Shown: in pieces, positions 1-64,000 of the stretch
Layout: every line of letters starts with the position of its first letter
How positions within the stretch are numbered: position 1 is the stretch's first letter
Assembly: GCA_944381375.1 (NCBI GenBank)
Contig: CALWKX010000002.1
Span: forward strand, 1-64,000
Source: an uncultured Lachnospiraceae bacterium
Lineage (GTDB): Bacteria; Bacillota; Clostridia; Eubacteriales; Anaerofustaceae
Direction: 5' to 3'
DNA length: 64,000 nucleotides
Made by a program: the position numbers and the translations under genes
Notes under the pieces: model-generated
What the model was told of the DNA's origin: nothing
Databases searched by the model: none
What the model saw: only the letters and a program-made list of their open reading frames with translations

Positions 1-1163
1 TTATAACTGGCACAGATTTTGAAAATGGTAAGATCCAATTTGATAGAAGCTATCATATTTCAGATGAACGGTACAATCAAGCACCTGAAATTCAATTAAA
101 AGTAGGTGACTTGCTGGTTACAAAGGATGGCACAGTTGGCAAAATGGCATACGTGGATATGCTGCCAGGTAAAGCTTCTTTAAATAGCCATCTATTGCTT
201 ATTCGCCCGCTTGAAAACAAATTTGATAACCGTTTTCTTTTCTGGTTGATGAGCAGTTCAGTATTTAATGGTTACACAGAGTATGCTCAGGATGGTACAG
301 TAATGGCTTCTCTTTCTCAGGAAAAAATAGGTAATTTTATTGCATACTTTCCTGAAATTACAGAACAGCAAGCTATAGCAGATTTCCTCGACAAAGAATG
401 TGCTCAGATTGACAGTATTGCCGCAGATTTGGAAAAACAGATTGCGCTTTTACAGCAATACAAAAAAGCCTTGATTACCGAAACGGTATCCAAGGGATTG
501 GACAAGTCTGTACCGGTGAAGGACAGTGGTATTGAGTGGATCGGGGAAATCCCAGCGCATTGGGATGTATTGCGAGTTAAAGATATCTCTTCATTACAAA
601 CTGGTACAACTCCACCGGGAAACGAAGGAGTTAATTTTGATAACAATGGTATTCAGTGGTTTACTCCTTCTGATTTTTTAGATGGATCTATTAAATTAGG
701 AGTAGCTGAAAAGAGCATTGATTTAGATACAGTGAACCGAGAAAAAATCAAATTTTACCCTACAAACTCAGTCCTATTTGTTGGAATAGCATCGATTGGA
801 AAAGTCGGATTTTGCTCGCAACCCTGTTATAGCAATCAGCAAATTACCGGAATTAAACCTAAAAATGATAAAATGGGCAAATATATTGCGTATAGTTTAT
901 TAGCCGGTATGGATAGTATAAAAGATAATGCATTATATACTACAGTCCCTATAGTTAATAATACTTATCTAGGAAATATTAAAATTTGTTTACCTCCATT
1001 AAAGGAACAAGAAAGCATTGTAAAACATCTTGATTGTGCAACAAATTCAGTAGACGAGATTATATGCAAAAAAAGAGAACAACTCTCTACTATTCAGCAA
1101 CACAAAAAATCTCTCATCTACGAATATGTTACCGGAAAAAAACGAGTAAAGGAGGCACAGTGA
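1..1163 (+). CDS. hsdS: Type I restriction-modification specificity subunit HsdS, 5' truncated by window edge
   Basis: Specificity subunit that recognises the bipartite DNA target and positions the methylase and the HsdR motor. The frame is open to the left edge, so the N-terminus lies outside; the internal TTG at 111 is not a start. Visible in order are the end of a first target-recognition domain, a conserved helical spacer around PEITEQQAIADFLDKE (about 353-480), a second recognition domain opening with IEWIGEIPAHWDV (about 527-565), and a second spacer around LPPLKEQESIVKHLD (about 990-1110). This duplicated TRD-spacer layout is diagnostic of HsdS. The stop is 1 nt before the hsdR ATG, with GGAGG at 1151-1155 inside the hsdS end, so the two genes are translationally coupled. 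hsdM is expected just upstream, outside the window. Confidence 0.93.
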   Translation, partial: ITGTDFENGKIQFDRSYHISDERYNQAPEIQLKVGDLLVTKDGTVGKMAYVDMLPGKASLNSHLLLIRPLENKFDNRFLFWLMSSSVFNGYTEYAQDGTVMASLSQEKIGNFIAYFPEITEQQAIADFLDKECAQIDSIAADLEKQIALLQQYKKALITETVSKGLDKSVPVKDSGIEWIGEIPAHWDVLRVKDISSLQTGTTPPGNEGVNFDNNGIQWFTPSDFLDGSIKLGVAEKSIDLDTVNREKIKFYPTNSVLFVGIASIGKVGFCSQPCYSNQQITGIKPKNDKMGKYIAYSLLAGMDSIKDNALYTTVPIVNNTYLGNIKICLPPLKEQESIVKHLDCATNSVDEIICKKREQLSTIQQHKKSLIYEYVTGKKRVKEAQ

Positions 1164-1164
1164 G

Positions 1165-4100
1165 ATGGCTATAAAAGCAGGACAATTAAAGGAACGGGCA
1201 GATTATCAGGCATACATACTGGAAATGCTGCGGGAGGAAAACGGCTATCAGTTGCGCCCTTCAACCGCTTACGATCCCGGATACGGCATGGATGTGGAGC
1301 TGTTGTTCTCCTTTTTGGAATCAACCCAAAATGAGGCGATGGTCCGGCTGGAAAAACTTTATGGCGATAGGACCCGTCAGACCATCCTCAATTACATCAA
1401 CAATGAGGTCAATAAGAAAAACCGCAGTCTGCTGGATGTGCTCAAACACGGCGTGGAGTTTGATAATTGCATATCCCTAACCCTCATGTACCGCAAGCCT
1501 GCCACTACCTTCAACCAGAAGGCGGAGGCGCTGTATCAGCAGAATGTCCTCTCTGTAATGGAGGAAGTCTGTCACAAAGAGGGCGAACGCATTGACCTTG
1601 TGATTTTCCTTAATGGTATCGCTATTTTTACATTTGAACTGAAATGCAATACCAGCGGCCATAATTATGAGGACGCTATTCGTCAGTATAAGTTTGAGCG
1701 GGATTACAAGACCCGTCTGCTGAAATTCAAGGCGGGCTGTCTTGCCCACTTTGCTATGGATCTGAATGAAGTCTATATGTGCACCAATCTGAAAGGAAAA
1801 TCTTCCTTCTTTCTGCCGTTCAACAAAGGCTGCGGCTTTGGTATTCACTCCGGCAAGGGCAACCCACATAATGAAAATGGTATAAATGTTTCATATATGT
1901 GGGAGGATATTCTCAAAAAAGATACCGTGCTGTATCTGATTGACAAAATCATTTTTTTACAAAAAGAAACCAAGAAAGACCCTGATACCGGCAAACGCGT
2001 CACCAAGGAAACGCTGATTTTCCCCAGGTATCATCAGTTCAATGCCGTGCGCAAGCTGGTGGCGGATATGACGGAGCACCACAGTGAAAAAAACTATCTT
2101 ATTGAGCACTCGGCAGGCAGTGGCAAAACCAATACCATTGCATGGCTGGCGCATCGCCTTGCCTCTTTACACGACAGGGAAAACAAAGTCATTTTTGATA
2201 CTGTCTGCATTATCACTGACCGTATCGTGGTGGATCGTCAGCTCCAAAACGCCGTACTGTCTTTGGAACACAAGGCGGGGCTTATAAAGGTCATGGATGA
2301 AAAATGCACTTCCAAAGATCTTGCGGATGCCCTCAACAGCAATACAAAAATTATTGTGACTACCATCCACAAATTCATGTACATTCACGAACTGGTGCAG
2401 GAGCTGAAAAGCAAGACCTTTGCTGTAATCATCGATGAGGCACATTCCTCAACTACCGGCATAGCTATGGAAGCTGTGACGTATGCTCTTTCGGAGGAGC
2501 AAAAGCTCAGAGAGCCCTCCCCTGTTGATGTATCTGAAGAAGAAAAATCCATAAGCGATATAATTGAGGCCGAAATTAACCGCTGCGGAAAGCAGCCCAA
2601 TGTTTCCATGATCGCTTTCACAGCAACTCCAAAATCGACCACCTTGCAACTGTTTGGCTGCCTGAACGAAAACGGGGACAAGGTTGCCTTTGATCTGTAT
2701 TCCATGAAGCAGGCTATTGAAGAAGGATTTATCCTGGATGTGCTGCAAAACTATGTGACTTATAAGACCTATTTTGAAATCAACAAGACTATTGAAGATG
2801 ACCCGGAGCTTGAGACGATTGCTGCAAAGCGCAAAATCGCCAAGTACATCGAGCTGCATGATACCAATATAGCGCAGAAAGTGGAAATTATTATTGAACA
2901 TTTCCGCAATAACATCATGAAAGAACTGGGCGGAAAGGCGAAAGCAATGGTTGTCACATCTTCACGGCAGGCGGCAGTCAAATACCGCAATGAATTTGAA
3001 GCCTACATTTCCAAATATGGCTATACCGGTATACGTGCATTGGTAGCATTTTCCGGCAAGGTTTCTCTGGACGGGCAAGAGTATACCGAAACAGTGATGA
3101 ATGGCATTAATGAAGAAAATTTGCCGGCTGTGTTTGACAGCAGCAGCTATCAGGTGCTATTGGTTGCTAACAAGTATCAAACCGGATTTGACCAGCCCAA
3201 GCTATGCGCCATGTATGTGGACAAGCGCCTGCGTGGGGTAAATGCCGTACAAACTCTTTCCCGCTTGAACCGTATTTGCGCGCCTTATGATAAAAAGACT
3301 TTTGTGCTGGATTTCAAAAACGAATATGAGGATATTAAAGCATCCTTTGCCCCGTTCTATACCGAGACGATTCTGAACCAGACCATTACGCCTTCGGATA
3401 TACGTGCGGTGGAAACCCAGGTCGATCAGTATAATTTTCTGGATATTGACGATATCGATGAATTTAACGGCTACCTGTACCAGAACAAGCGTACAGCCAA
3501 AGAAAAGGCCCGAATGTGGACTTTGCTGGATAAGTCACTGAAAATTATAAATCGCAACCCGGAACCGGAAAAGCTGGAGATTCGTGCGGCGATCAAACGT
3601 TTTTTGCGGTTTTATAGCTTCCTGATTCAAGCCACCTGCTTTGAAAGCGTGGACCTGCACAAGAAGTACAATTTCCTCTCGTATTTGATCAAAGAAATCG
3701 AAGTGGGCAGCGGCGGAAATGATTTTGAAATAGCGGACAAAATCACTGCTTCTAACTTCCGTCAGAAAAAGACCGGAGAGAACACCCACGAAATTGAATC
3801 CAAGCCGGAGATGAGCCTGCCGACCCCCAATGAGGTTTTCATGGATGAAACCATTAAAAAGAAGTTGTCTGAAATCATCGATGAGATCAATGCAACATAT
3901 AATAAAAACTTTGATGTGGATGTAGCTTCCAAATCTGCTCTGCAAATGCGGGATATCCTGCTGAAAAATGGACATCTGCGTGACAGCGCACGGAACAACT
4001 CTCTGAAAGATTTCCGTTTCGCCTATTTTGACGCAGTACAGGACGCCTTGATTGCAGGGTATGAACAGAATCAGGATTTCTACACCTTGCTGCTGGACAA

Positions 4101-4179
4101 CGACGAAAAGAAGCGCGAACTTATGCAGGTGTTCCTGGAGGATATCTATAAAAAATTAAGAGAAGATAATTTATCTTAA
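1165..4179 (+). CDS. hsdR: Type I restriction enzyme R subunit HsdR (endonuclease and DNA translocase)
   Basis: The motor and nuclease subunit that translocates DNA and cuts unmethylated foreign DNA when joined to HsdM and HsdS. It has 1004 residues, the usual family length. The N-terminal PD-(D/E)xK nuclease shows the ELK motif with E158 and K160. Helicase motifs follow: Walker A SAGSGKT near residue 315, DEAH at 424-427, AFTATPK near 483, and the C-terminal lobe around QTGFDQPK (about 671) with QTLSRLNR shortly after. A helical C-terminal region follows that probably docks to HsdM. The ATG directly follows the hsdS stop and has a GGAGG site. No frameshift or missing motif was seen, so the subunit looks intact. 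The gene appears richer in G and C than its neighbours, consistent with horizontal acquisition (inference). Confidence 0.96.
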   Translation: MAIKAGQLKERADYQAYILEMLREENGYQLRPSTAYDPGYGMDVELLFSFLESTQNEAMVRLEKLYGDRTRQTILNYINNEVNKKNRSLLDVLKHGVEFDNCISLTLMYRKPATTFNQKAEALYQQNVLSVMEEVCHKEGERIDLVIFLNGIAIFTFELKCNTSGHNYEDAIRQYKFERDYKTRLLKFKAGCLAHFAMDLNEVYMCTNLKGKSSFFLPFNKGCGFGIHSGKGNPHNENGINVSYMWEDILKKDTVLYLIDKIIFLQKETKKDPDTGKRVTKETLIFPRYHQFNAVRKLVADMTEHHSEKNYLIEHSAGSGKTNTIAWLAHRLASLHDRENKVIFDTVCIITDRIVVDRQLQNAVLSLEHKAGLIKVMDEKCTSKDLADALNSNTKIIVTTIHKFMYIHELVQELKSKTFAVIIDEAHSSTTGIAMEAVTYALSEEQKLREPSPVDVSEEEKSISDIIEAEINRCGKQPNVSMIAFTATPKSTTLQLFGCLNENGDKVAFDLYSMKQAIEEGFILDVLQNYVTYKTYFEINKTIEDDPELETIAAKRKIAKYIELHDTNIAQKVEIIIEHFRNNIMKELGGKAKAMVVTSSRQAAVKYRNEFEAYISKYGYTGIRALVAFSGKVSLDGQEYTETVMNGINEENLPAVFDSSSYQVLLVANKYQTGFDQPKLCAMYVDKRLRGVNAVQTLSRLNRICAPYDKKTFVLDFKNEYEDIKASFAPFYTETILNQTITPSDIRAVETQVDQYNFLDIDDIDEFNGYLYQNKRTAKEKARMWTLLDKSLKIINRNPEPEKLEIRAAIKRFLRFYSFLIQATCFESVDLHKKYNFLSYLIKEIEVGSGGNDFEIADKITASNFRQKKTGENTHEIESKPEMSLPTPNEVFMDETIKKKLSEIIDEINATYNKNFDVDVASKSALQMRDILLKNGHLRDSARNNSLKDFRFAYFDAVQDALIAGYEQNQDFYTLLLDNDEKKRELMQVFLEDIYKKLREDNLS

Positions 4180-4287
4180 ATAAAGTTTTCTATATCCAAC
4201 TGAAATGTACTATGTAAAGGGTGGTTTCTGCCACCTACAATGAAATGATTAGCAGTTCAATTGCGGTAGAATAACAACAGACAGAAA

Positions 4288-4316
4288 GGGGCGGCAGTCC
4301 AAAGTGCCGCCACCCC
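4288..4316. terminator. GC-rich hairpin after hsdR
   Basis: GGCGGCA (4290-4296) pairs with TGCCGCC (4305-4311) across an 8-nt loop. GG and CCCC extend the stem past one bulged A. There is no U-run on either side, so it is a weak intrinsic terminator or a structural end of the hsd transcript. It lies between the convergent hsdR and thioesterase genes. Confidence 0.45.
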
Positions 4317-4397
4317 TCTCTGATCGTCATTACACATTTCTCTTTTTCTATAGATAAACACATGTCATAATTATACCCAATAGATATATGTAAGGTC

Positions 4398-4880
4398 TTA
4401 AAGGAACTTAGGCGGCAAAGAGTCATTGCCCTGCGCAACGATAGCCTGATTTATTGTCTGCATACTTGATGTTACTAACATTTTGGAAGTACCACAAGCC
4501 AGCAGCTTACCGTTTTCGTCCTTAATAGTGGCATTAGCAATACACACAGAACGTCCAACTTTAATAAGTTCACCCTCTGCAATCAATTTGCCACAACTGG
4601 CGGTCGAAACCATATTTGCACTGATATCCAAAGTAATGAGACCCGTATCTTCTGCCAGGCTACAATAAACTGCCCAGTAAGCAACACTGTCCAGTGCAGC
4701 GGCATACACACCGCCGTGAATACCTCCAAAAGGATTAAGATGCTTGTTTTCCATATTAATCTCCATTCGGCAATAACCTTCTCGCATCTCGCAAATGTAA
4801 TTGTTCATCAACAAAAAGAAAGGACTATTGTTGATAAGCTGGACGAGCCTCTTAATATGCTGTGGGTTAATTTGACGCAT
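4398..4880 (-). CDS. PaaI-family hotdog-fold acyl-CoA thioesterase
   Basis: A 160-residue single hotdog-domain protein predicted to hydrolyse acyl- or aryl-CoA thioesters in the cytoplasm. The family signature is NPFGGIHGGVYAAALDS: an HGG loop followed by the conserved acidic residue of the central helix, then strands rich in the GELIKVGRSVCIANATI pattern typical of PaaI/YbgC-like enzymes. The chosen start is the ATG at 4880 (MRQINPQ). It is preceded by a GGAATTGAGG stretch at suitable distance, whereas the longer reading would start on a TTG at 4895 inside that ribosome site. The gene stands alone and converges on hsdR. Substrate cannot be deduced. Confidence 0.85.
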   Translation of the reverse strand: MRQINPQHIKRLVQLINNSPFFLLMNNYICEMREGYCRMEINMENKHLNPFGGIHGGVYAAALDSVAYWAVYCSLAEDTGLITLDISANMVSTASCGKLIAEGELIKVGRSVCIANATIKDENGKLLACGTSKMLVTSSMQTINQAIVAQGNDSLPPKFL

Positions 4881-5660
4881 ATTTATGTACCTCAATTCCT
4901 TTTCTGACAGAAAATAAAATCACAATTTGTATAACAACTTAATGATATATTATACTCCAGGCATATATTATTTTTTTCTGCTTTATAATACCCGCGCAAT
5001 ATGGAACGGTGGATTGTAACAGGTGGATTTGCCATCGCCAAGCAGTTAATTGTTCAAGATATTTGCCGGGAAATATATCTTTTTTTGATGTAGTTGCATG
5101 CACCTTTGCGTCCCGCACTTAGAAAACAATGATCAAAACATTTGCAGCATTAAAATATTTATAATCGCATTGATGATACGATACTCATTCGTATGAACGC
5201 CAATAACGGAAGCATAACTGTTTACAGAAGTGCATCTTGTACATCATGCATGAGCGCATGGGCCCCGAATCAGTTTTTAATTCAACAGCAAAGCAACAGA
5301 AATTTTCAGGTACTTTTGCTTTACGATGAGCGAGCAGACTGCGTTTAAGCATTCGATGTCATTTGAAGAAAATTTGCAAAATATTTCAAAACAGCTCTCG
5401 CAACACGCGCTTTTTGTACCTTTATATGAATTTACGAGGAAAAAATAATTTGGACTTATCTTAAATTTGCCGGCCGCTTTAAGATTTTTACTTCTTTTAA
5501 TATTCGCTTGCTTATTATAAAATAAATGCTTAGACATAGCGGAGGCAGCAAACTCATTTCGAAATACCGATAAACGGATCTTAGGAATTTTTTCATAAAT
5601 CAGGAATATACGCGCGTTTTTTAATGAACTTTTTTACGTATTGTTTTGGGTAGTTGATTG
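4881..5660. other. Gene-poor stretch, no convincing gene
   Basis: About 780 bp without an ORF I can support. An 86-residue minus-strand frame (5277-5537) has no ribosome site and no recognisable motif. A 40-codon plus-strand frame (5326-5448) contains SFEENLQNISKQL, slightly reminiscent of exonuclease VII small subunits, but it lacks a ribosome site and most of that domain. The stretch may be decayed DNA next to the restriction island. Confidence 0.5.
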
Positions 5661-5690
5661 TTGACTCTCGTTTGAATATTGTGCTATATT
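5661..5690 (+). promoter_or_regulatory. Sigma-A-type promoter of thiN
   Basis: TTGACT (5661-5666) and TATATT (5685-5690) with an 18-bp spacer. The predicted start near 5697 leaves a leader of about 125 nt before the thiN ATG, long enough for a structured RNA. Confidence 0.6.
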
Positions 5691-5721
5691 ACGCTTTGTT
5701 AATTCAAAACGTTTACTTGCA

Positions 5722-5794
5722 GTCCGAAGCTTTGATTCTTTAAACGATGCGGATAATACCGCCATAAGGGGAAAAAATGATCGCTGCTTCGGGC
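5722..5794 (+). promoter_or_regulatory. Structured leader resembling the 3' half of a TPP riboswitch
   Basis: A closing stem pairs GTCCGAAGC (5722-5730) with GCTTCGGGC (5786-5794), with one G-U. Inside it, GAT is followed by GCGG-ATAATA-CCGC (5749-5762) and CATAAGGGGAA. This mirrors the pyrophosphate-sensing half of TPP riboswitches (GAU, CUGG-AUAAUG-CCAG, GCGUAGGGAA), with the hairpin bases changed in a compensatory way. The pyrimidine-sensing CUGAGA half is not visible, so the element is divergent, degenerate or a coincidence. Its position before thiamine pyrophosphokinase supports relevance. Confidence 0.35.
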
Positions 5795-5822
5795 TTTATT
5801 TTTAAAAACGTCGGGAGGAACA

Positions 5823-6437
5823 ATGAAAGAGTTTTGCGCTGTTATTGCAGGAGGAACAAATTCAGGTTTTGAAAATATAGAAAAAGCGTCTTTTATAATA
5901 GCATGTGATAAGGGATATGAATATGCTTTGATCAACAATATCAGACCTGACTTACTTATAGGTGATTTTGATTCATATAAGGGCGAACTTCCCAATGATA
6001 TTCCAACGCTGAAGCTGTCCGAGGAGAAAGACGATACCGACACTATGAGCGCTATCAGATATTGCATTGCAAAAGGCTTTAAACATATTGTTTTATATTG
6101 CGCGTTAGGAGGCAGACTTGATCATTTTTACGCCAACATACAAGCCGGCGCGTATGCGGCAAGGCATGGAACGCAAGTTAAAATGTTTGATAACAATAAT
6201 GTAATATATATAATAAGTAACTGTTATTTAACAATTCCTAAGAAAGAAGGGTATTCTCTTTCGATTTTTTCCTTGAGCGATACATGCGAAAATGTATCAA
6301 TTAAGGGTACCAAATATTCTCTTGACAATGAAACCTTAAATAATACTTTTCCTATTGGAGTAAGCAACGAATGGATTGATGATGCGATAATAAAAGTCGG
6401 AAACGGAATATTGATTATTATGCTTAGCAAGCTATAA
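5823..6437 (+). CDS. thiN: Thiamine pyrophosphokinase
   Basis: Transfers pyrophosphate from ATP to thiamine, giving thiamine diphosphate, the salvage route to the cofactor. Its 204 residues match the bacterial single-gene family. Motifs: the N-terminal GGTNSGF loop, GDFDS at 47-51, the metal-binding DDTDT at 70-74, and GGRLDHF at 96-102, followed by a beta-rich thiamine-binding C-terminal domain. The ATG is preceded by a strong GGGAGGA site. The gene is monocistronic here, whereas in many Firmicutes it follows rsgA and rpe. A leader with a TPP-riboswitch-like half element lies upstream, which would fit feedback control by its own product. Confidence 0.93.
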   Translation: MKEFCAVIAGGTNSGFENIEKASFIIACDKGYEYALINNIRPDLLIGDFDSYKGELPNDIPTLKLSEEKDDTDTMSAIRYCIAKGFKHIVLYCALGGRLDHFYANIQAGAYAARHGTQVKMFDNNNVIYIISNCYLTIPKKEGYSLSIFSLSDTCENVSIKGTKYSLDNETLNNTFPIGVSNEWIDDAIIKVGNGILIIMLSKL

Positions 6438-6570
6438 ACTATTTTTGTTTATTTTTTCTCTGTAATTTTATGTAAAAATCATCAACTTTAAATTTACTTA
6501 AAAGTATTTATATGCAATAATATAACAATACATTATAATTAGTACAAATTACTTGACAGAGGTATTATTG

Positions 6571-7221
6571 ATGCAGGATTGGATGCTTTCATTTGTGAAC
6601 GACTATGGATATTTAGGCATACTATTTTTGATATTCATCGAGAATGTTTTTCCGCCAATCCCGTCTGAAGCAGTATTATTATTCGGCGGAGCATTGACAA
6701 TAAAAACAAGCATGAATATTCCTGCAACAATATTGGTTGCAACTGCCGGTTCGGTTGCAGGCGCTATAGTTTTATATGCGCTTGGAAGAGTATTTCAGGC
6801 GGAAAGGTTAAAAAAGCTGCTGGAAGGAAAATTCGGACGTATCACTCATCTTCGTCCTGATCATGTTGAAAAAGCGCAGCAGTGGTTTATACGATACGAA
6901 GGCAAGGCCGTATTAATATGCAGATGTATTCCTATTGTAAGAAGTTTGATATCAATACCGGCAGGATTTGCTAAAATGAACTTCGCAAAATTTCTTCTGC
7001 TGACTGCTTTGGGAAGCGCCGTATGGAACAGCCTGTTGATTCTGATAGGCGCGGGTCTTGGTAACGCATGGGAAAAAGCAATGCCCTATTTAGAAAAATA
7101 TACGCATATCTTTATAATTATCTTTATAATAGCGATAATAGCATTTTTCGCATATTACTTTATACGCAGACATAGAAGAATTGTAAAAATAAATAATGAA
7201 AAAAATAACAACCAATCTTAA
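6571..7221 (+). CDS. DedA-family (SNARE-associated/VTT domain) membrane protein
   Basis: A 216-residue polytopic inner-membrane protein of the DedA superfamily. Members act as phospholipid or undecaprenyl-phosphate translocases and affect envelope integrity. Visible are the re-entrant signature IENVFPPIPSEAVLLFGGAL near the N-terminus, several hydrophobic segments, and the second signature with conserved arginines around CRCIPIVRSLISIPAGFAKM in the middle, then a C-terminal helix and a basic tail. The ATG at 6571 has AGAGG 8 nt upstream; the longer TTG reading from 6553 would overlap that site. No operon partner is evident. The exact substrate is not determinable. Confidence 0.9.
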   Translation: MQDWMLSFVNDYGYLGILFLIFIENVFPPIPSEAVLLFGGALTIKTSMNIPATILVATAGSVAGAIVLYALGRVFQAERLKKLLEGKFGRITHLRPDHVEKAQQWFIRYEGKAVLICRCIPIVRSLISIPAGFAKMNFAKFLLLTALGSAVWNSLLILIGAGLGNAWEKAMPYLEKYTHIFIIIFIIAIIAFFAYYFIRRHRRIVKINNEKNNNQS

Positions 7222-7402
7222 ACAGGAACCCTTTAATGAGACGAACGTAAAAAACGGCGCAATGTTTTTATATATGCGCGGCTGAAAACAAAAGGCGGAT
7301 GCGCGATTTAATTAGTAATGTTTAAAAATTTTTCTGGCAAAACACATTATATGACTAATGCCAAGGGTAATATTTATAATTCCCGCCCTGCTCAATGTAC
7401 AA

Positions 7403-7432
7403 AAGACATAAGATAAACTTATGTCTTTTATT
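7403..7432 (+). terminator. Probable terminator downstream of dedA
   Basis: AAGACATAAG (7403-7412) pairs perfectly with CTTATGTCTT (7418-7427) over a 5-nt loop, followed by TTATT. It lies about 180 nt past the dedA stop. Confidence 0.5.
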
Positions 7433-7528
7433 CTGCCCCAAACCAAGTCATCCCCCTTAAACTGTCTTTACAGCAATCTTAAAAATCCGGTAAGAATATA
7501 TCGATATAACACGCTTATACAACAAAAG

Positions 7529-7559
7529 GCGAAAGATATTGATAATCTTTCGCTTTTTT
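7529..7559. terminator. Bidirectional terminator, P-type ATPase end
   Basis: GCGAAAGAT (7529-7537) and ATCTTTCGC (7545-7553) form a 9-bp stem with a 7-nt loop. Six T follow on the plus strand and a CCTTTT run follows on the minus strand, which serves the ATPase gene ending at 7573. Confidence 0.75.
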
Positions 7560-7572
7560 ATTCTTTGTCAAT

Positions 7573-9462
7573 TTATGTTTTAGTCGATTTTTTCCAATTA
7601 AGCAGAAGCGCTGAATTTACAATAACTACTACAGAACCGGCGTTATGTACCAATGCCCCAATAACAGGATTCAAAACGCCTGTTATAGCCAATATAATAG
7701 ACAAAAAGTTAAGCCCCATTGAAAATGAAAGATTGCATTTTATAGTTATCATCATCCTTTTAGCAAGCGACATCAAATGCGGAAGTTTTTTTACTTCGTC
7801 GTCCACCAGCGCTATATCGGCCGCATCTACAGCCACATCGCTTCCGACGCCACCCATAGCTATACCTACATCCGCTTTTTTCAAAGCCGGAGCATCGTTT
7901 ACCCCATCGCCTATCATGCATACAGGCTGATTATTTTTCTGATATTTATCAATTATCTCTAGTTTGTCTTCAGGCAAACAATTGGAATGAACCTGATCTA
8001 TCCCGAGTTTTCCGGCAATATTAACGGCGGCTTCATTATGATCCCCCGTAAGCAAAACAGGTACAACGTCCAAAGCTGATAATTGCTTTAACATGCTTTT
8101 ACTTTCTGTGCGCAGTGTATCAGCAAGAGCAATAAACCCTTCGGCTTTCTTGTTCACAGCCACATATATTATACTGCACCCCTGAGAAAGATAATGTTCT
8201 GCAGACTTTAAAAGCTTGTCCCCAACCGAAATTTCCCTTTCGGCAAACAGCTCCGTATTGCCGGCTATAATTTCTTTATCACCTACTAAGGCGGCCACAC
8301 CGCGTCCTGGAATCATCTGAAACTGCGCCGGTTTAATTAAAAGCTCTGAATCTTTTGTTTTATAGCTTTTCACAACAGCTTTCCCGAGAGGATGCTCTGA
8401 AAGAGATTCGGCTGAAGCAGTTAAGGAATATATTTCATCATCGCTATAATTATCTGAAATACTTTTTACAGCAACTACTTCCGGCAAACCATAAGTCAAA
8501 GTTCCTGTTTTGTCAAATGTCATGATTTTTACTTTAGCTAAGCGTTCCAATGCATCGCCTTCTTTAACGAGAAATCCGTATTTCGTAGCATTACCTATAG
8601 CCGCCATAATAGCGGTAGGAGTAGCTAAAACAAGCGCGCACGGACAAAAAACGACAAGTATTGTAACGGCGCGAATTATTTCTCCGCTGAAAAACCATGT
8701 CAAAGCAGCGGCGCTCAAAGCAATAACAACAATCCACGTAGCCCAGCGATCCGCAATTCCTACGATTTTCGCTTTGCCAGCGTCCGCTGATTGAACAAGA
8801 CGAATCATACGCTGAATGGAACTGTCCTCACCTACTCGAGTTGCTTTCATATCGAAAGAACCAAACTGATTAACTGTTCCGCTCGATACTTCATCACCTA
8901 TTCCTTTATCTACAGGAAGAGACTCCCCTGTCATAACCGCTTGATTAATGGAAGTCTGACCGTAAACTATTACACCGTCCACAGGGACGCTTTCTCCCGG
9001 AAGAACTCTTATAATGTCGCCGAGCTTAACTTCTTCGGCCTTTATAATTTTTTCCGACTCATTAATAACAACTCTGGCCGTTTGAGGCGTCAAATGAACC
9101 AATTTTTCAATTCCGGCCCGCGCTTTGGCTACAGTAAGTTCCTCCAGAAGCGAACCCAACTGCATAATAAAAGCAACTTCTCCGGCAGCGAAATTTTCAC
9201 CAATTATAACTGATGCAATCAGCGCCAGAGATACCAAAACGTCAGCTTTTATATCAAATGCAGTAACCAGCCCTATAACGGCTTCCAAAACTATAGGTAC
9301 GCCGCACAAAATAATTGCAATCCACGCCATATCAAACGGCAGATCAAATACATCAAATATACTTATCAACAGAGCAATGCCTGAAATTAAAAGCAAAGTT
9401 ATATCTTTTTTTATTCCGCCTAAATTAAGAAAATTTTCTAATTTTTCCATAGCATTTTTCAT
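7573..9462 (-). CDS. Heavy-metal-translocating P1B-type ATPase lacking an N-terminal HMA domain
   Basis: An ATP-driven membrane pump that exports a transition metal. It has 629 residues from the ATG at 9462 (GGAGG upstream; the longer frame would begin inside the operator). Visible: a membrane segment with the CPC metal site at 273-275 (FCPCALVLATP), the phosphorylation loop DKTGT with D317, the SEHPLG nucleotide-site motif, GDGVND at 518-523, and a last membrane pair containing HNAGSVVVIVN. CPC is seen in copper and zinc/cadmium classes, but the last helix has Asn where zinc pumps usually carry Asp, and the copper YN/MSS pattern is not obvious. Its promoter carries the same operator as the copper-sensor-type csoR gene, so copper export is a reasonable inference but not proven. 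No HMA metal-binding domain precedes the membrane part. Confidence 0.93.
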   Translation of the reverse strand: MKNAMEKLENFLNLGGIKKDITLLLISGIALLISIFDVFDLPFDMAWIAIILCGVPIVLEAVIGLVTAFDIKADVLVSLALIASVIIGENFAAGEVAFIMQLGSLLEELTVAKARAGIEKLVHLTPQTARVVINESEKIIKAEEVKLGDIIRVLPGESVPVDGVIVYGQTSINQAVMTGESLPVDKGIGDEVSSGTVNQFGSFDMKATRVGEDSSIQRMIRLVQSADAGKAKIVGIADRWATWIVVIALSAAALTWFFSGEIIRAVTILVVFCPCALVLATPTAIMAAIGNATKYGFLVKEGDALERLAKVKIMTFDKTGTLTYGLPEVVAVKSISDNYSDDEIYSLTASAESLSEHPLGKAVVKSYKTKDSELLIKPAQFQMIPGRGVAALVGDKEIIAGNTELFAEREISVGDKLLKSAEHYLSQGCSIIYVAVNKKAEGFIALADTLRTESKSMLKQLSALDVVPVLLTGDHNEAAVNIAGKLGIDQVHSNCLPEDKLEIIDKYQKNNQPVCMIGDGVNDAPALKKADVGIAMGGVGSDVAVDAADIALVDDEVKKLPHLMSLAKRMMITIKCNLSFSMGLNFLSIILAITGVLNPVIGALVHNAGSVVVIVNSALLLNWKKSTKT

Positions 9463-9475
9463 AAACGCTCCTCCA

Positions 9476-9497
9476 CGTACTAATAGGGGTATATGTA
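9476..9497 (-). promoter_or_regulatory. Putative CsoR operator at the ATPase promoter
   Basis: The 13-mer TACATATACCCCT (minus strand, 9485-9497) is identical to one at the csoR promoter and sits directly downstream of the -10 box. G-tract/AT sequences of this kind are typical of CsoR operators (TACCCC...GGGGTA). Confidence 0.6.
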
Positions 9498-9498
9498 T

Positions 9499-9527
9499 AA
9501 TATACATATACAAGTATTGGTTGTCAA
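9499..9527 (-). promoter_or_regulatory. Sigma-A-type promoter of the P-type ATPase
   Basis: On the minus strand TTGACA (9527-9522) and TATATT (9504-9499) have a 17-bp spacer, followed at once by the putative CsoR operator and then GGAGG and the ATG. Confidence 0.7.
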
Positions 9528-9579
9528 GATCGATTTATGAAAAATCTTATGTGATGAACAATTAATATAATTTCAAATA

Positions 9580-9609
9580 AAGCTGTAAGCGAATAATCGT
9601 TTACAGCTT
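9580..9609 (-). terminator. Hairpin at end of the csoR operon
   Basis: A 13-bp stem (AAGCTGTAA at 9580-9588 with TTACAGCTT at 9601-9609, extended inward by GCGA/TCGT) follows the RnfC-like stop. The minus-strand tail is TTTATTT, so termination strength is uncertain. Confidence 0.55.
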
Positions 9610-9613
9610 GTTT

Positions 9614-10735
9614 TTACATCCCACGCAATATATATTTTCTTGTATCAATTCCCGCTTTGCAAAAATAACTGCAAGCGCCGCAGGCAATACATTCCCGTGT
9701 AATATGTTCAGGGATTTTTTGACCGAACCCGGCATATTTTATCAATCCCGCTATAGGCAAATGAACAGGGCATTTTCTCTGACATGTGCCGCAGCCTATA
9801 CAAGCGCTGGTATCGGCAAATGATACAGCCTGGGCATAAGCTATAAAACTTGTTTGCGCATTGATTATATCTGCGCTTTCAACTTTATAAGCGCTCATGG
9901 CTCCATGACCAGCATACACTTTCAAATAAGAGGCTTTGTTCCCAAGAGCGGCCTCAGATGTTTTTAATATGTTTGATCCAAATGAAGCTTTTACAACAAC
10001 GGCACGTGAAGTATGTAAATTTGCCGCTGTCAGATATCTTGAGGACATTATTTCTCCTTGTTCCGCCTTGCCTATGGCGATAACTGTCTGAACATTAAAA
10101 ACCAATATCCCATACTGAGCTGGAATTGCATTATGGTCTATTTGTTTGCCGAGAATTTGATTTATTAAAATATGCTCTTGCCCTGCCGGATAAAAATAAT
10201 CCAATTGATACGCAATAATATCTGAATCAGTCGTGAACAGACTTGTGTCTAAATTCTGCTTTGAGGCTAAATATATTTTCTCAAACTTAAAATGACGGCT
10301 CAGAATATTTATCCCATAAGATATTTCAGCTTGTCTATTTCTTATAAGCCAATCATCATGCAAAAGACCAGGCTCGCACTCTGCCGCGTTGATAATGAGA
10401 ATTCCGGATCCTTTGCAATGCGACATAAAAGACTTCAGCTTTTCTGCGGCAGGAAAGCCTCCGCCCATACCAATCACATTGCTGTTTTCAATGCGTGAAA
10501 TAAATTGGTCTATATTTTCAGAAGGAGCCGTTTGGATACTTTGCTTTTGATCAGCCGTCAGATCAAACAATCGCTCATTATCCAGTTTTGCCGCTTTGTA
10601 AAGTTTTGTGCGAAAATCAAATAAACGGCTTTTTCTTTCCTGTTTTTTGAGCTCCTTATGAATAGCCCTTACCGATTTTTGCCTCTTTATCTGTCGATAC
10701 GTAATCAAAGGCATATAATCTTTTGATGTATCCAT
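9614..10735 (-). CDS. RnfC-like (SLBB/NQR) iron-sulfur protein in the csoR operon
   Basis: A 373-residue flavin/NADH-type electron-entry protein related to RnfC and PduS. Visible: GMGGGFP at 89-95, INAAECEP at 115-122 (the Rossmann-like NAD/FMN region), FYPAGQEHILI near 181-191, and two C-terminal [4Fe-4S] motifs, C312-C315-C318-C322 and C349-C352-C355-C359. It is shorter than Rnf RnfC, and no other rnf gene is nearby, so it is not part of an Rnf complex here. It lies 21 nt downstream of csoR in the same direction and shares its promoter. Start: the ATG at 10735, with GAGG 11 nt upstream; TTG codons at 10744 and 10741 are alternatives. The role is inferred to be an electron transfer step responding to the CsoR metal signal; substrate unknown. 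Confidence 0.85.
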   Translation of the reverse strand: MDTSKDYMPLITYRQIKRQKSVRAIHKELKKQERKSRLFDFRTKLYKAAKLDNERLFDLTADQKQSIQTAPSENIDQFISRIENSNVIGMGGGFPAAEKLKSFMSHCKGSGILIINAAECEPGLLHDDWLIRNRQAEISYGINILSRHFKFEKIYLASKQNLDTSLFTTDSDIIAYQLDYFYPAGQEHILINQILGKQIDHNAIPAQYGILVFNVQTVIAIGKAEQGEIMSSRYLTAANLHTSRAVVVKASFGSNILKTSEAALGNKASYLKVYAGHGAMSAYKVESADIINAQTSFIAYAQAVSFADTSACIGCGTCQRKCPVHLPIAGLIKYAGFGQKIPEHITRECIACGACSYFCKAGIDTRKYILRGM

Positions 10736-10756
10736 ATACAACAAGGCCTCTATGTT

Positions 10757-11029
10757 TTATATATTGGCGAAACGCTTTACGGCTTTAGTAAAGCTTTCTA
10801 TCGTTTTATCTGCGTCGCCATGTTCTATGCCGTCGCGCACACAGTGGCGGATATGCCCTTCAAGGACAACCTGCCCAGCGCTGTGTAATGCTGACTTGGC
10901 GGCATTTATTTGAGATAATATATCTTCGCATGGCACATCTTGATCTATCATCCTGTCGATAGCCTGCACTTGCCCGATTATTTTTTTCAGCCGAAGATGC
11001 AAGTTTTCGGCGTCCATACACTGTTTCAT
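10757..11029 (-). CDS. csoR: CsoR-family metal-sensing transcriptional repressor (Cu(I)-type ligands)
   Basis: A 90-residue all-helical repressor that leaves DNA when metal binds. The ligand set C34-H59-C63 has the 25- and 4-residue spacing of the Cu(I) sensor CsoR (Cys-His-Cys), in the contexts VPCEDIL and LEGHIRHCV. This separates it from the nickel/cobalt RcnR and formaldehyde FrmR branches, although CstR-like sulfur sensors keep only the cysteines. The gene is first in a two-gene operon with the RnfC-like protein. GCGGAGG precedes the ATG. A candidate operator in its own promoter matches the one before the P-type ATPase, implying autoregulation and joint control of the pump. Confidence 0.93.
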   Translation of the reverse strand: MKQCMDAENLHLRLKKIIGQVQAIDRMIDQDVPCEDILSQINAAKSALHSAGQVVLEGHIRHCVRDGIEHGDADKTIESFTKAVKRFANI

Positions 11030-11040
11030 AAAACCTCCGC

Positions 11041-11063
11041 GTATACTATAAGGGGTATATGTA
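11041..11063 (-). promoter_or_regulatory. Putative CsoR operator at the csoR promoter
   Basis: The minus-strand 13-mer TACATATACCCCT (11051-11063), followed by TATAGTATACG, lies between the -10 box and the csoR ribosome site. It occupies the same position relative to the -10 as the copy in front of the ATPase. Confidence 0.6.
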
Positions 11064-11092
11064 ATTTTAATTCAACCCATGCTTAAAGTCAA
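11064..11092 (-). promoter_or_regulatory. Sigma-A-type promoter of csoR and the RnfC-like gene
   Basis: Minus strand TTGACT (11092-11087) and TAAAAT (11069-11064) with a 17-bp spacer. Confidence 0.65.
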
Positions 11093-11110
11093 GAACCTGT
11101 TCTTGACTGC

Positions 11111-11139
11111 TTGACAAAGATTTTTGCATATGCTATTTT
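11111..11139 (+). promoter_or_regulatory. Sigma-A-type promoter of the CydDC-like operon
   Basis: TTGACA (11111-11116) and TATTTT (11134-11139) with a 17-bp spacer. The transcript would start near 11146, inside the palindrome listed next. Confidence 0.65.
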
Positions 11140-11148
11140 ATTTACGGC

Positions 11149-11167
11149 AAGTTAGGTATGACTAACC
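11149..11167 (+). promoter_or_regulatory. DtxR/MntR-like operator over the transcription start
   Basis: An AAGTTAGGTATGACTAACC palindrome (GTTAG-N6-CTAAC). Its half-sites match the TTAGG-type half-site of iron or manganese repressors of the DtxR/IdeR/MntR family. It sits just downstream of the -10, where repressor binding would block transcription. No such regulator gene is in the window. Confidence 0.5.
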
Positions 11168-11210
11168 AATATGCGCTTTAATTCAGTCGATAAAAATACA
11201 GGCGGTTTTT

Positions 11211-12923
11211 ATGATAAACACTAGATTACTGAATACTGTACCAGGCAGTAAAAAATATATTGCTTTAAACGTTTTTTTTCAATGGATAGCATTAGCGGCG
11301 AATATAACAATCATGTTCTGCATTGCCTGTATATTGTCCGGACTTTTTATTGGCGATATTGCATTGGATTTATCTTTGTGCATGATTATTGCCGCCGCTG
11401 CATTATTTATACGATTTCTATGCATATCCGGCGTATCGAATATGGGATATTTATCATCCAAAGAAGTCAAAAAAACGCTGCGAAAGCTCATATACTCAAA
11501 ACTTTTGAAATTAGGCGCTTCTTACAATCAAAACATAAAAACCTCCGAAGCTGTTCAAATCGCAGTCGAAGGAGTAGATCAACTTGAAACCTACTTCGGA
11601 TCTTATATGCCGCAGCTTTTCTATGCAATTATTGCTCCTGTAACACTATTTGCCGTATTATGCAGCATTAATCTAACAGTTGCAATCATTCTTATCATCT
11701 GCGTTCCTTTAATTCCGCTTTCAATCGCGGCAGTGCAAACAATAGCGAAAAAACTTTTAACCTCATATTGGGGACAATACGCCTGCTTAGGAGATACATT
11801 TCTGGAAAATCTGCAAGGACTTACCACGCTAAAAATCTACCGTGCAGATGAATACAAAAATAAAATCATGAATGATGAAGCGGAAAAGTTCAGAAAGATT
11901 ACCATGAAAGTGCTTGTAATGCAGCTGAATTCAATAACCGTAATGGATTTAATCGCTTACGGCGGAACCGCACTTGGCATTATACTATCAGCCATATTGC
12001 TTGCTGACGGCAAAATAACGTTGATGGGTTGTTTGCTGACTATTTTGCTGAGCGCGGAATTCTTTCTACCTATGCGACAGTTGGGCAGCTTTTTCCACAT
12101 TGCGATGAACGGCATGGCGGCTAGTGAAAAAATTTTCAATCTTATAGACATTGAACATGAGGATGAGGCTTCTTTGAATGTTGAGGACGACAAAAACATT
12201 AGGATTGATAATCTGAGTTTCTGTTATGACAATGATAGAAAAATACTCAAAAATATCAGTATGGAATTTCCGGAGCATAGTTTTACTGCAATCATCGGAG
12301 CAAGCGGAAGCGGCAAATCAACTATAGCGTCTATATTGTCAAAACGCTGCAAAGGCTATGAAGGACATATAACGATAGGGAAGCTCGAACTTAAAGATAT
12401 CAGCGAACACAGCGTACTCAACTGCATTACATATGTTGGACAAAACAGTTATTTATTTAAAGGAAGCGTAAAGGATAATCTTTTCATGGCTGATCCGAAG
12501 GCATCAGATGCTCAGATGTGGGAAGCGCTCGAAAAAGTAAATCTTGCAGACTATATGCGTACTCAGAACGGACTTGACACGCTCTTAGAGGAAAAAGCTT
12601 CCAACCTTTCAGGCGGACAGCGCCAAAGGCTGGCATTAGCTAGGGCTTTGCTGCACGACAGCCCTTTATATATATTTGACGAAGCAACATCAAATATAGA
12701 TATGGAAAGCGAAAATGACATCATGGAGCAGATTTATTCTCTTGCAAGGGAAAAAACTGTAATTCTTATTTCGCACAGATTAGCAAACGTTGTGAATTCA
12801 GACAAAATATACGTTATCAATAACGGCTGTATAGCGGAAAGCGGCACGCACGATAAACTGTTAGCCGATAAAGGGCTTTATTATAAGCTGTGGACTGCAC
12901 AGCAGGAAACGGAAAGATTTTAA
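11211..12923 (+). CDS. CydD-like ABC transporter half (permease-ATPase)
   Basis: First half of a heterodimeric exporter-type ABC transporter. Of 570 residues, the first 320 or so hold six membrane helices, with the EFFLPMRQLGSFFHIAMNG stretch typical of CydD-like proteins. The ATPase follows, with Walker A GASGSGKST at 363-371, signature LSGGQ at 466-470 and Walker B ending in D490. CydDC of enteric bacteria exports cysteine and glutathione and supports cytochrome bd assembly. No cydAB lies nearby and the organism looks anaerobic, so thiol, heme or metal-chelate transport are all open. The ATG follows a GGCGG run. It is the first gene of a four-gene operon with overlapping or nearly touching ends. 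Confidence 0.87.
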   Translation: MINTRLLNTVPGSKKYIALNVFFQWIALAANITIMFCIACILSGLFIGDIALDLSLCMIIAAAALFIRFLCISGVSNMGYLSSKEVKKTLRKLIYSKLLKLGASYNQNIKTSEAVQIAVEGVDQLETYFGSYMPQLFYAIIAPVTLFAVLCSINLTVAIILIICVPLIPLSIAAVQTIAKKLLTSYWGQYACLGDTFLENLQGLTTLKIYRADEYKNKIMNDEAEKFRKITMKVLVMQLNSITVMDLIAYGGTALGIILSAILLADGKITLMGCLLTILLSAEFFLPMRQLGSFFHIAMNGMAASEKIFNLIDIEHEDEASLNVEDDKNIRIDNLSFCYDNDRKILKNISMEFPEHSFTAIIGASGSGKSTIASILSKRCKGYEGHITIGKLELKDISEHSVLNCITYVGQNSYLFKGSVKDNLFMADPKASDAQMWEALEKVNLADYMRTQNGLDTLLEEKASNLSGGQRQRLALARALLHDSPLYIFDEATSNIDMESENDIMEQIYSLAREKTVILISHRLANVVNSDKIYVINNGCIAESGTHDKLLADKGLYYKLWTAQQETERF

Positions 12924-12925
12924 CT

Positions 12926-14599
12926 ATGGAAAAAATAACGAAGGTAAATAACACAAGCGCACTTAATGTAATGGCCAGGCTTGTCACGCTCATACGCCCT
13001 CTTACAGGATATATGTTTTTAGCCGTTCTGACAGGTCTCATCGGGAATCTTTCTGCTTCATTCATTACAATAGCGGGCGGATATGCCATACTTACAATTC
13101 TTAATTATGATTTTTCATTAAGCCTGAATTCTATATTTTTGTTGATCGGAATTTTTGGCGTATCTCGCGGATTTTTAAGATATGCGGAGCAATCGCTGAA
13201 TCATTATATAGCGTTTAAGCTGCTTGCTCTTATTCGCGACAAAGTATTCAAAGCATTAAGGAAGTTATCTCCTGCAAAACTAGAGGGACGCGATAAAGGA
13301 AATCTTATATCAATAATAACGTCCGACATAGAACTTTTGGAAGTATTCTATGCGCATACAGTATCGCCTATCATGATTGCTGTTTTAAACAGCGCTGCAA
13401 TGTCAATATTTATCGGCGCCTTTCATTGGAGCATGGGAATATTAGCTCTATTTGCTTATGCAGTTATTGGCATAATAGTACCTTTGACTGCGAATCGACT
13501 CGGAGGCGACAATGGTCTTAAATTACGCGAAAAAGCAGGAGATTTAAGCTCTTTTGTACTTGAAAGCATGCGAGGGCTTAATGAAACTCTTCAGTACGGT
13601 AATGCTCAGAAAAGGTTAAAAGAAATGCTTGCAAAAAGCGATGAGCTTTCAATAATAGAAAAACGTATGAAACGCGCGGCAGGCATAAATGCAGCCGCAA
13701 CAAATACAATAATTATGATTTTTATTATTGCGATGCTGAGCTTATCAATCATTTTATATAAAAACGGACTAATTGGATTTGACGGGACGCTGATATCTGT
13801 AATAGCGCTTATGAGTTCATTCGGAACGGTAACAGCGCTTGCCAATTTAGGAAGCACACTTCAACACACAATTGCCGCTGGTAACAGAGTATTGGACATT
13901 TTGGATGAAACTCCTGTAACAGAAGAAGTAAACGGCATGCGAGACATCGTATTCAGCGGAGCTGAGGCAAACAAAATTTCTTTTGCATATAAGGAAGATA
14001 CAATATTAAACGAATTGAGTATAAAAATACCATTGCACTCCATCATTGGCATCATCGGGGAAAGCGGCAGCGGAAAATCTACATTGCTGAAGCTTTTGAT
14101 GAGGTTTTGGGATGTAGACAAAGGCGATATAAAGATATCAGGTGAAAAAATTCAGAATATAAACACAGTTAATCTCCGAGAAATGGAAAGCTATATAACA
14201 CAGCAAACACATTTATTCCGAGACAGCATAATAAACAATTTAAAAATAGCTAACCAGGATGCAACATTCGAACAGATGGTTCAAGCATGCCGCAAAGCTT
14301 CAATACATGATTTCATAATGAGCTTGCCGAAAGGATACAACACTAATATAGGAGAGCTTGGAGACACCTTATCGTCAGGCGAAAAACAACGCATAGGTCT
14401 TGCCATGGCATTTCTGCATGATGCACCGTTTCTTCTACTGGACGAACCCACAAGCAGTCTTGACAGCTTGAATGAAGCAATTATTTTGAAATCTTTAGAT
14501 AAACAGCGAAAAGGTAAAACGATGATCTTGGTTTCTCACAGGCAATCGACTATGCGCATAGCTGACGATATTCTAATAATTAAAAACGGTAGTATATGA
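12926..14599 (+). CDS. CydC-like ABC transporter half (permease-ATPase)
   Basis: Partner half of the heterodimeric transporter, 557 residues from the ATG at 12926, 2 nt after the preceding stop. Six predicted membrane helices lead to an ATPase with Walker A GESGSGKST at 378-386, a variant signature LSSGE at 482-486 and the Walker B stretch FLLLDEPTSSLD. A substituted signature in one half is common in heterodimeric exporters with one degenerate ATP site, and the partner carries the canonical LSGGQ. Its stop overlaps the next gene's start (ATGA), so translation is coupled. A longer reading from 12890 would overlap cydD and is less likely. Confidence 0.87.
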   Translation: MEKITKVNNTSALNVMARLVTLIRPLTGYMFLAVLTGLIGNLSASFITIAGGYAILTILNYDFSLSLNSIFLLIGIFGVSRGFLRYAEQSLNHYIAFKLLALIRDKVFKALRKLSPAKLEGRDKGNLISIITSDIELLEVFYAHTVSPIMIAVLNSAAMSIFIGAFHWSMGILALFAYAVIGIIVPLTANRLGGDNGLKLREKAGDLSSFVLESMRGLNETLQYGNAQKRLKEMLAKSDELSIIEKRMKRAAGINAAATNTIIMIFIIAMLSLSIILYKNGLIGFDGTLISVIALMSSFGTVTALANLGSTLQHTIAAGNRVLDILDETPVTEEVNGMRDIVFSGAEANKISFAYKEDTILNELSIKIPLHSIIGIIGESGSGKSTLLKLLMRFWDVDKGDIKISGEKIQNINTVNLREMESYITQQTHLFRDSIINNLKIANQDATFEQMVQACRKASIHDFIMSLPKGYNTNIGELGDTLSSGEKQRIGLAMAFLHDAPFLLLDEPTSSLDSLNEAIILKSLDKQRKGKTMILVSHRQSTMRIADDILIIKNGSI

Positions 14600-14946
14600 T
14601 AATGAAAAACGATATGAATCTTAAGAGTGAAAGAGAAAAAGCCGTTGTTGAGCAAATGATTCAATTATACTGCAAAAAAATTCATAAAACGAAAAACGGT
14701 TTATGCGAAGAATGTCTCCGGCTCAACAACTATGCAAAAAAAAGAAGCGATAATTGTCCGTTTATCGAAACCAAAACTTTTTGTTCCAATTGTAAAACAC
14801 ATTGCTATAAGCCTGACATGAGAGAAAAGATTCGTATTGTTATGCGTTTTTCCGGACCGAGGATAATATTTCATCATCCCATAATGGCTATACGTCATGT
14901 TATAGAAACGCAAAAAGAAAAAAACAGAATAAAGGAGAATATATAA
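14596..14946 (+). CDS. YgbA-family (nitrous oxide-stimulated promoter family) cysteine-rich protein
   Basis: A 116-residue protein of the YgbA_NO family. E. coli ygbA is controlled by the nitric oxide sensor NsrR; the biochemical role is not established here. Visible are paired cysteines (LCEECL, FCSNCKTHC) suggesting a metal or iron-sulfur site, followed by the family block CYKPDMREKIRIVMRFSGPR and HHPIMAIRH. It starts inside the CydC-like stop codon (ATGA) and ends one base into the next start (TAATG). This clustering with a CydDC-like transporter suggests a joint redox or nitrosative-stress role (inference). Confidence 0.88.
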   Translation: MIMKNDMNLKSEREKAVVEQMIQLYCKKIHKTKNGLCEECLRLNNYAKKRSDNCPFIETKTFCSNCKTHCYKPDMREKIRIVMRFSGPRIIFHHPIMAIRHVIETQKEKNRIKENI

Positions 14947-15335
14947 TGAAGCTCAAAAAAATAATATATATATCATTGGGCTGTATAGGGGTAGGTTTAG
15001 GCGCAGTAGGAGCAGTTGTACCATTGCTGCCTGCTTTTCCTTTTCTGCTTTTAGCGGCTTTTTGTTTCGCAAAGAGTTCCGAAAAGCTCCATAATTGGTT
15101 TACCGGAACTAAATTATACAAAAACAATCTTGAAAGCTACATAAAAGGCAAAGGCATGACGTGGAAGACGAAAATACGCGTCATGGCAACGGTTACTTTA
15201 CTGATGAGCATCGGATTTATTCTTATGCACAGAGTACCTGTCGGTAGAATTATTTTGGCAGGAGTATGGGTTTTTCATATAATATACTTTGCCTTTATAG
15301 TCAAAACAATAGAAAAGGGACGTATTACAGCGTAA
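14946..15335 (+). CDS. DUF454 (YbaN-like) small membrane protein
   Basis: A 129-residue inner-membrane protein of the DUF454 family, function unknown. The N-terminal double hydrophobic segment has the family pattern GAVGAVVPLLPAFPFLLLAA followed by CFAKSSEKLHNW, and two further hydrophobic segments lie near residues 75-115. It is the last gene of the CydDC-like/YgbA operon: its ATG overlaps the YgbA stop by one base and has AGGAG at good spacing. The conserved linkage implies a shared pathway with the transporter. A cloverleaf palindromic element begins 43 bp after its stop. Confidence 0.85.
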   Translation: MKLKKIIYISLGCIGVGLGAVGAVVPLLPAFPFLLLAAFCFAKSSEKLHNWFTGTKLYKNNLESYIKGKGMTWKTKIRVMATVTLLMSIGFILMHRVPVGRIILAGVWVFHIIYFAFIVKTIEKGRITA

Positions 15336-15377
15336 TAGATTCATAAGAAGCAAAAGCTATAAGAAAGACTTAGCATA

Positions 15378-15464
15378 GGCGGCAGCCGCGCGTCAAGACA
15401 TAAAGTCTTAACGCGCTGAGTCCGCTTCAGCGGACTCGCCCGATTTATCGGGCAGGCTGCCGCC
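15378..15464. repeat. Cloverleaf palindromic element A (outer stem plus three hairpins)
   Basis: Outer arms GGCGGCAGCC (15378-15387) and GGCTGCCGCC (15455-15464) are perfect 10-bp complements. Between them are three adjacent hairpins: 15388-15416 (GCGCGT/ACGCGC plus AAGAC/GTCTT around ATAAA), 15420-15435 (GTCCGC/GCGGAC) and 15439-15452 (CCCGAT/ATCGGG). Only 0-3 nt separate the stems. Either DNA strand or an RNA could fold into a four-way junction. It lies between the convergent DUF454 and flavoprotein genes. Outer stem and arm sequences differ from elements B and C, but the architecture is the same. Confidence 0.85.
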
Positions 15465-15487
15465 AGCACATTATTTGCATACCGACA

Positions 15488-16666
15488 TTAAATCAATTGA
15501 CAAACCTTTTCAGCAGCAGCTTTTGCTGAAGAATATGCAAATTGCAAATTATATCCACCGGTAATACCATCAATATCCAAAACCTCACCTATTATAAAAA
15601 CGCCTGAATCATCTTTTAATTGCATGCTTGCAGTATCGATACTCCCAAGATCAACTCCCCCACTTGTCACCATTGCCTTCTCAAAACCTGCAACTTTTTC
15701 AATTTCTAATGTATCTTCGCTAAGACGTTTTGATATTTTTTTATACGAAAAATTACATTCTTCCGCTACTTTCTTTAAAAAGCGTTTTGGCAACGAGAAA
15801 CGTGTAATCAAAAAATTTAATAGGTCATTGCGGTTGATTTCTTTCAATAAAGTAAAAATATCCTCATATTTTAAAGGATGTACATAATTTATTTTGATTA
15901 TATCCTTAGAACGCGCATACTTGGAAATATTCAATATCGCGGGGCCTGACAAGCAATCGTGAGTAAATAAAAGCCCACCTGTCATATCTATCAATCTACA
16001 TCCGTTACGCCAAATTGAAACATTTACATCATTAAATGAAATACCTGCCAAATCGCCGTAATGATAATTGACTGTTTTGATTGGAGTCAGCGCAGGCTTC
16101 GGCTCTATAATATTGAGATTCAAATCACGCTTAAGCACATCAAACATAGCGGCATCCGAACCTGTAGCCGGATAAGAAGCTCCGCCGCTGGCTACGATAA
16201 GATTCTTTGTATAAAAAATACTTTTTTGTGTGTGAATTTCAAAACCTTCTTGAACCCTTTTAATTTTCAAAACATTGTTTTTATATGATATTTTAAAACC
16301 ATTGCAGCGAGTCCTTTTCAAAAGCATGTTAAGAATATCCTGCGAACACATTGTAGACGGAAACACTCTTCCGTCTTCCAACGATGTAACGGCAATACCG
16401 TTTTCTGCAAGGAAATTCATGAGCGTTAGATTGCTGTATTTATATAGACATTTTCTTATAAGCGAACCGTTATCTCCATAGCATTTAATAAAATCTTTCA
16501 CAGAGCCGGAATGTGTAATATTGCAATGTCCGCTGCCGCTCATTAACAATTTTGTTCCCGCGCGCGACGTTTTTTCCAATATCAACCCATTGATTTTTTT
16601 ATTAAACGAAGCGGCGCAAAATAAACCGCTGGCGCCGGCCCCTATTATTAAACAATCATATAACAT
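15488..16666 (-). CDS. HI0933/YhiN-family FAD-dependent oxidoreductase
   Basis: A 392-residue flavoprotein of the BaiN/HI0933-like family. The N-terminal FAD-binding Rossmann motif GAGASG is at about residues 9-14, followed by the family block LMSGSGHCNITHSG and later GGASYPATGSD. The C-terminal FAD-contacting block GGVDLGSIDTASM and GEVLDIDGITGGYNLQFA closes the fold. Members are cytoplasmic; some reduce bile-acid intermediates but most have no known substrate. The ATG at 16666 (MLYDC) with AGG 7 nt upstream is preferred over the TTG at 16690. Transcribed alone and convergent with the DUF454 operon across element A. Confidence 0.9.
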   Translation of the reverse strand: MLYDCLIIGAGASGLFCAASFNKKINGLILEKTSRAGTKLLMSGSGHCNITHSGSVKDFIKCYGDNGSLIRKCLYKYSNLTLMNFLAENGIAVTSLEDGRVFPSTMCSQDILNMLLKRTRCNGFKISYKNNVLKIKRVQEGFEIHTQKSIFYTKNLIVASGGASYPATGSDAAMFDVLKRDLNLNIIEPKPALTPIKTVNYHYGDLAGISFNDVNVSIWRNGCRLIDMTGGLLFTHDCLSGPAILNISKYARSKDIIKINYVHPLKYEDIFTLLKEINRNDLLNFLITRFSLPKRFLKKVAEECNFSYKKISKRLSEDTLEIEKVAGFEKAMVTSGGVDLGSIDTASMQLKDDSGVFIIGEVLDIDGITGGYNLQFAYSSAKAAAEKVCQLI

Positions 16667-16749
16667 ATTTAAACCTGTAACATCAATCAAGTAAATACGC
16701 GTTATTTATACGCTTGAGGTTATATATGATAATATTATAGCATAGCTAA

Positions 16750-16779
16750 AAAGCTCTGAGATATTTATCTCAGAGCTTT
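16750..16779 (-). terminator. Terminator of the glucosaminidase gene
   Basis: A 14-bp perfect stem, AAAGCTCTGAGATA (16750-16763) with TATCTCAGAGCTTT (16766-16779), continues into TTTTT on the minus strand. Confidence 0.75.
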
Positions 16780-16799
16780 GCTGTATTTGAGCTTTTTAC

Positions 16800-17483
16800 C
16801 TATTGAATATTAGTGTAGTTGCTGACGTTATTTTCTCTTATTCCATTATACAGATTATACATTATATTTTCGATTTTATAGCCCCATGTCGTGCTGGTAG
16901 CATACTTAACCCAAACATCCCTTACAGTATATCCATAGTGAAATGATCCATCTTCACTCAGATAATTTTCAGAAAGAGCTTTCGCAACAGTATAAATACA
17001 TTCTTCTTTAGAAGCAAAGTCATACTGACCGAAACCAAATAGATTATTCTCTCTGAAAAGCGATGTCCCCCACCCGCTTTCTAAAGCAGCAATAGACATC
17101 AGAAAAACGCAGTTAACTCCATATTCTTTTTCAGCATTGATGAAATATTGCTCAAGCCCGACAAGTCCTTGCTGTGATACGGCGCAAAGATCTTCATATG
17201 TTACATTGCTTGGAGCCGTTAAATCCATATTAATTATATCATCCATTGAATATTGAGGAGTTCTGCTTACATAAAACAAATAAGCAGGTCTTGATACTCC
17301 CGAAGGGATGCTTGAAGTTACGGAGTCCTGCGTTTGCGAAGCGCTTATTAAAGGCTCATCAGCAGCCTGAACACGCATAAGAGCAAAGACTCCGATCGTC
17401 AAAGCAACTATTAAAAGTGTAGCAACATAAGATACTAAAGCTGAAACACGCTTATTTTCATGTATTTTAAATTTAATACCCAT
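16800..17483 (-). CDS. Membrane-anchored glucosaminidase-domain protein (peptidoglycan hydrolase)
   Basis: A 227-residue protein predicted to cleave beta-1,4 glycosidic bonds in peptidoglycan outside the cell. A basic N-terminus and one membrane segment (about residues 17-38) are followed by a linker and a glucosaminidase domain (about 100-227), with the catalytic glutamate E135 in ALESGWGTS and the FRENNLFGFG block typical of FlgJ/LytG-type enzymes. The start is taken at the ATG at 17483; the TTG at 17510 would extend it. No ribosome site precedes the ATG, and a TACAAT box ends 7 nt before it, so the message may be leaderless. Probably a wall-remodelling or sporulation enzyme. Confidence 0.85.
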   Translation of the reverse strand: MGIKFKIHENKRVSALVSYVATLLIVALTIGVFALMRVQAADEPLISASQTQDSVTSSIPSGVSRPAYLFYVSRTPQYSMDDIINMDLTAPSNVTYEDLCAVSQQGLVGLEQYFINAEKEYGVNCVFLMSIAALESGWGTSLFRENNLFGFGQYDFASKEECIYTVAKALSENYLSEDGSFHYGYTVRDVWVKYATSTTWGYKIENIMYNLYNGIRENNVSNYTNIQ

Positions 17484-17544
17484 GCATCTATTGTAACATA
17501 TTTGTAACAAGAAGCAATAGTTTGAGCGTTTTTTTGTAACTTTT

Positions 17545-18381
17545 TTAAATAATCAAGTCTATCGTTACCCCGATTATCGAAGAACATAAATAAATTATGA
17601 CAATTATAAAGAAATTCTCTTTATAATTTTTATTTGTTCTGAACAACACGGCAAGTCCGATACCTGCGCCTGTAAGCAATCCAGACATCAAAGAACCAAA
17701 TGAAACTCCGCCGGAAAGAAACAGTTCCGCCAATATTACCGAAGCGGCGCAGTTAGGTATAAATCCGATCAAAGCGGTAAGCAGAGGCTGCATAATACTT
17801 CCGGAAAGCATCAACGCCGCAATTTTATCCTCGCCTATGTAATATATTGCAGCGCCTATAACGGCATTAACGGCAAATATAAATATAAAAATTTCTAAAG
17901 TATGCTTTAATGCGCTTAAAGCTATACTGTCTTTTTCTAAAGCATGTGGATGAAATGCGCTTGCAGGGGTATCTTTTATTTTTTTACCCTTTGATTTAAA
18001 AATAAAATCAACTGCCATTCCAATAGCTGCGCCTATTATTAGTTTTAAAATAATAATTTTCCATAAAAAGTCTATTCCTTCGGGCCGCGTCAGCAAAATT
18101 GGTATTGCTTCATCACTTGTAGATAAAAATACAGCAATCAAGGTGCCTACACTGATTAATCTTTCTGAATACAAGTTTGCAGCAGCCACTGAAAAACCGC
18201 ATTGAGGCACACATCCGAGGGCAGCCCCAATGAGCGGGCCTGCTGCTTTCCCGCGCTTTAAAGCGAAAATAAAACGATCGCTTGCTTTATGCTCTGCAAA
18301 TTCTATAATAAAATAAGCTATATATAAAAATGGAACTGTTTTCAGCGAGTCTAAAATAATATCAATTATTAATTCCCGCAT
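17545..18381 (-). CDS. Putative heavy-metal/manganese exporter of the ArsP_2 (10-TM) family
   Basis: A 278-residue polytopic membrane protein built from two related halves. Each half contains a loop and helix with conserved small residues and a cysteine: GCVPQCGFSVAA in the first and GFIPNCAASVILAELFLSGG in the second, separated by a cytoplasmic, basic and histidine-containing linker (about 125-150). The family is annotated as putative metal exporter; the transported ion is not known. The ATG has an AGG-type site. Convergent relative to nothing obvious; it is upstream of, and codirectional with, the glucosaminidase gene, but 61 bp apart and probably separately transcribed. Confidence 0.8.
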   Translation of the reverse strand: MRELIIDIILDSLKTVPFLYIAYFIIEFAEHKASDRFIFALKRGKAAGPLIGAALGCVPQCGFSVAAANLYSERLISVGTLIAVFLSTSDEAIPILLTRPEGIDFLWKIIILKLIIGAAIGMAVDFIFKSKGKKIKDTPASAFHPHALEKDSIALSALKHTLEIFIFIFAVNAVIGAAIYYIGEDKIAALMLSGSIMQPLLTALIGFIPNCAASVILAELFLSGGVSFGSLMSGLLTGAGIGLAVLFRTNKNYKENFFIIVIIYLCSSIIGVTIDLII

Positions 18382-18534
18382 TTGATAAGCCTTTCTAAAA
18401 TATTTAATAATATATTATAATACACAATAGAATAAATTACAGGTTCAATATTGATAAAAATTTAAATAATACATTCTATTCACAACAAAATCTTCCGATT
18501 ATGGTTTAGTTATATTAAAAAAAAGGACAATTTT

Positions 18535-19398
18535 ATGCCACAGTATAAACGAAAAAATAAAAAAGTTTTTATTATTGCCATAGCTGTATTTTTATTAATA
18601 ACAATTTTTTGGATAATATGGGGCAATATTTCTATACAAACAAGCCGTTTCACCATAATATCGAACGATTTACCCATAGAATTTAATGGATTTTCAATAG
18701 CGCATATTTCAGATTTGCATAATACGCAGATAGGCATTGATAACGCTGAGCTGATCAACATATTGCTCAACGAAAAACCGGATATTATAGTCATAACGGG
18801 TGATTTGATTGATTCCAACCACACAGACGTACAAATCGCTTTATCTTTTGCAGAGCAGGCGCTTGAAATCGCTCCTTGTTATTATGTGACAGGAAATCAT
18901 GAATTCCGGGCGTATACACAATATATAGAAATGAAGGAAAAGCTGGAAGAAATGGGTATTTGCGTGCTGGAAAACGAGGCTGTTATGTTCGAACAAAATG
19001 GCGCGTTTATTCAAATAATAGGATTGAAAGACCCAGAGTTTTTTTCAAATGAGAACAATTCAATAGAAAGTATAATTGAAACGAATCTTTCCAAACTGAA
19101 ATCACAGAATACTTATACCATTCTTCTATCGCACAGACCGGAATATTTTGAAATCTATAAAAAGCATAACATAAATCTTGTATTAAGCGGGCATACTCAC
19201 GGAGGACAATTTCGTTTGCCTTTTATCGGAGGGCTGTTCGCTCCCGGTCAGGGATTTTTCCCCGAATATGATGCAGGTTTGTATGTAAAAAATGAAACAT
19301 CTATGATAATAAGCAGAGGAATCGGCAACAGCGCAATACCACTGCGTTTCAATAACCGTCCTGAAATAATAATAATAAAATTAAATTCATCTAATTAA
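18535..19398 (+). CDS. Membrane-anchored metallophosphoesterase (YaeI/YkuE-like)
   Basis: A 287-residue calcineurin-like phosphoesterase with an N-terminal membrane segment (about residues 11-30). The two-metal active site is complete: D60 and H62 (SDLH), D90 (GDLID), N121 and H122 (GNHE) and GHTH at 219-222. The GGQFRLPFIGG tail after GHTH is characteristic of the YkuE/YaeI group, whose members act on lipid-linked or envelope phosphoesters such as UDP-diacylglucosamine. AAAGGA precedes the ATG. The exact substrate is unknown. Confidence 0.9.
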   Translation: MPQYKRKNKKVFIIAIAVFLLITIFWIIWGNISIQTSRFTIISNDLPIEFNGFSIAHISDLHNTQIGIDNAELINILLNEKPDIIVITGDLIDSNHTDVQIALSFAEQALEIAPCYYVTGNHEFRAYTQYIEMKEKLEEMGICVLENEAVMFEQNGAFIQIIGLKDPEFFSNENNSIESIIETNLSKLKSQNTYTILLSHRPEYFEIYKKHNINLVLSGHTHGGQFRLPFIGGLFAPGQGFFPEYDAGLYVKNETSMIISRGIGNSAIPLRFNNRPEIIIIKLNSSN

Positions 19399-19507
19399 AC
19401 AAATATACGATTTTATGAAGCAGACGCAATTTATGAGTTTGCAGGTTGTTTTAATTGAACAAACATGAATTAAATTATATAATATTTTCAAAGAAAGGAT
19501 TATGTTT

Positions 19508-21241
19508 ATGTACTCGGACACGCAAATAAAAAATGAATATGAACGCTGGAAACAAAATGCAGTAATCGATTCTGATTTAATAAAAGAACTTGATGATATT
19601 AAAAATAATTATGACCAAATAAAAGAAAGATTCTACAAAGATCTCGAATTCGGTACAGGCGGCTTAAGGGGTATAATCGGAGCCGGTACAAACAGAATGA
19701 ATATATACACAGTAGCCAGAACGACTCAGGGCTTCAGCAATTATTTAAATGCACGCGGTTCTTCTTCGAGTTTGAGTGCAGCAATATCTTATGACAGCCG
19801 TATTAAATCAAAGCTTTTCGCTAAAACAACCGCTTGTGTATTTGCTGCCAACGGGATTCATGCATATATTTACAAAGAATTAATGCCAACGCCCGCGCTT
19901 TCATTTGCAGTAAGATATCTGAAAGCAGACGCCGGCGTCATGATAACGGCAAGCCATAATCCATGTGAATACAACGGCTATAAAGCTTACGGCAGCGACG
20001 GCGGTCAGCTAACTTTAGAAGATTCTCAAAATGTTCTTGATTATATTAATGCTACAGATATATTCAATGACATTAAAATTATTACGTTCGAAGAGGGATT
20101 GAATAAAGGTTACATACATTTAATTGATGATAAAGTAACAGATGAATACATAAAAAACGTATCGTTGCAAGCAATAAATAAAAATATTGATAAAAACGCT
20201 TCAATAGTATACACGCCCCTTAACGGTGCAGGATTAAAATGCGTTATGAGGGCGCTTAACGAAAATGGATATAATAATATAAAAATTGTTGAAGAACAAA
20301 AAGAAGCAAACGGAAATTTCCCTACATGCCCATATCCGAATCCCGAACAAAAACAAGCCTTAGAACGCGGATTGATATTGGCCGAGAAAACAAAAAGCGG
20401 CCTTTTGATAGCAACGGACCCCGATTGCGACAGGTGCGCGGTTGCAGTAAGAGTTAATGAAGAATACGAGCTTTTGAGCGGAAATCAAATGGGATTGCTG
20501 ATGTTTGAATATATATGCTCTCAGAGAACAAACAATTCCACAATGCCTGCTTCTCCAGTTGCAGTAAAGACTATAGTTTCTACACGTCTTATAGAAAACA
20601 TAGCAAGAGAATACGGAGTAAGGCTCATCAATGTACTTACAGGTTTCAAATTCATAGGAGAACAAATCGGTCTGCTTGAAGATAGCGGTCTTGAAAAAAA
20701 TTACATTTTCGGTTTCGAAGAAAGCTACGGTTATCTTACTGGAAGTTATGTAAGAGACAAAGACGCCGTAAACGCAGCGTTAATTATAAGCGAGATGTAT
20801 TGTTATTACAAGCAAACCGGCATGAATTTGGTCGATGTGCTTAATAATCTATATGAAAAATACGGTTACTGCATGGATACTGTAAAAAGCTACACTTTCG
20901 AGGGTGCAGACGGATTTTCGCTTATGAAACAGATTATGAATGATTTCCGAAAAAAACACATAACAAACGCAGGAGGGAAAAAATTAGTATCATACACAGA
21001 CTATATCTCAGGAAAGACAGTAAATGAAATTAACGGCGAGATTTCGCCTACCAACCTGCCTTCATCCGATGTGGTAAAGTTCGAATATGAAGATTCAGCA
21101 ACAGTAATCATCAGGCCCTCCGGTACGGAACCCAAAATAAAGCTTTATTTTTCCGTGACGGAGAAAAACAAACAAAAAGCAAGCGCTATAATTGAAGATA
21201 TCAGTATTAAATTTGATAAAATAATTTGCAGCTACAAATAA
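19508..21241 (+). CDS. pgcA: Phosphoglucomutase (alpha-D-phosphohexomutase, PgcA type)
   Basis: Interconverts glucose-1-phosphate and glucose-6-phosphate, feeding UDP-glucose and envelope polymers. The 577-residue length fits the Firmicute PgcA/PGM2-like group. All four domains are visible: the phosphoserine loop TASHNP with S149, the metal loop DPDCDR at 304-309, the sugar-specificity loop GFEES at 402-406 and the phosphate-binding loop RPSGTEP at about 536-542. Two in-frame ATGs exist (19502 and 19508); the AGAAAGGA site lies 2 nt before the first and 8 nt before the second, so 19508 is preferred. It ends 13 bp before palindromic element B. Confidence 0.93.
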   Translation: MYSDTQIKNEYERWKQNAVIDSDLIKELDDIKNNYDQIKERFYKDLEFGTGGLRGIIGAGTNRMNIYTVARTTQGFSNYLNARGSSSSLSAAISYDSRIKSKLFAKTTACVFAANGIHAYIYKELMPTPALSFAVRYLKADAGVMITASHNPCEYNGYKAYGSDGGQLTLEDSQNVLDYINATDIFNDIKIITFEEGLNKGYIHLIDDKVTDEYIKNVSLQAINKNIDKNASIVYTPLNGAGLKCVMRALNENGYNNIKIVEEQKEANGNFPTCPYPNPEQKQALERGLILAEKTKSGLLIATDPDCDRCAVAVRVNEEYELLSGNQMGLLMFEYICSQRTNNSTMPASPVAVKTIVSTRLIENIAREYGVRLINVLTGFKFIGEQIGLLEDSGLEKNYIFGFEESYGYLTGSYVRDKDAVNAALIISEMYCYYKQTGMNLVDVLNNLYEKYGYCMDTVKSYTFEGADGFSLMKQIMNDFRKKHITNAGGKKLVSYTDYISGKTVNEINGEISPTNLPSSDVVKFEYEDSATVIIRPSGTEPKIKLYFSVTEKNKQKASAIIEDISIKFDKIICSYK

Positions 21242-21254
21242 ATCAACGTACTCG

Positions 21255-21393
21255 GCGCGCAGCGCCTGAAATTAAGAGCCGGCAGAATGCCGGCTCTTAA
21301 TTTCAGCAAAAGCGCAAGGTATTGCGCTTTTATACGCATACAGCAAAATAAAGGCGGTTGCCTTTATTTTGCTGTATGCCAAGCGCTGCGCGC
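21255..21393. repeat. Cloverleaf palindromic element B (outer stem plus three long perfect hairpins)
   Basis: Outer arms GCGCGCAGCGC (21255-21265) and GCGCTGCGCGC (21383-21393) are perfect 11-bp complements. Inside are three perfect hairpins: arm 1 (21266-21283 with 21289-21306, 18 bp, loop AGAAT), arm 2 (21308-21317 with 21322-21331, 10 bp, loop GGTA) and arm 3 (21336-21355 with 21360-21379, 20 bp, loop GGTT). Nearly every base is paired. The element sits between convergent pgcA and the LCP gene. Its outer stem core is identical to element C, while the arms are unrelated. Confidence 0.92.
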
Positions 21394-21444
21394 ATATATC
21401 TTGTTCGACAACCATATAAAATACATACTGCATTATTATCATAC

Positions 21445-21479
21445 TAAAAGACAGTCCGTATAAAACAGACTGTCTTTTA
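21445..21479. terminator. Bidirectional terminator between pgcA and the LCP gene
   Basis: TAAAAGACAGTC (21445-21456) pairs with GACTGTCTTTTA (21468-21479), a 12-bp stem flanked by A and T runs. It serves the LCP gene on the minus strand and probably pgcA. Confidence 0.75.
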
Positions 21480-21489
21480 TATTAAAAAT

Positions 21490-23004
21490 CTACTGAACTA
21501 ATACTGGCGAGGATTTAATGACACTTTGTATATACTGTCCCGGATTCTTAATATTATTTATTTTCTGTATAGCTTCAGTTACAGTATCCTCATAAGGTTT
21601 CATAACATATAGTTCTTCAGAAGGATAAGAATACGTCGTTGAATAATCGCTATATCCATCAAGACTCGTTGAAACTATATCCCAGCTCGACATATCTTCC
21701 AACTGCATTTTTATCAGCGCAGTGATCATTTCAGTAGGTATATTCATGCTAACATTGCTGGTTATAGCATCCATAACCGCCGTATAATTCTGAATTATAG
21801 ACGGCGAAATTATTTTGTTTATTATACCGGCTATCAATGCTTCCTGATTTTTTCCTCTGTCCTTATCCCCTTCAGGAAGATTATACCTTTCACGAACAAA
21901 CGAAAGCGCCTGTTCGCCATTCAAAGTATTCATACCCTCTTCATAATGATAAACTTCAAAAGTACGTTCACTTCTTGTAGCATCGAATGTATACATGGAA
22001 TATACGTCAACTCCCCCAAGCGCATCCACAATATTAACTACTGATTCAAAGTTGACTATTACATAATAATCCAACTGCGTATCTAAAAGCCCTTCTAATG
22101 TTTCTATACTGCAATCCATGCCGTAAGCGCCTGCATGCGTCAGCTTATCCATTTTCGACGCATCTGCGTAAAGCGCAACATAATAATCTCGAGGCACACT
22201 CGTCAGCAATATCTGTTTCGTTACAGGATTGATTGTCGCCACTATATTTACGTCCGCATTGCCGTACTCAAAGGATCCGTCACGAGTATCAAGACCTCTA
22301 AAATAGACAGTAAACGGTTGAGTAACATACGAAGAAGAAGTCTGGGATGTAGTTTCGTTTTGTATTGTATGCACAACAGACAAATTCTGATAAATATCGG
22401 GATGGTCATTTAGTATCATATCCATGTATTTATCGTTCACGACCATAAGTTTAATTTCTCCGTCATTTAGCGCATTTACCATTTCGCTAAAATCAGTATA
22501 ACTTTTTGTATCAAATGTTTTTCCCGCTTCGTTATATATCTGTTCAAGCGCATATCTTGTATTTTCTTCATCAACCAATTCTCTTACGCCTATTACATTA
22601 GTTTCATCCAATTGCTTTATATCGTTAATATTTTCTATACCGGAGTCTTTAAGAGCAATTATGTTTATTGTCTCGTGAGAAGCATCGGAACCCATATTCT
22701 CCATATACCTGAAAGTTGTATGAATATAATAAAATCCAGCAGCAATAACGGCAATAGCTATTATGCTGATTATCGTGCCGACTATATTTTTCCATTTTTT
22801 TATTGTTCTGCCCAAAAAGAAAATAAAAGATAATAAACATAACAATAAAAGGCCGCCGCAAAGCACTGCAAAATGAAGCGTCGGAAGAATATCGTAATTG
22901 TACACATACAAAGCAAATCCAATAGAAAATATGATTTGGAGGCCGAGCATAATGACGCCGACTCTCAATAATTTTAATTTTTGTTTTTCGCTTTTACCAG
23001 ACAT
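21490..23004 (-). CDS. LCP-family (LytR-CpsA-Psr) cell-wall glycopolymer transferase
   Basis: A 504-residue membrane protein that attaches teichoic-acid or other glycopolymers from undecaprenyl-linked precursors to peptidoglycan. Three N-terminal membrane segments (about residues 10-95) precede an extracytoplasmic region of about 130 residues resembling a small solute-binding fold (IENINDIKQLDETNVIGV onward), an arrangement seen in other clostridial LCP proteins. The LCP domain follows, with TSVPRDYYV, THAGAYGMD, VNFESVVNIVDALGGVDVY and SFVRERYNLPEGDKDRGKNQ, carrying the conserved Arg and Asp residues. AAAGG precedes the ATG. Monocistronic. Confidence 0.92.
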   Translation of the reverse strand: MSGKSEKQKLKLLRVGVIMLGLQIIFSIGFALYVYNYDILPTLHFAVLCGGLLLLCLLSFIFFLGRTIKKWKNIVGTIISIIAIAVIAAGFYYIHTTFRYMENMGSDASHETINIIALKDSGIENINDIKQLDETNVIGVRELVDEENTRYALEQIYNEAGKTFDTKSYTDFSEMVNALNDGEIKLMVVNDKYMDMILNDHPDIYQNLSVVHTIQNETTSQTSSSYVTQPFTVYFRGLDTRDGSFEYGNADVNIVATINPVTKQILLTSVPRDYYVALYADASKMDKLTHAGAYGMDCSIETLEGLLDTQLDYYVIVNFESVVNIVDALGGVDVYSMYTFDATRSERTFEVYHYEEGMNTLNGEQALSFVRERYNLPEGDKDRGKNQEALIAGIINKIISPSIIQNYTAVMDAITSNVSMNIPTEMITALIKMQLEDMSSWDIVSTSLDGYSDYSTTYSYPSEELYVMKPYEDTVTEAIQKINNIKNPGQYIQSVIKSSPVLVQ

Positions 23005-23075
23005 ATTTTTACCTTTAGTATATTTTACTACAACCGCTGCCTTTTCCTTAACAATTTGAGAATATTAATAAAATT

Positions 23076-23747
23076 TTATGCATAAGCTTTTCTCAAATGT
23101 TTTAAAACATCCTTAGCGGTATAATAAACCAGCTCAATACCTTTTTTACTGTATGAAGCTGTCTTTATCAAGTATTCATCTTCACCAATGAACAATCTAA
23201 CTTCGTTAAGATATGCAGGCATATAATCATTCGCAAAAACCATATTGCCGCTTTGATGAATCTTTGTCATTGTGTATTTGCGGACATTTATTGAAGCTAA
23301 TTTAAGATAAGATTCCTTGACGCACCATTTATTAATCAGATATTCATCGGTCATATTAGATATGCTTGTTGATTGAATCTCTTTTGGGGTTAAGACTGTT
23401 TTATAAACCAGTTTATTGATATTCCTTATCTTTTCAGTATCTACAGCCATATCACTGTCAGAAACAGCGCAAATAGCCAAATTATGTGAATGTGAAAACG
23501 ATATATACGCATTTTTGTCTATTATATACGGCTTACCTGTTTTTGTATAAGAATAATCCGATATTGGGAATTCATCGTTTCTTAAAACTGAAAATGCAAG
23601 GTGAGCTCCTGCGCTAAGCCTTTTAGCATTCTTATTAACCAAAGCATCAATTTTACATAACCGCTCAGGAGGGAAATATTGACGTATGGAAGGTTGTTCA
23701 GGATCAAAGTCTCTTATATCTACAGCGCAAATTTTTATATGTTCCAT
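23076..23747 (-). CDS. 4'-phosphopantetheinyl transferase (Sfp superfamily)
   Basis: Moves the phosphopantetheine arm of CoA onto carrier proteins, converting them to the holo form. The 223 residues contain the Sfp-type magnesium site D103 and E105 (AVDTEKI) and WCVKE at 141-145, in which K144 and E145 are the conserved pair, plus ISFSHSHNLA near 82-91. The size and domain duplication fit the Sfp/AcpT branch rather than the short AcpS branch. No NRPS, PKS or fatty-acid gene is adjacent, so the carrier partner cannot be told. Confidence 0.85.
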   Translation of the reverse strand: MEHIKICAVDIRDFDPEQPSIRQYFPPERLCKIDALVNKNAKRLSAGAHLAFSVLRNDEFPISDYSYTKTGKPYIIDKNAYISFSHSHNLAICAVSDSDMAVDTEKIRNINKLVYKTVLTPKEIQSTSISNMTDEYLINKWCVKESYLKLASINVRKYTMTKIHQSGNMVFANDYMPAYLNEVRLFIGEDEYLIKTASYSKKGIELVYYTAKDVLKHLRKAYA

Positions 23748-23919
23748 TTTTTTCTTCTCTTAATGCAACAATTATCATTGCTTTTATGATTTATGACTTT
23801 TTGGTCAGCACTTATCAATTCTACACATTATTAATATATAAGGCAATACTTTCACTTTAAAATTAAAATATTTAATACATTATATTAAAGTTTTTATAAA
23901 ATGATATTTTTAATTTAAA

Positions 23920-23942
23920 AGGCTTCTTTCAATAAGAAGCCT
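23920..23942 (-). terminator. Terminator after the nuclease fragment
   Basis: A 9-bp perfect stem, AGGCTTCTT (23920-23928) with AAGAAGCCT (23934-23942), runs into TTTTAAATT on the minus strand. Confidence 0.6.
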
Positions 23943-23956
23943 CTTAAAAAAGATCT

Positions 23957-24283
23957 TTAAAAATCAGACTCTTGTGCATACTCAGCATAATTTTCCAATA
24001 CGCTGTCATTCATATAAGATAGGTTTTTCTCGCTTGCAAGTTCTTTTATAGCATCATAAGACAAATAAGAGCATGATTCAGACATCGGTCCACTCTCTAT
24101 TAAAGCAAAGACAGGCCGTGATATTTCCTGAAGGACTTTTCGGCGTCGAGCAACAGGCGCAGCAATATGAGCCTTGATTTTTAAATTTGGCTGCAGACTC
24201 ATCAAATCCGCCATTCGCAAGATGCCTGAATATATAGAGGTGGTATTCTCAACCTCAAATGTGCGCACAATAGCGCTGCGCCA
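23957..24283 (-). pseudogene. C-terminal fragment of a restriction-endonuclease-like protein
   Basis: The frame from about 24283 encodes WRSAIVRTFEVENTTSIYSG and continues through ILRMADLMSLQP to the stop at 23957. The pattern (E-V-E followed by STSIYSG-like, RMADL, APVARRRKV, EISRP and SYLSYDAI) matches the C-terminus of larger PD-(D/E)xK-type nucleases associated with restriction. The core begins abruptly after an in-frame stop (TAA at 24284-24286) with no ATG or ribosome site; the only start is a GTG in the middle of the conserved block. I conclude that the 5' part has been lost and the remnant is not functional. Family membership is from memory of the pattern and should be confirmed. Confidence 0.6.
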
Positions 24284-24628
24284 TTAAATAAGATAATTTT
24301 CTTCAACTGATACACACCCTGTAGGCTATATTTTCAATCTTTTAAAAATAAACAAACTGAAGGATATTTTTAACATGTAATGTAAAATCTCATAACCTTA
24401 AAAACTTTTTATACTTTTTAATGTACCAAAAAAGAAAATTGACATCCGAAAACATCCCACCTCTACTACTGTGCTGCCCACTATTACCGGAAACGGACGG
24501 CTTTCTTAAATGAAATCAAAGATTTTGATCAACCAAGCGAAAATGTATCTTGGTTTTATGTCGGTCAAAAAAACGAATAATCCGAACCCATCTCCAGCAA
24601 GGAAGATTTGGTTCGGGTTATATTGCTT
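24284..24628. other. Intergenic stretch between nuclease fragment and tRNA-Leu
   Basis: No gene recognised. AT-rich, with a long imperfect hairpin (TCCGAACC near 24582 with GGTTCGGG near 24609) that may end the tRNA transcript on the minus strand. It may contain decayed upstream parts of the nuclease gene, but no matching reading frame was found. Confidence 0.4.
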
Positions 24629-24715
24629 TGGTGCCGGTGGTCGGACTCGAACCGACACGGTATTGCTACCAATGGATTTTGAGTCCATCACGTCTGCCAA
24701 TTCCATCACACCGGC
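24629..24715 (-). tRNA. tRNA-Leu (anticodon CAA)
   Basis: A class II tRNA of 87 nt including encoded CCA. Acceptor GCCGGTG/CACCGGC with discriminator A, a D-arm with GGAATTGGCAGACG, anticodon loop CTCAAAA centred on CAA, a long variable arm and a GGTTCGAGTCC T-arm. Confidence 0.95.
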
Positions 24716-24798
24716 GTATATATTTTTAACTCTTACTCCACTTATTGCAAAAGACAACACTTGTGAAGAGAAATTAAAAATCACATATATCAAGCTGT

Positions 24799-24874
<76 letters not shown>

Positions 24875-25171
24875 GACTTTTAATATTATACATACACTGT
24901 CTTTATTTTGCAACAAAAAAATCAAACAGCTAAAATTTTCGTATCGCGTAAAAATATAAGTTTATGTTGGAACAACGCATAAAGCCGCATATGCAAAGCC
25001 GAATTCTCGCACATTATGCGCCATGCAGTGAAATTGCTTTAGGCAGTCTCAATTTTGCATTATATACACTAAGCTTAATAAACATAAAAAAATACCGGAT
25101 AAAAAGCTTAAAGAAACAGGCCGCTGTCAAACACAAATTCAACAACGACCGTTTATTAAATCACTATTTAA

Positions 25172-26152
25172 TTACTGTGCATTCCGCTCGCTAAGAAAAG
25201 TTTCTACTCTTTTATTAACATTTTGCTGCAGGTTGCGGTAAAAAAACTGATAATCATAAATGTGATATACTCCGTCCGCAAAATATTCCGGAATTGTACT
25301 GTATTCTTCAGCGATAATACCTGTCACTTTAAGCGTTCCGCGTTCGTCGTCAAGATACGCGCCGCAAAATGCATTTTCTTCTTTTATTATCGTTCCGTCA
25401 TATCCTGTAAAACAAGCTCCCAAATTCAAAGACTCGTCCGCAGGCGTACTGTCTGTCATCCAATTAAGTGGATTGATACCCACTGTTTTATCTGGCACTA
25501 TCAAAGAAGTATTGACGTCTTCCGCCTCACTGTTAAAAGATATGATAACGCCGGTATCGGTTTCTTCCTGCGCCATTACGAGATGAGGATATTCTCTCAG
25601 ATCATCTTCTGTGATGCGCCAACCAATAATGTAGGCTGCGACAAGATTATCTGCGTATTCAGCATTATCATACAGTCTCTCCATTAGCATCAAAGCCATC
25701 TGCGCTCCCTGTGAAAAACCGGCCAAAACTAACGGCCTGCCATCATTCTCATTTTCCATATAATATAAAAATGCTTCTTCAACATCCGCATAGGCAATTT
25801 CAAAATACTTTTCCGCCTGCGCCTCATCCATAGTATAGGTTTCTATAGTGGCTTGGCTGTAAAAAGGTGCGAATAAACGGCATGATTCTTCATAAATGCC
25901 GCGCTCCATATTTAAGCTTCCCACTGTTCTCTCACGTATAGTTTCATCATTCATATCCATGTTATAGCCCTCTGCATCAAAAGTACAAGTTGGACTGATC
26001 AGGAAAACATCCGCATTTTTGTCTTCTCCGATCCCATAATAAGCCCAATTTTCCTCATACGCATATTTTGATGCCGGCTGTGTCACAGCGCAGCTTGAAC
26101 AAATCATGCAAAGACAAAATACGCATAAAATAGAAGCTGTTATTCTTCTCAC
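25172..26152 (-). CDS. Secreted lipoprotein, DUF3089 alpha/beta-hydrolase
   Basis: A 326-residue predicted lipoprotein. The signal peptide MRRITASILCVFCLCMIC ends in a lipobox-like SSC with the lipidated cysteine at position 21. The DUF3089 hydrolase fold shows the nucleophile elbow GFSQGA with S147 after RPLVLAG, and an early conserved block NADVFLISPTC. The family is annotated as esterase-like with no defined substrate. The protein would act on the outer face of the membrane. It is alone between two tRNA groups, with an AGGAG-type site before the ATG. Confidence 0.85.
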   Translation of the reverse strand: MRRITASILCVFCLCMICSSCAVTQPASKYAYEENWAYYGIGEDKNADVFLISPTCTFDAEGYNMDMNDETIRERTVGSLNMERGIYEESCRLFAPFYSQATIETYTMDEAQAEKYFEIAYADVEEAFLYYMENENDGRPLVLAGFSQGAQMALMLMERLYDNAEYADNLVAAYIIGWRITEDDLREYPHLVMAQEETDTGVIISFNSEAEDVNTSLIVPDKTVGINPLNWMTDSTPADESLNLGACFTGYDGTIIKEENAFCGAYLDDERGTLKVTGIIAEEYSTIPEYFADGVYHIYDYQFFYRNLQQNVNKRVETFLSERNAQ

Positions 26153-26375
26153 AGAATTTCTCCTTTAATTTATCAGTAAAATTAAAAAATCGATAATACG
26201 AATAGTCAACTCGACATTAAATATTAAATCCGACAAAACTTCGATAATCCAACAAATAAAATCAATTAACCTATCATTATTATAGTCTCGTCGATAACAT
26301 ATAATTCATCCTTATGGCGTATTCTTACCAACTGCTCTAAAAACAAAATACGGATTTTATGATATTTTTATATAT

Positions 26376-26410
26376 AAAAAAACCGGAGCCCAAACTGTTA
26401 GTTCGGCTCC
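26376..26410 (-). terminator. Terminator of the tRNA cluster
   Basis: GGAGCC (26385-26390) and GGCTCC (26405-26410), with an inner AAC/GTT, form the stem; a seven-A run at 26376-26382 becomes the U-tail on the minus strand. Confidence 0.65.
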
Positions 26411-26427
26411 AAACCTCGTTTTAAAAT

Positions 26428-26516
26428 TGGTGCCGAAGACCGGGGTCGAACCGGTACGGGATTTAACTCCCACGGGATTTTAAGTCCCGGGCGTCTGCCT
26501 GTTCCGCCACTTCGGC
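26428..26516 (-). tRNA. tRNA-Leu (anticodon TAA)
   Basis: A class II tRNA of 89 nt with encoded CCA. Acceptor GCCGAAG/CTTCGGC, anticodon loop CTTAAAA with TAA, a long variable arm. Last gene of a six-tRNA cluster read from 26981 downward. Confidence 0.95.
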
Positions 26517-26529
26517 ATAACTAAAAAAA

Positions 26530-26603
26530 TGGAGGCGGCACCCGGACTCGGACCGGGGGTATAGGTGTTGCAGACCTTTGCCTTACCACTTGGCTATGCC
26601 GCC
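26530..26603 (-). tRNA. tRNA-Cys (anticodon GCA)
   Basis: 74 nt with encoded CCA. Acceptor GGCGGCA/TGCCGCC with discriminator T (U73, the cysteine identity base), anticodon loop CTGCAAC. Confidence 0.95.
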
Positions 26604-26643
26604 TGAAAATATAAATATGGCTTTAAAGCCGCTATCTAAAAAA

Positions 26644-26718
26644 TGGAGCGAAAGACGGGAATCGAACCCGCGACCCTCGCCTTGGCAAGGCGATGCTCTA
26701 CCGCTGAGCCACTTTCGC
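26644..26718 (-). tRNA. tRNA-Gly (anticodon GCC)
   Basis: 75 nt with encoded CCA. Acceptor GCGAAAG/CTTTCGC, anticodon stem CGCCT-type with loop centred on GCC, T-arm GGTTCGATTCC. Confidence 0.95.
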
Positions 26719-26731
26719 TTGAAAAATATTA

Positions 26732-26807
26732 TGGTGCCTAGGGACGGAATCGAACCATCGACACATGGATTTTCAGTCCATTGCTCTACCGACTGAGCTA
26801 CCTAGGC
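26732..26807 (-). tRNA. tRNA-Phe (anticodon GAA)
   Basis: 76 nt with encoded CCA. Acceptor GCCTAGG/CCTAGGC, anticodon loop CTGAAAA with GAA, D-arm TAGCTCAGTCGGTAGAGC. Confidence 0.95.
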
Positions 26808-26812
26808 TTATA

Positions 26813-26889
26813 TGGCGACCCGGATGGGGCTCGAACCCACGACCTCCAGCGTGACAGGCTGGCATTCTAACCATCTGAACTACCGGGCC
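26813..26889 (-). tRNA. tRNA-Asp (anticodon GTC)
   Basis: 77 nt with encoded CCA. Acceptor GGCCCGG/CCGGGTC with G-U at 2-71 and discriminator G, anticodon loop CTGTCAC with GTC. Confidence 0.95.
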
Positions 26890-26905
26890 AGCGTTATTTC
26901 GAAAA

Positions 26906-26981
26906 TGGTGGTCGCAATAGGGCTCGAACCTATGACCCCCTGCTTGTAAGGCAGGTGCTCTCCCAGCTGAGCTATGCGACC
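26906..26981 (-). tRNA. tRNA-Val (anticodon TAC)
   Basis: 76 nt with encoded CCA. Acceptor GGTCGCA/TGCGACC, anticodon loop CTTACAA with TAC. First gene of the cluster. Confidence 0.95.
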
Positions 26982-27033
26982 ACAGTCAAAATGGCAAGGT
27001 TTATTATATTGGTTTGTTACAGCAATGTCAAGT

Positions 27034-27774
27034 TTATTTTAATTTTTTTGAAAGTACAATTTGTATTTTCCCGCAGCGTGATGACGGCCGGTTAAAGGTA
27101 AGTATATCATAAAACTTACAATCTCTGAATCCGGCTTTAGCTGCCAATTTTTCAATATTATCAGTTCCATACAAATACTGCACATGATTTTCTTCATAGG
27201 TTCGGCCTGAATCTTTTATGACAACCTTCGTATAAAGGACATCTTTTATTCTACGCCTATTGAAGTTAACATACGTATTTTCGGCTATACGGTAACTTTG
27301 TTTGCGTGATATATTTGCACCCAGCATATCAAACGTAAAAACTGCGCCGGCCTCCATCATATTGTACATATTAAAAAACATCTTTTGTAAACAAGCCTCA
27401 TCAAGATAATTTATAACATCATTAGATGCATATATGAAGCTGTATTTATCTTGAAACGAGAGATAATTTTCAATCTCATCATTTATAAATCTTATTTTGA
27501 CATTTTTCTCACGCGTATTCATATCAGCTATTGAAAGCATCTGTATCGAACTATCTACAGCGGTCACGTTATACCCGAGTTTTGCAAATTCAATACTGAA
27601 CATACCCGTGCCGCAGCCACAGTCAAGAATATCCCTGCCTGCAATAGAAAATTTATTTTTTATTTCTTTCAGGTAATTAAACCACTCCGAAAGATCAAAC
27701 ATTGATATATAAAGATTATAATAATCCGCGAAAACCGAATAATTTTCGTAATTATTTTCTTCTTGTCTCATCAA
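27034..27774 (-). CDS. Class I SAM-dependent methyltransferase
   Basis: A 246-residue Rossmann-fold methyltransferase with motif I DCGCGTG at 51-57, followed by the acidic loop AVDSSIQML and the NDEIENYL/YASNDVINYL segment of motifs II and III. It resembles small-molecule methyltransferases of the Methyltransf_25 type; substrate unknown. The ATG lies 23 bp inside the upstream cysteine-rich gene, indicating translational coupling, so the two products probably work together. An AGGTG purine run precedes the start within the upstream gene. Confidence 0.87.
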   Translation of the reverse strand: MMRQEENNYENYSVFADYYNLYISMFDLSEWFNYLKEIKNKFSIAGRDILDCGCGTGMFSIEFAKLGYNVTAVDSSIQMLSIADMNTREKNVKIRFINDEIENYLSFQDKYSFIYASNDVINYLDEACLQKMFFNMYNMMEAGAVFTFDMLGANISRKQSYRIAENTYVNFNRRRIKDVLYTKVVIKDSGRTYEENHVQYLYGTDNIEKLAAKAGFRDCKFYDILTFNRPSSRCGKIQIVLSKKLK

Positions 27775-28015
27775 TCACCTGTTTAAGACGTTCCATCATA
27801 TAATCGTAGTTTTTTCTGATATGCGGAATAATACAGCCTGAGCAATCTTTTATTCCGCCTTCCGTATAAATAAAATTACCGCCGCATCTCTCGCCCAGCA
27901 TATACAAAGGACAATAGCAAAACATGCAATTAAATTCTTCCGATTTTATGCCTTTATGACAAGGGAAATATTTACATCCTTTATTACTGAAAAAATTTTC
28001 ATTATTCATAAACAT
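27752..28015 (-). CDS. Cysteine-rich small domain protein (PF04071-like)
   Basis: An 87-residue protein with eight cysteines (C14, C19, C30, C33, C35, C44, C58, C61) in the arrangement CKYFPCH, FNCMFCYCPLY, CGG and KDCSGC followed by PH. This is the pattern of the cysteine-rich small domain family, thought to bind metal (zinc or iron-sulfur), with no assigned reaction. It overlaps the methyltransferase gene by 23 bp. No clear ribosome site is visible before MFMNNEN; the internal ATG two codons on is an alternative start. Confidence 0.82.
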   Translation of the reverse strand: MFMNNENFFSNKGCKYFPCHKGIKSEEFNCMFCYCPLYMLGERCGGNFIYTEGGIKDCSGCIIPHIRKNYDYMMERLKQVIDETRRK

Positions 28016-28050
28016 AATTTTATAACGTTAAAGCCGATGTTTCAACTTTT

Positions 28051-28100
28051 TAATTAAATAAAATACGGCGCTTACAGCAGCGCCGCATTTTATTTAATTA
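28051..28100. terminator. Bidirectional terminator after the MazF-like gene
   Basis: A 22-bp stem with a single mismatch (28051-28072 with 28079-28100) around loop TACAGC has a GC-rich tip (CGGCGCT/AGCGCCG) and an AT-rich base. It lies between the MazF-like stop and the cysteine-rich gene. Confidence 0.75.
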
Positions 28101-28116
28101 TATTCATAAGGCTGTC

Positions 28117-28458
28117 TTACGACATTCCGAAACTTATCGAAAGGGCGTCATTGACCTTGCTCATAGTGGAATTATCTATATGGCAGATTTTTTCTTTCAG
28201 CCTTTGTTTGTCTATAGTGCGAACCTGTTCTAACAAAACAACAGAATCTTTGCTCAGGCCATTACCTGATTCCAAAGGTATGTGAGTCGGAAGCTTTGTT
28301 TTGTTTAGCTGAGAAGTTATCGCCGAAACAATAACTGTCGGGCTGTACTTGTTGCCCACATCATTTTGAAGGACCAAAACAGGACGCACTCCTCCCTGCT
28401 CGCTGCCCACAATAGGACTTAAATCTGCGTAATAAACATCTCCTCTTTTTATAATCAT
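28117..28458 (-). CDS. MazF/EndoA-type mRNA endoribonuclease toxin
   Basis: A 113-residue PemK/MazF-fold toxin close to Bacillus EndoA (NdoA), which cuts single-stranded RNA at short sites. The N-terminus [31 protein letters not shown] contains the conserved RGD/G(S)EQ(G)GxRP block, shown here in parts, with the catalytic Arg; SAITSQ follows and [13 protein letters not shown] ends the fold. GGAGA precedes the ATG. The cognate antitoxin normally lies directly upstream; the 230 bp upstream contain no ORF resembling one, so this toxin is solitary here. Confidence 0.9.
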
Positions 28459-28694
28459 CGTATCACTCTCCGAATTAAGTTTAATATAACTTTGTGATTT
28501 ATTTAGAAAGTGCTTAAGTGGAGCTCATTATTATTTTATTTGCTAAATTTTTTAATGTGACAGCTTTCTTTGATATTATCATTGACAGTTTTTAGAAGTT
28601 TATTCATTATACGAAAAATTAAAAACGTAAAATTGATTTCATATGAATATAAATGATGTTATAATCAACGAATAGAAAAACGGAGGAATATAGA

Positions 28695-29528
28695 ATGAGC
28701 GTTTTAGAAGCATTCGTCTTAGGTCTGGTACAGGGACTTACGGAATTTCTGCCAGTGAGCAGCTCAGGACATCTCGCAATTGCAAGCGCATTTTTTGGGA
28801 TAACCGAAAACAATCTCGCAATCAGTATTATTCTTCATCTGGGAACATTTCTAGCAATAGTAGCAGCTTATTTCAAAACCGTTATAAATCTGATAAAAGA
28901 ATTCTTCTTAATGCTTTGGGACTTGATTCGTTTCAAAGGCGCATGCCTTAACAAAAGCAAATACAGAAGATACATCATATATATTATAGTTGCAACAATT
29001 CCAACAGGGATTGCCGGATATTTTCTGTCCGATTACGTTGAGGAAGCTTTCGGTTCCTTGTCAATAATCGCTGTCATGCTGGTTATAACAGGGCTTTTAC
29101 TTTTAATCTCCTCAAGAATAGCAAAACGCACTAAAGGTCACATAGAAAATCTCGGCCCTGTACGTTCTTTCATTGTAGGATTATTTCAAACATGCGCAAT
29201 ATTCCCCGGACTTTCACGTTCAGGAACTACTATGACAGGCGGACTTGTGATGGGACTGAAAAAAGAAGAGGCTTTGGAATTTTCATTTTTGCTCGCAATT
29301 CCGGCGATATTGGGTTCCGTAGTTTTGAAACTGAAAGATATCGCACAAGCAATAGCGCAAACTGATCCGGTTGCTATGCTCACAGGATTCGCAACTTCAC
29401 TAATAGTTGGATATTTGTCCATAAAACTTTTCAATGCTACTGTAAAAAAAGGCAACATAGTATGGTTTGCAGCATACTGCTGGATTGTCGCTTTGATATT
29501 AATTCTGAAAATAGGCGGGTATTTTTAA
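28695..29528 (+). CDS. uppP: Undecaprenyl-diphosphatase UppP (BacA)
   Basis: A membrane phosphatase that recycles undecaprenyl diphosphate to the monophosphate carrier for peptidoglycan; overexpression gives bacitracin tolerance. The 277 residues match the family. Signatures: GLVQGLTEFLPVSSSGH near the N-terminus (catalytic E17 and the SSSGH loop) and FPGLSRSGTTMTGG in the second repeat, with 7-8 membrane segments. GGAGGA precedes the ATG. The next gene starts immediately after its stop, so the two form an operon, although the functions are not obviously linked. Confidence 0.95.
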   Translation: MSVLEAFVLGLVQGLTEFLPVSSSGHLAIASAFFGITENNLAISIILHLGTFLAIVAAYFKTVINLIKEFFLMLWDLIRFKGACLNKSKYRRYIIYIIVATIPTGIAGYFLSDYVEEAFGSLSIIAVMLVITGLLLLISSRIAKRTKGHIENLGPVRSFIVGLFQTCAIFPGLSRSGTTMTGGLVMGLKKEEALEFSFLLAIPAILGSVVLKLKDIAQAIAQTDPVAMLTGFATSLIVGYLSIKLFNATVKKGNIVWFAAYCWIVALILILKIGGYF

Positions 29529-30395
29529 ATGCACAATAGCATATTTGACAAACTTACTAAACAGGGATATCTTTTAATGGACGGATCAACAGGTTCTCTA
29601 TTAATAGCAGCAGGAATAGAACCTGCAAAGGTTGCTGCTGTAAATATTGAAGATCCGGATAAAATATCAAATATCTATAAAAAATATATTTATGCAGGAT
29701 GCGATATTATATCATCGAACACATTCGGCGTAAGCATGGAAATAGAAAAAACTTCCGGCTACACAAAACAGCAGTTAATAAAAAGCGGAGTCGATTTGCT
29801 CATAAGCGCTGTAAACGAAAGCGAGTCAAATGTATTTACAGCGTTGGATATAGGTCCGTTCGGAGGACTTCTTGAGCCTTTTGGCACAACTACATACGCT
29901 CAGGCATTAGAGCACTACAAACAAGTAATATCAGCCGCATCGGATAAAACGGATATTTTGCTGCTGGAAACGTTTGCGGATATTAACGATATAAAAGCGG
30001 CGCTGAGCGCAGCAAAAGAAGTATCGGACAAACCGGTATTCGCCTCCATGACTTTTGGAAAAAATAAAAAAACTTATATGGGCGTATCTTTCAATGATTT
30101 TGCAGATTTGATTGCAGAAACAAAACCAGCGGCGGCAGGATTAAACTGCTCGTTGACGCCTGAAGAAATGCTGCCCGTAATAACCGAATTTAAGGATATG
30201 ACAGATATTCACATATTCGCACAGCCTAACATGGGTAACCCCATACAAAAAGACGGGATAACCGTATATCAGATGGACAAAAAAGTATTCGCAGAAGGAG
30301 TCGCTCAAATATACCACAGCGGCGTAAGCATTGTCGGCGGATGCTGCGGCAGCGATGATGAATGTATGCGGCTTATAAAGGAAATCATAAAATAA
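29529..30395 (+). CDS. Homocysteine S-methyltransferase-family protein
   Basis: A 288-residue TIM-barrel methyltransferase equivalent to the N-terminal homocysteine domain of cobalamin-dependent MetH. Zinc ligands are in place: C207 (GLNCSL) and C272-C273 (VGGCCGS). Conserved DGSTGS at the N-terminus, SSNTFG, and DIGPFGGLLEPFG are visible. Standing alone without folate and cobalamin domains, it may use S-methylmethionine or SAM, or partner with separate corrinoid proteins encoded elsewhere. The ATG follows the uppP stop with no gap (TAA then ATG). Confidence 0.88.
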   Translation: MHNSIFDKLTKQGYLLMDGSTGSLLIAAGIEPAKVAAVNIEDPDKISNIYKKYIYAGCDIISSNTFGVSMEIEKTSGYTKQQLIKSGVDLLISAVNESESNVFTALDIGPFGGLLEPFGTTTYAQALEHYKQVISAASDKTDILLLETFADINDIKAALSAAKEVSDKPVFASMTFGKNKKTYMGVSFNDFADLIAETKPAAAGLNCSLTPEEMLPVITEFKDMTDIHIFAQPNMGNPIQKDGITVYQMDKKVFAEGVAQIYHSGVSIVGGCCGSDDECMRLIKEIIK

Positions 30396-30409
30396 AATTT
30401 GTTGTATAA

Positions 30410-30456
30410 ATAAAGCGGAGACTGCATTATGCAACGTTTCCGCTTTATCTTTTTAT
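30410..30456. terminator. Bidirectional terminator between homocysteine methyltransferase and rdgB
   Basis: ATAAAGCGGA (30410-30419) pairs with TCCGCTTTAT (30439-30448), with an inner TGCATTATGCA, then CTTTTTAT. Serves both convergent operons. Confidence 0.7.
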
Positions 30457-30466
30457 TTAAATAGAC

Positions 30467-31060
30467 TTATTTGTCTTTCATTTTCTCCTGCAATATAACA
30501 TTAAGCTTTTCAAAAGCGCGTTTTCTATGGCTCAGCGAATTTTTTTCATCTTCGCTCATTTGTGCATAAGTTTTTTGATTTTCATCGCATATAAACAAAG
30601 GATCATAGCCGAATCCAGCGCTTCCCCTATATTCTGTAGCAACACTGCCTTCAACTACTCCACGCACAACAATCTGTGTTCCGTCACTGAATACTGCGGC
30701 GGCAGCGCTCACAAACTCCGCGCGTCTGTTTTCTACGCCATTCAGCAATTTTAAAAGCTTTTCGTTGTTCGATTTATCGGTTGCATTTTGTCCGCTGAAG
30801 CGCGCTGAATATACGCCTGGAGCGCCGTTCAAATAGTCTACACATATACCGCTGTCATCAGCGATAACAGTATAGCCGCAAGCATTATGAACGGCACGCG
30901 CTTTTATCAGCGCATTTTCTTCGAATGTCGTTCCGTCCTCAACAATTTCGTCCGTGAATCCTATATCTTTGAGACTTAAAATAGTAAAACCTTTGAGGAT
31001 TCTTTTTAATTCTTTAAGCTTATGAGCATTACCGCTTGCTAAAACAATTATTTTTTCCAC
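30467..31060 (-). CDS. rdgB: XTP/dITP pyrophosphatase (RdgB/HAM1)
   Basis: Hydrolyses non-canonical purine nucleotides (dITP, XTP) to monophosphates, keeping them out of DNA and RNA. 197 residues. Motifs: the N-terminal LASGNAHKLKELK, VEDGTTFEENALIKA, the catalytic ADDSGICVDYLNGAPGVYSAR (in two parts), GSAGFGYDPLF and LSHRKRAFEKL. It starts 2 nt after the rph stop and is the last gene of the rapZ-yvcK-rph operon; rph-rdgB linkage is common in bacteria. Confidence 0.95.
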   Translation of the reverse strand: MEKIIVLASGNAHKLKELKRILKGFTILSLKDIGFTDEIVEDGTTFEENALIKARAVHNACGYTVIADDSGICVDYLNGAPGVYSARFSGQNATDKSNNEKLLKLLNGVENRRAEFVSAAAAVFSDGTQIVVRGVVEGSVATEYRGSAGFGYDPLFICDENQKTYAQMSEDEKNSLSHRKRAFEKLNVILQEKMKDK

Positions 31061-31062
31061 TT

Positions 31063-31779
31063 CTAATCCCTGAACGCTTCAAGCTGAACTTTTATAATTT
31101 CTGTAATTGCATTTTTGGACATTTCCAAAAGAGCATCTAGCTCCTTGCGTTTTAAAGGCTGTTTTTCGCCTGTAAGCTGAAGTTCGATTATATCGCCCGA
31201 CCCCGTCATTACAACATTCATATCTACCTGCGCACGGCTGTCTTCTTCATAACACAAATCTGTAAGCATTTCACCATCTACTATGCCTACGCTCACTGCT
31301 GCCACACTGTCTGTGACGGGATTTTCTTTGAGTATGCCTTTTTTTATAAGATCATTTACAGCATCGCACAACGCAATATAAGCTCCTGTAATGCTGGCTA
31401 CTCTCGTACCTGCGTCCGCCTGCAATACATCACAGTCTATCCATACAGTGCGCTCTCCCAACATTTTAAGATCTGTAACGCTTCTGAGAGAACGACCTAT
31501 TAGCCTTTGGATTTCTGCAGAACGCGAGTCAAGCTTAAGTCTTGATATATCACGCGGCTTTCTCGTTTGCGTAGAAGATGGAAGCATACTGTATTCTGCA
31601 GTAATCCATCCCTCCTGCGTACCGCGTAAAAATTGAGGAACTTTCTCTTCAGGGAAAGCCGTACATAAAACTTTTGTATCTCCAAATTTAACCAATACCG
31701 ATCCAGGAGCATATTTCGTAAAATTACGAGTAATGCTCACTTGTCTCAGTTCATCATTTTTTCTACCGTCAACTCTCAT
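31063..31779 (-). CDS. rph: Ribonuclease PH
   Basis: A phosphorolytic 3'-5' exoribonuclease that trims tRNA 3' ends. 238 residues. The family blocks are present: [50 protein letters not shown], and [14 protein letters not shown] with the phosphate-binding and catalytic residues. The 5' end overlaps the AIR synthase-like gene by 11 bp and the 3' end nearly touches rdgB, showing one transcript. Its neighbour rapZ regulates RNA decay elsewhere, but the gene order alone does not prove a functional link. Confidence 0.95.
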
Positions 31780-32770
31780 AAACGCTATCCTTTTTCAAAC
31801 CTAATACTGAATACATTTCATCACTTTTGGGAGGCGTAAGAACATAGTGTTCGCCATCCGTAATCATAATTTTATCTTTTTTATCCGTAAAACGACCTAT
31901 TACAGTCGCCTCAATGCCATGACATGAAAGTTTTTTCGCCAGCGAAGCTTCAGGGCTGGCAGCAAACAGCATCACACCGCTTGATATCAGCCTTAATGGA
32001 TCTATATCATAAAGATTGCATATTTTGCGCGTCGCTTCACTTATAGGTATATTATCCAAATAAATCTCAACGCCCATATTTATAAACTGCGCCATTTCCC
32101 ACGCGCCGCCCAATATTCCGCCTTCAGTAGCGTCGTGCATAATAACAGCGCCGTTTTCACGCCCTATTTTTCCTTCTTTGACAACACTTATCATATCCAA
32201 ATAAGATAAAGCTTCGCTGTAGACATCCTTGCCGAGCTTTTTTATTATTTCGTCTGATTTTTCCGATGCTATTATTCCAACACCCTCGAGCCCGGCAGAC
32301 TTACTCATGATAAGCTCAAAACCGTCTTTCACATCGCCTTCCGAAGTTTTGTTTTTTTTGCCCAATGCCGTACCGTTAAGAACGAAACGGTTTACTGCTG
32401 AGCTAATCTCCGTATGTCCTCCTATCAGATCAACGCCGTTTTCTTTGCAGGCTTTGATCAAATCATCCAAAACTTCTTTTATCTCTTCCATCTTCGCTTT
32501 TGGAGGTATAAGGCAAGTAACCATTATAGCTACTGGCTCAGCGCCCGCAGCGGCAATATCATTCAAACATATATTTACACAAAGCTTTCCTATATTTTTC
32601 TCCGTTCCCGTAATTGGATCTGAGGAAACCACCATATAGTTGTCATCAAAATCGAGCACGGCGCAGTCCTTGCCTATACCGGGTCCGGTTATTGTTTCTT
32701 GCCTCGTTATATCTAATTTATCGAAAATCAGTTTTTCAAGCTGTTCATTAGTCAATTTTCCTTCATGCAT
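31769..32770 (-). CDS. AIR synthase-related (HypE/PurM-like) protein
   Basis: A 333-residue ATP-dependent protein of the AIR synthase superfamily. Visible: [13 protein letters not shown] and VVSSDPITG at the N-terminus, [14 protein letters not shown] (nucleotide/magnesium site), [12 protein letters not shown], and [17 protein letters not shown] in the C-terminal half. The block order is closest to HypE-like hydrogenase-maturation proteins, but no hyp genes are adjacent and the C-terminal cysteine tail of HypE (PRIC) is absent. Function therefore unknown; thiamine-phosphate kinase and selenophosphate synthetase are less likely. It lies within the rapZ-yvcK operon, 15 bp downstream of yvcK and overlapping rph. 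Confidence 0.82.
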
Positions 32771-32785
32771 ATCGCCGTTGTTCCT

Positions 32786-33742
32786 TTACTTCAAAATATA
32801 CTTCCAAAAATACTCACTGTCATGTCTTACATTCCCCTCTTTGGTATCGGCCAACTCCATACCTATAAAATCATATTTTTCCATAAGATCATAATCTATT
32901 ACAGGTTTGACCGGTACTGCATTTTCTTTCATATAACTGCGCTGAATATTCTGCGGAATCTCAGCCACATTATATACCACATAATCAATTACATCATAAC
33001 CCTCAGAATGTTTTTGTATAGCTTTCACATGGTCAGAAAGCGTATAATCAGTCGTCTCGCCACTTTCAGTCATTATATTGGCCAGGTAATATCTTTTAGC
33101 CTTAGTTTGTGACAAAGCTTCGCACATGCCCTGTACAAGCAGATTGGGAATTAATGAAGTATAAAGGCTGCCGGGGCTGTATACGATAATATCGGCAGCT
33201 TTTATTGCGTCGACGCATTCGCCGAAAACTTTCGCCTCCCTGGGTATCAAATTAATTCTGTCTATTTTAAGCCCCGATTTTGCGCAATATTTAGGTATCT
33301 TCGATTCCCCATTGATAACCTTACCGTTCGACAGTTTGGCGCTTAAGACAATATTGTCAGTAGTTACAGGCAACACCTGACCTTTTATAGCCAAAACTTC
33401 GCTAATGTATTTGACGCTCAAAGGAAAATTACCGCATATTTTATTCATACCGGCTATTATAATATTACCCAAGCTTTGTTTATTCACAAAGCCTTCCGTA
33501 AATCTGAGATCCATCAAAGAAGCCATGATGCTTTCTTCTTCCGCCAGTGCGACAAGACAGTTTCTTATATCTCCTATGGCGACTATCCCCATATCGTTGC
33601 GAAGACTGCCCGTACTGCCTCCATCATCGGCGACAGTTACGATAGCTGTTATGTTTTCGGTATATTTTTTTAAAACTCTTAATAACACTGCATTGCCAGT
33701 TCCGCCGCCTATCAAAACGACTTTCATATCTGAATTGTTCAT
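32786..33742 (-). CDS. yvcK: YvcK/CofD-like gluconeogenesis factor
   Basis: A 318-residue UDP-sugar-binding protein required for growth on gluconeogenic carbon and for cell-wall homeostasis in Firmicutes. N-terminal KVVLIGGGTGNAVLLRVLK, VADDGGSTGSLR and GDIRNCLVAL form the CofD-like nucleotide site; SPGSLYTSLIPNLLVQG is the later signature. It follows rapZ by 3 bp, the usual Firmicute order, but whiA, which normally follows, is replaced by an AIR synthase-like gene. Confidence 0.94.
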   Translation of the reverse strand: MNNSDMKVVLIGGGTGNAVLLRVLKKYTENITAIVTVADDGGSTGSLRNDMGIVAIGDIRNCLVALAEEESIMASLMDLRFTEGFVNKQSLGNIIIAGMNKICGNFPLSVKYISEVLAIKGQVLPVTTDNIVLSAKLSNGKVINGESKIPKYCAKSGLKIDRINLIPREAKVFGECVDAIKAADIIVYSPGSLYTSLIPNLLVQGMCEALSQTKAKRYYLANIMTESGETTDYTLSDHVKAIQKHSEGYDVIDYVVYNVAEIPQNIQRSYMKENAVPVKPVIDYDLMEKYDFIGMELADTKEGNVRHDSEYFWKYILK

Positions 33743-33745
33743 AAA

Positions 33746-34606
33746 TCAATATTCATCCTTACATATATCTCTGTGATCTATGCATACACTATATCCTGCT
33801 TTAGACAGCCTGTCCGAAAGACTTTCCGCAATACACACTGATCTGTGCCTTCCTCCAGTGCACCCTATACCGATGATAAGCTGTTTTTTGCCTTCCTTGA
33901 TATAAAGCGGAATCAAAAACAATAACAAATCAGAAGCTTTCTCAATAAATGCATTGCTTACATCAAAGCTCATAATATATTTTTTTACTTCATCATCCAT
34001 GCCGCACAAATCACGCAAATCATCTATATAATAAGGATTTGGCAGAAATCTCACATCCAGCACAGTATCCGCGTCACGCAAAATGCCGTATTTGAAACCA
34101 AAAGACGCAATATTGATTAAGATACTTTTGGTATTAGGTTCTTCGCTGAAAAGCTCAATCATTTTCTGCTTGAACTGCGATTCTTTTATGTCAGAAGTAT
34201 CTATTATATAATCCGCCGCAGCCTTAAGTGAAGACAATTTTTCACGTTCACGGTTTATTGTCTGCTCTATTCTGTCATTGTCAAACATAAGATGACGGCG
34301 TTTTGATTCTTTATAGCGCGCTATAAGCACGTCTGTCCTGGCGTCTATAAACAGTATCTTAAAATCCGTATTTTCTCTCAAATATTCTACAGCCGGCTTT
34401 ATATCCGCAAAATAGTTGTCGACGCGCACATCTATAACAAGCGCTATATTCTCCGCGCCTGCTTGCGAATGTTTGGCAAGTTCAACAAAATTTTTAATAA
34501 GGACAGGAGGAAGATTATCTATGCAATAATAACCCATATCCTGGAAAACGCGCAGCGCTATGCTTTTGCCTGAAGCGAGCATTCCTGTCACTAAAACAGC
34601 TTTCAT
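33746..34606 (-). CDS. rapZ: RapZ/YvcJ nucleotide-binding protein
   Basis: A 286-residue P-loop protein: RNase adaptor for GlmZ in E. coli, and the YvcJ nucleotide-hydrolysing protein in Bacillus. The Walker A is GMLASGKS at 8-15. FIDARTDVLIARYKESKRRHL in the middle and the C-terminal GIGCTGGRHRSVCIAE block (UDP-GlcNAc-binding domain of RapZ) are clear. It lies 12 bp after a 56-codon membrane-protein gene and 3 bp before yvcK. AAAGG precedes the ATG. The role in this organism is inferred to concern amino-sugar/cell-wall control, as yvcK is its partner. Confidence 0.94.
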   Translation of the reverse strand: MKAVLVTGMLASGKSIALRVFQDMGYYCIDNLPPVLIKNFVELAKHSQAGAENIALVIDVRVDNYFADIKPAVEYLRENTDFKILFIDARTDVLIARYKESKRRHLMFDNDRIEQTINREREKLSSLKAAADYIIDTSDIKESQFKQKMIELFSEEPNTKSILINIASFGFKYGILRDADTVLDVRFLPNPYYIDDLRDLCGMDDEVKKYIMSFDVSNAFIEKASDLLLFLIPLYIKEGKKQLIIGIGCTGGRHRSVCIAESLSDRLSKAGYSVCIDHRDICKDEY

Positions 34607-34618
34607 ACTACACCTTTT

Positions 34619-34789
34619 TTATGATTTATCTTTTTCATTTTTTTTGTCTTTGGCAATTACTCCTGTAAAAGAAATAACAAGCCCCGCGAAAGATATTGCC
34701 AAACCTACAGAAACACTGCTTCCGCTTGAAGATAATATCATGGCAATACCAAATAAAATAATGGCGATACCGAACAAAATAGTCTTCAT
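34619..34789 (-). CDS. Small two-helix membrane protein, 56 residues
   Basis: Not recognised. It reads MKTILFGIAIILFGIAMILSS at the N-terminus (shown here as two overlapping parts in sense: an ILFGIA repeat), then SGSSVSVG, a second hydrophobic segment AISFAGLVISFTGVIA, and a charged tail KDKKNEKDKS. Two membrane helices with a short polar turn are predicted, tail in the cytoplasm. AGGAG lies 9 nt before the ATG, the frame is uninterrupted, and the gene heads the rapZ operon by 12 bp, so I regard it as genuine. It may be a small regulatory or stability partner in the membrane (inference). Confidence 0.75.
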   Translation of the reverse strand: MKTILFGIAIILFGIAMILSSSGSSVSVGLAISFAGLVISFTGVIAKDKKNEKDKS

Positions 34790-34948
34790 ACCCGGCTACT
34801 CCTATTTTTCTATAAAGTATAACACATTTTCGATAAAAGAAAAACGTCAGAATAAACTCCTACGCATTGCGAATAATTTATATACAAATAACAATTAATG
34901 TATAAATTACATTAAGAAAGACAAAATACATTCGGAGGTAACAAAAAA

Positions 34949-35419
34949 ATGAAACTCACTCAAAAAGAAACAAATATTCTTAACGATTTAAAAGCTCAGG
35001 AACAGCTTTGCGTTGAAAAATACGAAAAATATTCTTCGAATGCCGACGACGAAAGCTTAAGGCAGGTATTTACCGAGATAGGTAAAATGGAAAAGCAGCA
35101 TCTTAATACAATAAACAAAATATTAAAAGGCAGCGTGCCTAATATTAATACGGAGGGTCAGGACTCAAAACAAAAAAAGAAAAGCGGAAAAATCCAGACG
35201 AACGCCGTATCAGGACAGTACAATAAAAACGACTGCTATTTGTGTTCGGATGCGTTAGCAAGTGAAAAACATGTTTCTTCAACTTATAACACAGGAATTT
35301 TCGAATTTAAAGACCCAAAAATCAGACAGGTTCTCAACCATATTCAAAAGGAAGAACAACAACATGGAGAAAAAATTTTTGATTATATGGCTGCAACAGG
35401 AATGTACCCGACGGAGTAA
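34949..35419 (+). CDS. CotF-family spore coat protein (ferritin-like helical bundle)
   Basis: A 156-residue helical protein of the CotF/ferritin-like coat group. Two halves each carry a paired-helix pattern (EQLCVEKYEKYSSNADD with EIGKMEKQHLNTINKIL; DALASEKHVSSTYNTG with HIQKEEQQHGEKIFDYM). A conserved acidic-histidine pattern (EKQH, EEQQHGE) resembles ferritin-like folds, and MGMYPT-like TGMYPTE ends the protein as in other coat homologues. CotF proteins coat the spore surface. GGAGG precedes the ATG. Probably expressed in sporulation, although no sigma-E/K promoter was identified. Confidence 0.82.
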   Translation: MKLTQKETNILNDLKAQEQLCVEKYEKYSSNADDESLRQVFTEIGKMEKQHLNTINKILKGSVPNINTEGQDSKQKKKSGKIQTNAVSGQYNKNDCYLCSDALASEKHVSSTYNTGIFEFKDPKIRQVLNHIQKEEQQHGEKIFDYMAATGMYPTE

Positions 35420-35450
35420 CCGCCGGGTATTTTACAAGAATTAAAGAGTA

Positions 35451-35473
35451 AAAAAACCGCTTTATTAAGCGGT
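35451..35473 (-). terminator. Terminator of tRNA-Leu(CAG)
   Basis: ACCGCTT (35456-35462) and AAGCGGT (35467-35473) form the stem; the A-run at 35451-35455 and just before it gives the U-tail on the minus strand. Confidence 0.7.
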
Positions 35474-35483
35474 GTACAAATCA

Positions 35484-35571
<88 letters not shown>

Positions 35572-35674
35572 ATACAACAAAAGCATTATACTATAATGCA
35601 AATAAAATTAGAAGTAAAAAATAAAAATTATTTGCTATTTGCTTCATATATATATAAATATAGGAGGTTTTTAT

Positions 35675-36763
35675 ATGCTGCATATAGTAAGAAAAAATGA
35701 ATCAATAACAGATATTGCGAGAATATACAAAGCGACTGCAGAATCTATATCAAATGCAAACAATTTAGATGAAGGCGCGCAACTGTATGAAAATTCAAGC
35801 ATATGGGTTCCGAAAGATAAATATGTTCGATTTACGCAATCGGCCATTACAACTGAAATTGAAAATGATTATCCATTTGCTAATACATGTATAAAAGAAA
35901 ATACTCGAATCGAAGATGATTATATGCCTCTGAATATAAATACAGAAGCTATTTTTAAAATAACGCGTGATGACGCGCCGTTTGTTACTGTAGATCTTTA
36001 TGCCAGGGAATTATCAGCAGTATATCTGAATGTATATGACGTCAATGAAAAAGAGCTCAATCTTCCGAACGATTACCCTGCTATAAATGCGTGCGAAATA
36101 AATGATGTCAAGCCAGGATTTGTTATTGATAATGCAGATACATATTTAGATGAATATATACTTCAGCAGCTTTTGTATGATCTATCGTTTAAAAGCTACA
36201 AAAAAGCTCTCCTAATCATAAACAATGAAAACGAAACGCACAAAGCGCTGGCGCTTAAAAAAGCTCTGGGAAACGAAGGATATCCCATAAGCATCGCTGC
36301 GCCGGCTAATGTGCTGACGGACACTGAGTTTAAAGGTTTCGATACAGTATACTATAAAACAGAAGATAATATTTTTGACTTCGAAGGTTTTAAAGAGAAT
36401 ATAGACAAACTCATGTCCCGTTATGATATTTTAGGCGTTCTTTATGAACCCAAAGGAGCTGATATTGATAAATCAAACCAAAAGATAAAAATTCTGAAAA
36501 ATGCAGATATTTATAAAGTCATTTCAGCAAACGATATTAAGAAAATCTCATTTGATGACAGATCGCAGCTTTGTTATACCGGATATGAAAGCGATGGAAT
36601 CGTTCATAATATATTATTCGAGGATCTCAGAAGTTTTTATGCAAAAGCAAATTATCTTATACAAAATAATATCAATACAATACTTTTTAATGAATTAAAC
36701 AATACAACTTTGAATTACATAGGCGTGCTAAAGCAGCTTGAATATAATCTGAATAATAAATAA
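35675..36763 (+). CDS. LysM protein with a YaaH-like, apparently inactive glycosidase domain
   Basis: A 362-residue protein. The N-terminal LysM domain (MLHIVRKNESITDIARIYKA onward, about residues 1-50) binds peptidoglycan or chitin-like glycans. The rest looks like a GH18-type barrel as in spore proteins YaaH/SleL: alternating strands and helices with a segment MSRYDILGVLYEPKG at the place of the catalytic DxxDxDxE. Only one Glu and a preceding Asp can be aligned, and the acid triad is missing, so the domain is probably non-catalytic or diverged. No signal peptide is seen, as is usual for spore-assembly proteins made in the mother cell. AGGAGG precedes the ATG at 35675; the upstream frame start at 35639 is unlikely. 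Confidence 0.75.
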   Translation: MLHIVRKNESITDIARIYKATAESISNANNLDEGAQLYENSSIWVPKDKYVRFTQSAITTEIENDYPFANTCIKENTRIEDDYMPLNINTEAIFKITRDDAPFVTVDLYARELSAVYLNVYDVNEKELNLPNDYPAINACEINDVKPGFVIDNADTYLDEYILQQLLYDLSFKSYKKALLIINNENETHKALALKKALGNEGYPISIAAPANVLTDTEFKGFDTVYYKTEDNIFDFEGFKENIDKLMSRYDILGVLYEPKGADIDKSNQKIKILKNADIYKVISANDIKKISFDDRSQLCYTGYESDGIVHNILFEDLRSFYAKANYLIQNNINTILFNELNNTTLNYIGVLKQLEYNLNNK

Positions 36764-37093
36764 AAAGCAACACGGCTCTGAAAGTAACCAGAGCTTTCAT
36801 TATTATGCAAACCATTATTAAGCGCGTAATACGTTTGCTTAAGATACAGCTTCTGTTTAAATAACATTGTCTTCGTTATAATTTCAGTAATTATTTCCGA
36901 ACTTTCTAAATTAGAACACTGATTTTCATGCAAGCGCTCTTTCATATTTGCTTAATATTATGATGATATCGGTGTAAAAAAACGAAAATATAAGAAATAT
37001 ATTTAATAAAAATTCTGAATTTTAAAAATTGATTGACATTTATACTTTACAAAATTTATAATTAATATAATAAAAAACGGAGGTGCCTCAAAT
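36764..37093. other. Intergenic region before the MmgE/PrpD gene
   Basis: A weak terminator-like hairpin (GCTCTG/CAGAGC near 36776-36796) follows the LysM gene. The rest is AT-rich with no supported ORF, and the promoter of the next gene is at its right end. Confidence 0.5.
37033..37062 (+). promoter_or_regulatory. Sigma-A-type promoter of the MmgE/PrpD gene
   Basis: TTGACA (37033-37038) and TATAAT (37057-37062), both consensus, with an 18-bp spacer, 31 bp before the ATG. Confidence 0.75.
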
Positions 37094-38470
37094 ATGGCCA
37101 ATGAAACAAAACAGATTGCACAATTTATAGCTAGACTGACCTATGATGACATACCCGAAGAAGTTATTAAACGCGCAAAAATTGTTATGCTTGATACGCT
37201 TTCATGCGCTGTCGCCGGTTATACAAAATCTAAAGAAGAGTGTGAATGGGCGATCAAAATAGCGAAAGAATGGGGAGGCAATGAAGAAGCGAGCATTTGG
37301 TGCGACGGATTTAAAGCATCCGCAATGGCGGCCGCTTTCGCTAATGCTACGATGGTACATACTGTAGACTTTGACGACACTCATATCGACTCCATTTCAC
37401 ATTTCGGAGCAGGACTCTTGGCTACGGTATTAGCTCTTGCAGAAAAAACAAAAGCGAACGGAAAAGAAATGATAACAGCTTTTATAGCAGGTTTCGAAGC
37501 CGCTGCCCGCACAGGCAACAGCGTAAATAAAGGGGCTGTTCATCATCATTACAAATATTGGCATCCGACAGCTACCTGCGGTACTATAGGCTGCGCCGCC
37601 GCTGCTGCAAAAATGTATAAGCTGAATGAACTCGAAACAGAATATGCTTTGGGCCTCGGAATAGATCAGGCGTCAGGTTTAAGATACTGTGTGGATAAAG
37701 GAGATTACTCCAAAAGTCTTCATCTCGGATGGGCTGCTATGCGCGGAATAATGTCGGCGCAGATAATCAGCATAGGAGCTAACGGACCTTTAGGCTTATT
37801 GGAATATCCTACAGGTTTCTGCAATGCTACTTGCAGCGAACCGCATATTGAATACATAACCGAAGGTTTAGGCGAAAAATACGAAATTATGCGCGATGCT
37901 TTGAAAATGTATCCGACAATACACGGAAGTCATTCTTCAATAGAAGCAACTACTATAGTAGTTACAAAGAATGATATAAAACCTGAAGATATCGAGGAAA
38001 TATTCGTCCAGATATCGCCTCTTGCAAAAGGACAGGGAGTTAACTATGCTCCGGCAAGCGTATTAGCCGCACGTTTGAGCCTACCTTTCTCCATGGCATT
38101 AGCTGCAAAGAACAGAAAAGTGGAGCTAAACGATTTTACCGAAGATCTTTTAACAGATAAAGACCATCTGGAATTCATGAAAAAAGTCAAGGTAGAGCCA
38201 GAACCCGAATTTAATATCAAATACCCTGACAGCGGATTTACAGGAAAGGTCACGGTAACAACAAAGGACGGAAAGAAATACAGCGAGATGGTCATATATC
38301 CAAAAGCACATCCGGAAAGATTTGCAACTGATGAAGAATTTAAAGAGAAATACGATTCGCTTGCGCGCATCACTTGGGATGATAAGAAAGCTGAAAAAGT
38401 ATATGATTTATTCATGAATCTCGAAAACAACAATATAGGAGATATAATTCCGCTTCTGGCAAGTTGTTAG
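37094..38470 (+). CDS. MmgE/PrpD-family protein
   Basis: A 458-residue two-domain protein of the MmgE/PrpD superfamily, which includes 2-methylcitrate dehydratase, cis-aconitate decarboxylase and iminodisuccinate epimerase. Visible: LDTLSCAVAGY at the start, the helical core around FANATMVHTVDFDDTHIDS with the conserved DD-H, and the YKYWHPTATCGTIGCAAAA stretch typical of the family. No propionate (prpBC) genes are near, so the substrate is open. GGAGGTG precedes the ATG and a near-consensus promoter drives it as a single gene. Confidence 0.87.
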   Translation: MANETKQIAQFIARLTYDDIPEEVIKRAKIVMLDTLSCAVAGYTKSKEECEWAIKIAKEWGGNEEASIWCDGFKASAMAAAFANATMVHTVDFDDTHIDSISHFGAGLLATVLALAEKTKANGKEMITAFIAGFEAAARTGNSVNKGAVHHHYKYWHPTATCGTIGCAAAAAKMYKLNELETEYALGLGIDQASGLRYCVDKGDYSKSLHLGWAAMRGIMSAQIISIGANGPLGLLEYPTGFCNATCSEPHIEYITEGLGEKYEIMRDALKMYPTIHGSHSSIEATTIVVTKNDIKPEDIEEIFVQISPLAKGQGVNYAPASVLAARLSLPFSMALAAKNRKVELNDFTEDLLTDKDHLEFMKKVKVEPEPEFNIKYPDSGFTGKVTVTTKDGKKYSEMVIYPKAHPERFATDEEFKEKYDSLARITWDDKKAEKVYDLFMNLENNNIGDIIPLLASC

Positions 38471-38476
38471 TTTAAT

Positions 38477-38508
38477 AAAAAGGCTGAGTATATGTACTCA
38501 GCCTTTTT
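38477..38508. terminator. Bidirectional terminator between MmgE/PrpD and XRE genes
   Basis: A 14-bp perfect stem, AAAAAGGCTGAGTA (38477-38490) with TACTCAGCCTTTTT (38495-38508). Its right end touches the stop codon of the XRE gene. Confidence 0.85.
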
Positions 38509-38843
38509 CAGTTATTATTTTGCTTAAAAATAAGAGTTTCTGCTATCTGCTTCATCTTAAGTAAATTTTCTTCAGAAAGTTTCTTTAATAAACTGACGAC
38601 ATCAAGATAAACATCGGCATTGTGTGCTATATGTTTGATTTCAGTCTTTTTAGGTATGTTTTTATATGTAAAATAATCGACGCTTACACCAAAATAATCC
38701 GCCAGTTTTTTAATTGTTGTATACTTTGGCTTAATATCGCCGCGTTCATATGCATTGATATTTCTAACATTAATACCTATAATATCACTCAACTCTTTAA
38801 CTGAAAGATTATTTTCCCTTCTTAACTGTTTAAGTCTTATCAT
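38508..38843 (-). CDS. XRE-family helix-turn-helix regulator
   Basis: A 111-residue DNA-binding protein. The N-terminal XRE domain (about residues 2-58) reads LKQLRRENNLSVKELSDIIG then INVRNINAYERGD, the recognition helix region, and ends with LADYFGVSVDYF. A helical C-terminal tail (about 60-110) may dimerise or bind an effector. The ATG at 38843 has AAAGG 9 nt upstream; ATG at 38849 is closer than usual. Convergent with the MmgE/PrpD gene. Target unknown; autoregulation is likely. Confidence 0.85.
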   Translation of the reverse strand: MIRLKQLRRENNLSVKELSDIIGINVRNINAYERGDIKPKYTTIKKLADYFGVSVDYFTYKNIPKKTEIKHIAHNADVYLDVVSLLKKLSEENLLKMKQIAETLIFKQNNN

Positions 38844-39092
38844 AGTCATTATCCTTTATATGCGTTTTTATCCAATTGTACGGCAAAAATAAATACCCTG
38901 CGAATTATTGAATAATTTTTGATTTTATTAATCATTATGTAATATTAAAGCCAAATTTGTCTATGATATGGTTTTGTTATATTCACGCACATTTTCATTA
39001 ATATAAAAATTATCATCTATGGTAATGATAATTCGTTATCCAATCAACCACCCTCAAGCCAAAACCTCTTGCAGGTATAGTTGCGTAAAAAT

Positions 39093-39122
39093 AAAAGCAT
39101 GTTCATTATGAACATGCTTTTT
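39093..39122 (-). terminator. Terminator of pckG
   Basis: AAAAGCATGTTCA (39093-39105) and TGAACATGCTTTT (39109-39121) form a 13-bp perfect stem. The AT-rich outer pairs and A-rich flank at 39088-39096 give a short U-tail on the minus strand. Confidence 0.65.
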
Positions 39123-39125
39123 CAA

Positions 39126-40892
39126 CTATTTATTAAGATTTGCTTCCAGTTTATCTAATTCGTCATAAAGTTCTTTTGGTAATTTATCACCGAATTTAGC
39201 ATAAAACTCTTTTATACCTGCAACTTCATCTTTCCACAAATCAACATCTACATTCAAAAGATCTTCCAGTGTCTGACGTGAAATATCAAGTCCTTCGGTA
39301 TTTATATCTTCAGGAGCCGGCTCGTATCCTATCGGCGTTTCTACCGCATGACCCTTGCCCGCCGCGCGGTCTAATATCCACATTATAACGCGCATGTTGT
39401 CTCCAAATCCAGGCCATATGAAGTTTCCATCATCATCAACTCTAAACCAATTGACATTGAATATTTTCGGCGCTTTTTCACCGAGATCATCGCCCATCTC
39501 AAGCCAATGCTTAAAATAATCACCCATATGATATCCGCAGAAAGGAAGCATTGCCATCGGATCTCTGCGCACAACTCCAACTGCGCCTGTTGTTGCAGCA
39601 GTTGTTTCAGACGCCATAGTAGAACCGATAAATACACCATGCTGCCAATCTCTCGCCTGATAAACCAATGGAGCGGTTTTCGCGCGACGTCCGCCGAAAA
39701 TTATAGCGTCAATAGGAACACCTTCCGGCGAATTAAACTCTGGAGAAAGAACAGGGCAATTCTCCGCAGGAGCAGTGAAGCGTGAATTTGGATGAGCGCC
39801 TTTCACATCTTCCCTGCCGTTCCATATATTGCCTTTCCAGTCAATAGAATTTTTCGGAGGATTCTTATCAAGCGATTCCCACCATACCGTATTATCATCA
39901 CAATTCAATACCACATTAGTAAATATGGTATTTTTTTGTGTCGTCGCAAGAGCATTGGGATTGGATTTTGCATTCGTTCCGGGAGCGACTCCGAAGAAGC
40001 CTTTTTCAGCATTTATTGCATACAATCTGCCGTCCGGTCCTTTTCTCATCCATGCTATATCATCTCCGACACACCAAGCTTTATAACCGTCTTTTTCATA
40101 GACTTTCGGAGGAATAAGCATTGCAAGATTGGTTTTTCCGCATGCTGAAGGGAAAGCGGCAGCAACGTATCTGACCTCCCCCTTCGGATTTTCTATGCCT
40201 AATATTAGCATATGCTCAGCCATCCAGCCCTCATTCTTACCCTGATAAGAAGCAATTCTTAAAGCAAAGCATTTTTTCCCCATTAAAGCGTTTCCGCCAT
40301 AACCTGAATTTATCGACCAAATTGCATTGTCTTCCGGGAAATGGCATATATATCTATTATCAGGATCAAGATTCGCTTTTGAATGCATACACCGCACCCA
40401 ATCGTTTGATTCCCCAAGCTGTTCGAGCGCACAATCTCCAGCGCGAGTCATTATAAGCATTGACAACGTAACGTAAATAGAATCAGTTACTTCTATTCCT
40501 ACTTTTGAGTAAGGAGAACCAATCGGTCCCATTATGTACGGAATAACATACATAGTACGACCCTGCATACAACCATCAAATAATTTTTTCAGTGTTGGAT
40601 AAGCTACCTTGGGATCAAACCAATTGTTAGTAGGACCTGCATCCTCCTCTTTACGACAGCATATGAAAGTACGATCCTCAACGCGCGCTACATCATCAGG
40701 ATCAGAACGATGAAGAAAACAACCAGGAAGCTTTTCCTCATTAAGTTTTATTAATTCGCCTGTCGCCATAGCTTCTTTGCGGAGCATTTCAGCCTGTTCA
40801 TTGCTGCCGTCAATCCACATAACTTTATCGGGCCGACAAAGTTCAACTGCTTCATCAACCCATTCAAGAACTGTTTTATTGCATATATCCAT
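39126..40892 (-). CDS. pckG: Phosphoenolpyruvate carboxykinase (GTP)
   Basis: Interconverts oxaloacetate and PEP with GTP/GDP, either for gluconeogenesis or, in anaerobes, for CO2 fixation with GTP formation. 588 residues, normal for the GTP family. The kinase P-loop FPSACGKTNLAML, with the active-site Cys unique to GTP-type enzymes, GDDIAWM (metal site), NPNALATTQKNTIFTNV and the C-terminal VNWFRVDDDGNFIWPGFGDN are present. AGGAGG precedes the ATG. Many Firmicutes use the ATP-type enzyme, so the GTP form is a lineage clue. Confidence 0.96.
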   Translation of the reverse strand: MDICNKTVLEWVDEAVELCRPDKVMWIDGSNEQAEMLRKEAMATGELIKLNEEKLPGCFLHRSDPDDVARVEDRTFICCRKEEDAGPTNNWFDPKVAYPTLKKLFDGCMQGRTMYVIPYIMGPIGSPYSKVGIEVTDSIYVTLSMLIMTRAGDCALEQLGESNDWVRCMHSKANLDPDNRYICHFPEDNAIWSINSGYGGNALMGKKCFALRIASYQGKNEGWMAEHMLILGIENPKGEVRYVAAAFPSACGKTNLAMLIPPKVYEKDGYKAWCVGDDIAWMRKGPDGRLYAINAEKGFFGVAPGTNAKSNPNALATTQKNTIFTNVVLNCDDNTVWWESLDKNPPKNSIDWKGNIWNGREDVKGAHPNSRFTAPAENCPVLSPEFNSPEGVPIDAIIFGGRRAKTAPLVYQARDWQHGVFIGSTMASETTAATTGAVGVVRRDPMAMLPFCGYHMGDYFKHWLEMGDDLGEKAPKIFNVNWFRVDDDGNFIWPGFGDNMRVIMWILDRAAGKGHAVETPIGYEPAPEDINTEGLDISRQTLEDLLNVDVDLWKDEVAGIKEFYAKFGDKLPKELYDELDKLEANLNK

Positions 40893-41092
40893 ATAAAGTT
40901 AAGCCTCCTATATTATATAAACTGCTATTTGAATTATACATAATAATATCCGTTTCACAAGATAAACAAACTATATTTTTTTCTCCATATTGTTTTATAT
41001 TATTTTTTTTGGTTTTTTTCGAAAAATATGAATAAAAATTTAGTATAAACAATCCCGATGTATTTAATCAAAACACAACTGATACAACTGCT

Positions 41093-42334
41093 TTAATAAT
41101 TTATCGGGTATTTTTCAACAAGATCACTGACTATACGCCTCACTTTATTTTCGTTTGCATCAATATCATCAATCATCATATTTATACAATCAGCGATAAT
41201 ATACATATCTTCTTCCGTCATACCGCGGCTTGTTATCGTAGGAGTACCCAGCCTTATTCCGCTGGTAACAGATGCTTTTTGATCATCATTGGGAACGGCA
41301 TTTTTGTTGCATGTAATATTAGCACGCTCTAATATGTGTTCGGCGTCTTTCCCTGTGATTCCCTTGTTTCGCAAATCTACCAAAACAAGATGATTGTCCG
41401 TACCTCCTGACACGACATTAAAACCTTTTTCAATCAGCGCCTTAGCCAAAGCTTTAGCATTTTTCACAATTTGTTCCTGATACTTCTTAAAATCAGCGCT
41501 GAGAGCTTCTTTCAAGCAAATAGCTTTTGCAGCGATAACATGCATTAAGGGACCGCCCTGTATTCCAGGGAAAATCGCTTTATCGAAATTGATCTTCTGA
41601 TCGAATTCGTTGCTGGACATAATCATACCGCCTCTGGGGCCTCTTAATGTTTTATGTGTAGTGGTAGTAGTTACATGGGCATACGGAATAGGACTCATAT
41701 GTTGACCAGCGGCAACCAAACCTGCGATATGAGCGATATCAGCCATCAGATACGCTCCGGTCATATCTGCTATCTGACGGAATCTTTTAAAGTCTATTTC
41801 TCTAGGATAAGCGCTGGCTCCCGCTATAATCAGCTTCGGGCGCACACGACATACTAACTGTTCAACTTCATCATAGTCAATTCTTCCGTCCTCGCCAAGC
41901 CCATATGAAGATACTTTATAATATTTCCCAGTTAAGTTGACAGGTGAACCGTGGCTTAAATGCCCTCCGTTAGCCAAACTCATACCGACAATAGGTTCTC
42001 CCGGCTTTAGAACGGCAAAAAATGTAGCCATATTCGCTTGCACACCGGAATGCGGCTGGACGTTTACATATTCGCACCCGAACACTTCCTTGGCTCTTTG
42101 TATTGCCAGATTTTCAGCAATATCCACATATTCGCATCCGCCATAATAACGCTTGCCAGGATATCCTTCAGCATATTTATTAGTCAAAGGGCTTCCCATT
42201 GCAGCCATTACAGCTCTGCTCACAAGATTTTCCGAAGCGATCAACTCAATATTATCCTTTTGCCGCTGTATTTCCATACTGATTGCAGAGGCAATCTGAG
42301 GATCAGCATTTGCGATTTCTTCAAATGAATACAT
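41093..42334 (-). CDS. glyA: Serine hydroxymethyltransferase
   Basis: A PLP enzyme converting serine and tetrahydrofolate to glycine and methylene-tetrahydrofolate. 413 residues. N-terminal [37 protein letters not shown], and the PLP loop [14 protein letters not shown] with K228 as the Schiff-base lysine are all typical. An AAAGGA site lies 11 nt before the ATG, slightly long. Single gene with no visible purine or T-box leader. Confidence 0.97.
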
Positions 42335-42575
42335 TCGTCATTTATTCCTTTCGCATATTGTCAAGATTATATAAAAAATGCTTATAAATGTGAATATTAT
42401 ATCATAATCTGCAAGAATAAAAACAGTTTTTTTTATTTACTGCTGAATTTGAAAAATACGAAAACACAGTTTTATTTTATAAAATTAATGCAATATAAGC
42501 GCCGCCGCTCAGACAAAAAACAACGCTCTTTGCAGCCGTTTATGTGGTCCTTAATTTTATTTTTATAAATATAAT

Positions 42576-42597
42576 AAAAAAACCGCACAAAAAGCGG
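42576..42597 (-). terminator. Terminator of tRNA-Thr
   Basis: CCGC (42583-42586) and GCGG (42594-42597) form a short stem followed by a seven-U tail on the minus strand. Confidence 0.6.
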
Positions 42598-42611
42598 ATT
42601 AATTTAAAAAA

Positions 42612-42687
42612 TGGAGCTGATAATAGGACTTGAACCTACAACCTGCTGATTACAAATCAGCTGCTCTACCGATTGAGCTATATCAGC
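42612..42687 (-). tRNA. tRNA-Thr (anticodon TGT)
   Basis: 76 nt with encoded CCA. Acceptor GCTGATA/TATCAGC with discriminator T (U73), anticodon loop TTTGTAA with TGT. Confidence 0.95.
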
Positions 42688-42750
42688 AACGACAGTATTA
42701 TATAATAAACATATCAAAAAAGCAAGATTAATTTTTCCGCAAGCAGCGAT

Positions 42751-42782
42751 AAAAAAAACGACCCGATTGGGTCTGTTTTTTT
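42751..42782 (-). terminator. Terminator of the zinc-ribbon gene
   Basis: GACCC (42760-42764) and GGGTC (42769-42773) form a short stem with A-run 42751-42758 on one side and a T-run on the other; it overlaps the gene's stop. Confidence 0.65.
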
Positions 42783-42951
42783 ATTTTTCTGCAGCAGAAG
42801 TCTTAACTACCGTAGGTATGCCTTTTTCATTTAAACTCATTACTTTATACTTATTATTTGATATAAAAATCTCTGAATAACAATTGCTGCAAAAATATTT
42901 GCGTCTTCCGATTTTACCTAAAAATTTATAACCACATTGCGGACATTCCAT
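42781..42951 (-). CDS. Small zinc-ribbon protein, 56 residues
   Basis: Four cysteines in two CxxC pairs (CPQCG at residues 3-7 and CSNCY about 17 residues later) form a zinc ribbon; the C-terminal half is a small beta-rich tail ending KTSAAEK. Predicted cytoplasmic, perhaps nucleic-acid- or protein-binding. AGGAG lies 8 nt before the ATG at 42951 (MECPQC), so the longer reading from 42984 is rejected. Not recognised beyond the fold. Confidence 0.75.
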   Translation of the reverse strand: MECPQCGYKFLGKIGRRKYFCSNCYSEIFISNNKYKVMSLNEKGIPTVVKTSAAEK

Positions 42952-43137
42952 AATATCATCTCCTATATCATTATAATTATACATAAAAAATCGTATTTGT
43001 AAAGCTTTTTACGGTTTATAGCTTATATCAAACTTATAACTTATGTATATCTTTATACCCCTTTGAGTACTAATTAAACACCTTATCCCTTTAAAAAACC
43101 TTAAAAATAGAATATAATATCAAAAAAGGAGAAAAAA

Positions 43138-43821
43138 ATGAGAGTTTTGCTCGTTGAGGATGAGAAAGGAATAGCTCAGCCTCTTAGCAAATTGCTTGAA
43201 AAAAGTAATATACCCGCAGATGTTGTCTACGATGGATTGAGCGGTTATATGCAGGCGCGGAAAAATATATACGATGTTATTATTCTCGATATAATGCTGC
43301 CGGAGATGGACGGTCTCACAGTATTAAAAAAGCTAAGAGATGAAAATATACTAACGCCCGTTTTATTTTTAACTGCAAAGGATACCATTGACGACAAGGT
43401 TAAAGGCTTTGATATCGGCGGAGACGATTATCTGACTAAGCCTTTTTCAACAAAAGAACTAATAGCCCGGGTAAAAGCGCTGGCAAGAAGAAGACCGGAT
43501 ATGCTCGAAAGCGAAATAATAACCTTCAAAGACATAACGCTGGATGTAAACAACGCATTATTGACCATCGGGGACCACTCAGAAATATTACCTGCTAAAG
43601 AGGCGCGTATTTTGGAAATACTGATCAAAAATTCTCAAAGAGTCGTCAGCAAGGAATTTTTGCTTGACACTGTGTGGGGGCTGGAAACCGAAGCAATGGA
43701 TAACACAGTAGAAATATATATTCATTACTTGAGAAAAAAAATAGAAAAAAGCCAATTCGTAAAAATCATTACGCAGCGCGGTTTAGGATACAGGATTCAG
43801 GATATAAGCAATGCTGAATAA
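43138..43821 (+). CDS. OmpR-family response regulator
   Basis: A 227-residue two-component regulator. The receiver domain (about 1-115) carries the acidic pair in LVEDEK, phosphoacceptor D51 in ILDIMLPEMDG, and K101 in YLTKPFS. The winged-helix DNA-binding domain follows (about 130-225) with LPAKEARILEILIKNS and VEIYIHYLRKKIEKS. AAAAGGAG precedes the ATG. It overlaps the histidine kinase gene by 11 bp, so the pair is translationally coupled. Signal and targets are unknown. Confidence 0.95.
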   Translation: MRVLLVEDEKGIAQPLSKLLEKSNIPADVVYDGLSGYMQARKNIYDVIILDIMLPEMDGLTVLKKLRDENILTPVLFLTAKDTIDDKVKGFDIGGDDYLTKPFSTKELIARVKALARRRPDMLESEIITFKDITLDVNNALLTIGDHSEILPAKEARILEILIKNSQRVVSKEFLLDTVWGLETEAMDNTVEIYIHYLRKKIEKSQFVKIITQRGLGYRIQDISNAE

Positions 43822-45163
43822 AATTCGATTAAAATTAACTCTGATAAATTCCATTGTATTAGCGGCTGTATTAATATTTACGTTTATATTTGTTTACATT
43901 CTTTTAGATTTGAATGTTATTTCCAATACCGACAATGAGCTGTGCGAAAATGCATATCAACTCAAAAGGTTTGCGACTCTTTATGAAAATACATCGATTC
44001 AAAGCTCAAATGCGGAACTGCATGATGAATATCTTATATATGAGCACAAAATGCTTTCTTCCTCCAGATTTTTCGGAATATGGGATTCCGAAGAAAACTG
44101 TCTTATAAGTCAGGGAAATTTCAGCGTACCTGATAATATACTGAGCGCAGTAAGAGATCTGATATTTACTTCGCAGCCACAGGCAGAAAGAATCATAGCG
44201 GAAGCAGACGGTATTTATTATATACATTCATATTCAAATCAATCTTTCAATGTCAGAATATGCACTACGGTATTTGCAAATGATATGGGAGAACTCAGAA
44301 TAGCTCAAACAGTGAGCAATATGAATGACAAGAACGCTGTTACGACAAAACTTTTGAATATACTTATTTTTGCGGGAATATTGGGAGTAAGCGTTTCCTT
44401 CGGCATAGGGTACTTGCTTTCAGGCAAAGCTATTGCCCCAATTCAGCAAAGCATCAAACGTCAAAAAGAGTTTATAGCAGACGCTTCTCATGAACTAAGA
44501 ACGCCTGTGACTATTATGCGAACAAATCTTGACGTTGTTATGAGCAGCCCGGACGAGAGTGTCTCTTCACAGGCAGAATGGCTGGATAATGCATATAAAG
44601 AAACAACGCGCATGGAAAAACTCATAAACGATATGCTTTTGCTCGCAAAGGCGGATCTCAACCGTGAAAAACTAAACATGGAACAAATAGACGCGGCAGA
44701 ACTATGCAGACAAGCTGTCGAACGTTTCAACCCCATTGCGGAAAAAAAACATATATCGATTCATTTCAATAATCAAACATCATTTAGCATGATTAACGGA
44801 GATGAAAAAAAGCTTGATCAACTGCTCGGTATTATAATTGACAATGCCATAACATATTCGCATAACAACTCCAACATATATGTGACAATAGAAAATGACG
44901 ACAATAAAAATGTGATTTTATCAATACGAGACGAAGGCATAGGGATAGATCAAAATGAACTTGAAAAAATATTCAAACGATTTTACAGAACCGACAAAGC
45001 ACGCAGCCGCAGAGAAGGCGGCACAGGGCTTGGTCTTGCTATAGCTCAATGGATAGTGCAATCACATGGAGGAACGATAACAGCGCAAAGCGTAAAAAAT
45101 AAAGGCACGGTAATAATAACAAAATTTTCTACGGTAGAGGACAAAAAAGATGCAACTTCTTGA
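43811..45163 (+). CDS. Sensor histidine kinase
   Basis: A 450-residue membrane kinase. Two membrane segments (about 8-30 and 182-204) flank an extracytoplasmic sensor of about 150 residues; no HAMP-like linker is obvious beyond a short connector. The dimerisation helix has FIADASHELRTP with phosphoacceptor H227. The ATPase shows the N box around DNAITYSHNNSN, G1 DEGIGID, F box FKRFYRTDKARS and G2 GGTGLGLAIAQW. Partner of the upstream OmpR-type regulator. The 3' end overlaps the helicase gene by 14 bp. Confidence 0.95.
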   Translation: MLNKIRLKLTLINSIVLAAVLIFTFIFVYILLDLNVISNTDNELCENAYQLKRFATLYENTSIQSSNAELHDEYLIYEHKMLSSSRFFGIWDSEENCLISQGNFSVPDNILSAVRDLIFTSQPQAERIIAEADGIYYIHSYSNQSFNVRICTTVFANDMGELRIAQTVSNMNDKNAVTTKLLNILIFAGILGVSVSFGIGYLLSGKAIAPIQQSIKRQKEFIADASHELRTPVTIMRTNLDVVMSSPDESVSSQAEWLDNAYKETTRMEKLINDMLLLAKADLNREKLNMEQIDAAELCRQAVERFNPIAEKKHISIHFNNQTSFSMINGDEKKLDQLLGIIIDNAITYSHNNSNIYVTIENDDNKNVILSIRDEGIGIDQNELEKIFKRFYRTDKARSRREGGTGLGLAIAQWIVQSHGGTITAQSVKNKGTVIITKFSTVEDKKDATS

Positions 45164-47330
45164 CGCTCTTAACGACAAACAACGCAAAGCTGCCGAAATT
45201 ATAGACGGACCCGTTTTGATTTTAGCAGGAGCGGGCAGCGGGAAGACAAGAACAATCATGTATCGGATAGCCCATATTCTGACCACCACAAATATTCCGC
45301 CTTACCGTATATTAGCCTTAACTTTCACTAACAAGGCTGCGGGTGAAATGAAAGAACGTATAAGAAGGTTCGGAATTGCTGATATTGAAGAAATGTGGAT
45401 AGGTACGTTCCATTCTATTTTTGCCAGAATTTTAAGGCGGTCCGCCGACGAAATAGGATTCAGCCGAAGCTTTACAATATACGACGAATCAGATTCTAAA
45501 AATTTAATTACAAAATGTATTCAAGAACTTTCCTTTAACGACAGGATACTTACGCCGTCTTCAGTCAAGGAAATAATATCGCGCGCGAAAAATTCCGCTA
45601 TACTTCCGGAGGAATTTGACAAGCATTTTTCCGACAGCTTTAAATATGAGCAAATAAGCCAAGTATATTCGCTCTACCAACAAAAGCTAATGGAAAACAA
45701 TGCAATGGATTTTGACGATCTGCTGCTGAACACGTTGAAGCTTTTCAAAGCGAATGATGACATACTGTCATATTATCAAGACAGATTTATTCATATACTT
45801 GTAGATGAATATCAAGATACCAACGCTCTGCAATACCAGATTATTTCCATGATAGCGGCGAAACGTCAAAATATATGCGTATGCGGTGATGACGATCAAA
45901 GCATATACAGCTTCAGAGGCGCTGATATCAGAAATATTCTGGAATTTGAAAATGATTTTCCGAATGCCAGGGTTATAAGGCTTGAACAGAATTACAGAAG
46001 CACAGCAACCATACTGAATGCAGCTAATCATGTAATAGCAAATAATGAAAACCGCAAAGGAAAAAATTTGTGGACGGACAAAGGAGATGGCGAAAAAATA
46101 CGCCTTTTAACTTCCGGACGCGACATTGACGAAGCGGAGCGCATTGCATTTGAAATAGAAAGGCTTACAGGAAACGGTATGCCTTTCAGCGATATTGCAA
46201 TTTTATACAGAGTAAATTCACAATCGCGAATTCTTGAAGAAGGGCTTATTCGTCATTCGATCCCTTATCAGATAGTTGCTGGCACACGTTTTTACGAAAG
46301 ACTTGAAATAAAAGATATACTTGCGTATTTGAAGGTAGCGGTAAATCCTCTGGATACTTTATCTTTTATAAGAGCAATATCCGCGCCGAAAAGAGGAATC
46401 GGAGCCGCCACAATAGGAAAGCTGTTCGACTATTGTTCATTTAAGCAAACAGATCTTTTAGCGGCAATGAAAAATGCTGACAACATACCAACCATAACTC
46501 AAAAAGCAAAAGAAAAATTCAAAGAATATGCCGCATTGACACAAGATATTATAGACACTGCAAAAACGTCTTTGACAAAAGCCGTAGAATTAACTATTAC
46601 GCAAAGCGGTTATCTTGATGCTCTCAAAAACGGGACAATGGAAAACAAGGACAACCGAATAGAAAACTTATACGAGCTTATAAACGCTGCGGCTGATTTT
46701 GAAACGTCAAGCGAAGATAAAACGCTGAGTGCTTTTTTGGAAAACGCGGCTTTAGTTACAAGCACGGACAACATGAATGAAGGCGCCGGTCAAGTTTTAT
46801 TAATGACAATACATAACTCAAAAGGCCTGGAATTTGAAACGGTATTTATTGCTGGCATGGAAGAAGGACTGTTTCCCTTATCAAAGGCAATGGACGACCC
46901 CATGGAAATGGAAGAAGAAAGACGCCTTTGCTATGTAGCAATGACGAGAGCTAAAAGCCGATTATTTTTGAGCATGGCTGAATACCGCAAAATGTACGGA
47001 TTTGGAGAGTATCATACCATATCAAGGTTTTACGATGAAATTCCGAAGAATCTGATAAATGCCGACAGTGCGCAGCACACATATAAACCCAAAGCATCGC
47101 CTTCAATAAGCGCCGGCGCGAATATGCATATCAAAACAGAAGTAAGGAAAACGTCCCCAGACAGTACTCAATTAAAAGCAGGCGATACAATTCTGCACCC
47201 AACATGGGGAAAAGGAACAGTAATCAGCGCACAGCCTTCAGGAGCTGACACTATAATAACGGCGGCATTCGCGGGAATAGGAATCAAAAGATTTATAACT
47301 GGTTTTGCAGATATAAAAAAAGTAAACTAA
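45150..47330 (+). CDS. pcrA: UvrD/PcrA-family ATP-dependent DNA helicase
   Basis: A 726-residue superfamily 1A 3'-5' helicase for DNA repair and replication-fork rescue. Walker A is GAGSGKT at 27-33; LVDEYQDTN (motif II), GDDDQSIYSFRGA (III), LEQNYRST (IV), MTIHNSKGLEFE (V) and CYVAMTRAK (VI) are all present. The C-terminal KAGDTILHPTWGKGTVIS is the PcrA-type tail that contacts RNA polymerase. AGAGGA precedes the ATG within the upstream kinase gene, a genuine 14-bp overlap. The orthologue in B. subtilis lies with ligA; that gene is not seen here. Confidence 0.95.
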   Translation: MQLLDALNDKQRKAAEIIDGPVLILAGAGSGKTRTIMYRIAHILTTTNIPPYRILALTFTNKAAGEMKERIRRFGIADIEEMWIGTFHSIFARILRRSADEIGFSRSFTIYDESDSKNLITKCIQELSFNDRILTPSSVKEIISRAKNSAILPEEFDKHFSDSFKYEQISQVYSLYQQKLMENNAMDFDDLLLNTLKLFKANDDILSYYQDRFIHILVDEYQDTNALQYQIISMIAAKRQNICVCGDDDQSIYSFRGADIRNILEFENDFPNARVIRLEQNYRSTATILNAANHVIANNENRKGKNLWTDKGDGEKIRLLTSGRDIDEAERIAFEIERLTGNGMPFSDIAILYRVNSQSRILEEGLIRHSIPYQIVAGTRFYERLEIKDILAYLKVAVNPLDTLSFIRAISAPKRGIGAATIGKLFDYCSFKQTDLLAAMKNADNIPTITQKAKEKFKEYAALTQDIIDTAKTSLTKAVELTITQSGYLDALKNGTMENKDNRIENLYELINAAADFETSSEDKTLSAFLENAALVTSTDNMNEGAGQVLLMTIHNSKGLEFETVFIAGMEEGLFPLSKAMDDPMEMEEERRLCYVAMTRAKSRLFLSMAEYRKMYGFGEYHTISRFYDEIPKNLINADSAQHTYKPKASPSISAGANMHIKTEVRKTSPDSTQLKAGDTILHPTWGKGTVISAQPSGADTIITAAFAGIGIKRFITGFADIKKVN

Positions 47331-47344
47331 ATTTTACAACGAAT

Positions 47345-47371
47345 AAAAGGGCAAATACAATGTCCTTTTTT
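47345..47371 (+). terminator. Terminator of the helicase operon
   Basis: AAAAGGGCA (47345-47353) and TGTCCTTTT (47361-47369) with one G-U form a 9-bp stem ending in TTTTTT. Confidence 0.75.
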
Positions 47372-47609
47372 ATATGAAACGAATTATATGTAATGTTAAA
47401 GACAATGATATCATCAACACTCTTTTACTTTTACGATGTCAATTACCATATTGCCAAACCGACATTTTTTTGCGTCCAGCCTACATTTGCATATAAACGA
47501 TAACGCATAAGCGTATATAAAAGAATAAACAGCAAATGCTATGCCAAAGATGAATTTAAAGGTATTAAATAATATGCATGTATGGTAAAATGTAAAATTG
47601 GAGAAAAAA

Positions 47610-50429
47610 ATGACGGAACAAATTATCATTAAAGGCGCAAGAGAAAATAATTTAAATAATATAGATCTTACTATACCAAGAAATAAATTCATCGTGTTTA
47701 CAGGGCTGAGCGGTTCGGGAAAGTCTTCGCTTGCTTTTGACACTATTTATGCCGAAGGCCAAAGACGCTATGTAGAAAGTTTATCTTCGTACGCAAGGCA
47801 ATTTCTGGGTCAGATGAATAAACCTGATGCTGACAGTATCGAAGGACTTTCGCCGGCTATTTCAATAGATCAGAAAACCACCAATAGAAATCCACGCTCA
47901 ACCGTAGGCACAGTAACAGAAATATATGATTATTTTCGTTTGCTTTACGCGCGCATTGGCAAACCTCACTGCCCAAAATGCGGCAAAGTTGTACAAAACC
48001 GAAGCTTTGACACCATAATTGATGAAATTCTTTCGATGGAGCAGGGCAAACGATTTCAGATACTGGCACCCATAGCAAGAGGAGAAAAAGGACAATTTAA
48101 AAAGGTTTTTTCGTCATTAGCTGCTGAAGGCTATGTCAGAGTATACGCAGACGGAAATATGTATGAGCTGAGCGAAAACATAGAGCTGGACAAAAACAAA
48201 AAACACAACATAAGCGTAGTGGTGGACAGACTGAAAAACACTCAAGGAATAAGAAGCCGTCTGGCGGAATCAGCGGAAACTGCCTTGAAGCTTGCTAAAG
48301 GCATCATGATAGTCAAAACAGAAGAGGAAGAAACGATTTATAGTGAAAATTTCGTATGCACGGATTGCGGCGTAACTTTAACAAAGCCGGAACCGCGCGA
48401 TTTCTCTTTCAATTCCCCATTCGGTATGTGTCCCGCATGCAACGGAATAGGATATCATCAGCATATCGACCCTGATCTTGTTATTCCGGACAAAACTCTT
48501 TCAATCAGTCAAGGAGCGCTTTCCTTTTACGGCACTGATGAAGAAGGGTACTATATGTCTGCCATAAGAAAAGTAGCAGAAAATTACGGTTTTGACCTTG
48601 ATACGCCTCTTAAGGACGCGCCGAAGGAATTTATGCAGGCGCTGCTTTATGGGGACGATAAAGTAATAACTTTTGAATTCAACAGCTATTATTCGGGAAG
48701 AACTAAACAACGCACTATATTTGAAGGCATTATAAACAATATGGAACGGCGTTACAAGGAAACAGGCTCGGATATGATGCGCGAGCGCATCGAAAAATAT
48801 ATGGCAAATATCCCCTGCCCTATATGCAAAGGCAAAAAACTCAACGAAAATTCTCTTGCGGTAACGGTAGGAGGAATAAACATTATAGATCTTACCGAGA
48901 AATCAGTAACGGAATTGTTAGAATTTTTTAAAGAGCTTAAACTTAACGAACAAGAGAAGATCATAAGCAAGCTGATTCTAAAGGAAATAAACAGCCGTCT
49001 TAAGTTTTTAAGCGATGTGGGACTGAATTATTTATCCTTGAGCCGAAGCGCCGCATCTCTCTCGGGAGGAGAAAGCCAAAGAATCAGGCTTGCCACTCAA
49101 ATAGGATCCGGCTTGACAGGTGTTTTATACGTACTGGATGAACCAAGCATTGGGCTTCATCAAAGAGATAACGATAAGTTGATCAATGCTTTGAGGAATC
49201 TTACCGATATAGGCAACACGCTTATAGTAGTAGAACATGATGAAGAAACCATAATGCGTGCAGATTACGTGGTGGACATTGGCCCAGGCGCCGGAATATA
49301 CGGGGGCAATGTGGTTGCGCAAGGCACTCAGCAAGACATTATGAATGAACCAGAATCGATAACTGGCAAATACCTGAGCGGAGAGCTTAAGATAAAAGTC
49401 CCTTCCGAACGCAAAAAACCAGGAGCGGATTTTATAAAGATAAAAGGCGCGACGGAAAACAATCTGAAAAACATAGATGTAAATTTCCCGATAGGTTTGT
49501 TTACTTGCATAACAGGGGTATCAGGTTCAGGGAAAAGCACTCTTGTCAATGAAATACTATACAAAGCAGCAGCTAAAAAAATAAACCGTTCCGGTAATAA
49601 ATGCGGCAAGCACAAGAGCATATCAGGCCTTGAAAACATTGACAAAGTTATAAATATAGATCAATCTCCCATAGGCAGAACTCCGAGATCAAATCCGGCA
49701 ACCTATACGGGTACATTCGACTTAATAAGAGATTTGTTCGCTTCCACAAATGAATCAAAAATGAGAGGCTACAAAAAAGGTCGTTTCAGCTTTAATGTAA
49801 AGGGAGGCAGATGCGATAACTGCAGCGGCGACGGAATTATTAAAATAGAAATGCATTTTCTGCCTGACGTATATGTGCCGTGCTCTGTTTGCAACGGAGC
49901 GCGATATAATAATGAAACGCTTCAAATCAGGTACAAAGGCAAGAATATCGCCGAAGTTCTTGATATGAGCGTAAGCGAGGCGCTTACATTTTTCGAAAAT
50001 CATCCCAAAATTTATGCCAAAATAAAGACTTTGGATGATGTAGGTCTTGGTTATATAAAACTTGGGCAACCTTCCACTACTCTCTCCGGAGGAGAAGCGC
50101 AAAGAATAAAGCTTGCTACGGAGCTTTCAAAGCGAGCGACGGGAAAAACGCTTTATATTCTTGACGAACCGACAACCGGGCTTCATCCGGCAGACGTTGA
50201 TAAACTTTTGAAAGTGCTTCACAGGCTGGGGGAAAACAACAATACTATAGTAGTTATAGAACATAATCTTGATGTTATAAAATGCGCTGATTACATTATA
50301 GATTTAGGCCCTGAAGGCGGCAATGAAGGCGGCAATATAGTAGCGGAAGGAACGCCGGAACAAATAACAAAAAATGACCGTAGTTTCACGGGAAAGTTTT
50401 TAAAAAATGTTTTGCCTTTAAGTAAATAA
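47610..50429 (+). CDS. uvrA: Excinuclease ABC subunit A
   Basis: The ATP-dependent damage-scanning subunit of nucleotide excision repair. 939 residues. Two ABC ATPase modules: Walker A GLSGSGKS at 32-39 and GVSGSGKST at 636-644, signatures [17 protein letters not shown] and [16 protein letters not shown], plus zinc fingers ([32 protein letters not shown]). GGAG lies 6 nt before the ATG at 47610; the upstream TTG at 47598 is in that site and is not a start. uvrB and uvrC are outside the window. Confidence 0.97.
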
Positions 50430-50470
50430 TGTATTATAATGTGAATACTTAAAAAAGGAAGGTATAAACA

Positions 50471-50893
50471 ATGGATTCAATAGACAGAAAAATACTCGAT
50501 ATAATGTGCAAAACTGGCAGAATTACCATGAAGGAGCTGTCCGCAATGCTCAGCTTGTCGCCTCCGGCGGCTGCCGAAAGAGTGCGAAGACTTGAGCAGA
50601 ACGGAATAATCAAAGGATATAAAGCAATAGTTGACAGAACTAAACTTGGACAACCTGTAACAGTATTCATAGCTTTGGATATTCCTGCAGCCAAATACAA
50701 TGAGTTCAAGAATTATGCGGACAAGTCGCCTGAAATAAGCGAATTTTATTATGTAACAGGACAACATTCCCTGCTTATAAAAGCATATGTATCAGACACG
50801 GAACATTTGGCTCAGCTTCTCGAAAAAACACAGAAATTCGGAATAACGGAAACTTCCGTGGTTATGTACGAAAATATAAAAAATACTCTGTAA
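50471..50893 (+). CDS. Lrp/AsnC-family transcriptional regulator
   Basis: A 140-residue regulator. The N-terminal helix-turn-helix (about 1-50) reads SIDRKILDIMCKTGRITMKE then LSLSPPAAAERVRRLEQNG; the C-terminal RAM ligand domain ends with SVVMYENIKNTL. Such proteins sense amino acids or related metabolites. Preceded by AAGGAAGG and 42 bp from uvrA, so it may be partly cotranscribed. Followed by a strong terminator. Target not known. Confidence 0.93.
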   Translation: MDSIDRKILDIMCKTGRITMKELSAMLSLSPPAAAERVRRLEQNGIIKGYKAIVDRTKLGQPVTVFIALDIPAAKYNEFKNYADKSPEISEFYYVTGQHSLLIKAYVSDTEHLAQLLEKTQKFGITETSVVMYENIKNTL

Positions 50894-50911
50894 TTTTCTG
50901 TCATCTGATAT

Positions 50912-50960
50912 AAAAAAACAGTCTGTCGAAACGAAAGGGTTCGCCGGACTGTTTTTTTTT
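50912..50960 (+). terminator. Terminator after the Lrp gene
   Basis: AACAGTC (50917-50923) and GACTGTT (50947-50953) enclose an inner CGAA/TTCG, followed by nine T. Palindromic element C begins 3 nt later. Confidence 0.8.
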
Positions 50961-50962
50961 AC

Positions 50963-51109
50963 GGCGCGCAGCGCAACCGATAAAACAAAAGGCGATTTAC
51001 GCCTTTTGTTTTATCGGTATACAAGCTCAAGCAAGCTTGAGCTTGTAATGCACATATGTTAACAGGAAAATACGTTTTCCTGTTAACATATGTGCAGGCG
51101 CTGCGCGCC
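50963..51109. repeat. Cloverleaf palindromic element C (outer stem plus three long perfect hairpins)
   Basis: Outer arms GGCGCGCAGCGC (50963-50974) and GCGCTGCGCGCC (51098-51109) are perfect 12-bp complements. Inside: arm 1 (50976-50994 with 51000-51018, 19 bp, loop 5 nt), arm 2 (51020-51031 with 51036-51047, 12 bp, loop CAAG) and arm 3 (51049-51070 with 51075-51096, 22 bp, loop TACG). One unpaired base separates each stem. Only the outer stem is shared with element B. It lies between the Lrp gene and yabP. Confidence 0.92.
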
Positions 51110-51218
51110 ACACGAGCATACGTAAACTCACCCCAATTAACAGAACACAATATTTCCTCTTACCAAAATAATAATTTGTCCATAAACAGAATATACATAA
51201 TTTGAGGAGGACAAAATT

Positions 51219-51500
51219 ATGAATAATAATATTAATGACTCGCACACTATAGAAATGATATCAAGAAGCGAGCTTCGCGTAAGTGGTGTAAGTGACGTTC
51301 ATAGCTTCAATGAGGAAGGAGTATTGCTGGAAACATCTCAGGGTCTGTTAACTGTCGGAGGAGAGGATCTGCGTATAACAAAATTGAATCTCGAACAAGG
51401 CGAAGTCGCTCTCAGCGGAGATATAACTATGCTTGTTTATAACGATGACGCATTATCCGAGAAAAAAGGCGCAAGCCTTTTCACCAAGCTGTTTAAATAA
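51219..51500 (+). CDS. yabP: Sporulation protein YabP
   Basis: A 93-residue spore-cortex protein needed with YabQ for cortex assembly in Bacillus. The family block NHTIEM-like HTIEMISRSELRVSGVSDVH and LTVGGEDLRITKLNLEQGE, a beta-rich fold, is clear. GAGGAGG precedes the ATG. It overlaps the start of the yabQ region by a single intergenic base (TAA then A then ATG), so yabP-yabQ-divIC form one operon. Expected to be under sigma-E in the mother cell, but no promoter was assigned. Confidence 0.9.
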   Translation: MNNNINDSHTIEMISRSELRVSGVSDVHSFNEEGVLLETSQGLLTVGGEDLRITKLNLEQGEVALSGDITMLVYNDDALSEKKGASLFTKLFK

Positions 51501-51501
51501 A

Positions 51502-52032
51502 ATGCAGACAAATTCCGTACAATTAATCGCTTTTCTCGAAATGTTCTACGCAGGCGTTTTAATAGGGCTTTGTTACGATATCATTCAATACGCCTTTTAT
51601 GCCGTTTTTAAAAGAAGATTATTCTCCGATATTCTGTTTTGGCTTATAACAGCCATTATCGCTTTGGCAAGCATGTTCAAAGCGACTCAGCTTGACGTGC
51701 GTATTTATCTCATATGTGGAATACTCACAGGATGGGGTCTTTATTTTCTTATAGTAAGCCCTGTATTCAGAGAAATTTTCAATAAAATTTTTCTGAAAGC
51801 ATCAAAAACTGCATCCAAAATTAAATACAGAACGAAATCAAAAGTAAACGCCTTCCTTATAAAAAATAAAAGAACAATAGGTAAAATTAATATTGCACGC
51901 AAAAGGCTTTGCGCTATACCATTATCCATAAAAAAGATATATAATAAATATGTAAAATATTTTAAAGAGTATAGCAATGGAACAAGCTCAAAAAAAACAA
52001 AGAAAAAAAATAACTCCCAAACTGATGTTTAA
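51502..52032 (+). CDS. yabQ: Spore cortex biosynthesis protein YabQ
   Basis: A 176-residue membrane protein of the YabQ family: FLEMFYAGVLIGLCYDIIQY is the N-terminal signature, with four hydrophobic segments up to about residue 90 and a long basic, lysine-rich tail ending NKKNNSQ-like. It works with YabP in spore cortex formation. ATG at 51502, 1 nt after the yabP stop. The last 56 bp overlap divIC. Confidence 0.88.
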   Translation: MQTNSVQLIAFLEMFYAGVLIGLCYDIIQYAFYAVFKRRLFSDILFWLITAIIALASMFKATQLDVRIYLICGILTGWGLYFLIVSPVFREIFNKIFLKASKTASKIKYRTKSKVNAFLIKNKRTIGKINIARKRLCAIPLSIKKIYNKYVKYFKEYSNGTSSKKTKKKNNSQTDV

Positions 52033-52285
52033 ACTTTTCCTTTTGGTAATAGCACTGCTTTTTATATTCAATACGTCAAAATATATAATTCAAAGAATAA
52101 AGCTGCAAAGCCAAATAAATGAATTAAACAATTTAATTGCGCAAGAGGAAGATAAGCGCCGTTTATATACGGAAGAGCTGAATAAAGTAGGAACCGCTGA
52201 ATATTATGAATACCTTGCGCGTAAATATTTAGGCTACATATATCCGGACGAAACTGTAATCGTAAACATAGAGGACAGGCAATGA
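51977..52285 (+). CDS. divIC: DivIC/FtsB-type septum formation initiator
   Basis: A 102-residue bitopic protein: a basic cytoplasmic N-terminus (QKKQRKKITP), one membrane segment (about 18-36) and an extracytoplasmic leucine-type coiled coil (SQINELNNLIAQEEDKRR), then the conserved ARKYLGYIYPDETVI block of the DivIC/FtsB family. It recruits division septum proteins with FtsL and FtsQ/DivIB. It overlaps yabQ by 56 bp and tatD by 4 bp. Confidence 0.88.
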   Translation: MEQAQKKQRKKITPKLMFKLFLLVIALLFIFNTSKYIIQRIKLQSQINELNNLIAQEEDKRRLYTEELNKVGTAEYYEYLARKYLGYIYPDETVIVNIEDRQ

Positions 52286-53064
52286 TAAAAATCTTTGACA
52301 CGCACGCACATTTGACTGATGAAGAATTTAACAATGACAGACAAAAAATAATAGAAAATCTTAAAGAGAATAATATTTCTGTATTGAATTGCGGCTGCGA
52401 TGAAAAATCATCTTATTTATGCATTGTTTTAGCTAAAAAGTATGATTTTATGTATGCTGCTGTTGGATTTCATCCGCATGACGCAAAAAATTATACAGAT
52501 AAGTCAAAGCAGCTTTTAAAGGAATGGGCGCTAAGCAAAAGAAATGTTGCTATCGGTGAAATAGGCCTTGATTACCATTATGATTATTCGCCCCGCAATA
52601 TACAGCGCAAGACTTTTATAGATCAAATACAGCTTGCAAACGAACTTGATATGCCCGTGGTCGTACACTCAAGAGACGCCTGCGAAGAAACATACGAAAT
52701 AATACGCAAATATCTCACTACCAAAAGAGGAGCTGTTCTTCATTCCTTTTCACAAAGCAATGAAATGTTGAAAAAATATTTAGCGCTTGATAAAAACATC
52801 ATGTTTTCTATATCAGGTCCCGTTACCTTTAAAAATGCGGACAAACTCAGAAATATGGTAAAAATGATACCCAGTGAAAGACTGTTGGCAGAAACAGACT
52901 GCCCTTACTTAACGCCTGTTCCTTTCAGAGGGCAAAGAAACGATCCATCTAAAGTAAGATTAATTATTCAAAAACTTGCTGAAATAAAAAATATGTCTTA
53001 CGAAGATATGTGTGATTTAACATATAAAAATGCCGAAAAATTTTTTTTGAATAACTATAATTGA
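52282..53064 (+). CDS. TatD-family metal-dependent deoxyribonuclease
   Basis: A 260-residue TIM-barrel metal-dependent hydrolase with H8 and H10 (FDTHAHL), GEIGLDYHYD and HSRDACEET, then AETDCPYLTP. TatD proteins are 3'-5' exonucleases or DNases; the E. coli name is historical and does not imply Tat export. It overlaps divIC by 4 bp and ends the operon. Confidence 0.93.
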   Translation: MIKIFDTHAHLTDEEFNNDRQKIIENLKENNISVLNCGCDEKSSYLCIVLAKKYDFMYAAVGFHPHDAKNYTDKSKQLLKEWALSKRNVAIGEIGLDYHYDYSPRNIQRKTFIDQIQLANELDMPVVVHSRDACEETYEIIRKYLTTKRGAVLHSFSQSNEMLKKYLALDKNIMFSISGPVTFKNADKLRNMVKMIPSERLLAETDCPYLTPVPFRGQRNDPSKVRLIIQKLAEIKNMSYEDMCDLTYKNAEKFFLNNYN

Positions 53065-53129
53065 AAGCTGAATAAGCTGCCACAATGTTTTCGACTAACT
53101 GCTTCTTTTACGGGCGACGGTTTTTTATA

Positions 53130-53915
53130 TCATCGCCTTCTTACAAGCACCTGTATTTGATAATTCCACCGCAATATCCCTGATATTATAATTTGTTGAA
53201 TTATAAATTCAGGCTCAATACAATATGAATCCTTTGCTGTGTTTACAACCTCGCTGATTTTTTGAACTCTATTTTCTTCCGAACATTTCGCGCACAAATA
53301 ATCGCCAGCAGGCAAAACCTTAAGACCTTCCGTCTTTACGTATCGAATACATACGGCAAATAATTTAGACATATCATTCTCCGTATATATACCTGCCAAA
53401 TCCTCAAATAAAAACTGCTCTTTTTGCAGCGGATTTATTTTCTCATAAAAATGGCTTAGATAATTCCAAAGATTATCTATTGTCGGCGCTTGTAAATTAT
53501 CAGAGAGCATAATGATACGTTTTGGAAAATATTTAACAAAAATATCTTCCGAAACGTCTTGCTTTAAAAACTTCTTCTCATAATCAGTAAGGGCTGCGCA
53601 TATTTTTGTACGTCCGTATTCGAGCGCGGCTATTTTTTTATCTGCTTTTATCTTTGCTTGTCTCAAAAAATCAACGATTTTTTCTAAATCGTCATATTCC
53701 AAAACCTTCTTAATTTCTTTCAAGGGCAAATCCATCTGCTGCAAAGCGCATACCGTATTCAACAATACTATATCCTGATTGCTATAATAACGATAGTTGG
53801 TCCATTTATCTCTTCTGCTGGGTTTAACTAAATTTATTCGGTCATAATGACGCAAGGTTTCGCATGTTTTGCCGACTATCCTAGCAGCTTCGCTTATTGA
53901 ATAATATTTTTCCAT
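53130..53915 (-). CDS. MerR-family regulator with effector domain
   Basis: A 261-residue activator. The N-terminal MerR helix-turn-helix and wing read YYSISEAARIVGKTCETLRHYDR and NYRYYSNQDIVLL, followed by a coiled linker (about 80-125), and a C-terminal GyrI-like effector domain of about 140 residues. AGAGG lies 5 nt before the ATG at 53915; the GTG reading at 53921 is less likely. A divergent lipoprotein gene lies to the right, with a 19-bp-spacer promoter between them, the classic MerR-activated type. Effector unknown, probably a hydrophobic compound. Confidence 0.88.
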   Translation of the reverse strand: MEKYYSISEAARIVGKTCETLRHYDRINLVKPSRRDKWTNYRYYSNQDIVLLNTVCALQQMDLPLKEIKKVLEYDDLEKIVDFLRQAKIKADKKIAALEYGRTKICAALTDYEKKFLKQDVSEDIFVKYFPKRIIMLSDNLQAPTIDNLWNYLSHFYEKINPLQKEQFLFEDLAGIYTENDMSKLFAVCIRYVKTEGLKVLPAGDYLCAKCSEENRVQKISEVVNTAKDSYCIEPEFIIQQIIISGILRWNYQIQVLVRRR

Positions 53916-53924
53916 TATCACCTC

Positions 53925-53955
53925 TTGACTTTTGTGTTACACAAAGGTTTACAAT
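53925..53955 (+). promoter_or_regulatory. MerR-type promoter with 19-bp spacer and dyad operator
   Basis: TTGACT (53925-53930) and TACAAT (53950-53955) are separated by 19 bp. The spacer holds the inverted repeat TTTGTGT-T-ACACAAA (53931-53945). Overlong spacers with a dyad between -35 and -10 are the hallmark of promoters activated by MerR proteins. It points to the lipoprotein gene at 54053. Confidence 0.75.
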
Positions 53956-54052
53956 CATATTAACACAATAATCGAAAAAATCAAATAGCCTATGATAATT
54001 ATTATCATGATTAAAAAAATTTTAATTAATTTAATAAGGAGAATATATACAA

Positions 54053-54712
54053 ATGAAAAAAACAATTTTACTTATTGCTTGTATTGCAATGCTGTTTTTT
54101 ACAGGCTGTGCAGACAACGAAGAACCATTTATACAGGAAAACTATACAATTGAAGCTGCTCAAGCTGAACATATTATAATCGACGTGCGCGACCGTTTGA
54201 TTAATGTAACGCCTTCAAACGACGATCAAATTCATATCAGTTATTATCAAAACAATAAAGAATATTACGAAATAAATCTCTCAAACGATAAAATACTGAC
54301 AATCGAAGGCATTTATAATAAAGAGTGGATGGATTTTATTGGGAAAATAACGGATATCGAAAACCGTACAATAACCTTAAATATACCCAACAATCTTATT
54401 GATGAATTGTATATATCCACCACCAATGAAGATGTATCACTGTCTGATATAGAAATAAACAATAATATTACTATTGTAACAAACGGCTCAAACATTTTCT
54501 TTGATAAAATTAATGTATATGACTCAATTACTCTCAATGCAAAAAACGGAAATATAACAGGCACGATTATCGGAGGATATGACGATTACGCTATATTTTG
54601 CAATGTAAAAAAAGGAAACTGTAATCTGCCGTATGAAAAACAAGACGGTTCAAAAACTCTAAATGTTACTGTCAATAACGGTGATATAGAAATTGATTTC
54701 ATAAAAAAATAA
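54053..54712 (+). CDS. Lipoprotein with DUF4097-like beta-helical domain
   Basis: A 219-residue predicted lipoprotein: signal peptide MKKTILLIACIAMLFFTGC with lipidated Cys 19, then a beta-strand repeat domain of the DUF4097/putative adhesin type with repeated short strands (LYISTTNEDVSLSDIEINN and similar). The protein would sit on the outer face of the membrane. A MerR-type promoter lies about 100 bp upstream and the MerR gene is divergent, so it is probably an inducible envelope-stress or detoxification component (inference). AAGGAGA precedes the ATG. Confidence 0.8.
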   Translation: MKKTILLIACIAMLFFTGCADNEEPFIQENYTIEAAQAEHIIIDVRDRLINVTPSNDDQIHISYYQNNKEYYEINLSNDKILTIEGIYNKEWMDFIGKITDIENRTITLNIPNNLIDELYISTTNEDVSLSDIEINNNITIVTNGSNIFFDKINVYDSITLNAKNGNITGTIIGGYDDYAIFCNVKKGNCNLPYEKQDGSKTLNVTVNNGDIEIDFIKK

Positions 54713-54740
54713 AGACGAGTGGATCACACTCGTCTTTATC
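54711..54740. terminator. Bidirectional terminator between the lipoprotein gene and groEL
   Basis: AAAGACGAGTG (54711-54721) and CACTCGTCTTT (54727-54737) form an 11-bp stem with A and T runs on both sides. Confidence 0.8.
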
Positions 54741-54753
54741 TTTTGTTATTAAA

Positions 54754-56388
<1,635 letters not shown>

Positions 56389-56394
56389 TTATTT

Positions 56395-56682
56395 TTACTG
56401 TTCGCAGATTGCGAGTATATCGCTTTGCTTTACAAGCAAATATTCTTCATTGCCTACTTTTATTTCTGTTCCTGAATATTTAGCATAGATAACTTCATCT
56501 CCGACTTTAACATCGAGCGGAACTTTTTTGCCATCAATCACTTCACCGGAACCTACGGCAATAACGGTAGCCTGCATCGTTTTTTCCTTCGACGTATCAG
56601 GCAGATAAACTCCGCCGGCAGTTTTTTCTTCAGTTTCCTTAACCTTCAAAACAACCTTATCGCCTAATGGTTTCAATTTCAT
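56395..56682 (-). CDS. groES: Co-chaperonin GroES
   Basis: A 95-residue co-chaperonin, the lid of the GroEL cage. The core MKLKPLGDKVVLKVKETEEK, mobile loop TAGGVYLPDTSKEK and the YAKYSGTEIK roof motif are typical. First gene of the groESL operon, with a CIRCE element and a sigma-A promoter upstream, hence HrcA-regulated. Confidence 0.97.
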   Translation of the reverse strand: MKLKPLGDKVVLKVKETEEKTAGGVYLPDTSKEKTMQATVIAVGSGEVIDGKKVPLDVKVGDEVIYAKYSGTEIKVGNEEYLLVKQSDILAICEQ

Positions 56683-56726
56683 TGCTTAAAGCCTCCTTAT
56701 ATAAATGTATATTAATTTGCATTTTG

Positions 56727-56753
56727 TTAGCACTCCTCATGCTTGAGTGCTAA
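56727..56753 (-). promoter_or_regulatory. CIRCE element (HrcA operator) of groESL
   Basis: TTAGCACTC (56727-56735), a 9-bp spacer, GAGTGCTAA (56745-56753). A perfect match to the consensus. The heat-shock repressor HrcA binds this element. Confidence 0.97.
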
Positions 56754-56757
56754 CAGT

Positions 56758-56785
56758 ATTTTACCATAATATTCTTCTTTGTCAA
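56758..56785 (-). promoter_or_regulatory. Sigma-A promoter of groESL
   Basis: Minus strand TTGACA (56785-56780) and TAAAAT (56763-56758), 16-bp spacer, with CIRCE directly downstream. Confidence 0.8.
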
Positions 56786-57002
56786 TAGAATTTATAAATA
56801 AAATTTTTTTAATATACAAGCATTATCTATATATAAAGTGCATTTTATGTCAAGTTAGTAATATCAATTAAATTTTTATAAAAACCACTTGCGCTTAACA
56901 GTTTTTAATATTATTATGTATACTACATGAAGACATATACAGAATATAGACATACAATATATTGAGTCATATGTAAATATTTTAAATTACTGCGAGGCTG
57001 AC

Positions 57003-59975
57003 ATGATCAAATCAATACAAGAGCTTTTTACGAGAAAATTCACTTCAGAACTCGAAAAAAACCCTAACAAAACCGTTTATGATTTATTTGAATATAAAAA
57101 AACTGATGCGAAAATTGTAAACCATGAAACGGGTGAGACAATAATAGATATGCGCGACCTCGAGTTTCCTGTTAATTACAGTAAGAACGCTTGCAATATA
57201 ATTGCTTCAAAATATTTCCGAAAAGCAGGCGTCGGCGGAGAAACCGGCCAGGAAACCAGCATGAAGCAAGTTGCGGACAGGCTGGTAGGATTTTGGGCGG
57301 ATGCGCTGAGAAACGAAGGAATCATACAAACCAACGAACAATGGCAAATTTTTTATGATGAGCTTGTTTATGCGCTGCTTTCACAAATGTGGGCTCCGAA
57401 TTCGCCTCAATGGTTCAACACCGGTCTGAAGCGCAGCTATGGCATACAAAGCGCAAACGACGAGCTTTATTACTATGATATTAACAAGAAAAAAGTCGTA
57501 TTGAGCCCTGACAGATATACCAGAACACAGGCCTCCGCATGTTTTATATTATCAATTAACGACACTCTCATAGGCGACAACTCTATAAGCGAACATTACG
57601 TAACAGAAACGAAGCTTTTTAAAGGCGGATCAGGAGTAGGAACTAATTTCTCCGTAATACGCGGAATCAATGAAAAGCTCTCAAGCGGCGGAGTATCTTC
57701 AGGCGTAATGAGTTTTCTGAAAGGTTTCGACAGAAACGCCGGAGCCATAAAATCCGGAGGGACAACTAGAAGAGCCGCAAAAATGGTCATACTTGATATT
57801 GATCATCCTGAAATAGAAGAGTTTATTTCATGGAAATCTCATGAGGAAGACAAAGTCAAAGCTCTGGGCAAAATGGGTTATGATACTTCTATGGACGGCG
57901 AAGCCTACTCAACGGTCAGCGGACAAAACGGCAACAACTCCGTAAGGGTCAACGGGGATTTTATGAATAAGGTAATGAATCTAAAAAAAGACCCTGAAGC
58001 AACGATAGAACTTACGGGGCGTACTGATTCGAGCGTCAACAAAAAAGTTAAAGTTAAACACTTATGGGATTTGATTACATATTCCTGCTGGAACTGCGCT
58101 GACCCTGCGTTGCAGTATGATGATATATTTAATATGTGGCATACCTGTCCGGCCGGAGAAGACGGCAAAACAGGAGCGAAACATAACAGAATTAATGCAA
58201 CAAATCCATGCAGCGAATACGCCTTCTTGGATGATACCTCTTGCAATCTGGCTTCTATAAACGTATATTCTTTCTATAATAAAGAAGAAAAAAAATTTGA
58301 TCTGAATTCGTTCACTCATGTAGTGGGTCTTGTACAGCTTATGCTTGAAGCCTCTGTACATTGGGGACAATTCCCTACAAAAGATATTGCAAGAAAAACT
58401 CATATGTTCCGCACTACAGGTTTAGGGCTGGCCAATATAGCTTCTTTGCTGATGGTTGAAGGTTACGGATATGACAGCGATGAAGCGAGAAACTATACAG
58501 CCGCGCTGTGCTCTGTGATGACGGGTTATTCTTATTATGTATCTTCGCTTATTGCTGAAAAGATAACGCCGTTTGAAGCATATGAATACAACAAAGAAGC
58601 TCTGAACAAAGTACTACGCAATCATGCCCGCTGCGCCGGAGCACTGACGGACGACTATGAAGATATAACTTACCAGCCAATGAAGATTGACGAAGATCTC
58701 TTGACAAAAATGGGTTACGCGGAAATGGCTGCTCAGTGCCAGCGCATTTGGATGAACACTTTAATATCTGCAGAAAAACATGGAGTCAGAAATGCGCAGG
58801 TAAGCGTAATAGCTCCGACAGGAACGATTTCGTTCGCAATGGACTGCGGAGCTACATCAGTAGAGCCGTTTTACTCGCACGTAGTTTATAAAAAATTGGC
58901 GGGCGGCGGGACCATGGAAATCATTAATCCCGTAATCGAAGAATCGCTTGAAAATTTAGGATACAATAAAAATCAGATTCAGCAAGTAAAAGATTATATA
59001 CTTGAAAAAGATTCAAACGGTTATTTTGTACACTATTCGCTGCTTGATGCGCCATGCATTAAGCCAGAACACAGAAAGATATTTGAAACGGCAAATGAGA
59101 TATCTCCCGAGGGCCATGTACTGATGGTTGCCGCCATCACTCCTATGATAAGCGGTTCCGTATCAAAAACGGTAAACCTGCCCGCTTCTGCAACACAAAA
59201 GGATATATCCGATATATATCTTCTCGCTTATAAAACGGGCGTTAAAGCAATATCCGTATACCGCGACTGCTGCAAGGCCTGTCAGCCGCTCAGCTCGGCG
59301 GGCGAACAAACAGGAGATGAAAACAACCTTGATTCTTATACATACGAACAGCTTTTGAATTTCGCAAAAAACTGCCGCAAACAAGTTCCTGAAAGACTGC
59401 GTCCAGCAGGAATGCGTTCAAGCCGCACTCACTCCGCCAAAATCGGCGATGTCGAGCTGTATGTCACGCTCGGATTTTACACTGACGGCAAAATTGCGGA
59501 AATATTCGTTTCAACTGACAAAGAAGGCACTGTCGTAAAAGGACTTTTGGCGTCATTGTCAAAAGCTATATCAAACATGCTTCAATATAATATCCCCGCA
59601 AAAGAAATATCAAGGTTGCTGCGCGGTCAGCAATTTGAGCCAAGCGGATTTGTAAGCCGTCATCCTTACATAAAGAGCGCAGTATCAATTGCGGATTTGG
59701 TTAGCAAAATAATAGACATAGAACTTGGGGATTACAGCCGTTGCCAGGTAAAACCGGATGAAGATTTCATACCTATGTGCAAAATAACCCAGCTTGTAAT
59801 GCCGATAGCAAACCCTGATTTGGAAGAAACAAAAGTTACTCCTGACGATGAAGAAGATCAGCTTGGGGAACGTCTGTATGGAGAAAGATGCCCTGTGTGC
59901 TCCTCCACGCAAATGTACCGAAACGGCACATGCAAGGTATGCAAGGAATGCGGCACCACAACAGGATGCAGTTAG
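57003..59975 (+). CDS. nrdJ: Adenosylcobalamin-dependent (class II) ribonucleotide reductase
   Basis: Reduces ribonucleotides to deoxyribonucleotides using B12 for the radical, usable with or without oxygen. 990 residues, the long form with C-terminal TSCPD domain. Motifs: ASACFILSINDTL (catalytic Cys), FKGGSGVGTNFS, NATNPCSEYAFLDDTSCNLASINV (key Cys/Glu; in two parts here), PTGTISFAMDCGATSVEP, and a C-terminal zinc ribbon CPVCSSTQMYRNGTC and CKECGTTTGC. NPCSE differs from the common NPCGE at one residue. No cobalamin riboswitch was recognised upstream. Its stop overlaps the ribosome site of traB. Confidence 0.95.
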   Translation: MIKSIQELFTRKFTSELEKNPNKTVYDLFEYKKTDAKIVNHETGETIIDMRDLEFPVNYSKNACNIIASKYFRKAGVGGETGQETSMKQVADRLVGFWADALRNEGIIQTNEQWQIFYDELVYALLSQMWAPNSPQWFNTGLKRSYGIQSANDELYYYDINKKKVVLSPDRYTRTQASACFILSINDTLIGDNSISEHYVTETKLFKGGSGVGTNFSVIRGINEKLSSGGVSSGVMSFLKGFDRNAGAIKSGGTTRRAAKMVILDIDHPEIEEFISWKSHEEDKVKALGKMGYDTSMDGEAYSTVSGQNGNNSVRVNGDFMNKVMNLKKDPEATIELTGRTDSSVNKKVKVKHLWDLITYSCWNCADPALQYDDIFNMWHTCPAGEDGKTGAKHNRINATNPCSEYAFLDDTSCNLASINVYSFYNKEEKKFDLNSFTHVVGLVQLMLEASVHWGQFPTKDIARKTHMFRTTGLGLANIASLLMVEGYGYDSDEARNYTAALCSVMTGYSYYVSSLIAEKITPFEAYEYNKEALNKVLRNHARCAGALTDDYEDITYQPMKIDEDLLTKMGYAEMAAQCQRIWMNTLISAEKHGVRNAQVSVIAPTGTISFAMDCGATSVEPFYSHVVYKKLAGGGTMEIINPVIEESLENLGYNKNQIQQVKDYILEKDSNGYFVHYSLLDAPCIKPEHRKIFETANEISPEGHVLMVAAITPMISGSVSKTVNLPASATQKDISDIYLLAYKTGVKAISVYRDCCKACQPLSSAGEQTGDENNLDSYTYEQLLNFAKNCRKQVPERLRPAGMRSSRTHSAKIGDVELYVTLGFYTDGKIAEIFVSTDKEGTVVKGLLASLSKAISNMLQYNIPAKEISRLLRGQQFEPSGFVSRHPYIKSAVSIADLVSKIIDIELGDYSRCQVKPDEDFIPMCKITQLVMPIANPDLEETKVTPDDEEDQLGERLYGERCPVCSSTQMYRNGTCKVCKECGTTTGCS

Positions 59976-59984
59976 GAGCAATAA

Positions 59985-61160
59985 TTGAGCGGTAATGTAA
60001 GCGAGCTTGAAATTAACGGCCGCAAAATATACATATTGGGAACAGCCCATGTATCAAAAGACAGCGCTGAAGAAGCTGCCGGGCTGATTGAAACGCTCAA
60101 GCCTGACAGCGTGTGCATAGAGCTTGATGATGAGCGCATGGCCAACATCAAGAATCCCAACGCATGGAACGATTCTACAATCGCAAACGTAATCAAACAA
60201 AAAAAAGCTGCGTATCTTCTGGTAAATCTTATTTTATCTTCTTACCAAAAGCGTTTAGCTGAAAATTTCGGAGTAAACGCAGGAGAAGAAATGATACGCT
60301 CAATAAACGCGGCGGAAAAAATCGGGGCCAACGTATACCCTGTTGACCGCAACATAAAAACAACGTTCCTGCGTTTATGGCGAAAAATGGGCTTTATAAA
60401 AAAGATCAAGCTTCTTTTCAATCTTATTTTCAGCTTTGTGGATGACAGCGATTCAGAATTAACTGAAAATGATTTGGAGCAATTAAAAACGCAAGATATG
60501 CTTGAAGCAGCCCTCGGAGAACTCGGAGATGAATATCCGGAAGTAAAACGCTATCTTGTTGACGAAAGAGACATATATTTGTCGCAGAAAATAAAAAACG
60601 CTCCGGGAAATACTGTTGTCGCGATAGTCGGAGCAGCCCATAAAAGCGGAGTTATAAATAATATAAAAAAAGATATTCCGCTTGAAGATATTAATACTGT
60701 GCCGAAAAAATCACCCGTAGGCAAAATTATAGGGTGGGCAATACCGATCGCCATAATTATAATGGTAGCATTGACTTTTACGCGCGATGCTGCAATGGGA
60801 TTCGAACAGATAAAAAGATGGATATTATATAATGGAACGCTTTCCGCCGTTGGAACGATTATTGCCGGGGGAAGCATATGGTCAGTCCTTACTGCATTTG
60901 TAGCAGCACCCATAACTTCTCTTAATCCTTTGCTCGCAGCAGGTTGGTTCGCCGGTTTAACAGAAGCCAAAATACGCAAACCTACTGTCGCCGATATTAA
61001 CGCGCTGAGCAATGATTTGTCTTCTTTTAGAGGATTAAGGCGCAACAAAACTACCAAAATTCTTCTTGTAGTAATACTTGCGAATCTGGGCAGCGCTATA
61101 GGTTCTTATATAAGCGGTATAGGGATATTAAAAATATTTAATGATATATTTTTCAAATAA
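59985..61160 (+). CDS. TraB/PrgY-family membrane protein
   Basis: A 391-residue protein whose N-terminal half (about 1-210) is the TraB/TIKI-type domain with GTAHVSKDSAEEA and conserved ELDDERM and VIVGAAHKSG blocks, while the C-terminal half holds 3-4 membrane segments (from about 240). Enterococcal TraB/PrgY lowers peptide-pheromone activity; the family resembles a metal-dependent protease. The TTG start at 59985 is supported by AGGAG (59973-59977) 7 nt upstream; it overlaps the nrdJ stop. Function here is not established. Confidence 0.87.
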   Translation: MSGNVSELEINGRKIYILGTAHVSKDSAEEAAGLIETLKPDSVCIELDDERMANIKNPNAWNDSTIANVIKQKKAAYLLVNLILSSYQKRLAENFGVNAGEEMIRSINAAEKIGANVYPVDRNIKTTFLRLWRKMGFIKKIKLLFNLIFSFVDDSDSELTENDLEQLKTQDMLEAALGELGDEYPEVKRYLVDERDIYLSQKIKNAPGNTVVAIVGAAHKSGVINNIKKDIPLEDINTVPKKSPVGKIIGWAIPIAIIIMVALTFTRDAAMGFEQIKRWILYNGTLSAVGTIIAGGSIWSVLTAFVAAPITSLNPLLAAGWFAGLTEAKIRKPTVADINALSNDLSSFRGLRRNKTTKILLVVILANLGSAIGSYISGIGILKIFNDIFFK

Positions 61161-61164
61161 ATAT

Positions 61165-61209
61165 ATTAAATCAAAGCCGCCGGCTATATACCGGCGGCTT
61201 TGATTTAAT
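61165..61209. terminator. Bidirectional terminator between traB and yacL
   Basis: A perfect 19-bp stem (61165-61183 with 61191-61209) around the loop CTATATA. The GC-rich core GCCGCCGG/CCGGCGGC has AT-rich outer pairs that become U-tails in both directions. Confidence 0.85.
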
Positions 61210-61224
61210 AATAATTTCTATGTA

Positions 61225-62325
61225 CTATCTTGGCTTTACAAATATCAGCCTTCCTGCGGAAGTTTGCAATACGCTGGTTACTACTGCATGTATATCGCGG
61301 TTTATATAATTCTTTCCGTTCTCAACAACAATCATAGTGCCGTCTTGCGTATATGCGATTCCCTGATTTTGTTCCTTGCCTTCCTTAAGCACATGCACGG
61401 TCATTTCCTCTCCGGGAAGAACGATGACTTTTACTGCATTTGAAAGCTCATTTGTATTAAGCACATCTACGCCCCTGAACTCCGCTATCTTATTCAGATT
61501 ATAATCGTTCGTAACAACCTTGCCCTTCATCTCCTGCGCCAGGGTAACGAGTTTATTATCTACTTCATGCACATTCGGATAATCTTTATTTGTTATAATG
61601 ATTTCTATAGGAAGCTCTTTTTGTATTTTATTCAGAATATCTATACCCCTGCGGCCGCGGCCTCTTTTTATATCATCTTCCGAGTCGGCTATATAACGCA
61701 GCTCGTCCAAAACAAACTCCGGAATTATTATAGGCCCATCGACAAAACCAGTCTTCAAAATATCAAATATTCTGCCGTCTATTATAACGCTTGTATCAAG
61801 AATTTTCGGAACAACTGAATTCTTTTTTGACGTCCTGTTTTTGTCCTCTTTCAGCTTTCTTCCCTCTCCTCCTCTCAATACAGCATCTATTTCCTGCATT
61901 TTGGAAGAAACAATTATAAGCGCAAGGCAAACAAATACAACATATATCAGTACGACCAGAATATTAATAACAATATTCGGCAGTTTAAACTGATAAATAG
62001 GTATACTTGCCAAAGCAGCAATAATCAATGCTACTACCAGACTGACTACAGAATAAACAATGCGCATAAGAGATGTACCCTTAATTTTCGCAACGGTGAA
62101 CTTATACAATGCGCTTATACCGCTTATAATATAAGGAATAATAATAAGTGAAATAATACCGAATATGACGCCGAAAACAACTAAAAGCGATATATATGGC
62201 AATGTCTGAGTAAAATCAACATTCACGATACGGGACAAAAATTCGGCACCGGATAATGCATCCGCAGCCAAAGCCCCTAAAGAAGCACCGATGAGAAAAT
62301 AGATTGCTCTCAGTATACCTTTCAT
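61225..62325 (-). CDS. YacL-family membrane protein with PIN and TRAM domains
   Basis: A 366-residue protein. Four membrane segments (about 1-150) are followed by a PIN-like ribonuclease domain (about 175-290) with LDTSVIIDGRIFDIL and later acidic residues (FVLDELRYIAD and VVTNDYNLNKIAEF), and a C-terminal TRAM RNA-binding domain (GQGIAYTQDG-like GIAYTQDGTMIVV). It matches the conserved Firmicute YacL; the target RNA is unknown. GGAGGAG precedes the ATG. Convergent with traB. Confidence 0.9.
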   Translation of the reverse strand: MKGILRAIYFLIGASLGALAADALSGAEFLSRIVNVDFTQTLPYISLLVVFGVIFGIISLIIIPYIISGISALYKFTVAKIKGTSLMRIVYSVVSLVVALIIAALASIPIYQFKLPNIVINILVVLIYVVFVCLALIIVSSKMQEIDAVLRGGEGRKLKEDKNRTSKKNSVVPKILDTSVIIDGRIFDILKTGFVDGPIIIPEFVLDELRYIADSEDDIKRGRGRRGIDILNKIQKELPIEIIITNKDYPNVHEVDNKLVTLAQEMKGKVVTNDYNLNKIAEFRGVDVLNTNELSNAVKVIVLPGEEMTVHVLKEGKEQNQGIAYTQDGTMIVVENGKNYINRDIHAVVTSVLQTSAGRLIFVKPR

Positions 62326-62477
62326 TTTCTCCTCCTTATTTTATTAACGTTTATTAAGGCAAAACGCCTAAAGCCTTAATTCAATTATCAATTAACGTGA
62401 TAATTAATTATTATCATATCAAAAAAATTATATCATACTATTATATAAAAATTTAATTTAATCATAAAATAATCGAA

Positions 62478-63485
62478 TTATAATCTTTGCGATGGAGAAG
62501 CGTTCATATAGATATCCTCGAATTCATTGTTGAGATACTTATAATAAGCGCATGAAGCAATCATTCCAGCATTATCAGTGCATAAAAAAGCATCCGGCAT
62601 AGTCAGCATTATTGCATTTTTATCACATTCCGCTTTGAAATTTTTTCTAAGCAAACTATTCGCCGTAACTCCTCCGCATATTGCAATACTATTTATATTG
62701 CAATCTTTTGCGGCGCGCATTGTTTTCATTATCAGTATATCGCAAACGCATTTGCGGAAAGAAGCGCATAAATCTGCTTTATTGATCGCCTCGTTTTTCA
62801 TTTTAGCCTTGTTTATATGATTGAGAGCAGCGCTTTTCAGCCCGCTGAAAGAAAAATCATAATTATCCTCTTTAATCATAGCACGCGTAAATTCATAAGC
62901 ATTTTCATTCCCTTCATCGGCTAATTTATCGAGCTTCGGTCCGCCCGGATATCCTAAGCCTATAACTCTCGCAACCTTATCAAAAGCTTCACCCGCTGCA
63001 TCATCTCTTGTAGAGCCGAGCACCTGATACTGCGTATGCGAAATCACTTTTACAATCAACGTATGGCCTCCAGACGCTATAAGGCATATAAACGGAGGCT
63101 GCGCTCCTGCAAGAAAATTAGCGCTGATATGCCCCATAAGATGATTCACGCCTATAATTTTTTTATTCAAGGCATAAGCAAGAGACTTTGCGTATGAAAC
63201 CCCGACAAGCAACGCCCCAATCAATCCCGGGCCTTTCGTCACAGCAACAGCGCTCAAATCATTCAATGAGATTTTTGCTTTGCGGACAGCTTCGTCAATC
63301 ACCTGAGGCAATTTTACAAGATGATTGCGTGAAGCTACTTCAGGCACTACTCCGCCATAGTTAGTATGAATATTTATTTGCGAAAATACTTCATTTGATA
63401 AAAGCTCTCCGTCTTTGATCACTGCAGCGGAAGTTTCATCACATGATGTTTCTATCGCGAGTATAATGACATTTTTATCATCCAT
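62478..63485 (-). CDS. tsaD: tRNA N6-adenosine threonylcarbamoyltransferase TsaD
   Basis: Transfers the threonylcarbamoyl group to A37 of ANN-decoding tRNAs together with TsaB and TsaE. 335 residues, ASKHA fold. IETSCDETSAAVI near the N-terminus, H115 and H119 (NHLMGH) as iron/zinc ligands, and ICGGVTANSLLR near the C-terminus are clear. ATG at 63485, immediately adjacent to the membrane-protein gene upstream (stop at 63486), indicating an operon. Confidence 0.96.
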   Translation of the reverse strand: MDDKNVIILAIETSCDETSAAVIKDGELLSNEVFSQINIHTNYGGVVPEVASRNHLVKLPQVIDEAVRKAKISLNDLSAVAVTKGPGLIGALLVGVSYAKSLAYALNKKIIGVNHLMGHISANFLAGAQPPFICLIASGGHTLIVKVISHTQYQVLGSTRDDAAGEAFDKVARVIGLGYPGGPKLDKLADEGNENAYEFTRAMIKEDNYDFSFSGLKSAALNHINKAKMKNEAINKADLCASFRKCVCDILIMKTMRAAKDCNINSIAICGGVTANSLLRKNFKAECDKNAIMLTMPDAFLCTDNAGMIASCAYYKYLNNEFEDIYMNASPSQRL

Positions 63486-64000
63486 TTAATACTTTACCTT
63501 CCTTGACAAAATTACTCCGATTACACAAACAACTGCGGAAAATAAAAAATGGTATATAATTATCCTCACTGCGGCCGCTACAAAGAATTCGCCTGTCAGT
63601 ATATTTATAAGAAGGCTCGTATAATCAAAAAGCCATAAGTCGTTGTCGAAAAAAATTTCGTGAAACAACGTAAATAGCGGATCGAAAAACAAAGCCGCTC
63701 CTATGCCGATAAGCAGAATCAAAACAAGATTAATCAATCCTGCATTTCTCAAAGCTGTCCATATAACATTTTTTTTCAGACAAATACATACCGTCAGAAC
63801 ACCCGCAAATAAAATCACAGCAATATTTCTTACGACTTTATATGTTAAATAAAGATCCCGTACTTCGCCCATATGAAATATTTCCTGTGCATCAAAAAGA
63901 TAACTATATTCTCCAAAGCGAATACCTTCTATATTGAAATCTGCTCTTTCGCCCTTTAAAAACGACTGAATTTCATCAGTTATCCGCATTAGCTCTTCGG
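63486..64000 (-). CDS. TIGR01906/DUF1461-like membrane protein, 5' truncated by window edge
   Basis: An integral membrane protein family of unknown function. The visible part has ERADFN-type N-terminal residues followed by four membrane segments (about residues 50-75, 80-100, 115-135 and 140-160 of the visible ATG reading). The frame remains open to the right edge (EELMRITDE around the ATG at 63989), so that ATG is not the start and the N-terminal segment lies outside. It precedes tsaD with no gap. Confidence 0.75.
   Translation of the reverse strand, partial: EELMRITDEIQSFLKGERADFNIEGIRFGEYSYLFDAQEIFHMGEVRDLYLTYKVVRNIAVILFAGVLTVCICLKKNVIWTALRNAGLINLVLILLIGIGAALFFDPLFTLFHEIFFDNDLWLFDYTSLLINILTGEFFVAAAVRIIIYHFLFSAVVCVIGVILSRKVKY

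Follow-up and report, generated by a model that had tools for sequence, protein, structure and literature searches.

Between a phosphohexomutase gene and a convergent gene of the LytR-CpsA-Psr family, the window analysed here (the whole stretch of 64,000 nucleotides) carries at positions 21255-21393 a palindromic element in which an outer stem encloses three perfect hairpins, giving a cloverleaf (Table 1). The original prediction had described this layout, and we found it as described except that the stem of hairpin 1 measures 19 bp instead of 18 bp. Folded as DNA, the element reaches -73.8 kcal/mol, compared with -27.4 ± 2.8 kcal/mol for 200 shuffles (z = -16.4). The window holds three cloverleafs in all: this one, a second long copy (element C), which does have the same outer core as had been claimed, and a third, shorter copy flanked by convergent genes. 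A diverged copy of a second structured repeat, called MOTIF below, is also present. Outside the cloverleafs, single long near-perfect hairpins occur at 28051-28100 and 61164-61210 (22 and 20 bp respectively), which are possibly terminators.

Table 1. Cloverleafs, neighbouring genes and other structured features of the window.
Feature	Position	Strand	Remarks
Diverged MOTIF copy (second structured repeat)	7378-7462	-	No cloverleaf after it
Third, shorter cloverleaf	15378-15464		Outer stem GGCGGCAGCC/GGCTGCCGCC; hairpins of 11 (one mismatch), 8 and 6 bp
Phosphoglucomutase/phosphomannomutase gene (phosphohexomutase)	19502-21241	+	Upstream; stop codon 13 bp before the 21255-21393 element
Outer stem, 5' arm GCGCGCAGCGC	21255-21265		11-bp outer stem
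Hairpin 1	21266-21306		Perfect 19-bp stem, 3-nt loop
Hairpin 2	21308-21331		Perfect 10-bp stem, 4-nt loop
Hairpin 3	21336-21379		Perfect 20-bp stem, 4-nt loop
Outer stem, 3' arm GCGCTGCGCGC	21383-21393		
Ordinary bidirectional terminator-like hairpin (A-run/T-run)	21446-21478		~50 bp beyond the 21255-21393 element; read in the sequence
LytR-CpsA-Psr family gene	21490-23004	-	Convergent, downstream of the 21255-21393 element
Terminator-like hairpin with T-run	50909-50961	+	Directly 5' of element C
Element C, second long cloverleaf	50963-51109		12-bp outer stem; hairpins of 19, 12 and 22 bp

To take a census of such structures, we scanned 1,542,570 joined bases, nearly all of the 1.54-Mb genome (four small contigs were represented by N), for chains of perfect hairpins within an outer stem. 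Genome-wide, the scan returned 43 structures, 41 of them with exactly three hairpins; no three-hairpin structure appeared when the genome was resampled five times with a first-order Markov model. Removal of one AT-rich chance case and addition of five copies located by outer core or by model gave a final set of 47, and the genome thus holds about 47 cloverleafs, far beyond the count in the original prediction. All have an outer stem and measure 73-170 bp; the outer stem forms terminal inverted repeats in every copy, often near GGGGCGCG and variable. Subfamilies differ by arm length and outer stem: a long one with a GCGCGCAGCGC core (~150 nt, with hairpins 1 and 3 long), a short one with a GGGCGCGGC core (~85 nt), and a further one with outer stems of 22-35 bp and mostly short hairpins. 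The claim that the arms share no sequence held across subfamilies and within the long one; it failed within the GGGCGCGGC subfamily, whose copies have recognisable arm sequence in common and are therefore related by descent. Because long-subfamily arms are unrelated between copies, descent by copying can be stated for the GGGCGCGGC subfamily only. CRISPR-like acquisition of arms from other parts of the genome was rejected, as no long matches were found. Insertion into existing terminators was considered because flanking sequence often extends the outer stem, but aligned units argue otherwise: by eye, they seem to share the outer arms GGCAAAA..TTTTGCC, so the extension is probably part of the element.

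Beyond this genome, similar cloverleafs were found in one other genus of the family and nowhere else in the order. With strict filters, model R1 matched no other genome of the order. With lax filters it matched ~18 places in one relative, G010 (20 matches counting both strands), and up to three weak ones in another, G004, both from one other genus of the same family; 38 further genomes gave no match at E ≤ 1. The R1 E-values are rough, and distant sequence types would escape this model. The one relative copy that was read (L136:9145-9223 in G010) folds as a cloverleaf of different sequence, which places the layout in a related genus by this copy directly and by model score for the others. Contigs of G010 terminate in hairpin clusters or beside them (L313:11005-11146 and the ends of L136), one being a 69-bp perfect fold-back; such ends are probably an assembly effect of these elements.

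The family is real, and it is unnamed within Rfam, the phage and plasmid records and the literature searched. As had been foreseen, Rfam gave no match at the gathering threshold for the window copies, and in 18 loci searched at E ≤ 1 the matches touching cloverleafs were all below threshold (AaHKsRNA41 at 32.7 bits, cut-off 97; rncO at 25.8 bits, cut-off 43). Phage and plasmid records contained no match to the cloverleaf. Among the matches listed, exact outer-core matches in relatives and ~85,000 species, as well as those of two core patterns in viral contigs, were coding or GC-rich chance matches, and none of the outer-core loci fetched from these sources passed the cloverleaf scan.

The folded architecture is tightly kept. 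Junction linkers, 0-2 nt long in most copies, average 0.4, 0.9, 1.3 and 0.6 nt, and the hairpin loops are mostly of 3-4 nt. Watson-Crick pairs account for 2143 of 2155 stem pairs (99.4%), with 12 G-T pairs and five internal defects, a fraction inflated by the scanner's demand for perfect stems; copies chosen by the outer core only are nearly as perfect. The near absence of G-U pairs points to DNA as the folded form and weakens the idea of a structured RNA put forward in the original prediction. Its expectation that pairing persists without arm sequence, with an excess of compensatory change, was borne out: among 17 related GGGCGCGGC copies, 22 of 37 pairs have changed on both sides, and the covariation score of 0.249 (compared with 0.090 for shuffled and ≤ 0.081 for slid alignments) was reached by none of 500 shuffles, a count that is not a probability because the copies are paralogues.

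Two processes might keep the arms complementary. Fold-back template switching, proposed for RNA genes, can make and keep perfect stems (PMC8794818); in the cloverleafs, a mutated hairpin would be rewritten from its other arm, and the arms would stay perfect. The model predicts an asymmetry between arms, with more G-C and U-A pairs (PMC8794818). The 5' arms of the cloverleafs have G over C as predicted, but not T over A, so support for template switching is partial. Their A:T ratio is 427:161, with 1617:763 in other hairpins genome-wide, and this excess of A over T is not something that strand bias can cause. Selection on the folded strand, acting with or instead of template switching, could likewise remove copies unable to fold. 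The closest two copies, C22:79470 and C22:99616, differ at four positions, every one of them in a loop and none in a stem, while their homologous flanks are strongly diverged; the identical arms accord better with constraint or selection, or with gene conversion, than with free turnover of the arms.

Thirteen cloverleafs are coupled to MOTIF, an element of ~87 nt with the layout TTAAGGGG...CGGGG..AATACGTAYGGAAAG-hairpin-CTTTCCAACATAAGCGGGGCGGGAATT, in which conserved single-stranded flanks surround a near-perfect hairpin whose sequence varies between copies. About 28-30 copies occur genome-wide, most of them behind genes whose direction they share, the best being C20:42158-42244 and C20:79217-79304. 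In 13 of 28 cases a cloverleaf follows within 100 bp on the 3' side, compared with 0.2 expected from random placement, and no cloverleaf lies that near on the 5' side; by inspection, the 13 linked cloverleafs belong to the GGGCGCGGC type or resemble it closely. The genes 5' of MOTIF look ordinary and unrelated by eye, and the strongest sign that the copies spread as units is that the pairing recurs at unrelated loci. MOTIF has no Rfam match and is absent from the cloverleaf-bearing relative G010; in other genomes only weak, mostly partial matches near E 0.05-0.09 were seen, none convincing in relatives. Downstream of one MOTIF-cloverleaf pair, past C20:1811-1901, there is a T-box leader (Rfam, 116 bits; L146:1752-1998).

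The reading that we favour, with roughly even confidence, is that the cloverleafs are a REP-like, lineage-restricted family of dispersed palindromic DNA with a new architecture, in which a four-way-junction cloverleaf is conserved rather than a sequence, and which has spread by copying. Copies would often move as a composite unit of ~200-260 bp (MOTIF, linker and cloverleaf), with the copying done by a trans-acting enzyme that recognises the folded strand or by replication or repair. They may persist behind genes because they do little harm there, and might serve as barriers to read-through from both sides.

The positions of the copies fit a second explanation as well. Cloverleafs are dispersed, extragenic and located at gene 3' ends; with gene orientation taken from simple ORF-rule calls, they are enriched in convergent spacers (OR 3.9, p 0.0003) and depleted from divergent ones (OR 0.15, p 0.002). 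Several occupy the entire gap between two convergent stop codons, with 11 and 0 bp left to the stops at C22:105662 and 39 and 13 bp at C22:139898. Because some copies fill such gaps completely, the main rival is that they are 3'-end structures selected by the host and formed in RNA, either a strong bidirectional barrier to transcription or a protector of mRNA 3' ends; function, not mobility, would then account for them. The A-rich 5' arms, as in this genome's other hairpins, and the constrained look of the paired positions suit this explanation as well, and we regard it as possible, if doubtful. A T-rich tail (at least six T among the first 9 nt past the outer stem) follows at only 5 of 58 flanking gene ends, and the elements are, as had been claimed, unlike canonical terminators; ordinary terminator-like hairpins adjoin both long window copies; a transcript-level role sits poorly with the scarcity of G-U pairs; a single simple hairpin would suffice; and the MOTIF composites look like spread.

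Spread by copying raises the question of an enzyme. The genome (G000) has no Y1_Tnp gene (PF01797; REP/IS200), an absence that is not absolute because G000 is 92.65% complete, and no cloverleaf was matched in G001, which has the most Y1 genes among the relatives. The link to a REP-type HUH transposase suggested in the original prediction thus loses ground, and the lack of Y1 transposases speaks against a REP/RAYT mechanism. Reverse transcriptase (PF00078) is likewise absent from G000, the general tyrosine recombinase family (PF00589) has three matches, and no mobiliser candidate was identified among these three families; multi-copy proteins, considered as transposases, were by eye transporters and CoA-transferases. 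The flanks listed contain, by eye, no consistent target-site duplication and no shared GTAG/CGTC-type tag beside the outer stem. A more far-reaching reading, in which a mobile or domesticated element is known by the shape of its folded strand alone, a Holliday-junction-mimicking cloverleaf whose arms are fully replaceable without loss of function, conserved across genera that share none of its sequence and read by an undescribed junction-reading enzyme, strikes us as unlikely. That the cloverleafs are substrates of a site-specific recombinase or HUH enzyme that recognises structure, like attC or IS200/REP ends, is less probable again: structure conserved without sequence, an almost fully paired junction and the cassette-like order of MOTIF and cloverleaf behind ordinary genes speak for it, but the enzyme searches described above offer little, no conserved cleavage motif was noticed at the ends, and there is no cassette array.

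The distribution along the genome is uneven, with 23 of the 47 cloverleafs (p 6e-7) and many MOTIF copies on two contigs, C20 and C22, which together amount to 17% of the genome. This clustering, and a change of sign in GC skew near the end of C22, would suit cruciforms that organise the chromosome, such as sites for an SMC-like, nucleoid or junction-binding protein, but local spread also fits the clustering, and searches for dnaA, dif and recombinase-signature motifs gave nothing decisive and did not fix the placement relative to origin or terminus; such a role is very improbable. An assembly or chance artefact is scarcely credible. In its favour, the assembly is fragmented, three of the copies are no more than 400 bp from a contig end, and one contig of a relative terminates in a folded-back palindrome; against it, most copies sit well inside contigs with differing flanks, the resampled genomes contain none, and covariation is strong.

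If structure alone is recognised, the cloverleafs would be a repeat family overlooked by sequence-based repeat finders, and a simple hairpin-cluster scan could seek them in any genome. They also form a naturally occurring collection of paralogous perfect hairpins whose arms change in sequence and stay paired, suitable for measuring template-switch copying against selection as the keeper of perfect stems.

Several known systems resemble the cloverleafs in part. Like intrinsic terminators, they place a stable hairpin with an A-rich 5' arm at gene 3' ends, but they comprise four helices, and most copies lack a U-tract. Integron attC sites are imperfect hairpins with R and L boxes that lie in cassette arrays; they too are conserved in structure, variable in sequence, folded from one strand and located behind genes, whereas no cassette array is found at cloverleafs. 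The double-hairpin elements of mitochondrial DNA are also repeats defined by hairpin architecture. They are organellar and consist of two hairpins without an enclosing outer stem; on this general description, the bacterial cloverleafs, with three hairpins and an outer stem, are set apart from them. MITEs are likewise short non-autonomous repeats with terminal inverted repeats, to which the outer stem corresponds. MITE copies, however, share their interior and a parent transposase, whereas cloverleaf subfamilies share the layout only, inner sequence being common to copies within the GGGCGCGGC subfamily and not within the long one, and no parent was found. REPs and REPINs, with their RAYT (TnpA-REP) enzymes, offer a further likeness: they are dispersed extragenic palindromes, many per genome and mostly behind genes, and REPs are recognised as folded single strands. 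A REP is a palindrome of 20-40 bp tagged with GTAG (or CGTC) at one end (PMC3733652), whereas cloverleafs span 73-170 bp, have three hairpins within an outer stem, carry no end tag that we noticed and come without Y1. Being REP-like in habit but different in the features that define REPs, the cloverleafs are therefore placed beside that family rather than within it.
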